The translations under genes were made by a program, and so were the position numbers. 47,274 nucleotides of DNA from Mameliella sp. MMSF_3455. Lineage in GTDB: Bacteria; Pseudomonadota; Alphaproteobacteria; Rhodobacterales; Rhodobacteraceae. The stretch covers positions 1 through 47,274 of the forward strand of contig NZ_JASHJL010000041.1 in assembly GCF_030733205.1 (NCBI RefSeq), given 5' to 3'. The notes beneath the pieces were generated by a model, which was not told where the DNA came from, searched no databases, and was given only the letters and a program-made list of their open reading frames with translations. This document shows positions 1 through 47,274 of the stretch, one piece after another (positions within the stretch are counted from its first letter, which is position 1; each line of letters begins with the position of its first letter).

Positions 1-10
1 CCCCCCCCCC
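1..10. other. Terminal C homopolymer, probable assembly edge
   Basis: Ten C residues open the window and thirteen G residues close it (47262-47274). Matching runs at both ends look like contig-edge artefacts rather than biology. The flanking sequence is ordinary GC-rich DNA. Confidence 0.6.
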
Positions 11-32
11 ACGAACGATCTTGTCCTCACGG

Positions 33-51
33 GGCGGGGATCACCCCCGCC
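33..51 (-). other. Perfect hairpin after the substrate-binding gene
   Basis: On the minus strand the stem GGCGGGG / CCCCGCC closes on a 5-nt loop, 12 bases past the stop codon of the binding-protein gene. No U run follows, so it is unlikely to be a full terminator. Hairpins at this place in ABC importer operons often protect the highly expressed binding-protein message or cause partial termination before the permease genes; that role is inferred. Confidence 0.4.
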
Positions 52-62
52 ACGGCGCGAGA

Positions 63-1178
63 TCAGTTCTGGGCGAGCCAGGACTGGAATTTCGCGTCGA
101 TGTCGTCGCGATAGTCAGCCCAGAACTCGTAGTTGTAGAGCAGGGTGTTGCCCGCGTTCGCCGGATCGGTCGGCATGTGCGGCGCCATGTCGATGCCCAG
201 TTCCGCGTGCTGCGACACCATCGGGGCCGAGCTTTCGCGTGCCGGACCGTAGGAGATGTACTTGGCCTGGTCGGCCAGACGCTGGGTGTCGGTCGCGAAG
301 TAGAGGAAGTCCATCACGCGCGCCAGGGCGTCGTCGGACAGGCCCTCGGGGACAATCCAACCGTCGAGGTCGAACACCTGCATGTCCCACAGCATCGCCA
401 CCGGCTGGTCCTGCTCCTCGATGACCGAGAAGAGACGACCGTTGTAGGTCGAACCCATGAAGACCTCGCCATCGGCCAGCAGCTGCGGCGTGTCCGCGCC
501 GGCCGACCACCAGACGACCTGGTCCTTGATGGTGTCCAGCTTCGCAAGCGCGCGGTCCTGGCCTTCGTCGGTTTCCAGGACGTCGTAGATCTCGTCCTTG
601 GCCACGCCGTCACAGTACAGCGCCCATTCCATGTTGTTCAGCGGGCGCTTTTCCAGCGCGCGCTTGCCCGGATAGGTTTCCAGGTCGAAGACGGCGCAAA
701 CGTCGGACGGCGGCTCGACACCTTCCGGCACCATGTCGGAACGATAGCCGAAGGTGGTCGAGTAGACGATCTGCGGGATGAAGCAGTCGGAGACGATCAG
801 GTCGCCGAAGTCGTCTTCGGCACCGGTGCCGTCGGGCGCCTCGGCCAGCGCGTCGTCAAAGTCGATTTCCATCGCCAGGCCTTCGTCGCAGAGGCGGATC
901 GCCGATGCGGCGGTCACATCCACGAGGTCCCAGGTGATGTTGCCGGCTTCGTTCATCGCACGCAGCTTGGCCACGGCCTCGGCAGAGCTTTCGTCCCACG
1001 CCACCGAGACATCCGGATGCATTTCCAGATAGGGTTCGACATAGGCTTTCAGCTGCGAGTTCTGGTAGGCACCGCCCCAGCTCACGATGGTCATGTCTTT
1101 CGCCATGTCCTGAGCCGAAACGCCCGCGGCTGCCACGGTCAGGGCCGTGGAGGCCAGCAGTGTCTTTGTGAGTTTCAT
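63..1178 (-). CDS. ABC transporter substrate-binding protein, polyamine type
   Basis: A 371-residue periplasmic binding protein of the PotD/PotF type (COG0687), the likely specificity component of a spermidine/putrescine-like importer. Residues 1-22 form a Sec signal peptide (MKLTKTLLAS, then an alanine-rich core ending ..VSAQ). The mature protein begins with the family's typical TIVSWGGAYQ stretch, and length matches the family. An ATG at 1178 is preceded by AGGGAG; a longer reading to 1421 was rejected because it lacks a ribosome site and would bury the signal peptide. It lies 115 bases downstream of the ATPase gene in the same direction, so permease genes are expected past the left edge. 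The actual substrate cannot be told from sequence; a related amine or amino-acid derivative is possible. Confidence 0.88.
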   Translation of the reverse strand: MKLTKTLLASTALTVAAAGVSAQDMAKDMTIVSWGGAYQNSQLKAYVEPYLEMHPDVSVAWDESSAEAVAKLRAMNEAGNITWDLVDVTAASAIRLCDEGLAMEIDFDDALAEAPDGTGAEDDFGDLIVSDCFIPQIVYSTTFGYRSDMVPEGVEPPSDVCAVFDLETYPGKRALEKRPLNNMEWALYCDGVAKDEIYDVLETDEGQDRALAKLDTIKDQVVWWSAGADTPQLLADGEVFMGSTYNGRLFSVIEEQDQPVAMLWDMQVFDLDGWIVPEGLSDDALARVMDFLYFATDTQRLADQAKYISYGPARESSAPMVSQHAELGIDMAPHMPTDPANAGNTLLYNYEFWADYRDDIDAKFQSWLAQN

Positions 1179-1293
1179 CAAATAACTCCCTAGTTCACCC
1201 GTTATCTTGGTTGAGGCGATGTTACGGGTACGAACCACGCCCCAAGGTCGCGTCCCCGCGCGCGTGTCGACGGCGCAGGAGACGGCATTCGGA

Positions 1294-2397
1294 TCACCCG
1301 GCGTCCAGCGCCCGGCAATCTTCGGGCAGCCAGCCGATCTCGATCTGGCTGCCGGGCTCCAGCCGCACCTGGTCCGGTGCGTTACGGGTCTTGATGACGA
1401 AGTCGTCATTGCCCGCGACACGGAGCCTCGTACGGAAGATATCGCCCATGTAGATGAATTCCAGAACTTCGGCCTTCAACGTGTGCGCGCCTTCCTGCAG
1501 GCGTTCCTTGTTGAATTCCACGCGCTCGGGCCGGATCGACACCCGCGTCCGCTCGCCTTCCTTGCTGACGTTGACGGGTGTAGCGTCCAGCACTTCGCCG
1601 CTGTCGAGCTTGACCTCGCAGATATCGCCCTTCATCGCGGTCACCACGCCTTCAAGCGTGTTGTTCTCGCCAATGAACTGGGCGACAAAGCTGTTCTGCG
1701 GCTTTTCGTACAGCTCGTCCGGCGGTGCCAGCTGCTGGATGCGCCCGTCATTGAAGACGGCGACGCGGTCCGACATGGTCAACGCCTCGGTCTGGTCGTG
1801 GGTGACGTAGACCACGGTGATGCCCAGCTGGTGCGCCAGATTGGTGATCTCGAACTGCATGTGTTCGCGCAGCTGCTTGTCCAGCGCGCCCAGCGGTTCG
1901 TCCATGAGCACCAGTTCCGGCTCGAAGACCAGGGCGCGGGCCAGCGCGATCCGCTGCTGCTGACCACCCGAAAGCTGCGCCGGGCGGCGGCCGCCAAAGG
2001 CACCCATCTGGACCATGTCCAGCGCATGTTTGACCTTCTTTTCACGCTCGGACTTGGCGATCTTGCGCACTTCTAGCGGAAAGCTGAGGTTTTCGGCCAC
2101 GGTCATGTGCGGGAACAGCGCGTAGTTCTGGAACACCATGCCGATGCCGCGCTTGTGCGGAGGGATGTTGTTGATGCTGATGCCGTCCAGCTTGATTTCA
2201 CCATGTGTGGCGGTCTCGAACCCGGCCAGCATCATCAGGCAAGTGGTCTTGCCGGAGCCGGACGGCCCGAGCATCGTCAGAAACTCGCCTTTCGGCATGC
2301 TGAGGTTCAGGTCTTTGACGACGAGCGTTTCGCCATCATAGCTCTTTTGCACGCGCTCAAAGGCGACGAATGCGTCGCCACTAGCTCCATCAGCCAC
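1294..2397 (-). CDS. ABC transporter ATP-binding protein, PotA-like
   Basis: A 367-residue nucleotide-binding subunit that would power the importer whose binding protein lies just downstream. Visible motifs are Walker A GPSGSGKTT, signature LSGGQQQRIALARAL, Walker B LVLMDEPLGALD and switch histidine VTHD, followed by a C-terminal TOBE-type regulatory region of about 120 residues; this layout and length are those of PotA / FbpC / UgpC subunits. I chose the GTG at 2397 because AGGGAG sits 6 bases upstream; in-frame ATGs further out have no such site. A promoter-like pair lies about 55-80 bases upstream. The binding protein next door makes a polyamine-type substrate most likely, but it is not proved. 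Confidence 0.9.
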   Translation of the reverse strand: MADGASGDAFVAFERVQKSYDGETLVVKDLNLSMPKGEFLTMLGPSGSGKTTCLMMLAGFETATHGEIKLDGISINNIPPHKRGIGMVFQNYALFPHMTVAENLSFPLEVRKIAKSEREKKVKHALDMVQMGAFGGRRPAQLSGGQQQRIALARALVFEPELVLMDEPLGALDKQLREHMQFEITNLAHQLGITVVYVTHDQTEALTMSDRVAVFNDGRIQQLAPPDELYEKPQNSFVAQFIGENNTLEGVVTAMKGDICEVKLDSGEVLDATPVNVSKEGERTRVSIRPERVEFNKERLQEGAHTLKAEVLEFIYMGDIFRTRLRVAGNDDFVIKTRNAPDQVRLEPGSQIEIGWLPEDCRALDAG

Positions 2398-2451
2398 GTC
2401 AGACTCCCTGTCTGTTATTTCGCGGATGTTTCTCCGCTGTATTGTGAACAG

Positions 2452-2480
2452 ACTAAAGCGCGTGACGTTTGGACTTGCAA
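2452..2480 (-). promoter_or_regulatory. Candidate promoter of the ABC importer operon
   Basis: On the minus strand TTGCAA, a 17-base spacer and TTTAGT resemble -35 and -10 elements, placing a start about 45 bases before the GTG of the ATPase gene. The -35 lies within an 8-base palindrome (CTTGCAAG). The rest of the 254-base gap 2398-2651 shows nothing else I can name. Confidence 0.4.
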
Positions 2481-2651
2481 GCAAATCACTGAAATCTGCG
2501 TATGCGGCAGGCAAATACGGCTTTTCCGGTCATTAAAGCGGCGCGCAACCGGCCGAACGGAAGGCGAAACAACCCGATTCGGGCAATTTGCCTGCGACCT
2601 TGACAGCGGCCCTGAACACACGGGGGCAGCGCGCGCGCCCGGAACGGCGGA

Positions 2652-3182
2652 TCAGCGGCGGCCTCCGGACAGGGGGCGGGCCAGGGTTTCGGGCACGATC
2701 AACCGGGTCCGGGGCGTGATCCGGCCCGCGATCTTCAGCAGGTGGTCCGGCCGGAAAGCGATGCAGCCTTCGGTCGGGAAACCCCGTCGACGCCAGCGGT
2801 GCAGGAAGATCGCCGACCCCCTGCCCCGCTCGGCCCGGGGCCAGTTCCAGTCGGTCAGCAAGACGAGGTCATACAGGCGGTCGGCGCGGCGCAGACGCTC
2901 GTGACTGCCCCCGTAGGGCGCGCGCACCATCAGGTTGTAGTCCTCGTGCGTGGGATCATCCGACCACAGATCGCCCGGGCCGATCGGCACCGCCCAATCG
3001 GCCGGGCGCGCAATCCGGTCGGGACGATAGAGCATGCCCGTGATCCGGTGCATCCCCGCCGGGGTGGCGCCGTCGCCCTCGCGCTTGTCCGTGGTCACGC
3101 CGCCCCGCCCGACCGAACAGGGCCAGAGCCGACCCGCGAACCGCAGCCCGCGCGGCGTCAGGATCATGTCGCCGGCGCTCAT
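2652..3182 (-). CDS. L,D-transpeptidase family protein (YkuD-type)
   Basis: A 176-residue protein of the COG3786 branch of YkuD-domain L,D-transpeptidases, enzymes that cross-link or modify peptidoglycan using a cysteine nucleophile. The catalytic stretch is visible near the C-terminus: a histidine in IFLHRW, then PTEGCIAF, in which Cys is the predicted nucleophile and the usual Ser before Gly-Cys is replaced by Glu, as often seen in this branch. The N-terminus has VGRGGVTTDKREGDGATP, typical of the family. No signal peptide is evident. The ATG at 3182 overlaps the stop of the upstream gene as ATGA, so translation is probably coupled. Confidence 0.82.
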   Translation of the reverse strand: MSAGDMILTPRGLRFAGRLWPCSVGRGGVTTDKREGDGATPAGMHRITGMLYRPDRIARPADWAVPIGPGDLWSDDPTHEDYNLMVRAPYGGSHERLRRADRLYDLVLLTDWNWPRAERGRGSAIFLHRWRRRGFPTEGCIAFRPDHLLKIAGRITPRTRLIVPETLARPLSGGRR

Positions 3183-3637
3183 CGAATTCCGGGCTCCAGT
3201 TCGCCGGGGTCGTCGACCTCGACGCGCCAGAAGTCGCGCGCCTCGGGCGGCAAGGCGGCCAGCGCGCTCTCCCAGTCCGGCCCCCGGATGGCGCGCCGCA
3301 GGGCCCAGGCCACCGCCGCGATGCAATTGTCCGGAGTCAGGTTATGGTTGGGTCGCAGCGCCTGTGCCTCGCGGATCAGGTCATCGCGCGGCCCCCAAGG
3401 GGCTGGCGGCACCTCGGGGCACCAGCCGGCAACGAAAATCGCCCGGGGTACGCTGGGCAGCGCGCTGGCAAAGCGCAGCCCCTCTTCCGCCGTCACCCGT
3501 CGCCGGAACACCTGGAACACGCCGTCCAGCGCCGTGTAGGCCATGTTGTCCGAGTCTAGCTCCATCCGCGCTTTCACATCGTCCAGAAAGGCGCGGTATT
3601 CGCGGCTGGCGTGGCGGTATGTCCAGGGCTGCGGCAC
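3179..3637 (-). CDS. DUF2267 domain protein
   Basis: A 152-residue protein matching the DUF2267 pattern: an N-terminal helix (YRAFLDDVKARM), the conserved MAYTALDGVFQVFRRRVT segment, then the ..LPSVPRAIFVAGW stretch. The function of the family is unknown. The start is a GTG at 3637, only 3 bases after the stop of the monooxygenase gene; no clear ribosome site is visible, so expression is probably by translational coupling. It in turn overlaps the L,D-transpeptidase start, giving a three-gene chain. Confidence 0.75.
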   Translation of the reverse strand: MPQPWTYRHASREYRAFLDDVKARMELDSDNMAYTALDGVFQVFRRRVTAEEGLRFASALPSVPRAIFVAGWCPEVPPAPWGPRDDLIREAQALRPNHNLTPDNCIAAVAWALRRAIRGPDWESALAALPPEARDFWRVEVDDPGELEPGIR

Positions 3638-3640
3638 GGG

Positions 3641-4642
3641 TCAGGCCGCTTCGGCACGGGTGATGCGCTGCATCACCTGCGCCCCGATCTCGAAGGACCG
3701 CAGGCGCGATGCGTGATCGTGGATCTGCCCGGTCAGGATCACCTCGTCCGGGGCGAATTGGTCGATGAAACCCCGCAGCTGCGTTTCGACCTGCCCGGCA
3801 TCGCCCACGGCACTGATCCGCAGGGCCTCGTCCAGCGCCGGCATGGCGCCCGCCGGCACCACCGTGGACAGGTCCTCGACCGGCGCGGGCAGCTTGCCGC
3901 GCTGGCCGGTCCTGAGCCGGTAAAAGGCCTGCTGCATGCTAGTCCGCAGCCAATGCGCCCGCGCCTCGGTATCGGCGGCAAAGACGTTGATCGCGACCAT
4001 CGCATGGGGCCTGTCCAGTGTCGCGGAAGGCCGGAAATGCCGCCGGTAGACCTCCAGTGCCTGTTCCAGCGCCTGCGGCGCGAAATGCGAGGCAAAGGCA
4101 TAGGGCAGCCCCAGGTGCGCCGCAACCTGCGCCCCGTGCAGCGAAGACCCCAGGACCCAAAGCGGAACCTCGGTCCCCTCGCCGGGCAGCGCGCGCACCG
4201 GGCGCCCCTCCTGTGGCGGTCCGAGCAACTCGCGCAGCTCTCCGACTTCGGCGTGGAACTGCTCGGCACGTTCCGGATGCACCCCCAGCGCCCGCATCAC
4301 CATCGCGTCGCCCCCCGGCGCGCGGCCAAGGCCAAGGTCGATCCGATCGGGGTACAGAGTCGCCAGCGTGCCAAAGGCCTCTGCCACGGCCAGAGGCGCA
4401 TGGTTTGGCAGCATGATGCCCCCTGCCCCGACTCGCATCCGGCTGGTCAGCCCGGCGACATGGCCCACCAGGACCGCCGTCGCGGCCGAGGCGATACCCG
4501 GCATGTTGTGATGCTCCGCCATCCAGTAGCGGTGATAGCCCCAGGCCTCGGCTTTCCGGGCAAGATCGCCGGTGTTGCGCAATGCGTCGGCGGCCGTGAA
4601 CCCTTCGGGAACGGGCGACAGATCGAGCAGGGAATAATGCAT
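3641..4642 (-). CDS. Luciferase-like (LLM class) flavin-dependent monooxygenase
   Basis: A 333-residue TIM-barrel flavoenzyme of the bacterial luciferase superfamily (COG2141). Characteristic features are the start SLLDLSPV, the [13 protein letters not shown] strand, [13 protein letters not shown], and [10 protein letters not shown]. Members use reduced flavin and oxygen; the substrate is not predictable. The ATG at 4642 is preceded by AAAGGAG seven bases upstream, which decides the start over a longer reading to 4789. It heads a tightly packed minus-strand chain with the DUF2267 and L,D-transpeptidase genes. Confidence 0.88.
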
Positions 4643-4730
4643 GTGCGTCTCCTTTGGACCAAAGCTAGGCATGCGCGGTCGCGCTGACAACGCCCCCTGC
4701 CCCGCGTCTCCGCCTTGGGTCCGCCCCCAG

Positions 4731-4780
4731 TTTCTTTGGGTTGAAAATACCTCTGGGGGTCCGGGGGCAAAGCCCCCGGC
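4731..4780 (-). repeat. Intergenic hairpin-plus-tail element, copy 1; likely ribA terminator
   Basis: On the minus strand a perfect stem CCGGGGGC / GCCCCCGG with loop TTT is followed by AGAGGTATTTTCAACCC and AAAGAAAC. It lies about 20 bases past the end of the cyclohydrolase gene and can act as its terminator. The stem recurs at 27021-27039, and the tail resembles those at 30286-30314 and 34095-34125, so this belongs to a dispersed element family. Confidence 0.6.
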
Positions 4781-4799
4781 GATCGCCAAATGCGCTCGG

Positions 4800-5882
4800 T
4801 TACAGCAGGTGGCCCGACTTCGCCGCCTTCACCGCAAGATATCGGGTGTTGTGTACGGTCTCGCCCACCTTCAGCGGCACGCGCTCGGCCACGCCGATGC
4901 CGCAGCTTTCCATCATCCGCATCTTGGCCGGGTTGTTGGTCATCAAGCGGACCGCTGAAAAACCCATCTTTTCAAGGATCTGCGCGCCCAGCCGGAAATC
5001 GCGCTCATCATCCTCGAACCCCAGCCGGTGGTTCGCCTCGACCGTGTCGAAGCCCTGGTCCTGCAAGGCATAGGCGCGCATCTTGTTGGCCAGCCCGATG
5101 CCCCGGCCCTCCTGTTGCAGATACAGCAGCACGCCCGCGCCTTCCTGCCCCATCTGCATCAGCGCCGCGTTCAATTGCGGACCACAGTCGCATTTCAGCG
5201 ACCCCAGAAGGTCGCCGGTGAAACAGGCCGAATGCAGGCGCGCCAGCACCGGTTCCGCCCGGTCGGGGCGGCCGATCTCGATGGCGTAATGTTCTTCGGA
5301 CCCGTCTGCCGGGCGATAGATATGCAGCCGCGCGTTCTCGGCTGCGCGCAGGGGCACGCGGGCGGACACCACATGATCCAGCTCCGGCAGGGCCTCCAGC
5401 AGGGGGGCGGCCCCTGCACCGTCGATCTCCAGCAGGCCCTGCGCCGCGGCGGTTCCCGGCGCCACCGGCACGACCAGGGCCGCCGGCAGCAACCGCGCAC
5501 CCTTGCACAGTTGCAGTCCCAGACGGTGCAGCATGACCGATCCGTCGCGCCGCGTCTGCAACGGCCCCTTCATCGGATTGGCAAGGTCATCGGCGGGGTC
5601 GGCCAGGTCCTGCACCCAGGACAGGCGCGCATCCTCGGGAACGATCACCCGCGCTACGTCCCCGTCATAGGCCCGCGCCTTCAGCGTGGCCGCGCGCCGA
5701 TCGGTCAGGGCCAGGTCCAGCGGACCCAGCGCCCGCATCGCGCAAAGCCGCGCTTCGGACAGGGTCTCTGCCGCCGCGACAAGCACATGTGCCCCCTCCG
5801 CGCGCAGGCCAACGGGCACGCCCATGCGCAGGTCTGCACGGGCCCGCGCCAATGTTTCATTCAGGTCCGGCCCCAGTCCCAA
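4800..5882 (-). CDS. ribA: GTP cyclohydrolase II with a degenerate DHBP-synthase-like N-terminal domain
   Basis: First step of riboflavin synthesis: GTP to 2,5-diamino-6-ribosylamino-pyrimidinone phosphate. The C-terminal ~200 residues hold the zinc site (Cys in [11 protein letters not shown], then LKCDCG) and the [10 protein letters not shown] loop, so this half looks fully active. The N-terminal ~150 residues follow the order of DHBP synthase (RibB): [11 protein letters not shown], then [18 protein letters not shown], and later LLPAALV. The acidic DDExRENEGD catalytic loop is absent, so RibB activity is unlikely. I place the start at a TTG (5882) with GGAGG eight bases upstream, giving 360 residues; no ATG lies in a suitable place before residue 20. 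It is divergent from the response regulator. Confidence 0.85.
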
Positions 5883-6028
5883 CTCTACACCCTCCGGCTG
5901 GCCAACTCCCCGGCATCCTGTAACATTTCCGCCCTCAGCACACGAGGACGTGAAAGTATTGCAGCAAAGCTTGCCGGAGGCGCACTCTGTCCACATCTGC
6001 GAGAAAAGGCAACACGGAGGGCCGCACA

Positions 6029-6715
6029 ATGGCGCAACTGCGAAACATCCTGCTGGTCGACGACGAAGAGGACCTGCGCGAGGCGCTGGCCGAGCAATTG
6101 GTCATGACCGAGGACTTCGAGGTCTTCGAGGCGGATGCAGGCGCCAGCGCGATGGCCCGGGTCAAGGAGCAGATCTATGACCTGATCATCCTGGACGTCG
6201 GCCTGCCCGACACCGACGGGCGCGAATTGTGCCGCCTGATGCGCAAGCAGGGCGTCAAATCGCCGATCATCATGCTGACCGGCCATGACAGCGACGCCGA
6301 CACGATCCTTGGCCTTGATGCGGGCGCCAACGACTATGTGACCAAACCGTTCAAGTTCCCGGTCCTGCTGGCCCGTATCCGCGCTCAGTTGCGCCAGCAT
6401 GAACAGTCAGAGGACGCGGTGTTCACCGTCGGCCCCTACACCTTCAAGCCCTCGATGAAGATGCTGGTCACGGAAGACGAAAAGAAGATCCGCCTGACCG
6501 AGAAAGAGACCAACATCCTCAAGTTCCTCTACCGCTCGACAGAGGGTGTCGTTCCGCGCGACACGCTGCTGCACGAGGTCTGGGGCTACAATGCCGGGGT
6601 GACGACCCATACGCTCGAGACGCATATCTATCGCCTGCGACAAAAGATCGAACCCGATCCGTCGAATGCGCGCCTGCTGGTGACGGAATCTGGCGGATAC
6701 CGCCTTGTAAGCTGA
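6029..6715 (+). CDS. OmpR-family response regulator
   Basis: A 228-residue two-component transcription factor. The receiver domain (about 1-120) has the acidic pair D11-D12, phospho-acceptor Asp56 in IILDVGLP, Thr84 and Lys106 in VTKPF. A winged-helix DNA-binding domain follows (about 130-228, with LTEKETNILKFL and the THTLETHIYRLRQKIE recognition region). No histidine kinase lies next to it, so it is an orphan here. ATG 6029 has GGAGG nine bases upstream. In Rhodobacteraceae an essential cell-envelope regulator (CenR) has a similar layout; that identity is only a suggestion. A strong terminator lies 170 bases downstream. Confidence 0.9.
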   Translation: MAQLRNILLVDDEEDLREALAEQLVMTEDFEVFEADAGASAMARVKEQIYDLIILDVGLPDTDGRELCRLMRKQGVKSPIIMLTGHDSDADTILGLDAGANDYVTKPFKFPVLLARIRAQLRQHEQSEDAVFTVGPYTFKPSMKMLVTEDEKKIRLTEKETNILKFLYRSTEGVVPRDTLLHEVWGYNAGVTTHTLETHIYRLRQKIEPDPSNARLLVTESGGYRLVS

Positions 6716-6822
6716 CGAGCACACACTTAGGTCGCATTGCACGGAACAAAGGTGCACATGTAAGTCTTGTTTCGGACAGGTTTGACCCAGATCATTTTTT
6801 CATGACTCGGTCATGTTTTAAT

Positions 6823-6910
6823 CTGGACCGATGAGTTCCCGTTGCATGTGCGGGTTATCGCATGCACCTCCCTGTTGGACCTGGCCGGGCACTTTGCCCG
6901 GCCTTTTTTT
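6823..6910 (+). ncRNA. Candidate small RNA or 3'-UTR-derived RNA
   Basis: The 383-base gap between the response regulator and the MarR gene holds an RNA-like layout: a first stem (TGCATGTG with CGCATGCA, one G-U pair, 8-base loop, 6844-6867), an unpaired CACCTCCC stretch able to pair with ribosome-binding sites, then a perfect terminator hairpin and seven T. Upstream, CATGAC-TCG-GTCATG (6801-6815) is a small inverted repeat before TTTTAAT. I see no convincing promoter, so it may be processed from the regulator transcript. No match to a named family could be made by eye. The remainder, 6911-7098, holds only a GC-rich inverted repeat at 6952-6977. Confidence 0.45.
6883..6910 (+). terminator. 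Strong Rho-independent terminator
   Basis: Nine-base perfect stem GGCCGGGCA / TGCCCGGCC with loop CTT, followed at once by TTTTTTT. It ends transcription coming from the response regulator or from a small RNA. Confidence 0.9.
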
Positions 6911-7098
6911 CTGGTTCATCAAAGGGTTTCAATGAAGACCCGCAAAGGGTCGGGTCCCGGCGCCGGCACCGGGACCCCCGGGTGCGTACCGTGAGTGACG
7001 AAGGGGTCGTTCCCGTTCCTGTCGTATCCACGTTTACGCGACCGGGCATAAGGGTAAACCAGCGGCCATCGTTCCCCTTGGCCGGCCCCCATGATCGC

Positions 7099-7566
7099 CT
7101 ATGAGGCGGGGTCGTTTGGCATGGGATCCAGTTCCGCCTCGTCGCGCAGGTTGTCGCGCAGGGTCATGACCTCGTCGCGCAGTCTTGCCGCATCACTCAA
7201 GGTCAGGCCCGACCGCTCCAGGAAACAGCGCGCGATATCCGCGCTCTGGATCTGCAACGCGCGCCCCTCCTCGGTCAGGCGAATGCGCACCTGGCGTTCA
7301 TCCTCCGGGTCGCGGCGGCGGGTCACCAGGCCCTTTGTCTCCAACCGCTTGACCAGCGGCGTCAGCGTGTTCGAGGCCAGTTGCATCTGCACCGCCAGCG
7401 ATCCCAGCGGCCGGTCATCCGCCGACCACAGTGCCGTCAGCACAAGGTATTGCGGATAGGTCAGCCCAAGAGGATCCAGCAAAGGCTTGTAGGCCTGCTG
7501 CATGGCATGGCCCGCCGAATACAGCGCGAAGCAGAGCATTTCCGAGGGAGAAAGGGAACTGGACAT
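7099..7566 (-). CDS. ohrR: MarR-family organic hydroperoxide sensor OhrR
   Basis: A 155-residue winged-helix repressor. The peroxide-sensing Cys12 lies in the N-terminal MLCFALYSA segment typical of OhrR, and a second cysteine, Cys114 (IARCFLE), suggests the 2-Cys redox type. The DNA-binding part includes LAVQMQLASNTLTPLVKRLE and the wing RRRDPEDERQ. It is divergent from ohr, the gene this repressor normally controls; oxidation of Cys12 by organic peroxide would release the operator. ATG 7566 gives the usual family length; the ribosome site is weak, and a longer reading to 7647 would cover the ohr promoter region. Confidence 0.88.
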   Translation of the reverse strand: MSSSLSPSEMLCFALYSAGHAMQQAYKPLLDPLGLTYPQYLVLTALWSADDRPLGSLAVQMQLASNTLTPLVKRLETKGLVTRRRDPEDERQVRIRLTEEGRALQIQSADIARCFLERSGLTLSDAARLRDEVMTLRDNLRDEAELDPMPNDPAS

Positions 7567-7604
7567 GACACAGGAATAGATCGCGCAGGATGAAATCGCA
7601 AGCA

Positions 7605-7633
7605 TTGACAAATCCACGCGCGACACAGATGTT
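7605..7633 (+). promoter_or_regulatory. Candidate ohr promoter
   Basis: TTGACA, then 17 bases, then GATGTT lie 38-66 bases before the ohr start codon in the 104-base divergent gap between ohrR and ohr. The -35 is perfect, the -10 weak. I did not find a clear copy of the published OhrR operator. Confidence 0.5.
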
Positions 7634-7670
7634 TCGCACACGATCAATTCCCGCGCGAAAGGAGAATGTC

Positions 7671-8099
7671 ATGAGTGTCGACACGAAATACTGGACCGAG
7701 GCATGGGCCACCGGCGGCGGCCGCAACGGATCTGCCGGCCTCGCTTCGGGGATGCTGACGGTCACGATGACCAGCCCGACAGAGCTGGGCGGTTCCGGCA
7801 AGGGCCACAATCCCGAAGAGCTCTTCGCCACCGGCTATGCCGCCTGCTATCTCGGCGCCATGCGCTTTGCCGCACAGAACGAAAAGCTGGGCACCGTGCC
7901 GGAAGACGCCAAGGTCACGGCCCATGTCGGCATCGGGCCGCGCGACGAAGGTGGCTTTGGTCTCAAGGTGAAACTGTCGGTGTCGATGCCCGGCGTCGAA
8001 CGCGAAGTCGCCGAAAAGATCGCCGAGCGCGGTCACTTCATCTGCCCCTACTCGCACGCGACCAAGGGCAACATCGAGGTCGAGACCGAAGTCGTCTGA
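7671..8099 (+). CDS. ohr: Organic hydroperoxide resistance protein Ohr
   Basis: A 142-residue OsmC/Ohr-family thiol peroxidase that reduces organic hydroperoxides in the cytoplasm, usually with lipoyl proteins as electron donor. The two redox cysteines are Cys59 in YAACYLGAM and Cys125 in CPYSHAT, with Glu50 in NPEELF also conserved. Start ATG 7671 follows AAAGGAG at good spacing. It is transcribed away from ohrR, the standard arrangement. Confidence 0.95.
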   Translation: MSVDTKYWTEAWATGGGRNGSAGLASGMLTVTMTSPTELGGSGKGHNPEELFATGYAACYLGAMRFAAQNEKLGTVPEDAKVTAHVGIGPRDEGGFGLKVKLSVSMPGVEREVAEKIAERGHFICPYSHATKGNIEVETEVV

Positions 8100-8120
8100 G
8101 GCCTTTGGCGCGGGGCCGGT

Positions 8121-8474
8121 TCAGCCGCCCTGCGCCTCGATAAACTGGCGCACCGCATCCTGCACATGGCGGAAGCGGTCGCCACCCAGGTGCTTGCCAC
8201 CGTACCAGCGTGTCACCACGACGATGGTGTCGCGCAGGTCCTCGCGCTCCAGCATCCGCAGGATGACCATGCCCGCGCCGCTTTCGCCGTCGTCGTTCTT
8301 CAGCGGGCCGTCAGCGGTGAGGCAGGCCCAGGTGTTATGCGTGGCCTTGGCGAATTTCTTGCGCCGTTTCAGCTCTTTGAGGAAAATCGCGGCCTCATCC
8401 GCATTGCGGCACGGCCCGCCGGAGACCGCGTAGCGCGATCCCCGGTCACTGATGATGTTCTCGAGGACCAGCAC
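8121..8474 (-). CDS. IMPACT/YigZ N-terminal-domain protein
   Basis: A 117-residue protein consisting of the UPF0029 (Impact) N-terminal domain alone: SRYAVSGGP, AEEAA-like helix (ADEAAIFLKELKRR), ATHNTWACL, NDDGESGAG, then VVVVTRWYGGKHLGGDRF. E. coli YigZ and eukaryotic IMPACT carry this domain plus a C-terminal one that is missing here. Its role is unsettled; IMPACT modulates translation control. The best start is GTG 8474, seven bases after the stop of the upstream gene; no strong ribosome site is seen. Confidence 0.75.
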   Translation of the reverse strand: MLVLENIISDRGSRYAVSGGPCRNADEAAIFLKELKRRKKFAKATHNTWACLTADGPLKNDDGESGAGMVILRMLEREDLRDTIVVVTRWYGGKHLGGDRFRHVQDAVRQFIEAQGG

Positions 8475-8481
8475 GGGCGCC

Positions 8482-9291
8482 TCAATGGGTCCCGGTGCGC
8501 GGCAGCCGGTCCAGGAACTCTGTCGGGTTGAAGAGATCGACGTAGCCCCCCACCCCGTAGGCCCGGCATTCCAGAAAGCGGTCCGGCGCGCAGCGGCGGT
8601 ACAGGTCGTCCGTCAGGGCCAACACCCCGTGCACATCGTCAAAGGCCCAGCTGATGAGGAACCCCGGCGCGCTGATCGCGCGCACTGAGTTGCCCGTCGC
8701 CCCGTCCAACCAGACGGCGACCTCGTCCCGGTCCAACGCGTCGCGCGGGGCCGGCAGGGCGTTTTCGCGGTATTCGTCCCACAACATGATCTCGTCGATC
8801 CCCAGCGCCTGCAGGTAGCCGGCCAGCATCGGCTCCATGATCGCCGGCAGGCAGTCTTCCTCGGGCGGATAGATTCCATGTGCCTTGCAATGGCGGGTCA
8901 GCGCCGCGCGCATCCCGTCGTCGGTATCGTCGCGCTCGATGTTCAACGCCCAGAGCCAGACAGTCCGCTCGAAGAGCGCCCGGTCCTCGGCCCCGATCGC
9001 CTGGCGCACCGCCTCCCAACGCAGCGGGCTGCCGCTTTGCTTGATGAGGTCCGGAAATTCATCCGGCGCCGGGTTCTCCGGCACGGGCGGGGCCTCGGCC
9101 AGTGCGCTCAGCTCGTCGGCGGAGGTTACGTTGATGCGCGCGGGTCCGTATTGGGTCGTATCAGGATGATGCCCCGGAACGGTGAAAAAAGGATTGTAGA
9201 CCGCAAAGACATGGTCGTAGTCGCGCGCCCACCATTCCAGGACGGGAAGCTCTGTCGGGGGGTGCTGAATGGCCCGGCCAATGTGATGCAT
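8482..9291 (-). CDS. Protein of unknown function, 269 residues
   Basis: I do not recognise this family. The protein is soluble, rich in Asp, Glu, Trp and Tyr, with no signal peptide or membrane segment. Stretches that stand out are LEWWARDYDHVFAVYNPFF near the N-terminus, WEAVRQAIG, the helical YLQALGIDEIMLWDEY and a C-terminal ECRAYGVGGYVDLFN. Base and codon use match the neighbours. ATG 9291 with AGGAC six to ten bases upstream fits; a longer reading to 9396 would run through the pnp terminator. It lies downstream of pnp and just upstream of the IMPACT-like gene. Confidence 0.7.
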   Translation of the reverse strand: MHHIGRAIQHPPTELPVLEWWARDYDHVFAVYNPFFTVPGHHPDTTQYGPARINVTSADELSALAEAPPVPENPAPDEFPDLIKQSGSPLRWEAVRQAIGAEDRALFERTVWLWALNIERDDTDDGMRAALTRHCKAHGIYPPEEDCLPAIMEPMLAGYLQALGIDEIMLWDEYRENALPAPRDALDRDEVAVWLDGATGNSVRAISAPGFLISWAFDDVHGVLALTDDLYRRCAPDRFLECRAYGVGGYVDLFNPTEFLDRLPRTGTH

Positions 9292-9321
9292 GGGGTCCTG
9301 TCGTCGTCTCGTATCAAAGTG

Positions 9322-9348
9322 CAAACGGGCGGCCCAAAGGCCGCCCGT
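9322..9348 (-). terminator. Intrinsic terminator after pnp
   Basis: On the minus strand a perfect 10-base stem ACGGGCGGCC / GGCCGCCCGT with a 4-base loop is followed by TTGC and later CACTTT. The hairpin is strong, the U tract short. It lies 45 bases past the pnp stop. Confidence 0.65.
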
Positions 9349-9392
9349 CCGGGAAACTGCCGACGGCGCCTGCCGCCGGCGGACAGCGGGGA

Positions 9393-11531
9393 TCACTCCT
9401 CCGCTTCTTCCTTTTGCTTGGTGATCTCTTCACCGGACTCCTGGTCGACCATCTTCATCGCCAGACGCACCTTGCCGCGGTCGTCAAAGCCCAGCAGCTT
9501 GACAAAGACTTCCTGGCCTTCCTTCAGAACGTCCGAAGGATGGTTCAGGCGGCGGTTCTCGATCTGGCTGACGTGCACCAGGCCGTCACGCTTGCCAAAG
9601 AAGTTCACGAAGGCGCCGAAATCGACGATCTTCACGACCTTGCCCTTGTAGATCTTGCCCTCTTCCGGCTCTGCCACGATCGAATAGATCATGTCGTAGG
9701 CCTTCTTGATGGATTCACCGTCCGGCGAGGCGATCTTGATGATGCCCTCGTCGTTGATGTCGACCTTGGCGCCCGAGGTTTCCACGATCTCGCGGATCAC
9801 CTTGCCGCCCGACCCGATCACTTCACGGATCTTGTCGGTCGGGATCTGCATGGTCTCGATGCGCGGCGCGTGCACGCTGAACTCACCGGCCGAGGACAGG
9901 GCCTTGGACATCTCGCCCAGGATGTGCATCCGGCCATCCTTGGCCTGTGCCAGGGCTGCCTTCATGATCTCGGGCGTGATGCCCGCGACCTTGATGTCCA
10001 TCTGCAGCGAGGTGATGCCGTTTTCGGTCCCCGCAACCTTGAAGTCCATGTCGCCGAGGTGATCCTCGTCGCCCAGGATGTCGGTCAGGATGCCATAGGA
10101 GCCATCCTCTTCCAGCACCAGGCCCATCGCCACACCGGCCACCGGGGCCTTGAGCGGAACACCCGCATCCATCATCGCCAGCGACCCGCCACAGACGGAG
10201 GCCATCGAGGACGAACCGTTGGATTCGGTGATCTCGGACACGACGCGGATCGTGTAGGGGAAATCGGTCGCGGCGGGCAGCACCGCCTGCAGCGCGCGCC
10301 ATGCCAGCTTGCCGTGGCCGATCTCCCGACGACCGGGCGACCCCACGCGGCCAACCTCGCCCACCGAATAGGGCGGGAAGTTGTAGTGCAGCAGGAAGTT
10401 CGAACGGTAGTTGCCGTGCAGCGCGTCGATGATCTGTTCGTCGTCGCCGGTACCCAGCGTGGTCACGACCAGACCCTGCGTTTCACCGCGGGTGAACAGC
10501 GCCGACCCGTGGGTGCGCGGCAGCAGGCCGGTTTCGCAGACGATCGGGCGCACCTCGTCAAGGGCGCGGCCGTCGATGCGGCGGCCGTTCTTGACCACGT
10601 CGCCACGCAGCACCATCGATTCCAGCTTCTTGATCGCGGACCCCAAGTTGGGATCTTCAAGCTGTTCCTCGCTGAGGCCGGCCTTGATCTCTTCCTTGAC
10701 GGCGGCAACCGTGGTCACGCGCTCCTGCTTGTCCGAGATCGCGTAGGCGGCGCGCATCTTGTCTTCGCCAGCAGCCTTGACCGCGTCGAACAGGGCCGAG
10801 TAATCCGGCGGCTGGAAGTCGAAGGGTTCCTTGGCGGATTCCTCGGCCAGCGAGATGATCAGGTCGATGACCGGCTGGATGCTTTCATGCGCGAACATGA
10901 CCGCGCCCAGCATCTCGTCCTCGGTCAGCTCATAGGCTTCGGACTCGACCATCATGACCGCGTCCTTGGTGCCCGCGACAACCAGGTCGAGCCGCTGCTC
11001 GGGGTTGTTGCGCAGCTGGTCCATGTCCTCGACGGTCGGGTTCAGGACGTATTCGCCATCCTCAAAGCCGACGCGCGCACCGGCGATCGGGCCCATGAAG
11101 GGCGCGCCGGAAATGGTCAGCGCCGCGCTGGCCGCGATCATCGCCACGATGTCCGGATCATTGACCAGGTCGTGCGACAGAACGGTGCACATCACCAGCA
11201 CTTCGTTCTTGAAGCCGGGGACGAAAAGCGGGCGGATCGGACGGTCGATCAGGCGCGCGGTCAGCGTTTCCTTCTCGGTCGGACGTGCCTCGCGCTTGAA
11301 GAAGCCACCGGGCACCTTGCCGGCGGCGTAGTATTTTTCCTGGTAATGGACGGTCAGCGGGAAGAAGTCCTGGCCTTCCTTCTGCTGCTTGGCAAAGGTC
11401 ACGTTGGCCATGACGCTGGTCTCGCCCAGGGTGGCGATGACGCTCCCGTCGGCCTGACGGGCAACCTTGCCGGTTTCCAGTGTGAGCGTTTCCTCGCCCC
11501 ACTGCATCGACTTTTTGACTTCTTTGAACAT
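9393..11531 (-). CDS. pnp: Polyribonucleotide nucleotidyltransferase
   Basis: A 712-residue PNPase: phosphorolytic 3'-to-5' RNA degradation, usually as part of the RNA degradosome. Order of domains: RNase PH 1 (about 10-145), helical linker, RNase PH 2 (about 320-480, with [21 protein letters not shown]), KH (about 555-610, [15 protein letters not shown]) and S1 (about 620-695, [21 protein letters not shown]). Full family length. ATG 11531 follows AGAGGA at seven to eight bases. Although usually next to rpsO, pnp is here about 3.2 kb from it, with the antiporter on the opposite strand between. Confidence 0.97.
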
Positions 11532-11544
11532 CAGTTATCCTCTA

Positions 11545-11599
11545 GGAGGCGCTCCGGCCCCTGCCGGTCCTCCGTTTGACTGGCGGCCCCATTGCCGCC
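11545..11599 (-). promoter_or_regulatory. Structured pnp leader region
   Basis: Just upstream of the pnp ribosome site are two inverted repeats: GGAGG (11545-11549) with CCTCC (11569-11573) enclosing a CCGG / CCGG pair, and GGCGGC / GCCGCC with a 6-base loop (11582-11599). pnp leaders commonly fold and are cut by RNase III for autoregulation; a similar role here is inferred. The rest of the 298-base gap to the antiporter start shows no feature I can name. Confidence 0.35.
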
Positions 11600-11829
11600 G
11601 ACCCCTTCATCATCCCATGCGCCGGGGTCAAAGCGTCACGTCTCAGATGTCTGGCGCCATACAGCAGCAAGCGCCTTTTGTGAAGCCGTTGCGTTCCATG
11701 CCACACGCCCCGACACCGGATTTTTTCGGCCCGGCAGGTTCGGGGCGGACGGCGGCCCCGGATCATTACCATTTGCCGGCACCGGGGGCCGTGCTACAGC
11801 GCGGAACGTGATTTCATCAGGCCAGACCC

Positions 11830-13095
11830 ATGAACATTCTTCAGATTGCTTCCCTTCTTATCGTCCTTGCCGCCGTCTTTGGCGCGATCAACTATTTCGT
11901 CCTGCGCCTGCCCTCGGCCATCGGCATTCTCGTCGTCGCCCTCTTGACCTCGATGGCAGCGCTGGGGCTGGACACGATGGTGCCTTCGCTGACGCTGGCC
12001 GAGGATCTGCGCGCCATCGTCACCGGCATCGACTTTTCCGACGCGCTGCTGGAGGGGATGCTGGGCCTGTTGCTGTTTGCGGGCGCGCTGCACGTCAAGC
12101 TGTCGGACCTGCGCGCGGTCTGGCCGACGGTCCTGCTGATGGCCACCATCGGCGTGGCGCTCTCGACGGTTGTCATCGGGCTGGGGTTCCAATGGCTGAC
12201 CGGGGCGCCGCTGCTGATCGCACTGGTCTTTGGCGCGCTGATCTCACCCACCGATCCTGTGGCCGTCATGGGTGTCCTGAAACAGGCCAAGCTGCGCAAG
12301 TCGTTGGAAACGCAGGTTGCGGGCGAAAGCCTGTTCAACGACGGCGTCGGCTACGTCGTTTTCCTGGTGCTGGTCGGACTGGCCTTTCCGGCGCTCTCGC
12401 ACGGGCACGGCGATGCCGCCCATGCCAGCCCCGCTCTGGACGCCGCCAGGCTCTTTGCGCAAGAGGCGCTTGGCGGTGCGGTTCTGGGCCTCGTGCTGGG
12501 CTGGCTGACCTTCCGGGTCATGCGTCATATCGACGATTACTCGCTCGAGGTGCTGATGACCCTCGCACTGGCCTTCGGCGGCTACGAACTGGCGATCGCG
12601 CTGCATGTCTCGGCCCCCATCGCGGCGGTCTGCGCGGGCCTTCTGATCGGCGACATCGGCGCCAAGCACGGCATGTCCGAGGAAACCCGAGAATACGTCG
12701 AGAAGTTCTGGGTGCTGGTGGACGAGATCCTGAACGCCGTGCTCTTCATGCTGATCGGGGTCGAGATCTTTGCCGTGCAACTGGAAACCGACATGCTGGT
12801 GACCGGCGTGATCGCCATCGCGCTGGCGCTGTTGGGGCGGCTCTGCGCGGTGGTGGTGCCGATCCTGATGCTGCGCCCCTTCCGCACATTTGCACCCGGC
12901 GTCATGCCGATCATGACCTGGGGCGGGCTCAAGGGCGGCATCTCTGTCGCCCTTGCCCTGTCGCTGCCCGACAGCGAGTGGAAGCCGCTGATTCTGACCG
13001 TCACCTATGTGATCGTCGTCTTCTCGATCATCGTGCAGGGGCTGACCATCGGCAAGCTGGCCAGCCGGGTCGGGCGCGAACCCGACCTCGTCTGA
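11830..13095 (+). CDS. Na+/H+ antiporter, CPA1 (NhaP) family
   Basis: A 421-residue inner-membrane cation/proton exchanger with about twelve membrane segments. Family signatures are SPTDPVAV (about residue 139) and ESLFNDGVGYV (about 166), the latter holding the conserved Asn-Asp pair of the transport site. Loss of external sodium or pH control is the usual role. It stands alone on the plus strand between pnp and the CobW gene, and its stop lies one base from the stop of the convergent small gene, leaving no room for separate terminators. ATG 11830 is the first plausible start; the ribosome site (AGGCC) is weak. Confidence 0.9.
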   Translation: MNILQIASLLIVLAAVFGAINYFVLRLPSAIGILVVALLTSMAALGLDTMVPSLTLAEDLRAIVTGIDFSDALLEGMLGLLLFAGALHVKLSDLRAVWPTVLLMATIGVALSTVVIGLGFQWLTGAPLLIALVFGALISPTDPVAVMGVLKQAKLRKSLETQVAGESLFNDGVGYVVFLVLVGLAFPALSHGHGDAAHASPALDAARLFAQEALGGAVLGLVLGWLTFRVMRHIDDYSLEVLMTLALAFGGYELAIALHVSAPIAAVCAGLLIGDIGAKHGMSEETREYVEKFWVLVDEILNAVLFMLIGVEIFAVQLETDMLVTGVIAIALALLGRLCAVVVPILMLRPFRTFAPGVMPIMTWGGLKGGISVALALSLPDSEWKPLILTVTYVIVVFSIIVQGLTIGKLASRVGREPDLV

Positions 13096-13096
13096 C

Positions 13097-13339
13097 TCAC
13101 AATCCGGCCCTTTCCAGCGTGGCGCGCTCTGCCCGGTTCAGCCGCTCCAGCGCCTCGTCCGGACAATCGGCGCGCCGCCATATGGCAAGGCAGGACTCGG
13201 GCGACCAGGGCAGGACGGCCCCGGCCATCCAGCGCCGCAGCGGTGCCGGCAGGCCATCGTAGACGCGCATCGGGTCGCGCTTGCGGCGGCGCGGCGTGAT
13301 CGCCACGGCGCCGCGGTTTCCGTTGCGGCGGCCTGCCAT
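13097..13339 (-). CDS. Small DUF6525-like protein
   Basis: An 80-residue basic protein recalling a Rhodobacteraceae family (DUF6525, from memory): a basic N-terminus (AGRRNGNRG, RRRKRDPM), then RVYDGLPAPLRRWMAGAVLPWSPESCLAIWRRA. Function unknown. The ATG at 13339 shares one base with the stop of the CobW gene (TGATG), so the two are translationally coupled and share the zinc-responsive promoter upstream of CobW. Confidence 0.65.
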   Translation of the reverse strand: MAGRRNGNRGAVAITPRRRKRDPMRVYDGLPAPLRRWMAGAVLPWSPESCLAIWRRADCPDEALERLNRAERATLERAGL

Positions 13340-14541
13340 CAGGCCACCTCTCGCGCGTCCCGCCAGCGGGGGAACGGGTCCGGCCGTTCGGCGCCTGTCA
13401 CCTCGGGCACAAGGCAGGCCTCCAGCCGCGCCTTCAGGTCGGCCCAGTCGATACCCGCACCGATAAAGACCAGTTCCTGCCGCCGGTCGCCAAAGGGTTC
13501 GGCCCAATGGGCAAGAAAATATTCCTGCGCCCGCGCATCCTTGGGCCAGTTCTCCTTCGGCACCGTCGCCCACCACTTGCCCAGCGGCTTGACGCTCGAC
13601 AAGGCCCCGGCCAGCGAGAACTCGGCCACCCAGTCGGGCCGCGTCGACAGCCAGAAATGCCCCTTGGCGCGGATCACGCCGGGCAGGTTCCCGTTCAGCA
13701 GCGCGTGGATGCGCTCGGGATCGAACGGCTCGCGCGCCCGGAAAACATGGCTGGTGATGCCGTATTCCTCGGTCTCGGGAACGTGATCGGCAAATCCGTA
13801 CAACTCCTTTGCCCAGGCGGCATGTTCATGCGCCTTGTCGAAATCGAACAGCCCGGTTTCCAGGATCTCCTCGGTCGCCACCTCGCCGTGATCCGTGCAC
13901 AGGATGCGCGCGTCCGCGTTCAGGCTGCGGATGATCTTTTGCGCCGCGTCCACCTTGACCGCGCCAGCATCGCTGACCTTGTTCAGCACGATCACATCGG
14001 CGAACTCGATCTGGTCGGTCAACAGGTCGACCAGGGTGCGCTCGTCTTCCTCGCCCAGGCTTTCGCCGCGGTCCGCCAGGAAATCATGGCTGGAAAAGTC
14101 TTCCAGCAGGTTGCAGGCATCGACCACGGTCACCATCGTGTCCAGACGCGCGACATCCGACAGGCTCTGGCCCTCTTCGTCGCGGAAGGCAAAGCTCGCC
14201 GCCACCGGCAGCGGCTCGGCGATGCCGGTGGATTCTATCAGCAGCGTGTCAAAACGCCCCTCCTCCGCCAGCCGCCGCACCTCGACCAGAAGGTCCTCGC
14301 GCAGGGTGCAGCAGATACATCCGTTGGACATTTCCACCAGCGTCTCGTCGGTCTGGCTGAGGTTCGCGCCCCCCGCGCGCACCAGGTCGGCGTCGATGTT
14401 CACCTCGGACATGTCATTGACGATCACGGCAACGCGCCGCCCCTCGCGATTGTTCAGCACCCGGTTGAGCAGCGTCGTCTTGCCCGCCCCCAGGAATCCG
14501 GAAAGCACGGTGACGGGGATGCGGGGATCGGTCTCGGGCAT
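13339..14541 (-). CDS. CobW-family (COG0523) zinc metallochaperone GTPase
   Basis: A 400-residue G3E GTPase. Walker [10 protein letters not shown] is at 15-23, the metal-binding CxCC motif (Cys75, Cys77, Cys78 in GCICC) follows, then ESTGIAEP and the NKVSDA guanine-specificity region; a CobW C-terminal domain ends the protein. Members of this subgroup (ZigA / YciC / ZNG1-like) deliver zinc to client enzymes in zinc shortage. A perfect Zur-box palindrome lies 35-49 bases upstream, which supports the zinc role over cobalamin synthesis. I prefer ATG 14541 (GGGAG at 7 bases) to the TTG six bases earlier, which would sit on the ribosome site. Confidence 0.9.
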
Positions 14542-14575
14542 GGTCAAGCTCCCTATTCGGCAAGAAACAGGTTGT

Positions 14576-14590
14576 TGTTATAGTATAACA
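14576..14590 (-). promoter_or_regulatory. Zur box upstream of the CobW gene
   Basis: TGTTATAGTATAACA is a perfect 15-base palindrome and agrees with the alphaproteobacterial Zur consensus core as I recall it (TGTTATAnTATAACA). Its place, 35 bases before the ATG, suits repression by zinc-loaded Zur at the core promoter. Confidence 0.8.
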
Positions 14591-14624
14591 TAACAGCCAC
14601 CACCAGCCCCAATCCCGACCGCGC

Positions 14625-14659
14625 AAAGAAAAACCGCGCTTCCCAGGGGGAAACGCGGT
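14625..14659 (-). terminator. Intrinsic terminator after rpsO
   Basis: Minus-strand stem of 12 pairs (ACCGCGTTTCCC with GGGAAGCGCGGT, one G-U) and a 3-base loop, followed by TTTTCTTT. It lies 28 bases past the rpsO stop and separates rpsO from the zinc-regulated CobW gene. Confidence 0.85.
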
Positions 14660-14686
14660 CAATCCGTTCAGCGACGGGGCAATGCC

Positions 14687-14956
14687 TTAGCGGCGGATGC
14701 CCAGGCGGCCGATCAGCGAGCGATACCGCTCTTCGTCCTTGCCCTTGAGGTAGTCCAGCAGCTTGCGGCGCTGAGCAACCATCATCAGAAGGCCACGACG
14801 CGAGTGGTTGTCCTTCTTGTGGGTCTTGAAGTGTTCGGTCAGGGTCGAGATACGCTTGGTCAGGATGGCCACCTGAACTTCGGGCGAACCGGTGTCGCCT
14901 TCCTTGGTGGCGTATTCCTTCATCAGGCGGGTCTTTTCTTCCGCAGTGATCGACAT
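14687..14956 (-). CDS. rpsO: 30S ribosomal protein S15
   Basis: Complete 89-residue S15, a primary 16S rRNA-binding protein of the small subunit. Recognisable stretches are [27 protein letters not shown] and [12 protein letters not shown] 14956 has a strong AAAGGAG. It has its own terminator, so despite the usual rpsO-pnp pairing it is transcribed separately from pnp here. Confidence 0.98.
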
Positions 14957-15085
14957 CGGGGTCTCCTTTCGGATCAAAGGGTTATGGCACAAGCCGGGAT
15001 GTCGTCCAGCAAGGCCCGTGGAGAGGTCCGCCAAAGCGGATGCGCGCAGTTACGCGATTCCCGTCAGCTTGGCAAGCCCGCCCGC

Positions 15086-15709
15086 CTACATCCCAAGGTT
15101 CAGCGCGGCGGCGTCGCTTTCGCCCACCAGCACGATCGAGGACAGCGGCGGCGCCTCGGCGGTGGGCAGGCTGGCCAGCACCGTCCCGCCCAGGCGAATG
15201 TCGGTCGTGTCCGGGTCGTCCTCGCGGGCGGACACATCCAGTTCGGGTTCCGGTCCGCCGGCGCTGTCGTCATAGACGATCACCAGCTGATCTTCCGCGT
15301 CGTCGTAGTCCAGCCGGTCTGCCGCGGCAAGAACTGCCGTTTCGTCCTCAGACGTCCCGGTCAGAACCTCCGCTGCCTCAACCCGGAAGGCATCCAGCCG
15401 CAACGCACCCGCCCCCGGCCCGGCCTCCTCGACCGCGTCCAGCCCGGGCAGGTTGATCAGCCCCATGCGCGCAAACAGCGACCGCCCGTCCTCAAGCGAA
15501 GCCTCCCCAGGCGCGCCCTCCTCGGTCCCGATCCCCTGCGGAAAGAACTGGAACACCCCCAGAGAGACCGGGGACAGAGGCGAGGTCGGCATATCATCGT
15601 CACCGTCCTCTCCCCCGTCGGCAAGCGCCTCGTCCGGGTCGTCGCCGATACTGACGATCGCCACCGATCCAAGCGCCATCAGCCCCATGAGCCCCGCCAG
15701 TAGATACAT
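15086..15709 (-). CDS. Membrane-anchored acidic protein of unknown function
   Basis: A 207-residue protein with one N-terminal hydrophobic segment (about residues 2-21, LLAGLMGLMALGSVAIVSI) that is probably a membrane anchor, then a very acidic part (DDPDEALADGGEDGDDD). The C-terminal half has a beta-rich pattern (DAEDQLVIVYDD ... RLGGTVLASLPTAEAPPL) that I recall from C-terminal parts of Rhodobacteraceae calcium-binding-type secreted proteins, so cell-surface placement is likely. Function unknown. ATG 15709 has GGGG nine to twelve bases upstream. The Cys-free sequence fits an extracytoplasmic location. Confidence 0.65.
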   Translation of the reverse strand: MYLLAGLMGLMALGSVAIVSIGDDPDEALADGGEDGDDDMPTSPLSPVSLGVFQFFPQGIGTEEGAPGEASLEDGRSLFARMGLINLPGLDAVEEAGPGAGALRLDAFRVEAAEVLTGTSEDETAVLAAADRLDYDDAEDQLVIVYDDSAGGPEPELDVSAREDDPDTTDIRLGGTVLASLPTAEAPPLSSIVLVGESDAAALNLGM

Positions 15710-15805
15710 CGCTGCAGCCCCGTTTTCCGCTTTTCCGGCGCAAACAGGCCCATCATGCCGCCCCGGTTCAGGCAGCGACTATGGCACCACGGAGTAAAAC
15801 AAGGC

Positions 15806-16093
15806 TTACTCGGTCTCTTCGATCCGGATTTCCTCGATCAGTGCAGAGGCAAGATCGCCAAGGATCGGAATGAACTCGATCTGGCTCAGCAACAGGACCA
15901 CGACGGACACCAGCGCCGTCGCCCCCAGCGCCGTGCCCAGACCCAGCATCATGCCCCTCAGGAACTGAAAGGCCATCAGCCGCGCCAGGTTGTTGTGGAC
16001 ACGGACAAAGCGGTGCTGGTTGAGGCGCGTGACCTCGTCGGCCAGGCGCGCCACTTCCTGCCGCAGGGCGTCGGTCTCTGTTTCAGGCGGCAT
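15806..16093 (-). CDS. DUF5665-like small membrane protein
   Basis: A 95-residue protein with an N-terminal helix (LRQEVARLADEVTRLNQH), the conserved-looking FVRVHNNLARLMAFQFLRG, one membrane segment (LGATALVSVVVLLLSQI) and FIPILGDLASALIEEI. It matches my memory of DUF5665; the function is unknown. ATG 16093 lies 11 bases inside the end of the DUF1643 gene, so the two are overlapping and co-translated. Confidence 0.7.
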   Translation of the reverse strand: MPPETETDALRQEVARLADEVTRLNQHRFVRVHNNLARLMAFQFLRGMMLGLGTALGATALVSVVVLLLSQIEFIPILGDLASALIEEIRIEETE

Positions 16094-16649
16094 AGCGCAT
16101 CTCCATCGGCCAGGGTTCGGGGTGGACCGCGTAGGACACATAAAGCGGGTGGCGCGGGTGACCCGCCTTTGTCAGGCCCAGGTGCCGAACGTCGCCCCGC
16201 AGCATCGGCGCCGCCCGTGGCCCGGCCCCCTGCAGGGCGCCGTGCACGCCCCAGGCGGCCAGCGTCAGGTCTGCCGCGCCCGACCACTCCCGCAACAACG
16301 CGGCGTTCTCCGGCCCTTCCGGATCCTCGGCGCGGCGCAGGTCCTGGGGCCGGGTTGCGCGAAACGCAAAGAGGTTGGCAATCCGCATCGCCCCGTAGCC
16401 CAGCGCCTTCGTCCGCCGCTGGCAGCGCTCGATGGTCGGGTCGTTGGCCAGTTCGCTGGCGGTCGAGGGGTTGAGCATCACGAACAGCACCTCGCCCGCG
16501 CCCGCATCCCAGACCCGGCGCAGCCCGTAACGATAGCGCTCACAAGGCGAATACCACGCCGTGCTGTGCTCTCCATCCTTTTCCGCGTGCCTTTCGATCA
16601 TGGGCGCAAGCTGCCCCGCCCACGCCGGGGGTTCAAGGGCGATTGACAT
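16083..16649 (-). CDS. DUF1643 family protein
   Basis: A 188-residue protein with the DUF1643 hallmarks: RYRYGLRRVWD, VLFVMLNPSTAS, DPTIERCQRRTKALGYG, NLFAFRAT and a later LAAWGVHG. Function unknown; it occurs in many bacteria and phages. ATG 16649 is preceded by GGGCGGGCGGA; an inner ATG at 16601 lacks a site. The gap to the divergent dehydratase start is only 46 bases, so the two promoters must overlap. Confidence 0.8.
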   Translation of the reverse strand: MSIALEPPAWAGQLAPMIERHAEKDGEHSTAWYSPCERYRYGLRRVWDAGAGEVLFVMLNPSTASELANDPTIERCQRRTKALGYGAMRIANLFAFRATRPQDLRRAEDPEGPENAALLREWSGAADLTLAAWGVHGALQGAGPRAAPMLRGDVRHLGLTKAGHPRHPLYVSYAVHPEPWPMEMRYAA

Positions 16650-16695
16650 TCCGCCCGCCCTGCGGCCCCCTGCCGCCACAGTCACGGAGCACCCC

Positions 16696-17661
16696 ATGAA
16701 CATCCAGATGATCGAGGCCGCCGCCACCCGCGCCCGCGGCATCACCCGCCGCACGCCGCTGTTGTCCTCGCCGGCGCTGGACGCCATCGCCGGGCGCCGC
16801 GTTCTGGTCAAGCCCGAGTGCCTGCAACACACCGGCAGTTTCAAGTTCCGCGGCGCCTGGTCGGCCCTGACCGCCCTGCCGGAGGACCAGCGCGCCAAGG
16901 GGGTCATCGCCTTTTCCTCGGGCAACCACGCGCAGGGGGTGGCGCTGGCCGCGCAAAAGCTGGGGGTGCCCGCGGTGATCCTGATGCCCTCGGACGCGCC
17001 CGCCGCCAAGATCGAGGGCACCCGCAGCTACGCCGCCGAGGTCGTGCTCTACGACCGCTCAACCGAAAGCCGCGAAGAGATCGGCGCCACGATTGCCGCC
17101 GACCGCGGGCTGACGCTGGTCAGGCCCTACGACGAACCGCAAGTCATCGCCGGCCAGGGCACCTGCGGGCTGGAGATCGCGGAACAGGCCGCCGAGGCGG
17201 GCGTGACAGAGGCGGACGTGCTGGTCTGTTGCGGCGGTGGCGGCCTGACCGCCGGGATCGCCCTCGCGCTGGAGGGCCGCGCGCCCGGCCTGCGCGCGCG
17301 CCCTGCCGAGCCCGAGGGCTACGATGACACCGCCCGCTCGCTGCACTCCGGCAGTCGCCAGCGCAACGCGCAAGAGGCCGGCGGGCTTTGCGACGCGATC
17401 CTGACCCCGATGCCCGGAGAGCTGACCTTTCCGATCAACGCCCGCCTTTGCGGCCCCGGCGTGGTGGTGACGGATCAGGAGGTGCTGCGCGCCATGTCCC
17501 TGGCCCTGCGCCACCTGAAGCTGGTTGCCGAACCGGGCGGCGCCGTGGCCCTGGCGGCGGCGCTCTTTCACGGCGACGAACTGGCGGGCGACGCGGTGAT
17601 CTGCACGATTTCCGGCGGCAACCTGGACCCGGCCACGCTGGCCCGCGCGCTTGCGGTCTAG
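16696..17661 (+). CDS. Threonine/serine dehydratase family PLP enzyme
   Basis: A 321-residue fold-type II PLP enzyme lacking the ACT regulatory domain, hence not the biosynthetic IlvA form. The PLP lysine is Lys50 in TGSFKFRGA; SSGNHAQGVA and the phosphate loop CCGGGGLTAG are also visible. Likely reactions are deamination of threonine or serine; serine racemase and 3-hydroxyaspartate dehydratase share this architecture and cannot be excluded. ATG 16696 follows GGAG at five bases. No gene of isoleucine synthesis is near. Confidence 0.85.
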   Translation: MNIQMIEAAATRARGITRRTPLLSSPALDAIAGRRVLVKPECLQHTGSFKFRGAWSALTALPEDQRAKGVIAFSSGNHAQGVALAAQKLGVPAVILMPSDAPAAKIEGTRSYAAEVVLYDRSTESREEIGATIAADRGLTLVRPYDEPQVIAGQGTCGLEIAEQAAEAGVTEADVLVCCGGGGLTAGIALALEGRAPGLRARPAEPEGYDDTARSLHSGSRQRNAQEAGGLCDAILTPMPGELTFPINARLCGPGVVVTDQEVLRAMSLALRHLKLVAEPGGAVALAAALFHGDELAGDAVICTISGGNLDPATLARALAV

Positions 17662-17750
17662 ACACGCCGGGAGGTCCGGAAATCCCCCGCTCCCGACGCT
17701 GCGTCAACCTGATATACTGCAGGCCAGACACGCCCTCCTGGGAGAGACCC

Positions 17751-19838
17751 ATGTTCCGCCGCCTGATCCCTGCCGCCGCTCTCCTGCTTGCCACGCCGCT
17801 GGCCGCGCAGCAGGATCGCCTGCTTGGCTTCGACCTCGACAGCTTTGGCAAGACCGTCCTGTCGCGCAAACAGTTCGGCAGCGACGTCATCCCCGAGGCC
17901 GCCTACGGCGCTTACAACAACGAGTTCATCTCAACTTATTCCAGCCAGTCGGTCTTTGCCCGCATCGGGCGCTCCGTCGGGCGGCTGGACGTGGCGACGG
18001 ACAAGGGCGTTTTTCCCTGCACCGCCTTTCTTGTCGGTGACGACATCCTGATGACCAACCACCACTGCGTGCCCGGCATCCTCGACGACAGCCGGGCCGA
18101 GGCGAAATCGATCGTCGGCGTGCGCTTCGTCATGGGCTACACGCAGGAGGGCGTGACCGAGGGCACAAGTTCCTTCCTCGTAGATCCGGTTCCGGTCGAG
18201 ACCTCGAAACCGCTGGACTATACCCTGCTGCGCATCCTGGGCGACACGCCGGGGCGCGATTTCGGCACGCTGGAACTGGCCGCCGTCACGCCACAGGACA
18301 ACGATCCCTACTGGATCATCGGCCACCCGATGGGAGAGGCGCAGCGCATCAGCCGCGAGAAATGCCGCGCCAATGCGCCCGCGCTGTCCGACAACAAGCT
18401 GCTGCACACCTGCGATACCATGCCGGGCAACTCCGGCTCTCCGGTGATCGACGCAGGCAGCCGGCAGGTGGTCGGACTGCACCACGCCGGGTCGGCCAAC
18501 AACAGCGTCAACTACGCCATCCCGATGGCGGCGATCCTTGCCGCCTCGAACCTGCTAACCCCTGCCAAGCGGTCAGCCGAACCCGACAATGCCGAGGGCC
18601 GCGCCCTGGCCCGCCTGTCCGACGCGCTGATGATCGACGACGACGACACCCGCCGCATCGCGCTGGAAACGCTGGTCTCCGAGGCGCCTGGCACCTCCGC
18701 CGCCCGCACCGCCGCCCGTTTGTTGGCGGCGCTGCAACCGGCCCCGCCGCCCGCGCCGACGCTGGAGGAACGCATGGCCGAAAACGCCGATGTGCAGGCC
18801 TGCGACCGGCTCGCCGGTGACCGCTTCCACCCCGACCGCGCGGCCGGGCTGATGCGCAGCGACGGCACGGTCTTCGAGGCCATCGACGCCAACGCCGCCA
18901 TCGCGGCCTGCCAGGCGGCACTGGACAGCTTTCCCGGCCACCCCCGCATGACCGCCTTCCTGGCCGAGGCCTTCAGCGCGGCGGAACGCTATGACGAGGC
19001 CTTTGCCGCCTACGAGGATGCCGCCCGGACCGGCGATGCCATCGGTCAGGCCGGCCTTGGCGTTGCCTATCTCTGGGGGCTTGGCACCGATAAGGACGTT
19101 TCCAAGGCCCGAGAGATGTTCGAGAAATCCGCAGACCAGGGCCACCCCATCGCCAAGACCGGGCTGGGCGTGATCTATCAGCACGGCCAGGGCGTCCCCG
19201 CCGATCCCGCCCGCGCCCTGACGCTCTATCGCGAGGGGGCAGAGGCCGGGTACCACGGCGCGCAGGACCAGTTGGGAGACCTCTACCTGGCCGGAACCAT
19301 CGTCGCGCAGTCAGACCAAACCGCCGCCTACTGGTTCGCCAAGGCCGCGGACCAGGGCAATGCCGCGGCGCAGTTCAACCTCGCGCTCCTGTACGAAAAG
19401 GGTCGTGGCGTCGACAAGTCCATGACAACCGCGGCCCGCTGGCACACCGCCGCCGCCGAACAGGGGCACGCCGAGGCACAACAGGCGCTCGGCACGCTCT
19501 ACCTCAGCGGCACCGGCGTCCCGGCATCCGATGCCAAGGCGGTCGAATGGCATCGCAAGGCGGCGGCGCAGGGCAATGCGCTTTCGCTCGCCAGCCTTGC
19601 CTGGATCACCGAGCAGGGGCGCGGCGTCCCTGCCGACCCGGCAGAGGCGGCGCGGCTCTACATAGAGACCCTGCGCGCAGGCAACGACTGGCCCGTGACC
19701 CGTGACAGCGCCGACTGGCCGCGCGACACCGCCCGCGCCCTGCAAGCGGCGCTGGCCCGCGCGGGGGTCTACGAGGGCGCCACCGACGGCCGCATCGGCC
19801 CGCGCTCACGCGAGGCGATGCGCTCGCTCCTGCCCTGA
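17751..19838 (+). CDS. Secreted trypsin-like protease with Sel1 repeats and a peptidoglycan-binding-like end
   Basis: A 695-residue exported protein. Signal peptide 1-19 (MFRRLIPAAALLLATPLAAQ). Residues about 70-265 form a trypsin-like domain with intact triad His105 (TNHHC), Asp156 (LDYTLL) and Ser228 (GNSGSPV). A linker region with VQACDRLAGD and AIAACQAAL follows (about 345-425), then about six Sel1/TPR-like repeats (about 428-645; e.g. GVIYQHGQGVPADPARAL), and a final segment resembling a peptidoglycan-binding domain (YEGATDGRIGPRSREAM). Sel1 repeats suggest partner binding, the tail anchoring at the cell wall. ATG 17751 has GGGAGAG. The gene right after encodes a catalytically dead paralogue of the protease domain. 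Confidence 0.85.
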   Translation: MFRRLIPAAALLLATPLAAQQDRLLGFDLDSFGKTVLSRKQFGSDVIPEAAYGAYNNEFISTYSSQSVFARIGRSVGRLDVATDKGVFPCTAFLVGDDILMTNHHCVPGILDDSRAEAKSIVGVRFVMGYTQEGVTEGTSSFLVDPVPVETSKPLDYTLLRILGDTPGRDFGTLELAAVTPQDNDPYWIIGHPMGEAQRISREKCRANAPALSDNKLLHTCDTMPGNSGSPVIDAGSRQVVGLHHAGSANNSVNYAIPMAAILAASNLLTPAKRSAEPDNAEGRALARLSDALMIDDDDTRRIALETLVSEAPGTSAARTAARLLAALQPAPPPAPTLEERMAENADVQACDRLAGDRFHPDRAAGLMRSDGTVFEAIDANAAIAACQAALDSFPGHPRMTAFLAEAFSAAERYDEAFAAYEDAARTGDAIGQAGLGVAYLWGLGTDKDVSKAREMFEKSADQGHPIAKTGLGVIYQHGQGVPADPARALTLYREGAEAGYHGAQDQLGDLYLAGTIVAQSDQTAAYWFAKAADQGNAAAQFNLALLYEKGRGVDKSMTTAARWHTAAAEQGHAEAQQALGTLYLSGTGVPASDAKAVEWHRKAAAQGNALSLASLAWITEQGRGVPADPAEAARLYIETLRAGNDWPVTRDSADWPRDTARALQAALARAGVYEGATDGRIGPRSREAMRSLLP

Positions 19839-19918
19839 CGCCCGGCACAGCCCGCCTTGCCCCCCTGTCCTTCCCCCGCGTACGAAGGTGCGAGAACGCG
19901 AAACAGGACCCAAATCCG

Positions 19919-20755
19919 ATGATCCGATCCTTGCTCACCGCCCTGGCGGCAACCTGTCTTCTGGCCGGCCCCGCCGCGTCCCAATACGAAAACATCTTTC
20001 CAACCGAAAGCTTCGGGAACATCGTCCTGCCCCTACCGCTCTGGGCGCAGCGCGATCAGGGCGATCATGGCGAAGGGTACCAGCCTTTCGGAATGTCCGA
20101 AGTCGACCGGGTCGCGCGTTACGGCAAGACCTCAACGCTCGCGCAGGCCGGGCGCCCGGTCGGTCGACTGGATGTCAGCACCGGTACCGGCGTCCTGTCC
20201 TGCACGGGGTTTCTCGTCACCGCGGATCTGCTGCTGACCACCGCGAACTGCGCCAAAGGCACCCCTCGCCGGAGCGGCAAGAACACAGAGGTCGAGGCCA
20301 TCCGTTTCACCCTTGGCTACCTGGACGAAACAGACCCCGAAAGCGCCGAAGCCTTCGAGGTCGATACAGCCCCGGTCGAAATCGACGAGGCCCTGAATTA
20401 TGCGGTTCTCAGGGTCACGTCGGGCCAGCCCGGAGAGCGCTATGGGACCCTTGCGCTTGACCCCACAGCCCCGGGTGAGCAACAGTTCCTCCGGCTCTTC
20501 GGGCATCCTTTCGGGTATTCCCAGCATGTCGCCCGCACGGACTGTTGGACAGCCACCCCTGCGCTGCTGGACGGGAATCTGCGGCACACCTGCGATACCC
20601 TGCCCGGAAACCAGGGCTCGCCGCTTGTAGGCGCTTTCGAAAACCGGGTGATCGGCCTGCAGCTCAGCGGGTTCAGTAAGAGCATCGAACACGCGATCCC
20701 GATAGGCCGCATCCTCGAAAGTTCCAGCGTTCTCAAGCCTGCGGATCAGGACTGA
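19919..20755 (+). CDS. Secreted pseudoprotease, paralogue of the preceding protease domain
   Basis: A 278-residue trypsin-fold protein with a signal peptide (1-21). It aligns with the protease domain of the previous gene (VGRLDV, CTGFLV, HTCDTLPGN), but all three catalytic residues are replaced: Asn110 where His is expected (TTANC against TNHHC), Asn160 for Asp (LNYAVL against LDYTLL) and Gln232 for Ser (GNQGSP against GNSGSP). The cysteines and the rest of the core are kept and the frame is open, so it looks like a maintained non-catalytic protein rather than decay. It lacks the Sel1 and tail domains. It starts 80 bases after its neighbour. A role as inhibitor, decoy or substrate-capture partner is inferred. 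Confidence 0.82.
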   Translation: MIRSLLTALAATCLLAGPAASQYENIFPTESFGNIVLPLPLWAQRDQGDHGEGYQPFGMSEVDRVARYGKTSTLAQAGRPVGRLDVSTGTGVLSCTGFLVTADLLLTTANCAKGTPRRSGKNTEVEAIRFTLGYLDETDPESAEAFEVDTAPVEIDEALNYAVLRVTSGQPGERYGTLALDPTAPGEQQFLRLFGHPFGYSQHVARTDCWTATPALLDGNLRHTCDTLPGNQGSPLVGAFENRVIGLQLSGFSKSIEHAIPIGRILESSSVLKPADQD

Positions 20756-20761
20756 TACCGG

Positions 20762-20938
20762 TCAGTCCAGCCGCCGCGCCTCGTCCTGTAACATCACCGG
20801 GATGCCGTCGCGGATCGGATAGGCCAGCCCGGCAGCCGTGCTGACCAGTTCCTGCCGGTCCACGTCATAGCGCAGGCCCGTCTGCGTCACCGGGCAGATC
20901 AGCGCTTCCAGCATTCGCCGGTCGAATTCAACGCTCAT
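20762..20938 (-). CDS. Trm112-like small zinc-ribbon-type protein
   Basis: A 58-residue protein: [48 protein letters not shown]. This is the bacterial Trm112 family pattern (YcaR-like); partners in other organisms are methyltransferases. Only one cysteine of the usual zinc set is left (ICPVTQ), as in many bacterial members. The ATG at 20938 overlaps the stop of the LON-domain gene as ATGA, so the two are coupled. It ends six bases from the convergent pseudoprotease stop. Confidence 0.85.
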
Positions 20939-21576
20939 TGGATCAGATCCTCCTCGCCGCCGCGCAGCGCATATTCGATCAATGTCACCAGCGTCTCGCG
21001 CCGCGTGCTCAGCGAGGGCGCCTCCAGGAGCGCCTGCTTGTCCTCTGGGTTGAAGTCCAGCAGCATCGACAGCGAGTTCACCAGCAATTCGTCATCCGCC
21101 TGCTGCAGCGTGTCCCAGTCGGCCGACAGATCCTTGGCCGCAAAGTAGCGGTCCAGCAGGTCCAGGAAACGCACCCGTTCGAAACGCTGGTCGGTCTCGG
21201 TGCCTTGCTGGTCGCGCTCGAACCCGTCCCAGTTGACCTCGCAACAGCGGTAGGGCGTGAACCCCTGGACCTCATGCGTGATGCGAAAGCGCGAGATACC
21301 GGTCAGCGTGATCATGTAACGCCCGTCCTCGGTTTCCGAGAACTGCGTCACGCGTCCGGCACAGCCGATGCGGTGCAGGCCCCGCTCCTCGCGGCCAGGA
21401 ACCTGGTGCGGTTGGATCATGCCGATCAGCCGGGTTTCCGTCTTCAGGCAGTCGTCAAGCATCGCGAGATAGCGCGGCTCGAAGATGTGAAGCGGCAGGC
21501 GCGCCCGCGGTAGCAGGAGCGCGCCCGGCAGGGGAAAAACCGGGATCTTCCCCGGCAGGTCTTTGAGCCGTGTCAT
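20935..21576 (-). CDS. LON peptidase substrate-binding-domain protein
   Basis: A 213-residue protein consisting of the Lon N-terminal (PUA-like) domain without ATPase or protease parts: [30 protein letters not shown] at the start is diagnostic. Function of such stand-alone proteins is unknown; substrate or adaptor binding is a reasonable guess. ATG 21576 is taken as start; a TTG three codons upstream is possible and neither has a good ribosome site, so coupling to cnoX 27 bases upstream is likely. Confidence 0.88.
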
Positions 21577-21603
21577 GCTCGACAAGGTAGACTGCGCGAC
21601 CGG

Positions 21604-22515
21604 TCAGGCAAATATCATCGAACTCAATTTGCGACGCCCGTTCAGCGCCACCGGATCGTTGGGCTTCAGCGCCTCGAAAATGGTGAAAAGCTGAGCCTTG
21701 GCAGCGCCATCGTTCCACTCGCGGTCGCGGCGGAAGATCTCCAGCAGCTGGTCCACCGCACCGGCGGCATCGCCGTTGGCATACATCGCCTGCGCCAGGT
21801 CAAAACGCGCCTGCTTGTCCTCGGGGTCGGCCTCGACCTTGGCGGTCAGCTCGGCCACCGGGCCCGCGTCCGCCGCCTGTTTCGCCAGTTCCAGCGCGGC
21901 ATGGGCCGCTTCCAGTTCCGGCGCCTTGGAAATCTCCACCGGGGCGCCGTTCAGGATCGCCTCGGCCTGGTCCAGATCATCCATCGCGATATGCGCCCGC
22001 ACCATGCCGGCATAGGCCGCCGCGTTGGCCGGGTCTTCTTCGAGGATGGCGGCAAAGGTCTGGGCCGCGTCCACCGCGGCGCCCTGGTCCAGCATCTCTT
22101 CGGCTGCGGCCACGGCGTCATCCAGACCACCCGACGCATCGCCGCCCGCCGCCTGCACGACCCGGTCGACAAAGGCCTTGAGCTCGGATTGCGGCAACGC
22201 GCCCTGGAACCCGTCCAGCGGCTGGCCCTTGAAAAAGGCATAGACCGTCGGGATCGACTGGATGCGCAACTGCCCGGCGATCTGCTGGGCCTCGTCGACG
22301 TTGACCTTGACCATCTTGACGGCGCCCTTGGCCGCCTTGACCGCGTCCTCGAGCATCGGGCCAAGCGTCTTGCAGGGGCCGCACCAGGGCGCCCAGAAAT
22401 CGACGATGACGGGAACCTCTGCAGAGCCGTCCACGACTTCCGCCATGAACTCCGCTTCGGAGATGTCTTTGATCAGGTTGTCCGCAGCCGGTTGGCCGCC
22501 GCCCAGTTCCAGCAT
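21604..22515 (-). CDS. cnoX: Thioredoxin-TPR co-chaperone CnoX (YbbN)
   Basis: A 303-residue chaperedoxin: N-terminal thioredoxin fold (about 15-125) followed by TPR-like helices. The active site is WCGPC (Cys45, Cys48), so it should be redox active like the Caulobacter protein, unlike E. coli YbbN which lacks the first Cys. CnoX holds oxidised or unfolding proteins and hands them to GroEL and DnaK. ATG 22515 follows a GAGGG. It heads the cnoX - LON - Trm112 operon; a palindrome cluster lies 100-155 bases upstream. Confidence 0.88.
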   Translation of the reverse strand: MLELGGGQPAADNLIKDISEAEFMAEVVDGSAEVPVIVDFWAPWCGPCKTLGPMLEDAVKAAKGAVKMVKVNVDEAQQIAGQLRIQSIPTVYAFFKGQPLDGFQGALPQSELKAFVDRVVQAAGGDASGGLDDAVAAAEEMLDQGAAVDAAQTFAAILEEDPANAAAYAGMVRAHIAMDDLDQAEAILNGAPVEISKAPELEAAHAALELAKQAADAGPVAELTAKVEADPEDKQARFDLAQAMYANGDAAGAVDQLLEIFRRDREWNDGAAKAQLFTIFEALKPNDPVALNGRRKLSSMIFA

Positions 22516-22618
22516 GTCGCCCTCACGCGGTTTAATATGTTCAGTGGCGTAGATGGCGTAGCGTGGCCCGGGATGCAAGGGCGACGGCCCGGTTCATCCG
22601 GTTTGGCCGCCGCCAGCG

Positions 22619-22671
22619 CGTTTTGTACGTTTTGCTGATTTCGACGTACAAAACGTACGTTTTGTACAAAA
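22619..22671. promoter_or_regulatory. Cluster of palindromic CGTTTTGTAC repeats
   Basis: Three copies of CGTTTTGTAC lie here: plus at 22619-22628, inverted at 22646-22655, plus at 22658-22667. The last two form a perfect 22-base palindrome (22646-22667), which overlaps another, TTTTGTACAAAA (22660-22671). The block is AT-rich in a GC-rich setting, lies between the xthA stop and the cnoX start, and has no U tract, so it looks more like an operator than a terminator. I know no regulator with this consensus. Confidence 0.55.
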
Positions 22672-22672
22672 G

Positions 22673-23461
22673 CTACAGGTCGAAACTGGCAAAGACCGGC
22701 GCGTGGTCGGACGGCTTTTCCCAACCGCGCGCATCGCGCAGGATGCGGCTGCCGTGCGCTGCATTGACGATGTCCGGCGTTGCCCAGACATGGTCCAGCC
22801 GGCGCCCCTTGTCGGCAGCATCCCAGTCCTTCGCGCGGTAGGACCACCAGCTGTAGAGCTTGCCCACGGGCAAGTCCTTGCGGGTCACATCCACCCACCC
22901 CCCTGCATCTTGTGCCTCGCCCAGCGCCTCGACCTCGACCGGCGTGTGCGAGATCACCTTGAGCATCTTCTTGTGATCCCAGACGTCATCCTCCAGCGGG
23001 GCGATGTTCAGATCGCCCACGAGGATCGCCTTCTGCGGTTTCTCGGCGGCGAACCAGTCGCGCATCTCCGCGACGTAATCCAGTTTCTGCCCGAATTTCA
23101 CATTCTTTTCGCGGTCCGGCACATCACCGCCAGCCGGAACGTAAAAATTGTGGATCGTCAGACCGTTATCCATGCGGGCTGCGACGTGGCGCGCATGCCC
23201 GAGGTTCGCGAAATCCCTGTCGCCCGCATCCTCGATGGGCAGTTTCGACAGGATCGCCACACCGTTGTAGCCCTTCTCACCCCGCGCAACCATGTGTGTA
23301 TACCCCAGCGCGGCAAAGCTCTCGTGCGGGATTTTGGCGACGGGAGACTTGCATTCCTGCAGGCACAGCACGTCCGGCGCCTCCTCGGTCAAGAGCTTCT
23401 CGACCAGCCCCGCCCGCAGCCGGACCGAGTTGATGTTCCAGGTGGCAAGGGTAAAGGGCAT
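22673..23461 (-). CDS. xthA: Exodeoxyribonuclease III
   Basis: A 262-residue AP endonuclease / 3'-exonuclease of base-excision repair (EEP superfamily). Motifs: LATWNINSVRLR, LCLQECKS (catalytic Glu), GYNGVAILSK, VGDLNIAP and GRRLDHVWAT with SDHAPV at the end. Full family length. ATG 23461 is preceded by GGAGTCGCCT. It reads towards cnoX; the palindrome cluster starts two bases past its stop codon. Confidence 0.94.
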   Translation of the reverse strand: MPFTLATWNINSVRLRAGLVEKLLTEEAPDVLCLQECKSPVAKIPHESFAALGYTHMVARGEKGYNGVAILSKLPIEDAGDRDFANLGHARHVAARMDNGLTIHNFYVPAGGDVPDREKNVKFGQKLDYVAEMRDWFAAEKPQKAILVGDLNIAPLEDDVWDHKKMLKVISHTPVEVEALGEAQDAGGWVDVTRKDLPVGKLYSWWSYRAKDWDAADKGRRLDHVWATPDIVNAAHGSRILRDARGWEKPSDHAPVFASFDL

Positions 23462-23565
23462 AGGCGACTCCGGGTTTCAGGCCCGGCGAGACTGCCAAGC
23501 CGGGGCGGCCTGCGCAACCACGTTTCACCGGGTGGGGATCTCAGGAATAAACTATTTAATATCAA

Positions 23566-24603
23566 TCAGATGATCTCATCCTCGTCGAACAAAGGCGGCG
23601 CCTCGAGATCGGCGTCGAACCGTTCCGCCGCGGCTTCGGCCTTTTCCGGCTCCAGAGGTTCGGCGATATGGAACAGGGCATCGCCTTCGTTCACCACGGG
23701 CAGGTCGGACCGCCCCACAAGGATGCCGGTCACATCCGCGACCACCTCGGCTTCGCGCTCTCCGAACGGGTCGGACACGACCCCCAGCACCTGCCCGGCC
23801 TCGACGAAATCCCCGCGCCGTTTCAGCGTGCGCAACAGTCCCCCGGACGAGGCCCGCACCCAGGACGACCGCTCGCAGATCACCGAGCCGACCCGCGCGC
23901 GCGGCACACCGCGCCCCGCGATCATGCCCAGCCGCGCCATCACCCGCAGGATTCCGGAAACCCCGGCGCGGGCCGCGTGTTCGTCGAACCGCAGCCCCTC
24001 GCCCGCCTCGTACAGCAGCACATCGACACCGGCGTTCTGCGCCACCAACCGCAGCGATCCCTCGCGGGTCCTGGACATCATCGTCACCGGCGCCGCAAAG
24101 GCCGCCCCCAGTTCGCGAAGACGCGCATTCCCAGCGGTCAAACGGATCTGGGGCAGGTTGGTGCGGCCCACGGCAGCGGAATGCAGGTCGATGCCCACGT
24201 CACAGCGGCTCACGATCTCGGTCAGGAACAGATGCGCAAGACGCGCCGCCAGCGACCCTTGCGGAGAGCCGGGAAAGCTGCGGTTCAGGTCGCGCCTGTC
24301 AGGCAAGTACCTGGAGCGGTTGATAAACCCGAAGGAGTTGACGATCGGCACCGCCACCAGCGTCCCCGAAAGCCTGGCAACCGGCGCGGCACGCAAAAGG
24401 CGCCGCACGATCTCGACCCCGATGACCTCATCGCCGTGGATGGCCGCCGAAACGAACATGACCGGACCAGGCCGTTTGCCATGCACCACATGGGCCGACA
24501 GCGTCACCGGCGTATGGTCGGACAAGACGGACACAGGCAGATCCACCGTCCGCCGCGTGCCGGGGGCAACCCTCTGGTCGCCAAGAATGAACGGGTCCCG
24601 CAT
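23566..24603 (-). CDS. Succinylglutamate desuccinylase / aspartoacylase family amidohydrolase
   Basis: A 345-residue zinc carboxypeptidase-like deacylase (COG3608). The zinc site is visible as SAAIHGDEVIG (His, Glu) and a later GIDLHSAA; RDLNRSFPG carries the usual substrate-contacting Arg-Asn. The C-terminal ~90 residues look like a lipoyl-type beta barrel (GDFVEAGQVLGVVSDPFGE). Likely acts on an N-acylated amino acid; the substrate is open (an N-acetyl-diaminobutyrate deacetylase of ectoine breakdown is in the same family, but no ectoine genes are present). ATG 24603 has AGGAGG. Confidence 0.82.
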   Translation of the reverse strand: MRDPFILGDQRVAPGTRRTVDLPVSVLSDHTPVTLSAHVVHGKRPGPVMFVSAAIHGDEVIGVEIVRRLLRAAPVARLSGTLVAVPIVNSFGFINRSRYLPDRRDLNRSFPGSPQGSLAARLAHLFLTEIVSRCDVGIDLHSAAVGRTNLPQIRLTAGNARLRELGAAFAAPVTMMSRTREGSLRLVAQNAGVDVLLYEAGEGLRFDEHAARAGVSGILRVMARLGMIAGRGVPRARVGSVICERSSWVRASSGGLLRTLKRRGDFVEAGQVLGVVSDPFGEREAEVVADVTGILVGRSDLPVVNEGDALFHIAEPLEPEKAEAAAERFDADLEAPPLFDEDEII

Positions 24604-24664
24604 GGTCAGGCCTCCTGTTCCACTCCGATTAGGCCGCGGCGGCGCGGCGCGCAAGCGCGGGCTT

Positions 24665-24697
24665 TCAATGAAATCGGGCGCCCCGTGTGGGACGCCC
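24665..24697 (-). terminator. Intrinsic terminator after the peroxiredoxin gene
   Basis: Minus-strand stem GGGCGTCCC / GGGGCGCCC (one G-U) with loop ACAC, followed by GATTTCATT. Located 27 bases past the stop codon. Confidence 0.6.
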
Positions 24698-24723
24698 GCC
24701 AGACTGTCGATTCCGGATGCGGT

Positions 24724-25377
24724 TTACGCCGGCATCTTGGTCGTGCGCAGGTAAGGCAGCACGGCGTTGACTTCGCCGAACTTTTCCTTGGCCTGCTCGT
24801 CGTTCAGCGACAGAGCCACGATCACGTCCTGACCGACGCTCCAGTTGGCCGGGGTGGCAATCGGGGTCTCATAGGTCGCCTGCAGGGCGTCCAGCGCGCG
24901 CAGCACTTCGGCAAAGTTGCGGCCCACCGACATCGGGTAGGTCATCATCAGCTGCACTTTCTTGTTCGGCGCAATGATGAAGACCGAGCGCACCGAGGCG
25001 CTGTCAGCAGCGGTGCGTCCGTCGGGCAGGTAGGCGTCGGCGGGCAGCATGTCCAGCGCCTTGGACACGGCCAGATCCTCGTCGGCGATGATCGGGAAAC
25101 CGGCGGACGCACCAGAGGTCTTCTCGATGTCGCCTTTCCACTGCTTGTGCTCTTCGACACCATCGACGGAGATACCCATCACCTTGGTTCCGCGCTTTTC
25201 CCACTCGGCCGCCAGCTGTGCCACGGCGCCGAATTCGGTGGTGCAGACGGGGGTGAAATCCTTGGGGTGCGAAAACAGGATCGCCCAGCTGTCGCCGATC
25301 CAGTCGTGCAGGGTCACCTCGCCGAGGTCGGTGGTCACGGTGAGGTTGGGAAGCTCGTCGTTGATGCGCAGGGCCAT
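24724..25377 (-). CDS. 1-Cys peroxiredoxin (Prx6 type)
   Basis: A 217-residue thiol peroxidase removing H2O2 and organic peroxides. The peroxidatic Cys45 is in HPKDFTPVCTTEFG; the length and the extended C-terminus (from about 165) are those of the Prx6 branch, which lacks a resolving cysteine; indeed no other Cys is visible. ATG 25377 follows AAAGGAC. The promoter region carries an Irr-like iron box, which would tie its expression to iron or haem status. It is divergent from the aldehyde dehydrogenase. Confidence 0.92.
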   Translation of the reverse strand: MALRINDELPNLTVTTDLGEVTLHDWIGDSWAILFSHPKDFTPVCTTEFGAVAQLAAEWEKRGTKVMGISVDGVEEHKQWKGDIEKTSGASAGFPIIADEDLAVSKALDMLPADAYLPDGRTAADSASVRSVFIIAPNKKVQLMMTYPMSVGRNFAEVLRALDALQATYETPIATPANWSVGQDVIVALSLNDEQAKEKFGEVNAVLPYLRTTKMPA

Positions 25378-25425
25378 AATCAGATGTCCTTTCCTGTCCG
25401 AAATGCTCGGGTTTGACTATGTCTG

Positions 25426-25442
25426 TTTAGATACATTCTAAA
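25426..25442 (-). promoter_or_regulatory. Irr (ICE)-like box over the peroxiredoxin promoter
   Basis: TTTAGATACATTCTAAA is an inverted repeat of 6-base arms. It differs at one base from the Irr iron-control element as I remember it (TTTAGAAnnnTTCTAAA). It lies 49-65 bases before the peroxiredoxin ATG and overlaps a minus-strand promoter-like pair: TTTACA (25450-25455), 17 bases, ATCTAA (25427-25432). The other divergent gene starts 129 bases away and is the less likely target. Confidence 0.6.
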
Positions 25443-25570
25443 ATCCGGATGTAAAGCCCCGTCTTGCGCCTCTGCGGAGGGGGTGACAGAGTGCCGCAAA
25501 ACTGGCGCCCGACCGCTTCGGACCCCTTCCGGAACGGCGGGCGTCTGTCTGTCTACGCAGGAGTTAAGAC

Positions 25571-27010
25571 ATGATCGAGAAACGTCAGTTCTATATCAAC
25601 GGCGCCTGGGTCGAACCACTGGCGGGCACCGCTCACGACGTGATTGACCCGTCGACCGAAGACCCCTGCGCGGTGATCTCGCTGGGCGGCGAAGCGGACA
25701 CCAATGCCGCCGTCGCGGCCGCAAAGGCCGCCCTGCCCGGCTGGATGGCCACGCCCGTCGAAGAGCGCATTGCGGCGCTTGAAAGGGTCTACGCCGCCTA
25801 CAAGGCGCGGACAGAGGACCTTGGCACGGCGATCAGCATGGAAATGGGGGCCCCCATCGACATGGCCAAGACACAGCAGGCCGGCGCAGGTATCCGCCAC
25901 CTCAAGACCTTCATCCAGGCCGCCAAGGAGTTCCCTTGGGAACGTCCGCTGGGCGACCACGCCCCGAACGACCGCATCATCCATGAGGCGGTGGGCGTCT
26001 GCGCGCTGATCACGCCGTGGAACTGGCCGATGAACCAGATCACGCTCAAGGTGGGTGCGGCGCTGGTGGCGGGCAACACGATGGTTCTGAAACCCTCCGA
26101 GGAAAGCCCGCTGGACGCGATGATCTTTGCCGAGATCATGGATGCCGCCGACCTGCCGCCGGGCGTGTTCAACCTGGTCAACGGTGACGGCGCCGGCGTC
26201 GGTTCGCAACTGTCCAGCCATCCGGACATCGACATGGTCAGCTTTACCGGTTCGGCCCGTGCCGGGCGGTTGATCTCGATCGCCGCGGCAGAGACGCTGA
26301 AACGCGTGCACCTCGAGCTTGGCGGCAAGGGCGCGAACCTCATCTTTGCCGACGCGGACGAAAAGGCGGTCAAGCGCGGCGTGCTGCACATGATGAACAA
26401 CACCGGCCAAAGTTGTAATGCGCCCAGCCGGATGCTGGTCGAGGCGTCGGTCTATGATCGCGTGGTCGAAGAGGCCGCCGCCGTCGCCTCGAAGATCACC
26501 GTGGGTCCGGCGTCCGAGGAAGGGCGTCACATCGGGCCGGTCGTGAACGCCACCCAATGGGAAAAGATCCAGGGCCTGATCGAGAAGGGCATCGAAGAAG
26601 GCGCCCGGCTGGTCGCAGGCGGTCCAGGCCGCCCCGAGGGGTTCAACAAGGGCTATTACGTCCGCCCCACGGTCTTTGCCGACGTGACCAACGACATGAC
26701 CATCGCGCAGGAAGAGATCTTTGGTCCGGTGCTGTCGATCCTGAAATTCGAGGATGAAGCGGAGGCGGTGAAGATCGCCAACGATACGGACTACGGATTG
26801 ACCAATTACGTACAGAGCCAGGACGGCGCGCGGCGGGCGCGAATGGCCCGCGCCCTGCGCTCTGGCATGGTCGAGATGAACGGCGAAAGCCGCGGCGCAG
26901 GCGCCCCCTTTGGCGGCATGAAGATGTCCGGCAATGGCCGCGAGGGCGGCAGCTGGGGCATCCATGACTTCGTCGAGATCAAGGCCGTGTCCGGCTGGGC
27001 GGCTGAGTGA
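25571..27010 (+). CDS. NAD(P)-dependent aldehyde dehydrogenase
   Basis: A 479-residue member of the ALDH superfamily, oxidising an aldehyde to the acid. Catalytic Cys is in NNTGQSCNAPSRM and the general base Glu in LELGGKGAN; the cofactor region has TPWNWPMNQITLK and FTGSARAG. Full length, no signal. Closest in style to the COG1012 proteins annotated for betaine-aldehyde or 3-hydroxypropionaldehyde type substrates; the sequence does not decide. ATG 25571 follows GCAGGAG. Because a betaine-demethylation operon lies downstream on the other strand, a link to amine breakdown is possible but unproved. Confidence 0.88.
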   Translation: MIEKRQFYINGAWVEPLAGTAHDVIDPSTEDPCAVISLGGEADTNAAVAAAKAALPGWMATPVEERIAALERVYAAYKARTEDLGTAISMEMGAPIDMAKTQQAGAGIRHLKTFIQAAKEFPWERPLGDHAPNDRIIHEAVGVCALITPWNWPMNQITLKVGAALVAGNTMVLKPSEESPLDAMIFAEIMDAADLPPGVFNLVNGDGAGVGSQLSSHPDIDMVSFTGSARAGRLISIAAAETLKRVHLELGGKGANLIFADADEKAVKRGVLHMMNNTGQSCNAPSRMLVEASVYDRVVEEAAAVASKITVGPASEEGRHIGPVVNATQWEKIQGLIEKGIEEGARLVAGGPGRPEGFNKGYYVRPTVFADVTNDMTIAQEEIFGPVLSILKFEDEAEAVKIANDTDYGLTNYVQSQDGARRARMARALRSGMVEMNGESRGAGAPFGGMKMSGNGREGGSWGIHDFVEIKAVSGWAAE

Positions 27011-27019
27011 TCTTCGCAG

Positions 27020-27040
27020 GCCGGGGGCTCTGCCCCCGGC
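27020..27040. repeat. GC-rich hairpin between convergent genes, element copy 2
   Basis: Perfect stem GCCGGGGGC / GCCCCCGGC with loop TCT, followed by CGCCTAGGCG and TTCTTT. It sits between the convergent aldehyde dehydrogenase and pseudouridine synthase genes and may stop transcription from the plus strand. The stem core equals that of the element at 4762-4780. Confidence 0.6.
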
Positions 27041-27089
27041 GCTTCACGCCTTCGCCTAGGCGTTCTTTCCGATCAAGAACGCGGCGACG

Positions 27090-27737
27090 TCAGAACGGCG
27101 CCGGTGCCCGGAATTTCATACCCTTGCCGCTTTCGGGATGATTCACGCGCAGTTCTTCTGCGTGCAGCATCATGCGCGGGTAATGATCCGCCGTCTCCGG
27201 TGCATACAGCGTGTCGCCCAGGATTGGATGGCCCAGCGCCAGGGTGTGCACTCGTAGCTGGTGGCTGCGCCCCGTGTGCGGAAAGAGGCGCACGCGGGTC
27301 TCACCCTCACCGATCTTGAGCACCTTCCAGCCGGTCAGCGCGGGTTTGCCCGTTTCGTGACAGACCTTTTGCCGGGGCCGGTTGGGCCAGTCGACGATCA
27401 GCGGCAGATCGATTTCGCCGGTCGCGGGCTCCAATTTGCCGTGCAGGCGGGCCAGATAGGTCTTTTTGGTCTTGCGGGTTTCGAACTGGTTGCCAAGGTG
27501 GCGCTGTGCATGGGGCGTCAGGCCAAAGACCATGACACCCGAGGTGTCCCGGTCCAGCCGATGAACGAGGCGGACGGTCGGAAATGCCTTTTCCAGCCGG
27601 CTCAACAGGCAATCCTGCAAATCCTCGCCCTTGCCGGGAACCGACAGCAATCCTGCGGGCTTGTCGACGACAAGCAGGTCGGCGTCCTCGTAAAGGACGG
27701 GGATTTCGCCTGTGGGGGGGTCATAGTCTGATGCCAT
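27090..27737 (-). CDS. RluA-family RNA pseudouridine synthase
   Basis: A 215-residue enzyme isomerising uridine in RNA. The catalytic Asp62 is in HRLDRDTSG; other marks are VDKPAGLLSVPGKG, GRSHQLRVH and LGHPILGDTLY. It has no S4 domain and the short length fits the RluA branch, whose E. coli member modifies tRNA position 32 and 23S rRNA 746; which RNA is the target here is not known. ATG 27737 follows AAAGGGGGG. It lies 44 bases after the last operon dehydrogenase and may be read through from it. Confidence 0.88.
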   Translation of the reverse strand: MASDYDPPTGEIPVLYEDADLLVVDKPAGLLSVPGKGEDLQDCLLSRLEKAFPTVRLVHRLDRDTSGVMVFGLTPHAQRHLGNQFETRKTKKTYLARLHGKLEPATGEIDLPLIVDWPNRPRQKVCHETGKPALTGWKVLKIGEGETRVRLFPHTGRSHQLRVHTLALGHPILGDTLYAPETADHYPRMMLHAEELRVNHPESGKGMKFRAPAPF

Positions 27738-27781
27738 GCCCCCCTTTGACAAGCGCTGCGCCCGGGCGCAACCCCGACGGT

Positions 27782-30226
27782 CTAGAACTTCACCCGTTCG
27801 GATTTCGGATCGTAGAGCGGTTTGAGCGAGGCCCGCGCAGGCACCCGCGTGCCCGCTACGTCGATTTCATAGGTCGATGACAAAAGCTGATCGGCGGTTT
27901 CCCCCTTGCAGGGGACATAGCCCAACCCAACCGCGCCCCCGAGCGTGTGACCATAGGCACCCGAACTCAGGTGGCCGACGATCTGACCGTCCCTGAGGAC
28001 GGGTTCGTTATGGTAGAGCAGCGGTTCGGGATCGGTCAGCAGGAATTGCACCAGTCGCCTGTCCAGCCCGGCCTCGCGCTTTGCCAGCACAGCATCACGG
28101 CCAATGAATTCGGGCTTGGTTGTCTTGACCGCGAATCCCAGCCCCGCCTCCAGGACGTGATCCTCGCAGGTGATGTCATGACCAAAGTGGCGAAACGCCT
28201 TTTCGGCCCGGCATGTGTCCATGACATGCATTCCGGCGAGGGTCAGGCCAAGGTCCTGCCCCGCCTGCCAGAGCGTGTCAAAGACATGGGTGGCCATGTC
28301 GGCGCTGACATAGACCTCCCAGCCCAGTTCACCGACGTATGAAACCCGGTGAACCCGCGCTTCGCCCATGCCGATCTCTATCCGCTGCGCGGTGCCGAAC
28401 GGGTTCGCCGCGTTCGAGAAATCACCGGGAGAAACGGCCTGCATCAGGTCCCGGGCCCTCGGCCCCATGACGGCCAGCACCCCTTCCGCTGCGGTCACAT
28501 CGGTGATGACGACGTTTCGGTCGCCGACGTGGCGGCGCAGCCAGGTCTCGTCGGCGCGGCGCGTGGCGGCGGGCGTGACCACCAGGTATGCGGTTTCCGA
28601 CAGGCGGGTGACGGTGACATCCGCCTCGATCCCGCCCCTGGTGTTGAGAAACTGGGTGTAGGTGATCTTGCCCACCGGGGTCGACAGATCGGCCCCGCAG
28701 ACAAGGTTCAGCAAGCTCTCGGCGTCGCGCCCCTCGACCCGCAGCTTGCCGAAAGAGGTCATGTCATACATGGCGACGTTTTCGCGGATGGCGCGGTGTT
28801 CCTCGGCAGCGTTGTCGAACCAGTTCTGGCGGCGCCAGGAATAGCGGTAGTCCGCCTCCTGTCCGGGGCGCGCGTACCAGTTGGCGCGCTCCCAGCCCGC
28901 CAGTTCGCCAAAGACGGCGCCACGCTCTGCCAGCCGGTCATGGAAGGGCGAACGGCGGATGCCGCGCGCGGTTTCCTTTTGCCGATAGGGATAGTGGTCG
29001 GCATACAGCAGCCCCAGCGTTTCGGAAACCCGCGATGCAAGGTAGCTGGTGTTGGTCTGGAACCCCTGCGCACGGGCGATGTCCACGTCGCCAAGATCGA
29101 ACGGTTTCTCGCCATCGTTCATCCATTGCGCCAGCGCCATGCCCGCGCCACCCGCTGACTGGATCCCGATGGAGTTGAAGCCCGCCGCGACCCAGACGTT
29201 TTCGCGCCCCGGGCAGAGCCCCATGTAATAGGCGTTGTCGGGGGTAAAGCTTTCCGGCCCGTTGAAGAAGGTATGGATGCCCGCACTGCCAAGGATGGGC
29301 ATGCGGTGAACCGCCTTTTCAAGGATCGGCTCGAAATGGTCGAAATCCTCGGGCAACTGGTCGAATTCGAAGTCCTGAGGTATGCCTTGCAGCGCCCAGG
29401 GTTTGGCGCCCGGCTCGAACGCGCCCAGCATCAGCTTGCCCGCGTCCTCCTTGTAATAGGCGCATTCGTCGGGAACGCGCAGGACGGGGAGTTGGGACAG
29501 GCCCTCGATCGGTTCGGACACGATGTAGAAATGCTCGCAGGCGTGCAGGGGGACGTCCGTGCCCAGCATGGTACCGACCTCGCGCCCCCACATACCGGCG
29601 CAGTTGACGACGTGTTCCGCCGCGATGCTGCCCGAGGTGCCATCCCCTGCCTGCCAGTGAACCTGCGTGATACGGCCGCCTTCGGCGGTGACGCCGGTGG
29701 CCTTGGTTCTCTCGGCGACCGTGGCGCCGCACTGGCGGGCGCCCTTGGCAAGCGCAAGCGCGATATTGGCAGGATCGCCCTGGCCGTCCTTGGGCAGGTA
29801 GACCCCGCCCAACACTCCATCCGTGTTGAGATGAGGATACTTGCCGGCGATCTCCTGCGTGTCGATCTCTTCGATCTCGACCCCGAAGGCACGGGCCATC
29901 GCGGCGGAGCGGCGCAGTTCCTCATGCCGTTCGGCGGTCAGGGCAGCCGTGATCGATCCCACGCGCCGGAACCCGGTGGCAATTCCCGTTTCCTCTTCAA
30001 GCCGGCCATAGAGTTCCTGACTGTATTTCGCGAGCCGGGTCATGTTGGCGCTGGCACGCAGCTGGGCAATGAGCCCAGCAGCGTGCCATGTGGTGCCCGA
30101 CGTCAGCTGCTTGCGTTCCAGAAGGACCACATCGGTCCAGCCAAGTTTCGCCAGGTGATAGGCGACAGAACAGCCGATGACACCGCCGCCAATGATGACG
30201 ACGCGGGCCTTGGTGGGAAGGGGCAT
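27782..30226 (-). CDS. Dimethylglycine/sarcosine dehydrogenase-like flavoprotein (DAO-GcvT fusion), copy B
   Basis: An 814-residue two-domain enzyme. The N-terminal half is a DAO-type FAD oxidase (ARVVIIGGGVIGCSVAYHL dinucleotide fold; TTWHAAG with the His that carries covalent FAD in mammalian dimethylglycine dehydrogenase). The C-terminal half is an aminomethyltransferase (GcvT)-type tetrahydrofolate-binding domain (SYVGELGWEVY, CRAEKAFRHFGHDIT). Such enzymes demethylate N-methylated glycines, passing the carbon to tetrahydrofolate or releasing formaldehyde. It ends the operon; 89 bases separate it from the methyltransferase gene, filled by a repeat element. Which of the two paralogues prefers dimethylglycine and which sarcosine is not clear. 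Confidence 0.88.
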   Translation of the reverse strand: MPLPTKARVVIIGGGVIGCSVAYHLAKLGWTDVVLLERKQLTSGTTWHAAGLIAQLRASANMTRLAKYSQELYGRLEEETGIATGFRRVGSITAALTAERHEELRRSAAMARAFGVEIEEIDTQEIAGKYPHLNTDGVLGGVYLPKDGQGDPANIALALAKGARQCGATVAERTKATGVTAEGGRITQVHWQAGDGTSGSIAAEHVVNCAGMWGREVGTMLGTDVPLHACEHFYIVSEPIEGLSQLPVLRVPDECAYYKEDAGKLMLGAFEPGAKPWALQGIPQDFEFDQLPEDFDHFEPILEKAVHRMPILGSAGIHTFFNGPESFTPDNAYYMGLCPGRENVWVAAGFNSIGIQSAGGAGMALAQWMNDGEKPFDLGDVDIARAQGFQTNTSYLASRVSETLGLLYADHYPYRQKETARGIRRSPFHDRLAERGAVFGELAGWERANWYARPGQEADYRYSWRRQNWFDNAAEEHRAIRENVAMYDMTSFGKLRVEGRDAESLLNLVCGADLSTPVGKITYTQFLNTRGGIEADVTVTRLSETAYLVVTPAATRRADETWLRRHVGDRNVVITDVTAAEGVLAVMGPRARDLMQAVSPGDFSNAANPFGTAQRIEIGMGEARVHRVSYVGELGWEVYVSADMATHVFDTLWQAGQDLGLTLAGMHVMDTCRAEKAFRHFGHDITCEDHVLEAGLGFAVKTTKPEFIGRDAVLAKREAGLDRRLVQFLLTDPEPLLYHNEPVLRDGQIVGHLSSGAYGHTLGGAVGLGYVPCKGETADQLLSSTYEIDVAGTRVPARASLKPLYDPKSERVKF

Positions 30227-30245
30227 GTCAGAACCTCATGGGGTT

Positions 30246-30314
30246 TCGGACGCTCGCGCGTCCGACCGGCGCGCCCTTCGGGCGCGGTTTGGAGTATTTT
30301 TGGAGAGAAGAAAC
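30246..30314 (+). repeat. Double hairpin plus GGAGTATTTTTGG tail, element copy 3
   Basis: Two stems, TCGGACGC / GCGTCCGA (30246-30265) and CGCGCCC / GGGCGCG (30270-30286), precede GTTTGGAGTATTTTTGGAG and AGAAGAAAC. It lies inside the operon, pointing against its direction. The tail matches that at 34095-34125 (reverse strand) and, less closely, at 4731-4760. Confidence 0.6.
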
Positions 30315-30315
30315 A

Positions 30316-31236
30316 TCAGACGATCTCATGCCCTGCAGCGCGCAGGCGGCGGGCAATCTCCGCGATATGGGCGGGGCGCGTTTCGCAACAGCCGCCCACG
30401 ATGGTGGCGCCGCGTTCGACCCAGGCCATGACATGATCCGCGTAGGCCTCTGGACCCATGTCGCGGCGCGCAGAGAGGGCGGCGGCGGTACTTCCCCCGG
30501 CAACGTATTCCTTGGTCAGGGTGGTGAAGGCATTGGCATAGGCCCCAAAGGGCACCCCTGCGACGGACATCGCGTCGAGTGCCGCCGGCATTGCCTCTGG
30601 CGCAGAGCAATTGGCGAGCACCGCGTCGGCCTCGCCCGCGATCGACGCCGCCTCGGCCAAGGGCTCGCCCGAGCGCAGACTTGTGCCGTCCTCGTCGTCG
30701 ACGGTGAAGGCCAGCCAGACCGGTCGATCGGTCTGCCGGCCCGCGGCAAGGCAGGCGCGGGCGGCGGAGAGCGAAGGGATGGTTTCGAACAGCAGCAGGT
30801 CGACGGAAGGCGCGAGGATCTTGGCCACCTCGGCATAAAGCGGGATGGCATCTGCCTGGTCCGGGTGCAGGTCGGCACGGTAGCTGGCGCCCAGCGGCCC
30901 GATGGAACCCGCAATGCGGCCGCGATCGCGGACCGCGCCGGCCTCGTCCAGGGCGGCACGATGCAGATCCGCGAACTTTGCTTCGAGGTCGAGCAGTTCG
31001 GTGCCGTCGGCGGCATAGTGGTTGGACGCCCCGCCCCGCAGCCTGTCGCGGTGGATGGCATAGGTGTTCGTCGTGGCCACGGTGGCGCCGGCGTCGGCAT
31101 AGTCGCAGTGCACCTCCGCGACCAGCCCGGGACGATCCAGCATGACCTGCGTGGCCCAGAGCGGGCTGACCGGAGCGCCGTGGCGACGGAGCAGTTCCTG
31201 CCCCATGCCACCATCCAGCAATGTTACGCGGCTCAT
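30316..31236 (-). CDS. Homocysteine S-methyltransferase, probably betaine-dependent
   Basis: A 306-residue zinc methyltransferase of the BHMT/MmuM family, moving a methyl group from a betaine or S-methyl donor to homocysteine to give methionine. The zinc ligands are Cys in LANCSAPEA and Cys-Cys in VGGCCETRP; LLDGGMGQELLRR opens the protein. ATG 31236 overlaps the stop of the preceding dehydrogenase gene (ATGA), so the two are coupled. The flanking demethylases favour glycine betaine as donor (its product, dimethylglycine, is their substrate), but S-methylmethionine or DMSP cannot be excluded. Confidence 0.85.
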   Translation of the reverse strand: MSRVTLLDGGMGQELLRRHGAPVSPLWATQVMLDRPGLVAEVHCDYADAGATVATTNTYAIHRDRLRGGASNHYAADGTELLDLEAKFADLHRAALDEAGAVRDRGRIAGSIGPLGASYRADLHPDQADAIPLYAEVAKILAPSVDLLLFETIPSLSAARACLAAGRQTDRPVWLAFTVDDEDGTSLRSGEPLAEAASIAGEADAVLANCSAPEAMPAALDAMSVAGVPFGAYANAFTTLTKEYVAGGSTAAALSARRDMGPEAYADHVMAWVERGATIVGGCCETRPAHIAEIARRLRAAGHEIV

Positions 31237-33674
31237 GCCTTTATCCTCTGGTTTTGTGGATCCCAGAGCGGCCCGTCCGGCTGGACCGTGGCACGGCACC
31301 TCTGTCCGAAGATGTCCACGGTCAGTTGCGTGCCCGGCACAGCCAGGTCGGCCCGTACCATGCCCAGTGCAATGGAGGCGCCGACACGGTATCCCCAACC
31401 GCCGGAGGTGGTCTCTCCGACGATTTCACCGTCATGCCAAAGGGTCGACATGTAAGGGGCATCCGCCTCACCCGCATCGACCTTCAGCGTGACAAAGCGT
31501 TTCTTCGGCCCAGCGGCCGCCTCGGCGGCCAGCGCGTCCTTGCCGGGGAAGTCCTGCGGCTTGTCGAACCTGACAAATCGGTCCAGCCCGGCCTCGACAA
31601 GGGAGTAGTCGGTGGAAAGATCGCCCTTCCAGGCACGATACCCCTTCTCCAGCCGCAAACTGTTGAGGGCGAACATGCCGAATGGCCTTGCCCCGGCCGC
31701 CAGCACGGCCTCGTACAGAGGCGGGATCTCTGCCGTTGCCGCATGGATCTCCCACCCAAGCTCACCGGCAAAGGACACGCGCGCCAGCCCGCAGGTGACA
31801 CCGGCGACGACCGCCTCCTGCACCGACAGCCAGGGCAGCGCGAGGTCCGCGTCAGTGCCCAAAGCCTCGAACAGGGCGCGCGCCTTTGGCCCTGTGACGA
31901 TCAGGGTCGAGACGTCGCGCGTGCGGTCGGTCACGGTGACCTCCGCCGGTTTGTCCGCCAGCAAGAGATCACGGTCGTGCCACTGCGCGGCGGCGGCGGT
32001 GATCAGCATGAAGTGATCGGCGCCATGTGCCATGACGCTCATCTCCGTCAGGATACGGCCCCGCGCATCGGGGAAATAGGCCAGGTTCATCCGCCCCGGC
32101 GACGGCAGCGTTCCGGCAATCCGCGACAGCAACCACTCTGCCGCGCCCGGCCCCTGCACGTCGAACCGCGAAAAGCCGGGCAGGTCCAGTACACCCACGC
32201 CATCGCGCACCGCCTCGCATTCTTCGCGCACGCGCGGCTCCCAGGGGCCGGCACGATCCCAGGTCTGGGTCCCGGCCTCGGAGGTATCGTCGTCCGGCCG
32301 GGCAAACCAGTTGGCCCGTTCCCAGCCGTTGTAGACCCCCATGACCCCCCCCAGCGCCTTGACCCGTTCATGCACCGGCGAGATCTTGCGATCCCGCGCG
32401 GCAGGCCAGGAGTGGTGCGGGAAGTGCATGGCATATTCGTGTCCGTAGACCTCCATCGCCTTGTCCACGCAATACTGCGGGTCCGTATAGTCGGTAAACC
32501 GGCGCGGGTCCGTGGCCCACATGTCCCATTCGGTCTGACCTTCGGTGACCCATTCGGCCAGCACCTTGCCGGCACCGCCCGCCTGCGTGATGCCAAAGGT
32601 AAAGACGCAGGCTTCGAAGGCATCGGGCACGCCGGGCATCGGACCCAGCAAGGGCAATCCGTCGGGCGAATAGGGGATGGGGCCGTTGATATTGCGCCCC
32701 ACGCCCCCCTCACCCAACAAGGGCATGCGGGCCATTGCATCTTCAATGTACCATTCCAACCGTTCCAGGTCGTCGGGATACAGCTGGAAGGAGAAGTCCT
32801 GGGGCATGGGATCGTCGGGCGTGATCCAGTGCGCCTTGCAGTTCCGCTCGTAGGGGCCAAGGTTCAGGCCGAATTTCTCCTGCCGCAGGTAGTAGCTGCT
32901 GTCGACATCGCGCAGCAGGGGCAGCTTGCCGTTTTCCTGCGACCATTCCTTGATTGCCGGGATCTCCTCGGTCAGGAAATACTGGTGGCTCATGACGGCC
33001 ATCGGAACAGTCCGGCCACCGAAGGGCTTGAACCACTCACCGACGCGCTGCGCGTAGTAGCCGGCGGCATTCACCACTTTCTCGCAGCGGATGTCGCCCT
33101 TGTCGGTGTGAACGATCCACTCGCCGTTTTCGCGGCTGACACCGGTCGCCGGGCAGAACCGCTCGATCCGCGCGCCGGCCATCCGCGCGCCCTTGGCAAG
33201 GGCCTGGGTCAGCTGCGCCGGGTCGATGTCGCCGTCATCGGGATCGAATAGCCCGCCGGCAAGGTCATGTGTCTCGAGGAACGGGTAACGCGCCTTCAGA
33301 TCCGAAACCGCGAGCATTTCAAGGTTCATGCCCTGGTACTGCCCCATCGAGCGCGCCCGCTCGAACTCCATCATGCGTTCACGCGAATGGCCAAGGCGGA
33401 TTGACCCGGTGACGTGGTAGTTCATCGGATAATCGACCTCTTCCGCGAGACGACGGTAAAGGTCCAGCGAATAGCGCTGCATGTTCATCACCGCCCACGA
33501 CGTGCTGAACGAAGGGCAATTGCCCGCCGCGTGCCAGGTCGATCCGGCTGTCAGCTCGTTCTTTTCCAGCAGGACGCAGTCCCACCCGGCCCTGGCAATG
33601 TGATAGGCGCAAGAGGCGCCGACGGCCCCGCCGCCGATGATGACCACGCGGGCCTGTGACGGAAAATCGGACAT
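31233..33674 (-). CDS. Dimethylglycine/sarcosine dehydrogenase-like flavoprotein (DAO-GcvT fusion), copy A
   Basis: An 813-residue paralogue of the enzyme at 27782-30226, with the same two halves: DAO-type FAD domain (ARVVIIGGGAVGASCAYHI; STWHAAG) and GcvT-type folate domain (SFAGELGWEIH, LRLEKGYRAWKGDL). The sequences are clearly diverged from each other, suggesting different substrates (dimethylglycine against sarcosine) rather than recent duplication. I take ATG 33674, preceded by GAGGGGACC; an in-frame ATG at 33689 overlaps the stop of the GFA gene and is an alternative giving five more residues. First large gene of the operon. Confidence 0.88.
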   Translation of the reverse strand: MSDFPSQARVVIIGGGAVGASCAYHIARAGWDCVLLEKNELTAGSTWHAAGNCPSFSTSWAVMNMQRYSLDLYRRLAEEVDYPMNYHVTGSIRLGHSRERMMEFERARSMGQYQGMNLEMLAVSDLKARYPFLETHDLAGGLFDPDDGDIDPAQLTQALAKGARMAGARIERFCPATGVSRENGEWIVHTDKGDIRCEKVVNAAGYYAQRVGEWFKPFGGRTVPMAVMSHQYFLTEEIPAIKEWSQENGKLPLLRDVDSSYYLRQEKFGLNLGPYERNCKAHWITPDDPMPQDFSFQLYPDDLERLEWYIEDAMARMPLLGEGGVGRNINGPIPYSPDGLPLLGPMPGVPDAFEACVFTFGITQAGGAGKVLAEWVTEGQTEWDMWATDPRRFTDYTDPQYCVDKAMEVYGHEYAMHFPHHSWPAARDRKISPVHERVKALGGVMGVYNGWERANWFARPDDDTSEAGTQTWDRAGPWEPRVREECEAVRDGVGVLDLPGFSRFDVQGPGAAEWLLSRIAGTLPSPGRMNLAYFPDARGRILTEMSVMAHGADHFMLITAAAAQWHDRDLLLADKPAEVTVTDRTRDVSTLIVTGPKARALFEALGTDADLALPWLSVQEAVVAGVTCGLARVSFAGELGWEIHAATAEIPPLYEAVLAAGARPFGMFALNSLRLEKGYRAWKGDLSTDYSLVEAGLDRFVRFDKPQDFPGKDALAAEAAAGPKKRFVTLKVDAGEADAPYMSTLWHDGEIVGETTSGGWGYRVGASIALGMVRADLAVPGTQLTVDIFGQRCRATVQPDGPLWDPQNQRIKA

Positions 33675-33685
33675 GGTCCCCTCGT

Positions 33686-34054
33686 TCATTTCTGCGGAAC
33701 GCCGTCCGCGATCTCGTAGTAGTCGCCTTTGTCGGCGGTGAAGATGTGTTTTTCCAGGCGCAGCCCGGTCGGCCGATCCAGGGCACCGAGGGCAAAGCTC
33801 ATCGTGTCCTCGTCATGGGCATGCCAGAACAGGAAGCTGCCGCAGGTTGGGCAGAACCCGCGCTGTGCACCTGCCGAACTGTCGTACCAGCGCACGTTTC
33901 CCGAGATCCGCAGCGCCGCACGCGGGACATAGGCGGAGGCCCAGAGATGCCCCGACTGGCGCCGGCACTGGCCGCAGTGGCAGACGCTGACGCCCTTCGG
34001 CACGGCGTCGGTTTCAAAGGTGATGGCGCCACAGAGGCATTGCCCCCTTGTCAT
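33686..34054 (-). CDS. GFA-family (glutathione-dependent formaldehyde-activating type) protein
   Basis: A 122-residue zinc protein of the Gfa/CENP-V fold. Its cysteine pattern is complete: QCLCGAITF, CHCGQCRRQSG and CPTCGSFLF. Family members were named for joining formaldehyde to glutathione, though that activity is disputed. Placement in front of two demethylases, which may release formaldehyde, makes a detoxifying role attractive. ATG 34054 has GGAG nine bases upstream. Its stop overlaps the alternative start of the next gene. Confidence 0.85.
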   Translation of the reverse strand: MTRGQCLCGAITFETDAVPKGVSVCHCGQCRRQSGHLWASAYVPRAALRISGNVRWYDSSAGAQRGFCPTCGSFLFWHAHDEDTMSFALGALDRPTGLRLEKHIFTADKGDYYEIADGVPQK

Positions 34055-34094
34055 GATCTCGACTCCGATCCCGGAGAAGAGGCGCGCTGTGCCG

Positions 34095-34125
34095 CTTCTC
34101 CTTTGCAAAAATACTCCCGCCGGAG
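34095..34125 (-). repeat. Short hairpin plus GGAGTATTTTTGC tail, element copy 4
   Basis: On the minus strand CTCC-GGCG-GGAG is followed by TATTTTTGCAAAGGAGAAG. It lies in the 106-base gap between the XRE regulator and the GFA gene and could attenuate transcription into the operon. The tail is near identical to the one at 30286-30314. Confidence 0.55.
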
Positions 34126-34160
34126 GCATCCGACCGCGCCACCGGCGCCCAGCCCCGGCA

Positions 34161-34730
34161 TCAGTAGACCGGCGGCGCGATCACCCAGATCGCCACCGCA
34201 GCCTCGTCAAAGGGGTTTTCCCAGCGGAACGGTTCACCACGGATGCGAAAGCTGTCGCCGGGATGGATCGTGAAACGCGCGCCCCCGATCGTCAGCACCA
34301 GCTTTCCGGACACCAGGTAACCCAGTTCCTGCGTGGGCCGGGTCACCGTCTCGCCGATCTCGGAACGCGGTTCGAAAGTGGAATGCACCATCTCGAAATC
34401 ATCGGTCAGGTCGGGTGAAAGCAGTTCCTCCACCAGCCCCGTCATGCGAGATCCGATCGGGCGGCGCGTGCCGTTCCGAACGATCCGGCCGGTCTCAGGC
34501 CCAGCCGCCGCCTCGTGCCGGGCCAGCGTGGACACAGAGACCTCCAACGCGCCGGCAAGATGGCGCAGGTCGGTGATCGAGGGGTCGGAAAGATCGCGTT
34601 CCACCTGGCTCAGCCAGCCGACGGAGCGGCCAAGCCGGTCGGCCAACTGCTGTAGGGTCAACCCACGCGTGCGCCGCAGCGCGCGCAGATCAGCGCCAAG
34701 CGACTTGGGCAGTGGAGAGGGATGCGACAT
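34161..34730 (-). CDS. XRE-family regulator with C-terminal cupin domain
   Basis: A 189-residue transcription factor: helix-turn-helix at about 12-66 (LRALRRTRGLTLQQLADRLG, then SVGWLSQVERDLSDPSI) and a cupin at about 115-185 (ELGYLVSGKLVLTIGG, FTIHPGDSFRI), the likely ligand sensor. It stands directly before the demethylation operon in the same direction, so it probably controls it together with itself. Two 27-base inverted repeats lie 10-75 bases upstream of its ATG. Start 34730 gives normal family length and is preceded by GGGAAACACG. Confidence 0.88.
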   Translation of the reverse strand: MSHPSPLPKSLGADLRALRRTRGLTLQQLADRLGRSVGWLSQVERDLSDPSITDLRHLAGALEVSVSTLARHEAAAGPETGRIVRNGTRRPIGSRMTGLVEELLSPDLTDDFEMVHSTFEPRSEIGETVTRPTQELGYLVSGKLVLTIGGARFTIHPGDSFRIRGEPFRWENPFDEAAVAIWVIAPPVY

Positions 34731-34739
34731 CGTGTTTCC

Positions 34740-34766
34740 CGTGAAAAAATGACCTCGAATTTCACG
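34740..34766 (-). promoter_or_regulatory. Operator-like inverted repeat 1 of the XRE gene
   Basis: Arms CGTGAAA (34740-34746) and TTTCACG (34760-34766) separated by 13 bases; total 27 bases. It begins 10 bases upstream of the regulator's ATG. An identical-size copy lies at 34779-34805. Confidence 0.7.
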
Positions 34767-34778
34767 ATGCCCGAGTCG

Positions 34779-34805
34779 CGTGAAATCTCAAAGCATTTTT
34801 TCACG
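34779..34805 (-). promoter_or_regulatory. Operator-like inverted repeat 2 of the XRE gene
   Basis: Same arms CGTGAAA (34779-34785) and TTTCACG (34799-34805) with the same 13-base spacing but different spacer sequence; the two copies start 39 bases apart. Conserved arms with a free spacer are what is expected of a dimer-binding site. Confidence 0.7.
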
Positions 34806-34892
34806 AGACTTAAAGTGCCTCGGGAAAGTGCGCGTCCGGAATGGTCCGTGGAATGCGCGCGAGCGGCGCCGGTCTCCCGGCACCTTTCCGGA

Positions 34893-36065
34893 TCAGATCC
34901 GTTCGATGGCGATGGCCGTGCCCTCGCCGCCACCGATGCAGATTGCCGCCACGCCGCGTTTCGCCCCACGCTTTTCCAGCGCGTTCAGCAGCGTGACGAT
35001 GATGCGCGCACCCGAAGCCCCGATGGGGTGGCCCAGCGCGCAGGCGCCTCCGTTCACGTTCACCACGTCGCGGGGCAGGCCCATTTCATGCATGAAGGCC
35101 ATCGGAACCACGGCGAAGGCCTCGTTTACCTCCCAGAGGTCGACATCGCCGGTCTTCCAGCCGATCCGTTCCAACAGCTTGCGCGCGGCCGGAACGGGAG
35201 CCGTCGGGAACAGAGAGGGTGCCTGGGCATGCGAGGCATGACCGAGGATTCTGGCCCGCGGCGTCACCCCGGCTGCCACCGCGGCATCCAGGGTCGACAG
35301 CACCAGCGCCGCCGCGCCGTCCGAAATCGAGGAGGAATTGGCCGGGGTCACCGTGCCGTCCTTGCGGAAAGCAGGTTTCAGCATCGGGATCTTTTCGGGC
35401 CGGGCCTTGCCGGGCTGTTCGTCACGGGTGATGATTTCCTCGCCATGCCGCATGTGCAGGGTGACGGGCGTGATCTCGTCGTCGAAGGCGCCAGAGCGTT
35501 CCGCATCCAGTGCGTTGGACAACGAGGCCAGCGCATACTGGTCCTGTGCCTCGCGGGTGAACTGGAAGGCCTCGGCGCAATCTTCGGCAAAGGTGCCCAT
35601 GAGGCGCCCTTTGTCATAGGCGTCTTCCAAACCGTCGAGGAACATGTGATCGACCACCTGTCCATGACCGATGCGGGCCCCGGCGCGCATCTTGGGCAGC
35701 ATGTAGGGCGCCTGCGTCATCGACTCCATCCCGCCGGCAACGATGGTTGCGGCATGGCCCAACGCAAGCCGATCCCAGGCCATCATCGCGGCCTTCATGC
35801 CGGACCCGCACATCTTGTTCAGCGTGGTGGCCGGCACCTCTTCGCCAAGACCGGCGGCAAATCCCGCCTGGCGCGCGGGCGCCTGCCCCTGACCCGCCGG
35901 CAGGACGCAGCCCATCAGCAGTTCGTCGACAGCAGGCCGCCCTGCCTGCGACAGCGCCGCGCGGATCGCCGCACCGCCCAGCGTGCTGGCCGCCTGTTCG
36001 GCGAAAACCCCCTGAAAGCCGCCCATCGGCGTCCGCGACGCCCCGGTGATCACGACAGTTTCCAT
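34893..36065 (-). CDS. Acetyl-CoA C-acyltransferase (thiolase)
   Basis: A 390-residue thiolase joining or splitting acyl-CoA and acetyl-CoA. Nucleophile Cys is in NKMCGSGMKA; the second site shows NVNGGACALGHPIGASGARI; NEAFA is also present. Length and motif spelling are those of acetyl-CoA acetyltransferase-type enzymes of beta-oxidation or ketone-body and PHB pathways; which is not decided. ATG 36065 follows AAAGGGAGG. It is divergent from the STAS gene and ends 162 bases before the XRE gene. Confidence 0.92.
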   Translation of the reverse strand: METVVITGASRTPMGGFQGVFAEQAASTLGGAAIRAALSQAGRPAVDELLMGCVLPAGQGQAPARQAGFAAGLGEEVPATTLNKMCGSGMKAAMMAWDRLALGHAATIVAGGMESMTQAPYMLPKMRAGARIGHGQVVDHMFLDGLEDAYDKGRLMGTFAEDCAEAFQFTREAQDQYALASLSNALDAERSGAFDDEITPVTLHMRHGEEIITRDEQPGKARPEKIPMLKPAFRKDGTVTPANSSSISDGAAALVLSTLDAAVAAGVTPRARILGHASHAQAPSLFPTAPVPAARKLLERIGWKTGDVDLWEVNEAFAVVPMAFMHEMGLPRDVVNVNGGACALGHPIGASGARIIVTLLNALEKRGAKRGVAAICIGGGEGTAIAIERI

Positions 36066-36153
36066 GCGAATGCCTCCCTTTCCCCTGATGTGCATACAGA
36101 AAGGTAAGGATTGCCGTCTAGGGTCCTCCCGATCCATGACTTTGGGGTACCGC

Positions 36154-36483
36154 ATGAGACTTACCACAGATCACCGCGACTGCGTGGACATCATCACGGT
36201 CGACGCAGCCCGAATCGATGCCGCCGTGGCGATCCAGTTCAAGGACCGCATGCGCGAGATCCTGGGAACCGAAAAACCGCGCTATGTACTGGACCTGAGC
36301 CAGGTCGATTTCATCGATTCCAGCGGCCTCGGCGCAATAGTCGCGGCGATGAAACTGATGCCCAAAGGCGGCAAGCTGGAACTGGCCGGTTTGCGTCCCG
36401 CAGTGGACAAGGTGTTCCGCATGACCCGGATGGATTCGATCTTTGCCATCCATCCTTCCGCCGACTCCGCCGCAGGCGCTTGA
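36154..36483 (+). CDS. STAS-domain anti-anti-sigma factor
   Basis: A 109-residue single STAS domain like RsbV/SpoIIAA. The phosphorylatable serine is Ser56 or Ser57 in VDFIDSSGLGAIVAA. In the partner switch the unphosphorylated form binds the anti-sigma kinase encoded just downstream and frees its target. ATG 36154 has GGGG six bases upstream; an in-frame ATG at 36136 adds six residues and cannot be excluded. No sigma factor or phosphatase gene is visible nearby. Confidence 0.85.
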   Translation: MRLTTDHRDCVDIITVDAARIDAAVAIQFKDRMREILGTEKPRYVLDLSQVDFIDSSGLGAIVAAMKLMPKGGKLELAGLRPAVDKVFRMTRMDSIFAIHPSADSAAGA

Positions 36484-36505
36484 TCCCGGGCCGGAGCGAC
36501 AGACC

Positions 36506-36955
36506 ATGCAGGCGGAGCGGCTCGAGGACGGCGCATTCCTGGTTTGCTGCCGAATGGACAGCACGGCAGAGGATGTGCGCGTGACCCTGACAGGCATAAA
36601 CGCGCTGTTGCAGGGCCAGGAGATGGCCCCGCCGCCGGACAGTAACTGGGAACTGGTGGTCGCCGAAGTCCTCAACAACATCGTCGAACATGCCTACGAG
36701 GATCGGGCCGGGGGTGACATCCTGCTGCGGCTGGTGTTCGCACCCGACAGGTTGTCGGTCGAATCTACCGATTTCGGCCTGCCCATGCCCAGCGGCACGC
36801 CGCCATCGGGCGCGCCGGCTGATCTGGACGTCCCGGTCGCGGATCTGCCGGAAGGCGGCTTTGGGTGGCTCCTGATCCGCTCACTGTCCGAGAACCTGGA
36901 TTACCGCCACGACGGGGATAGCAACCGGCTCCGCCTGTCCATACCGCTGCGCTGA
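36506..36955 (+). CDS. Anti-sigma factor-type serine kinase (HATPase, RsbW-like)
   Basis: A 149-residue GHKL ATPase without a histidine kinase part. The N box is EVLNNIVEHAY (Asn57/58, Glu61, His62), then STDFGLPMP and a G-box-like EGGFGWLLIRSL. It would phosphorylate the STAS partner and hold an effector inactive. ATG 36506 lies 22 bases after the STAS stop with GGAG upstream; a longer reading from 36443 overlapping the STAS gene is possible. The following 218 bases to the next gene show no feature I can name. Confidence 0.85.
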   Translation: MQAERLEDGAFLVCCRMDSTAEDVRVTLTGINALLQGQEMAPPPDSNWELVVAEVLNNIVEHAYEDRAGGDILLRLVFAPDRLSVESTDFGLPMPSGTPPSGAPADLDVPVADLPEGGFGWLLIRSLSENLDYRHDGDSNRLRLSIPLR

Positions 36956-37173
36956 ACCGCCCTGCGGCCCAATTGTCGCCGAATTGCCCAGCGCGTGCCC
37001 AAATACGGCCCGGATTCGCAACCATCCTGTTCCAGTAAGCTGCACAAGGCTTCCCTCGGCGTCGCGCGTTTTCAGCCCCCACCCAGTGCGCGGCGCCGAG
37101 GTTCAGTCCTCCCGATTGACGCCGCAAGACGCCACCGTATGCTCTGCCCGGCAACAAGGGAGCAGAGAGGCAC

Positions 37174-38751
37174 ATGCGCGATTTCCACAGACCCGGACGA
37201 TCCCCCGTGCTGGCCCTGAACGGGCTCTGCGCGACGTCGCACCCGCTGGCCGCACAGGCTGCGGTCGACATCCTTCAGCGTGGCGGCAACGCGATGGATG
37301 CGGCCATCGCCGGCGCGGTCCTGCTGGGCGTCGCGGAACCGGCGATGACCGGGCTGGGCGGCGACTGTTTCGCGCTGGTCTCACCCGCAGGCGGGGACGA
37401 GGTGATCGCGGTCAACGGATCCGGCCGCGCGCCTGCGGCGGCAAATGCCACAGCCCTGCGCGCCGAGGGGCACCAGGCGGTGCCCGTGGCCAGCGCCCAC
37501 GCCGTCACGATCCCGGGCGCGGTCGATGCCTTCTGCACCATGTCCGACCGCTGGGGTCGCCTGGGCCTGGCGGACAGCCTGGCGCCCGCGATCCGGGCAA
37601 TGGACGACGGTGTGCCGGTAGCTCCGCGCGTCGCATTCGACTGGGACGAGGCAAACGACCGGCTGCAGGGCGCGGGCCGGACGCACTACCTTGATGGCGG
37701 CGCGGTGCCCGTGACCGGCGACATCTTTCGCCTGCCCGGCAATGCCGAGGTGCTGCGCCGAATCGCGACACAGGGGCGCGACGGCTTCTACGCCGGAGAG
37801 GTGGCCGAGGACATGTGCGCCGCGCTGAACGCCGCCGGTGGTGTTCATACCCTGGACGATTTCGCGGCAACCGCCTGCACAATCGGTGACCCGATTTCGG
37901 GGACGTACAAGGGCCGAGAACTCCTGGAACACCCGCCGAATGGCCAGGGCGTGACCGCACATCTGCTGCTGAACATCCTGTCGCATTTCGACCTGGCCTC
38001 GATGGACCCGTTCGGCGCCCAGCGCATCCACATCGAAGCCGAGGCCGCCAAACTGGCCTATGATGCGCGCAACCGTTTCCTGGCCGATGCAGACCACATG
38101 ACGCGTCTGGACCACCTGCAAAGCCCGGAAACGGCAGCCAGGCTGGCAGAATTGATCGAACCCGGGCGGGCGATGGCCTCGGCCACGACCCTGTCCGAAG
38201 AGGTGCACCGCGAGACGATCTACATCACCGTGGTCGACCGCGACCGCATGGCCGTGTCGCTGATCTACTCGATCTTCAACAGCTTCGGCTCCGGGATCGC
38301 CTCGGAGAAATACGGCATCCTGTTCCAGAACCGCGGCGCGGGCTTTACCCTGGCCGAGGGGCACCCGAACGAAATGGCAGGCGGCAAGCGGCCGATGCAC
38401 ACGATCATCCCCGGGATGCTGGTCGAGGAGGGGCGCGTGGCCATGCCCTTTGGCGTCATGGGCGGACAGTACCAACCCAATGGCCATGCGCGCGTGCTGA
38501 CCAACATGATCGATTTCGGCATGGACCCGCAGGCCGCCCTGGACGCCCCCCGCAGCTTTGCCGAGGGCAACAAGCTGCAGCTAGAACGGGGCCACGACGA
38601 AGCGGTCTTTGCCAAGCTGGCCGAGATGGGACACGACATCGAAGTGCCCAGCGCCCCGATCGGCGGTGCGCAGGCGATCCGCATCCATCAGAACGGGGTG
38701 CTGCAAGGAGCATCCGACCCGCGCAAGGACGGTTGCGCGATCGGCTATTGA
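37174..38751 (+). CDS. Gamma-glutamyltransferase family protein, cytoplasmic type
   Basis: A 525-residue Ntn-hydrolase of the GGT family. The segment RETIYITVVDRD aligns with the self-cleavage site of GGT, placing the nucleophile at Thr348; upstream GGNAMDAAIA and GLGGDCFAL are typical of the large subunit, and later NRGAGF, GGKRPMHTIIPG and GGQYQP of the small one. No signal peptide is present, so unlike E. coli GGT it should stay in the cytoplasm, like the YwrD-like branch. It may act on glutathione or another gamma-glutamyl compound. It converges on gshA. ATG 37174 with GGAGCAGAGAGG upstream. Confidence 0.88.
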   Translation: MRDFHRPGRSPVLALNGLCATSHPLAAQAAVDILQRGGNAMDAAIAGAVLLGVAEPAMTGLGGDCFALVSPAGGDEVIAVNGSGRAPAAANATALRAEGHQAVPVASAHAVTIPGAVDAFCTMSDRWGRLGLADSLAPAIRAMDDGVPVAPRVAFDWDEANDRLQGAGRTHYLDGGAVPVTGDIFRLPGNAEVLRRIATQGRDGFYAGEVAEDMCAALNAAGGVHTLDDFAATACTIGDPISGTYKGRELLEHPPNGQGVTAHLLLNILSHFDLASMDPFGAQRIHIEAEAAKLAYDARNRFLADADHMTRLDHLQSPETAARLAELIEPGRAMASATTLSEEVHRETIYITVVDRDRMAVSLIYSIFNSFGSGIASEKYGILFQNRGAGFTLAEGHPNEMAGGKRPMHTIIPGMLVEEGRVAMPFGVMGGQYQPNGHARVLTNMIDFGMDPQAALDAPRSFAEGNKLQLERGHDEAVFAKLAEMGHDIEVPSAPIGGAQAIRIHQNGVLQGASDPRKDGCAIGY

Positions 38752-38758
38752 CGATATC

Positions 38759-38793
38759 GCACGGGACCCGGGATCAAGTCCGGGGTCCCGTGC
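38759..38793. repeat. Palindromic element between convergent genes
   Basis: GCACGGGACC pairs with GGTCCCGTGC, with an inner CGG / CCG around GATCAAGT and one bulged base. There is no T tract on either side. It lies between the convergent GGT and gshA genes and resembles the GGATCAAGTCCGGG-type palindromic repeats common in alphaproteobacterial intergenic regions. It may serve as a two-way terminator. Confidence 0.5.
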
Positions 38794-38813
38794 CGCCTAG
38801 GCCATCAAACGGC

Positions 38814-40184
38814 TCAATAGGAGTATTCTGCGTATATGCGGCTGAGATCGCCGTTCCAGTCGCCATTGTACCGCGCCAGAAGTTCGTCGGACGGCACGCT
38901 GCCCGACTCGACGCTGTCCTTGAGCGCATTCAGGAAATGCGTTTCGTTCGGGACAAGACCGCCGGCACCGGGGCGCGCCCGCGCCACAAGGCCTGCCTCG
39001 GCGATGTTCAAAACCTCGCGCGCGAGGTCATGCATCCTGATATCGCCGACCTGGGCCTGCAACCCATCGCGGGTCGCCGCCAGCCGTAACGCCTCGCGCG
39101 TTTCCGCGTCCCAGCCCTTGGCGAGGTCCCAGGCCGCATCCAGCGCGGTCTGGTCATACATCAACCCGACCCAGAAGGCGGGCAGCGCGCAAAGCCGCCG
39201 CCACGGGCCGCCATCGGCGCCGCGCATCTCTATGTACTTCTTCATCCGCGCGTCCGGGAAGGCGGTGGTCAGGTGGTCGGCCCAATCGGACAGCGTCGGC
39301 ACCTCGCCCGGCAAAGCCGGCAGCTTGCCCTCGAGGAAGTCGCGGAAGGACATGCCCAGCGCATCGACATAGACGCCGTCGCGATAGACGAAATACATCG
39401 GCACGTCCAAAGCGTATTCCACCCAGCGTTCGAACCCGAAGCCCTCATCGAAGACGAACGGCAACATACCGGTGCGGGAATCGTCCAGCGTCTCCCAGAT
39501 CTGCATCCGCTTGGATTTCACGCCCACCGGCTTGCCCTCGAAGAAGGGCGAATTGGCGAAAAGCGCGGTGGCCACGGGTGACAGCGCCAGCGCCACGCGC
39601 ATTTTTTGCACCATGTCCGCCTCTGACGCGAAGTCGAGGTTCACCTGCACGGTGCAGGTCCGGCGCATCATCTGTTTGCCGGTGGTGCCCACCTTGTCCA
39701 TGTAGGCATCCATGAGCTTGTAGCGGCCCTTGGGCATGAGCGGCATTTCCTCATGCGTCCAGATCGGGGCGGCACCCAACCCGATGAAGCCCACGCCGAT
39801 CTCGTCGGCGATGTCCTTGACCTGGGCCAGGTGCTCGTTCACCTCGTCACAGGTCTGGTGGATGGTCTCCAGAGGCGCGCCCGAGAGTTCCAGCGCCCCG
39901 CCCGGTTCGAGGCTGACGTTCGCGCCGTCCTTGGTCAGGCCGATGATATGGCCGCCTTCGGACACCGGATCCCAGCCGTGGCGGTCGCGCAGCCCTTCCA
40001 GCACCGCGCGGATCGAACGCTCGCCGTCATAGGGCAAGGGTTTGAGCGTGTCCTTGCAATAGCCGAACTTTTCATGCTCGGTGCCGATGCGCCATTGGTC
40101 CTTTGGCTTGCAGCCCGAGGCCAGATACTCTGCCAATTGTGCATGAGACGTGATCGGCCCGCCGCCGGATTGGGGAATGGACAT
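38814..40184 (-). CDS. gshA: Glutamate-cysteine ligase, class 3 (plant/alphaproteobacterial type)
   Basis: First enzyme of glutathione synthesis, ATP-dependent joining of glutamate and cysteine. The 456-residue length and motifs (IGTEHEKFGY, SLEPGGALELSGAP, RTCTVQVNLDF, YIEMRGADGGPWRRL) are those of the alphaproteobacterial/plant class, not of E. coli GshA. ATG 40184 follows GGGAG. It follows the rsmE - GNAT - membrane protein chain after a 63-base gap, the cluster being familiar in Rhodobacteraceae, and may be partly read from it. Confidence 0.95.
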   Translation of the reverse strand: MSIPQSGGGPITSHAQLAEYLASGCKPKDQWRIGTEHEKFGYCKDTLKPLPYDGERSIRAVLEGLRDRHGWDPVSEGGHIIGLTKDGANVSLEPGGALELSGAPLETIHQTCDEVNEHLAQVKDIADEIGVGFIGLGAAPIWTHEEMPLMPKGRYKLMDAYMDKVGTTGKQMMRRTCTVQVNLDFASEADMVQKMRVALALSPVATALFANSPFFEGKPVGVKSKRMQIWETLDDSRTGMLPFVFDEGFGFERWVEYALDVPMYFVYRDGVYVDALGMSFRDFLEGKLPALPGEVPTLSDWADHLTTAFPDARMKKYIEMRGADGGPWRRLCALPAFWVGLMYDQTALDAAWDLAKGWDAETREALRLAATRDGLQAQVGDIRMHDLAREVLNIAEAGLVARARPGAGGLVPNETHFLNALKDSVESGSVPSDELLARYNGDWNGDLSRIYAEYSY

Positions 40185-40247
40185 GTGGGGGCTCCCGGTC
40201 TGCTCGCGGTTCTGAACTTATCCTGTTGTCGCCAATCGGCCAGAGTG

Positions 40248-40772
40248 TCAATGCAGCCTTCTGGCGGCATCGCGCACAGAAGACGCGCGCCAGATGACAA
40301 CCTGGTGTGCCGCGCCCTCTTGCATCTGGCGCAACATGTGCTCTGTCCGGATGCCCGGAAGGGTGGCGAAGGCATCGAAAAGCTGGTCGGCGCCCTTGGC
40401 GGTCAGCGGAATTTCAAGACGCGGCTGGCCCGGCGCCATCAGCAGCCAGACCGGCGGTTCCGAGGTCGGGTCGAGACTGAGCGCCTCGAGCGCGTCGAGA
40501 TCGACGATCCCGCCCGAGAGCGGACCGAAATAGCTGACGCGACGTTCGACCACCTGCACCACGCCGGGACCGCCACCGCCCCGGCGAAAACGCCCGCGCT
40601 GCACGCCGGTCACGGTCAGCGCGACCCCGATCAGCAGGACAAGATAGCCGATCCAGTGCAACAGCCCGCCGCCGGTGAAAAAGCCCCAATAGGCGCCCAG
40701 TGCCATGACGGCGAGGCCGATCAGCGCCTCTTGCCACTGGCGGATGGCGTTCATCGCCTCCGGGCGGATCAT
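40248..40772 (-). CDS. Small membrane protein of unknown function
   Basis: A 174-residue protein with two membrane helices near the N-terminus (ALIGLAVMALGAYWGFF and LLHWIGYLVLLIGVALTVTGV), a basic Gly-rich turn (RGRFRRGGGG) and a soluble C-terminal ~110 residues (VVERRVSYFGPLSGGIVDLD, LLMAPGQPRLEIPL) probably in the cytoplasm. I cannot name a family. Its ATG at 40772 overlaps the stop of the GNAT gene as ATGA, so the two are translationally coupled. Confidence 0.75.
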   Translation of the reverse strand: MIRPEAMNAIRQWQEALIGLAVMALGAYWGFFTGGGLLHWIGYLVLLIGVALTVTGVQRGRFRRGGGGPGVVQVVERRVSYFGPLSGGIVDLDALEALSLDPTSEPPVWLLMAPGQPRLEIPLTAKGADQLFDAFATLPGIRTEHMLRQMQEGAAHQVVIWRASSVRDAARRLH

Positions 40773-41620
40773 CGGGACTCTCCCAGCAGGGCGGCCTGTT
40801 CCAGCATGGCGATGCGATAACCGCCGACACGGGCAAAGCCGATGCGCTCATAGGTCTTCGCCGCCTCCGGCGATGCGGCAAACAAAATGGCGGTTGTGGC
40901 GCCCTGCCCCGCCATTTCGGCCAGCAACGCCCGCACCACCTGCCCGCCAAGCCCCTGGCCGCGCAGGTCCGTAGGCACGAAGACACCGCCGACCTGTACC
41001 GTCTGCCCGGCCTTGGCGTTGATCGCCGCCATTGCCACGGGAGTGCCGTCGCGCTCCAAAATACGGATACGAGGGGCGCCCACGGCCAGTTCGGCACGGC
41101 GTGCGGCGGCCGCGTGCAGGTTACCCGGCGGGGCTGTCTGCGTTTCCGTCATGTACCTTGCGAACCAGTCGGTCAGCACCGGCACATCCGCCTTGGCAGG
41201 CGGACGGATCGCGCTGCCAGAGCTCAGCCCGCGAATGTCCATGCGGTAAAGGGGTTCGACCCTGTTCAACCGCCACGCCTCTGGTGCGACGGGCAGCGCA
41301 TCGACGATCACCTGTACCTGGTCCGCCTCGCCGGTCATGCCCTGCAGCGTGTACCCCTTCAGGAGGTGAGCATAGGTCTGCGCCTCTGTCGCGGTCAGGT
41401 CGGGCAACTGGCACATCAGGAAGCCGGCATTGGTACACCCGAAGACCCCGGTGATGCCATCTCCGGTCTCACGCAGGAAAAACGCGGTGCCATGCGGATG
41501 TGCGGTGTCCTCGGTGCCGTGCGCCTCGAGATTGCCCAGAAGGAACATCGACGTCTCGACATGCGCTTCGAGAAAGGCCGCCATCGGGACAGTGTCGGCG
41601 GGCGTGGCCTTGCGGATCAT
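40769..41620 (-). CDS. GNAT family N-acetyltransferase
   Basis: A 283-residue protein whose C-terminal part holds an acetyl-CoA-binding GNAT motif (VGGVFVPTDLRGQGLGGQVVRALL, then YERIGFARVGGYRIAML); the N-terminal part (about 1-130) is a second, weaker GNAT-like half. Substrate unknown. The ATG at 41620 overlaps the rsmE stop (ATGA). The frame stays open far upstream through rsmE, but that is a reading-frame shadow, not a fusion. Confidence 0.85.
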   Translation of the reverse strand: MIRKATPADTVPMAAFLEAHVETSMFLLGNLEAHGTEDTAHPHGTAFFLRETGDGITGVFGCTNAGFLMCQLPDLTATEAQTYAHLLKGYTLQGMTGEADQVQVIVDALPVAPEAWRLNRVEPLYRMDIRGLSSGSAIRPPAKADVPVLTDWFARYMTETQTAPPGNLHAAAARRAELAVGAPRIRILERDGTPVAMAAINAKAGQTVQVGGVFVPTDLRGQGLGGQVVRALLAEMAGQGATTAILFAASPEAAKTYERIGFARVGGYRIAMLEQAALLGESR

Positions 41621-42342
41621 CGCCAGTCTCCCAGGGTGGTCTGCCAGAGGGTCAACGCCGCCACGGCGGCGGTGTCCGCACGCAGGATCCGCGGGCCGAG
41701 CGCCACTGCATGCGCAAAGGGCAGCGCGTGCAATCGGGCACGTTCGGCATCGGAGAACCCGCCCTCGGGACCGATGAGTATCGCCCATGAGGCACCGGTG
41801 CCCGGTAAGCGCGCATGTGCCCCGGCCTGCGCCTCGTCGCAGAACATCAGCTGTCGGTCCTCGGGCCAGTCGGCCAGAAGCCGGTCCAGCCGGTGCAGTT
41901 CGGTCACTTGCGGAACGAAGGTGGCGCCGCACTGCTCGGCCGCCTCGGTGGCATGTGCCTGCAGCCGGTCCTGCCGGATGCGTTCGGAATTCGTGAATTC
42001 CGTCTGGACAGGCACGATGCGGCGCGCGCCCATCTCGACCGATTTCTCGACGATGAAATCTGTGCGCGCCTTCTTGATCGGCGCGAACATCAGCCAGAGA
42101 TCGGGCGGCATCGACTGCGGCCCAGTCCGGGCGCGACAGACCAGCGTGCCGCCACGCTTGCCGGCCTCGACGACCTCGGCGCGGTATTCGCCGTCCTGCC
42201 CGTTGAACAGGGCCACCTGCGCACCGGTCGTCAGCCGCATAACGCCAAATAGATAATGCGCCTGCTCCCGCGACAGGGTCACCTGTTGTTCCTCGGCCAA
42301 AGGGTGCTCTACAAAGAGCCGGATTTTCGGTGTCACCGTCAT
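41617..42342 (-). CDS. rsmE: 16S rRNA m3U1498 methyltransferase
   Basis: A 241-residue SPOUT-class enzyme methylating U1498 of 16S rRNA with S-adenosylmethionine. Signatures: IRLFVEHPL at the start, HYLFGVMRL, KKARTDFIVEKSVEMGARRIVPV, and the SAM knot LIGPEGGFSDAE with LGPRILRADTAA. Normal family length. The start is uncertain: ATG 42342 or the ATG at 42354, which abuts the ubiA start. Neither has a ribosome site on this strand, so a leaderless or coupled start is possible. Confidence 0.93.
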   Translation of the reverse strand: MTVTPKIRLFVEHPLAEEQQVTLSREQAHYLFGVMRLTTGAQVALFNGQDGEYRAEVVEAGKRGGTLVCRARTGPQSMPPDLWLMFAPIKKARTDFIVEKSVEMGARRIVPVQTEFTNSERIRQDRLQAHATEAAEQCGATFVPQVTELHRLDRLLADWPEDRQLMFCDEAQAGAHARLPGTGASWAILIGPEGGFSDAERARLHALPFAHAVALGPRILRADTAAVAALTLWQTTLGDWR

Positions 42343-42354
42343 GGAGGGGACCAT

Positions 42355-43320
42355 ATGTCCGGGACGCATCAGAGACCAGAGGCCGAAGGACAGGTGCGCG
42401 ACGCCGTGCATGGCAATTGGGTCGACACCTGGGCGCCGCAATGGACACGGCCCTACCTGCGACTAAGTCGCGCGGACCGGCCCATCGGCACCTGGCTGCT
42501 GTTGCTGCCCTGCTGGTGGGGGCTGCTGCTGTCGATGGTCAACAACGGGCAGGCCTACTGGTTCGACCTGTGGATCTTCGCGAGCTGCGGGATCGGCGCA
42601 GTGCTGATGCGCGGGGCCGGCTGCACCTGGAATGACATCACCGACCGCGGCATCGACGGATCGGTGGCGCGGACGGCCTCGCGTCCGATTCCCTCGGGCC
42701 AGGTGACCACGAAACAGGCCCTGGCTTGGGCGATCATCCAGTCGCTGGTGGCCTTCTGTATCCTCATCACCTTTCCGCCCGCGGCCATCGCGCTGGGGGT
42801 TCTGAGCCTGCTGCCCGTCGCGGTCTATCCCTTTGCCAAGCGGTTCACGTGGTGGCCGCAGATTTTCCTCGGCATCGCCTTCAACTGGGGCGCCCTGTTG
42901 GCCTGGACCGCCCATAGCGGGCGGTTGGAACTGCCGGCGGTGCTGCTGTATCTTGCCGGGATGGCCTGGACGCTGTTCTATGACACGATCTACGCCCACC
43001 AGGACAAGGAAGACGACGCGCTGATCGGGGTGAAATCCACCGCCCGCCTGTTTGGCGATGAAACCCCGAAATGGCTGCGCCGGTTCCTGGTTGCCAGTGT
43101 CGTGCTGATGGGCCTGGCCATCGTGGCCGCGGCCCCGGACGGCAACCTGCTGGCCCTGATCCTCATGATCGGCGGTCCCTGGGCGATGGGTTGGCACATG
43201 GTCTGGCAATTGCGGCGCCTGAAGATGGACGATCACGACCGGTTGCTGAGCCTGTTCCGGTCCAACCGCGACGCCGGGTTGCTGCCTGTGCTGTTTTTCG
43301 CCATCGCCCTGATCGCCTGA
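42355..43320 (+). CDS. ubiA: 4-hydroxybenzoate polyprenyltransferase
   Basis: A 321-residue integral membrane prenyltransferase of ubiquinone synthesis, joining the isoprenoid tail to 4-hydroxybenzoate. Both Asp-rich Mg-diphosphate motifs are present: NDITDRGIDGSVARTASRP and DTIYAHQDKEDD. About eight or nine membrane helices follow the initial RADRPIGTWLLLLPCWWG. ATG 42355 is preceded by GGAGGGGACC. Divergent from rsmE with the start codons nearly touching. Confidence 0.96.
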   Translation: MSGTHQRPEAEGQVRDAVHGNWVDTWAPQWTRPYLRLSRADRPIGTWLLLLPCWWGLLLSMVNNGQAYWFDLWIFASCGIGAVLMRGAGCTWNDITDRGIDGSVARTASRPIPSGQVTTKQALAWAIIQSLVAFCILITFPPAAIALGVLSLLPVAVYPFAKRFTWWPQIFLGIAFNWGALLAWTAHSGRLELPAVLLYLAGMAWTLFYDTIYAHQDKEDDALIGVKSTARLFGDETPKWLRRFLVASVVLMGLAIVAAAPDGNLLALILMIGGPWAMGWHMVWQLRRLKMDDHDRLLSLFRSNRDAGLLPVLFFAIALIA

Positions 43321-43379
43321 TTGCACCACCCTCCGCGCTTGCGTATCAGTTCTGAAAAAACAAGGAAAACCCAGCGCCC

Positions 43380-45386
43380 ATGCGCCTCTCCTCGTATTTC
43401 ATCACTGGTGGCATTTTCGCTGCGGCGGGCTTGCTCAGCCTCGTGACTGCAAATTTTGCCGGAAACGCAGTGGAACGTGCCTCGCTCACCGGCGTCCTGA
43501 ACGAACTGGACTCGGATGGTTTGACCTGGGCCGAGGTCGACACCGACGGCTTGCAGGTCTTCCTTTTCGGGACGGCCCCTGATGAGGCGGCCCGTTTCCA
43601 GGCTCTGAGCGCGGCAGGCCGCGTGGTGGATGCCAGCCGGGTGATCGACCAGATGCTGGTCGAAGAACCCGAGGACCTCGCCCCACCCAGTTTCTCGGTC
43701 GAGATCCTGCGCAATGATGCGGGAATTTCCGTCATCGGGCTTGTCCCGGCATCAACGGACCGCGACGCGCTGATCGAAGGATTTCGCAGGCTTGCGGGTG
43801 ACGGTCAGGTGATGGACCTGCTGGAAACCGCCGATTTCCCGGCCCCCGAGGGCTGGGCCGACGCGCTGGGATTTGCCTCCGACGCGCTCAAGGACCTGCC
43901 CCGGTCCAAGATATCCGTTGCCGCCGACCAGGTGGCGATCAAGGCCATGACCGAAAGCCATGAGGCGCGTAGCCGACTGGAAACCGCGCTGACCCGTCGC
44001 AAGCCCGAGGATCTGGGCCTGGCGATGGATTTCTCGGCTCCGCGGCCGGTCATCTCTCCCTTTACCCTGCGCTTCGCCATCGACGAGGACGGAGCGCGCT
44101 TCGACGCCTGTTCCGCCGACACGGAGGCCGGGCGCGACCGGATCCTGCAGGCAGCGGCCAAGGCGGGCCTGGAAGGCAAGGCAACCTGCCGACTGGGCCT
44201 GGGTGTGCCCTCGCGCCGCTGGGCCGACGCGGTGGAAATCGGCATTGCCAAGCTGGCGGAACTGGGTGGCGGCACGCTGACCTTTTCCAATGCGGACGTG
44301 TCCCTTGTGGCACGCGAAGGCACCAACCAGGCCCTGTTCGACCGGGTTGTCGGCGAACTGGATGCGGCCCTGCCCGATCTCTTTGCCCTGACCGCCGACC
44401 TGCCCAAACCGCCCGAGGCGGAACCCGAGGGAACCCCGGATTTCGTCGCCACGCTCAGCCCCGAAGGCGCGGTGCAACTGCGCGGAAGGCTGGGCACGGA
44501 GCAGGCCCGCGCCACGGCGGACAGCTTTGCCCGGGCACTTTTCAGCTCCGAGGCGGTCTACACGGCGGCCCGTGTCACAGAGGGCGTGCCCGGCGACTGG
44601 ACGGTGCGGGTTCTGGCCGGTCTGGACGCGCTGGCGCTGTTGTCGCATGGCGCGGTCACGGTGACGCCCGACCTTGTGACCGTCACCGGCAAGACCGGCA
44701 ACACCGAGGCCAGCGCCCAGATCGCCGACCTGCTGGTGGCCCAGCTGGGCGAGGCCGCGGCCTTCGAGATCGACGTGGAATATGTCGAGGCGCTGGATCC
44801 GGTTGCCGGCCTGCCCACGCCCGAGGAATGCGAGGCGATGATCGTCGAGATCATCGGCGACCGGAAGATCACCTTCGAACCCGGCTCTGCCCGGCTGGAT
44901 GCCTCGGCCGAGGACATCATGGACGAACTGGCAGACCTGCTGAAGCAATGTGGCGACATCGCGCTGGAAATCGGTGGTCACACCGACAGCCAGGGGCGCG
45001 AGATCATGAACCAGGAACTGAGCCGCGACCGCGCCCAGGCGGTTCTGGATGCCCTGCGCGCGCGGCGGGTCCCGACGCGATCCTACACCGCCAAGGGCTA
45101 TGGCGAGACCGTTCCGATTGCCGACAACGGCACCGAAGAGGGCCGCGAGGCGAACCGCCGGATCGAATTCAAGCTCTTGAAACCCGAACCGGAAGAGGGC
45201 GAAGAAGGTGCGGAACCGGGCGATTCGGACCCGGCAGCAAATGCAGATCCTGTGGTGGCAGACGCCGATCCGGAAACGGTGGACGCCGCCCCCGTAATCG
45301 AACCCGGTGCACCGGCAGAGGCGCAACCGGATCCGGAACTGGGCAGGATCAGGCCGCCAAAGGGCAGAGGAACTGGGGATGAATAG
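43380..45386 (+). CDS. OmpA-family envelope protein with BON-like repeats
   Basis: A 668-residue protein. One N-terminal hydrophobic segment (FITGGIFAAAGLLSLVTANFA) is a membrane anchor or signal. The long middle part holds BON-like modules (e.g. ISVIGLVPASTDRDALIEGFRRLAG; LVTVTGKTGNTEASAQIADLL). The C-terminal OmpA domain (about 510-625) has the peptidoglycan-binding pattern ITFEPGSARLDASAE and IGGHTDSQGREIMNQELSRDRAQAV. An acidic, Pro/Ala-rich tail ends it. Probably tethers the envelope to peptidoglycan. Its last eight bases overlap the next gene. Confidence 0.85.
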   Translation: MRLSSYFITGGIFAAAGLLSLVTANFAGNAVERASLTGVLNELDSDGLTWAEVDTDGLQVFLFGTAPDEAARFQALSAAGRVVDASRVIDQMLVEEPEDLAPPSFSVEILRNDAGISVIGLVPASTDRDALIEGFRRLAGDGQVMDLLETADFPAPEGWADALGFASDALKDLPRSKISVAADQVAIKAMTESHEARSRLETALTRRKPEDLGLAMDFSAPRPVISPFTLRFAIDEDGARFDACSADTEAGRDRILQAAAKAGLEGKATCRLGLGVPSRRWADAVEIGIAKLAELGGGTLTFSNADVSLVAREGTNQALFDRVVGELDAALPDLFALTADLPKPPEAEPEGTPDFVATLSPEGAVQLRGRLGTEQARATADSFARALFSSEAVYTAARVTEGVPGDWTVRVLAGLDALALLSHGAVTVTPDLVTVTGKTGNTEASAQIADLLVAQLGEAAAFEIDVEYVEALDPVAGLPTPEECEAMIVEIIGDRKITFEPGSARLDASAEDIMDELADLLKQCGDIALEIGGHTDSQGREIMNQELSRDRAQAVLDALRARRVPTRSYTAKGYGETVPIADNGTEEGREANRRIEFKLLKPEPEEGEEGAEPGDSDPAANADPVVADADPETVDAAPVIEPGAPAEAQPDPELGRIRPPKGRGTGDE

Positions 45387-45708
45387 GACCGAATTCATCG
45401 TGACGACCGCAGCGATCCTCTTCGTTGCCTTCCTGCTGGGCTGGTTCGCCCATTGGCTGGTGCATCGGTTCAAGCGCGTCAGTCAGGCCGACATGGACCA
45501 GCTGGAAAAGATGAGCCAGGAATTGCACGAGGCCGAGGAAACCCGTGACCAGGCCATAACCTACCTGCAACAGCGCGAGGCCGAGCTGACCAACCAGCTG
45601 GCGCAGGCGGAGGCCGAACTTTCGGCTGCAATGGAAGGGCTGCGCGAGGCGCGCTCGGACGCCGAAGAAATGCGCGCCCATGTCGAGCGGATGAACCAGC
45701 AGGCCTGA
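45379..45708 (+). CDS. Membrane-anchored coiled-coil protein
   Basis: A 109-residue protein with one membrane helix (FIVTTAAILFVAFLLGWFAHWLV) followed by a long predicted coiled coil (about 45-105, many Gln, Glu and Ala in heptad-like order, e.g. MSQELHEAEETRDQAITYLQ). I do not recognise a named family. The ATG at 45379 lies within the end of the OmpA-type gene, so it is co-translated and the products probably act together at the cell envelope. A hairpin follows its stop. Confidence 0.8.
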   Translation: MNRTEFIVTTAAILFVAFLLGWFAHWLVHRFKRVSQADMDQLEKMSQELHEAEETRDQAITYLQQREAELTNQLAQAEAELSAAMEGLREARSDAEEMRAHVERMNQQA

Positions 45709-45710
45709 CA

Positions 45711-45734
45711 AGGGCCGGAGCGCCCCGGCCCTTT
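45711..45734 (+). terminator. Hairpin after the envelope gene pair
   Basis: Perfect 8-base stem AGGGCCGG / CCGGCCCT with a 6-base loop, followed by only TT. A weak intrinsic terminator or an mRNA end-protecting stem. Confidence 0.5.
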
Positions 45735-45794
45735 CCAGAGCGGTCGGTATATGGGATGAGCGGGTCGACAATCGCGCGACGAGGACCCGCCGAC

Positions 45795-46667
45795 ATGACC
45801 CAGATCATCACCGCCCTTTCCGAAATCTCCGATCGTTACGACGCGCTCTTCGTCGACCTCTGGGGCTGCGTGCACAACGGCGTGCAGGCGATCCCCTCGG
45901 CCGTCGAGGCGTTGCAGGGCTATCGCCAGCGCGGCGGCTGCGTGATCCTCGTGACCAACGCGCCCCGCTCTCGCCACGAGGTTGCCAAGCAGCTGGACCG
46001 CTTCGGCGTGCCGCAGGACGCCTGGGACGATATCGCCACCTCGGGTGACAGCGCCCGCGCCGCGATGTTCCGCGGCGCAGTGGGGCGCAAGGTCTGGTTC
46101 ATGGGACAGGCCTTTGACCATTCCTTTTTCGAACCGCTCAAGATCATCGAGGACCCGGTCGAGATCGAGCGGGTCGAACTGGAGGAGGCCGAGGGCATCA
46201 TCTGCTGCGGTCCCTTCGACCCCCACGCCGACCCCGAGGTGAACCGCCCGGAATTCCTCTATGCCAAGCAGAAGGGCATCAAGCTGCTCTGCGCCAACCC
46301 CGACATCGTCGTCGATCGGGGCGAGCGGCGCGAATGGTGCGCCGGCGCGCTTGCGAAACTTTATACCGAGATGGGCGGAGAGAGCCTGTATTTCGGCAAG
46401 CCGCATCCGCCGATCTATGACCTTGCCCGCCGCCGTCTTGCCGAACACCGCAAGGGGGTGCAAGACGCGGGCATCCTGGCCATCGGCGACGGTGCGCACA
46501 CCGACATCGACGGTGCGATGGGCGAGGATATCGATTCCCTCTTCATCAGCGGCGGATTGGCGCGGGCAGAGACCAAAACGACGCAACAACCCGACCCTGA
46601 CGCGCTAAAAGCCTATACCGAAAAGGAAATGATCAATCCCAGCTTTACCATTGGCACCCTCCGCTGA
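45795..46667 (+). CDS. HAD-superfamily hydrolase (TIGR01459-like, class IIA)
   Basis: A 290-residue phosphatase-type protein of the NagD-like HAD branch. Motif I is FVDLWGCVHNG, in which Asp is the nucleophile and the second Asp is replaced by Trp as in NagD relatives. Motif II is LVTNAPR, and motif IV includes AIGDGAHTDIDGA; FGKPHPPIYDLA is also typical. The substrate is unknown. I chose ATG 45795 (MTQIITALSE), with GAGGA upstream, over an in-frame start at 45756. Confidence 0.87.
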   Translation: MTQIITALSEISDRYDALFVDLWGCVHNGVQAIPSAVEALQGYRQRGGCVILVTNAPRSRHEVAKQLDRFGVPQDAWDDIATSGDSARAAMFRGAVGRKVWFMGQAFDHSFFEPLKIIEDPVEIERVELEEAEGIICCGPFDPHADPEVNRPEFLYAKQKGIKLLCANPDIVVDRGERREWCAGALAKLYTEMGGESLYFGKPHPPIYDLARRRLAEHRKGVQDAGILAIGDGAHTDIDGAMGEDIDSLFISGGLARAETKTTQQPDPDALKAYTEKEMINPSFTIGTLR

Positions 46668-46679
46668 GGCAGATTTTGC

Positions 46680-46708
46680 TTGCCTTTGCTGCAACCGCAA
46701 AGTAATAA
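46680..46708 (+). promoter_or_regulatory. Candidate promoter of the MaoC gene
   Basis: TTGCCT (46680-46685), 17 bases, TAATAA (46703-46708). The -10 overlaps the left arm of a nested inverted repeat. Confidence 0.5.
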
Positions 46709-46745
46709 AATTACCGAAAGCGCGGACATGTCGCGCATTTATTAC
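46702..46745 (+). promoter_or_regulatory. Nested inverted repeat in the MaoC leader
   Basis: Outer arms GTAATAAA (46702-46709) and TTTATTAC (46738-46745) enclose a GC-rich inner pair GCGCG / CGCGC around GACATGT. It may be a leader stem-loop or an operator over the start site, 26 bases before the start codon. Confidence 0.45.
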
Positions 46746-46771
46746 CGCACGTTTTGCACATGGAGGGCCGG

Positions 46772-47215
46772 ATGTTGGACAATATGCCCCGCGGCACGAT
46801 CTGCATCGAAGACATCGAAATGGGGATGACCCGCTACCTGCGCAAACAGGTGACGGACCAGGACATCGAGATGTTCGCCGAGGTCTCGACCGACCGGAAC
46901 CCGGTGCACCTGGATGATGACTATGCCCAGGACACGATCTTCGAGGGGCGGATCGCCCACGGGATGCTGACGGCTGGCCTGATCTCTGCCGTCATCGGCG
47001 AGCAACTCCCCGGTCACGGCACGGTCTACATGGGTCAGACGCTGAAATTCCTTGGGCCCGTGCGCCCCGGCGACATGGTCTATGCCGAGGTCAAGGTGGT
47101 CGACATCGACCACGCCAAGCGCCGCGTGACACTGGAAACCCATTGCTCGGTCGATGGCAAGAAGGTGTTGATCGGCGAGGCCAAGGTTCTGGCGCCCTCG
47201 CGCAAGTTCGACTGA
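46772..47215 (+). CDS. MaoC-family (R)-specific enoyl-CoA hydratase-like protein
   Basis: A 147-residue hot-dog-fold hydratase. The catalytic pair lies in the motif STDRNPVHLDDDYA followed by EGRIAHGML (Asp and His of the R-hydratase motif). Typical role: hydration of trans-2-enoyl-CoA to the (R)-3-hydroxyacyl-CoA, linking beta-oxidation and PHA, or a related dehydration; substrate length is unknown. ATG 46772 is chosen since GGAGG lies six bases upstream; an upstream ATG at 46760 would contain this site. Confidence 0.88.
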   Translation: MLDNMPRGTICIEDIEMGMTRYLRKQVTDQDIEMFAEVSTDRNPVHLDDDYAQDTIFEGRIAHGMLTAGLISAVIGEQLPGHGTVYMGQTLKFLGPVRPGDMVYAEVKVVDIDHAKRRVTLETHCSVDGKKVLIGEAKVLAPSRKFD

Positions 47216-47261
47216 TCAAGCGGCCTGCGAACCAACAGAACGCGCCTTGAGCCCCCTGCGT

Positions 47262-47274
47262 GGGGGGGGGGGGG
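47262..47274. other. Terminal G homopolymer, probable assembly edge
   Basis: Thirteen G residues end the window, mirroring the C run at the start. Most likely a sequencing or assembly edge. Confidence 0.6.

What the first reader, a model, noticed from the sequence alone, without database searches (positions are those of the whole stretch)
17751..20755. Tandem secreted protease and catalytically dead paralogue
The first gene carries an intact trypsin triad (His105, Asp156, Ser228) joined to Sel1 repeats and a peptidoglycan-binding-like end. The second is a shorter secreted paralogue in which exactly these three positions are Asn110, Asn160 and Gln232, while flanking motifs, cysteine positions and the open frame are kept. 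Loss of all three residues without frame damage suggests selection for a non-catalytic role: inhibitor, substrate trap, chaperone or immunity-like partner of the active enzyme. This could be a two-part cell-surface system not yet described.
Basis: partly seen in the sequence, partly recalled or inferred. Interest (0 to 1): 0.7.

Follow-up and report, generated by a model that had tools for sequence, protein, structure and literature searches.

The report
Secreted protease with dead twin
A marine bacterium carries, right behind a gene for a secreted protein-cutting enzyme, a shorter copy that has lost all three cutting residues yet still appears to be preserved by selection, which suggests a helper, decoy or binding role; comparable active-dead enzyme pairs are known from magnetic bacteria.

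Summary
Window 17751-19838 encodes a trypsin-like (S1B, glutamyl-endopeptidase-like) domain with His105/Asp156/Ser228 plus five Sel1 repeats; its peptidoglycan-binding end is below the curated cut-off. Window 19919-20755 encodes a domain-only paralogue (37% identity) with Asn/Asn/Gln there. The genome is a Mameliella. The dead gene has orthologues in 2 of 5 other Mameliella genomes; all three are triad-dead (NNQ, LNE, LHQ), in frame and directly behind the active gene. dN/dS is 0.40-0.48, below 1 in 3 of 3 pairs but four to six times that of the active partner's domain. It is not an obligatory partner: two species hold an active second copy in that slot, one holds nothing, with the first protease intact. 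None of 392 other-genus genomes of the family matched at E 1e-58. It is not isolated: Mameliella has further in-frame dead paralogues, one beside an array of active proteases (LGS, 3 of 6 genomes) and one of about 1,100 aa (RGA/V, 6 of 6); 34 of 34 members examined in 17 genomes of other genera have the triad. Closest precedent: MamE/MamO. Most likely a secreted pseudoprotease with a binding or regulatory role; mechanism and partner unproven.

The parts
17751..19838 (+). P1: S1-type (Trypsin_2) protease, 695 aa, triad H105/D156/S228, five Sel1 stretches (repeat region about 414-644), sub-threshold PG_binding_1 match (661-691)
   Evidence: repeat region from a PHROGs match; nearest solved structure of the P1+P2 profile: glutamyl endopeptidase 1p3c, E 7.1e-9
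17751..17810 (+). signal-peptide-like N-terminus of P1
   Evidence: read by eye; no predictor run
19839..19918 (+). 80-base gap between the two genes, without a terminator-like site; 82 and 86 bases in G001 and G005
19919..20755 (+). P2: pseudoprotease, 278 aa, domain only, N110/N160/Q232 in place of H/D/S; four cysteines, oxyanion-loop Gly230-Asn231 and Thr227 kept
19919..19981 (+). signal-peptide-like N-terminus of P2
   Evidence: read by eye; no predictor run
16690..17661 (+). flanking gene (threonine dehydratase-like), upstream border of the slot in the window and in the five related genomes
   Evidence: name by eye from the translation
20935..21585 (-). flanking gene (LON-domain-like), downstream border of the slot in the window and in the five related genomes
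   Evidence: name by eye from the translation

Best explanation
P2 is a genuine secreted pseudoprotease. SHOWN: it is a paralogue of the P1 protease domain without the Sel1 part, has lost all three catalytic residues in all three Mameliella species that carry it, stays in frame, is under purifying selection, and lies directly behind P1. INFERRED: it keeps a protease-shaped fold and part of the substrate cleft (oxyanion-loop Gly and Asn, four cysteines, and in part the Thr and His that correspond, by recall, to the Glu-specificity residues of V8-type enzymes) and works by binding without cutting, as an optional accessory that tunes the neighbouring active protease, either by pairing with it as MamO does with MamE or by occupying its substrates or inhibitors.
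For: Triad loss in 3 of 3 orthologues, next to P1 in 3 of 3. dN/dS 0.48 (0.33-0.72), 0.41 (0.29-0.57), 0.40 (0.28-0.58). In simulated neutral drift 30, 14 and 4 of 200 runs stayed stop-free at 0.15, 0.25 and 0.5 substitutions per site. Of 72 positions near-invariant in 61 active members, P2 keeps 46 in all three orthologues, among them G226, N227, C90, C106, C205, C221; T223 is kept in 2 of 3 and H244 in 2 of 3. The active-site loops (40 codons) have dN/dS 0.22-0.44, not above the whole protein. The six closest active relatives of P2 are all at the P1 locus (0.42-0.44 identity), and the three closest of P3, a second dead paralogue, are the active protease beside it (0.40-0.41), while P2 and P3 are 0.34 alike: duplication plus inactivation beside an active copy seems to have happened twice. 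Precedent: MamO, with a degenerate triad, is needed for MamE-dependent proteolysis, and duplication with loss of the triad happened three times in the MamE family (PMC4794232, abstract and sections 8 and 11).
Against: P1 is intact without P2 in 3 of 6 genomes. dN/dS of P2 is four to six times that of the P1 domain (0.079, 0.108, 0.082), as expected also of a slowly decaying copy. GC3 is lower (0.75 against 0.86). The window's own P2 has Gln where the recalled specificity His lies, and the Thr is lost in G005. The margins of nearest kinship are small (P2: 0.43 to the P1 locus, 0.41 to the next group; P3: 0.40 and 0.38), and trees do not settle the origin. Only three orthologues exist in the genomes held. 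No sign of physical interaction was tested; structure models were too poor to use (mean pLDDT 46.9 and 40.6). Unlike MamO, P2 keeps Gly at position 193 and has no second domain.
Confidence: 0.5

Rival explanations
1. Relaxed, slowly decaying duplicate. P2 is a by-product of gene-family expansion, kept for a while by weak constraint and on its way out.
For: Found in 3 of 6 genomes of one genus only; dN/dS 0.40-0.48 against 0.08-0.11 in the partner domain; lower GC3; the same family also holds fragments or broken copies (G000:C22, G001:C22, a 242-aa copy and a copy with a TAG in G004).
Against: Confidence intervals exclude 1 in 3 of 3 pairs; three open frames at synonymous divergence up to 0.5; active-site loops not decaying faster than the whole.
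Confidence: 0.2
2. Inhibitor decoy. P2 keeps a protease-like cleft so that protease inhibitors of algae, predators or competitors bind it instead of the active enzymes.
For: Cleft positions are better kept than the triad: Gly226 3 of 3, Thr223 2 of 3, His244 2 of 3, against 0 of 3 at each triad position; domain-only form with a signal-like N-terminus; a Mameliella alba isolate supplies vitamins to a bloom alga with which its kin correlate (PMC11740886, passages).
Against: Positions 245 and 246 of the cleft strand are also lost; Gln or Glu at the serine position could hinder inhibitor loops; no inhibitor was looked for or is known here.
Confidence: 0.13
3. New ligand-binding function unrelated to P1 (for example metal, polysaccharide or a surface), with the protease fold only a scaffold.
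For: Seven catalysis-linked positions besides the triad are lost in P2, P3 and P4 alike; a pseudoprotease fused to WD40-like propellers elsewhere in the genome shows the scaffold used apart from tandem pairs; MamO binds metal (PMC4794232, abstract).
Against: The place beside P1 in 3 of 3, and of P3 beside another active array in 3 of 3, is not needed for this reading.
Confidence: 0.17

Closest known systems
MamE/MamO and inactive MamE copies of magnetotactic bacteria (PMC4794232; abstract and sections 8 and 11 seen)
   Same: Active and inactive trypsin-like paralogues in one gene island of alphaproteobacteria; degenerate triad in the inactive one; repeated origin in the family.
   Different: Those are HtrA/Deg-branch proteases; MamO has a TauE-like second domain that MamE activation needs, a non-Gly residue at 193 and a metal site. 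P2 is S1B-like, a single domain, keeps Gly193; P1 carries Sel1 repeats.
Prokaryotic serine protease homologues, SPHs (survey PMC2605481; passages seen)
   Same: 42 of 966 members of five families in 91 genomes are putatively inactive; a trypsin domain with six Sel1 repeats is listed (Pelodictyon).
   Different: In the passages seen no tandem active-inactive pair is described; here a pair and several dead clades are followed across species.
Glutamyl endopeptidases (V8 type, S1B; 1p3c and others)
   Same: Best match of the P1+P2 profile and of the P2 profile (1p3c, E 0.00039); TNxHC and GNSGS motifs in P1.
   Different: Sel1 repeats behind the domain in P1; Glu specificity of P1 untested; P2 lacks the triad.
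Insect clip-domain serine protease homologues (recalled, not examined)
   Same: Catalytically dead secreted S1 proteins that act as cofactors of active proteases.
   Different: Eukaryotic, clip domain, zymogen cascade; none of it was looked for here.

Membership tests
S1 trypsin-like peptidase domain (Pfam Trypsin_2) | profile match above the curated cut-off | tested here: met
   P1 63.5 bits, P2 47.2 bits, cut-off 27.6
Active S1 peptidase (P1) | His-Asp-Ser triad | tested here: met
   H105/D156/S228
Active S1 peptidase (P2) | His-Asp-Ser triad | tested here: not met
   N/N/Q, L/N/E, L/H/Q in three species
V8-type glutamyl endopeptidase (S1B) | sequence similarity to solved S1B enzymes | tested here: met
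   profile of three P1 domains and three P2: 1p3c E 7.1e-9, V8 protease 1qy6 E 1.5e-5
V8-type glutamyl endopeptidase (S1B) | cleavage after Glu | not testable with these tools
   only the recalled specificity positions were looked at: T223 in 61 of 61 and H244 in 60 of 61 active members
Pseudoprotease | catalytic residues lost in orthologues with open frame | tested here: met
   3 of 3 orthologues
Pseudoprotease | maintained by purifying selection | tested here: met
   omega 0.40-0.48, upper 95% limits 0.57-0.72
Pseudoprotease | no proteolytic activity in vitro | not testable with these tools
   needs an assay
MamE/MamO-type active-inactive pair | active and inactive paralogue encoded together | tested here: met
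   3 of 3 P2 carriers
MamE/MamO-type active-inactive pair | non-Gly residue at position 193 of the inactive member | tested here: not met
   Gly kept in P2, 3 of 3
MamE/MamO-type active-inactive pair | TauE-like second domain on the inactive partner | tested here: not met
   P2 matches Trypsin_2/Trypsin only
MamE/MamO-type active-inactive pair | inactive partner needed for activity of the active one | not testable with these tools
   needs deletion strains

The most novel reading that the evidence does not exclude
Mameliella repeatedly turns tandem duplicates of its secreted S1B-like proteases into single-domain pseudoproteases that stay beside, and act on or shield, the active enzyme next door (P2 beside P1, P3 beside the three-protease array): a small active-dead secreted protease system, independent of MamE/MamO, perhaps used at the interface with algae.
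Probability: 0.27. Interest if true: 0.62.

Novelty: new variant of a known kind. Interest (0 to 1): 0.42.

Why it matters
Bacterial pseudoproteases with a plausible active partner are, to my knowledge, few. A genus in which one protease family has at least three dead clades among many active members, two of them side by side with active genes, gives a compact set for asking why selection keeps dead enzymes and whether active-inactive pairing, proposed for magnetosome proteases, is a more general habit.

Tried and rejected
Considered and rejected or left open: (1) sequencing error or frame artefact: the loss recurs, in frame, in two other genomes. (2) Neutral pseudogene: omega and open frames speak against it. 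(3) Essential immunity protein or chaperone of P1: P1 is intact without P2 in 3 of 6 genomes. (4) Remnant of the Sel1 part behind P2: no match in 205 bases downstream in the window, nor in 275 bases each of L068 and L069. (5) P2 as a decayed orthologue of the active second copy of G002/G003: 6 informative sites side with P1, 2 with the second copy, 13 with neither; undecided. (6) One single old loss for the dead clades: the 79-row tree puts all 13 dead rows on one side of a branch (90/91), with long branches and a warning of false joins; in a 66-row tree without P4 and the most distant rows P2 and P3 do not join (they do in 24% of bootstrap trees, which had not settled), and joining them is not rejected (3.23 log units lower, AU p 0.36). 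In 63-row trees with the other dead clades left out, P2 held with the P1-locus clade is not rejected and scores 2.56 log units above the free tree (p 0.65), P3 held with its neighbour 1.16 below (p 0.40). So the number of losses is open. (7) Phage or defence gene: P1 matches one PHROGs family through the Sel1 part and one weakly through the protease domain, and PADLOC RT-Protease models weakly through the protease domain; P2 matches none.

Led nowhere: AlphaFold models of both domains, six-row alignments (pLDDT 46.9 and 40.6), so no fold search was run; promoter and terminator scan; plasmid collection (2 weak hits); class-wide search (1 of 240 at E 1e-30, the window's own genome); the genome-contig scan used two short peptide patterns and found 2 loci, so it names relatives but proves no absence; paper searches showed no description of this pair in the listings.

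Full report
What is there. The window is contig C48 of a 5.7-Mb genome of 111 contigs, G000. Window 17751-19838 encodes P1 (695 aa) and 19919-20755 encodes P2 (278 aa) on the same strand, 80 bases apart. P1 has a Trypsin_2 domain and five Sel1 stretches; its peptidoglycan-binding-like end is below the curated cut-off (17.9 against 23 bits). P2 has the trypsin-like domain only. They align at 37% identity, and H105/D156/S228 of P1 face N110/N160/Q232 of P2. Signal peptides were judged by eye.

Orthologues and neighbourhood. In six Mameliella genomes P2 has orthologues in G001 (77% identity) and G005 (69%) besides the window. Their residues at the triad are L/N/E and L/H/Q. All three lie directly behind the P1 orthologue, and the slot is bordered by the same genes in the five other genomes. 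In G002 and G003 the second place holds another full-length protease with an intact triad; in G004 there is none. Of 394 genomes of the family searched at E 1e-58, only the window's own matched; the other 393 are G002 and 392 of other genera. That limit was set just beyond the best active relatives (E about 1e-55), so a much more diverged orthologue would be missed. The protease family itself is patchy: 11 of 120 genera, the window's included, at E 1e-12, and 1 of 240 genomes of the class, the window's own, at E 1e-30.

Selection. By the NG86 method with codon bootstraps P2 has omega 0.48, 0.41 and 0.40, with upper limits 0.72, 0.57 and 0.58; the P1 domain of the same species has 0.079, 0.108 and 0.082 (one search gives the same picture). 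Neutral drift of the P2 coding sequence left 30, 14 and 4 of 200 runs stop-free at 0.15, 0.25 and 0.5 substitutions per site. So P2 is constrained, but far less than its partner. The loops around the lost residues (40 codons) do not evolve faster than the whole (omega 0.22-0.44). GC3 is lower in P2 (0.75) than in P1 (0.86).

The dead copy is not alone. I classified every member fetched. In the six Mameliella genomes there are 65: 48 with H/D/S, 13 dead with open frame, and 4 fragments or damaged copies. The G000 members come from a wider search (E 1e-3, P1 query) than those of the other five (E 1e-10, P2 query), so the count is not even. Two of the four damaged copies, G001:C22 and the 242-aa copy of G004, print as HDS; I set them aside because of a poor serine region and truncation. 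The dead ones are P2 (3), P3 (287 aa, L/G/S, 3 genomes, directly beside an array of three active proteases), P4 (951-1111 aa, R/G/A or R/G/V, 6 of 6 genomes; the G000 copy has WD40-like propellers behind the domain) and one very divergent A/G/L gene. P3 omega is 0.30-0.40 and that of the P4 domain 0.20-0.25, each over G000, G001 and G005. At the limits used, neither P3 (E 1e-36) nor P4 (E 1e-38) showed a dead orthologue in other genera: the matches there, all fetched, have H/D/S. In 17 genomes of other genera 34 of 34 members examined have H/D/S; several of those genomes were searched only with strict limits, so they may hold more.

Origin. P2 is most like proteases of the P1 locus (group means 0.43, next group 0.41) and P3 most like the protease beside it (0.40, next 0.38), while P2 and P3 are 0.34 alike. 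This favours separate tandem duplications, by small margins. The trees do not settle it: long branches; all dead rows on one side of a branch in the largest tree (90/91); one loss for P2 and P3 not rejected (p 0.36); P2 with the P1 locus not rejected (p 0.65) and P3 with its neighbour not rejected (p 0.40).

What was lost with catalysis. Of 72 positions near-invariant in 61 active members, P2 keeps 46 and has lost 16 in all three orthologues. Leaving the triad out, seven positions (49, 55, 103, 201, 245, 246, 254) are lost in P2, P3 and P4 alike, against 1.6 expected by random choice (P about 1 in 10,000). This marks a set tied to catalysis or maturation; shared descent of the dead clades would produce part of it too. 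Kept in P2 are the four cysteines and the oxyanion-loop Gly and Asn (3 of 3); of the residues that correspond, by recall, to the Glu-specificity Thr and His of V8 protease each is kept in 2 of 3, and the window's own P2 has Gln for the His.

How it probably works. I read P2 as a secreted, non-cutting binding protein on a protease scaffold, an optional accessory to P1. The best precedent is MamO, whose degenerate protease is needed for MamE-dependent proteolysis (PMC4794232: abstract and sections 8 and 11). A decoy for inhibitors, a new ligand, or slow decay remain open. An obligatory immunity or chaperone role is unlikely, because P1 is intact without P2 in three genomes.

Known or new. Inactive serine protease homologues are an established kind (42 of 966 in PMC2605481; passages), the trypsin-Sel1 combination is listed there, and active-inactive pairing is described for magnetosome proteases. 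I saw no paper on this pair in the searches; those are listings, and only PMC4794232, PMC2605481 and PMC11740886 (passages) were opened. I file it as a new variant of a known kind.

Noticed in passing
L009:708-10019 (G000:C15, about 71-81 kb): Array of three active trypsin-like proteases with different C-terminal parts (one with PG_binding_1 above cut-off and Sel1 just below it, one with a large right-handed beta-helix region, one with nothing recognised) and a dead domain-only paralogue P3 (L/G/S) at its head; same arrangement in G001 and G005.
   Followed up: partly
L013:2230-5484 (G000:C21): Pseudoprotease domain (R/G/A) fused to WD40-like beta-propellers, 1084 aa; orthologues in 6 of 6 Mameliella genomes are dead (R/G/A or R/G/V), domain omega 0.20-0.25 over three of them.
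   Followed up: partly
L016:1572-3044 (G000:C15, about 130 kb): Very divergent member with A/G/L at the triad positions and no Pfam match at E 0.01; alignment uncertain.
   Followed up: no
L009, L010, L012, L013 (G000): One protease domain family joined to different C-terminal parts (Sel1/PG-binding, beta-helix, SH3, WD40-like, or nothing recognised) within one genome.
   Followed up: no
G004:C1:1163885-1164271 (L095): A family member interrupted by a TAG stop, seen as two pieces.
   Followed up: no
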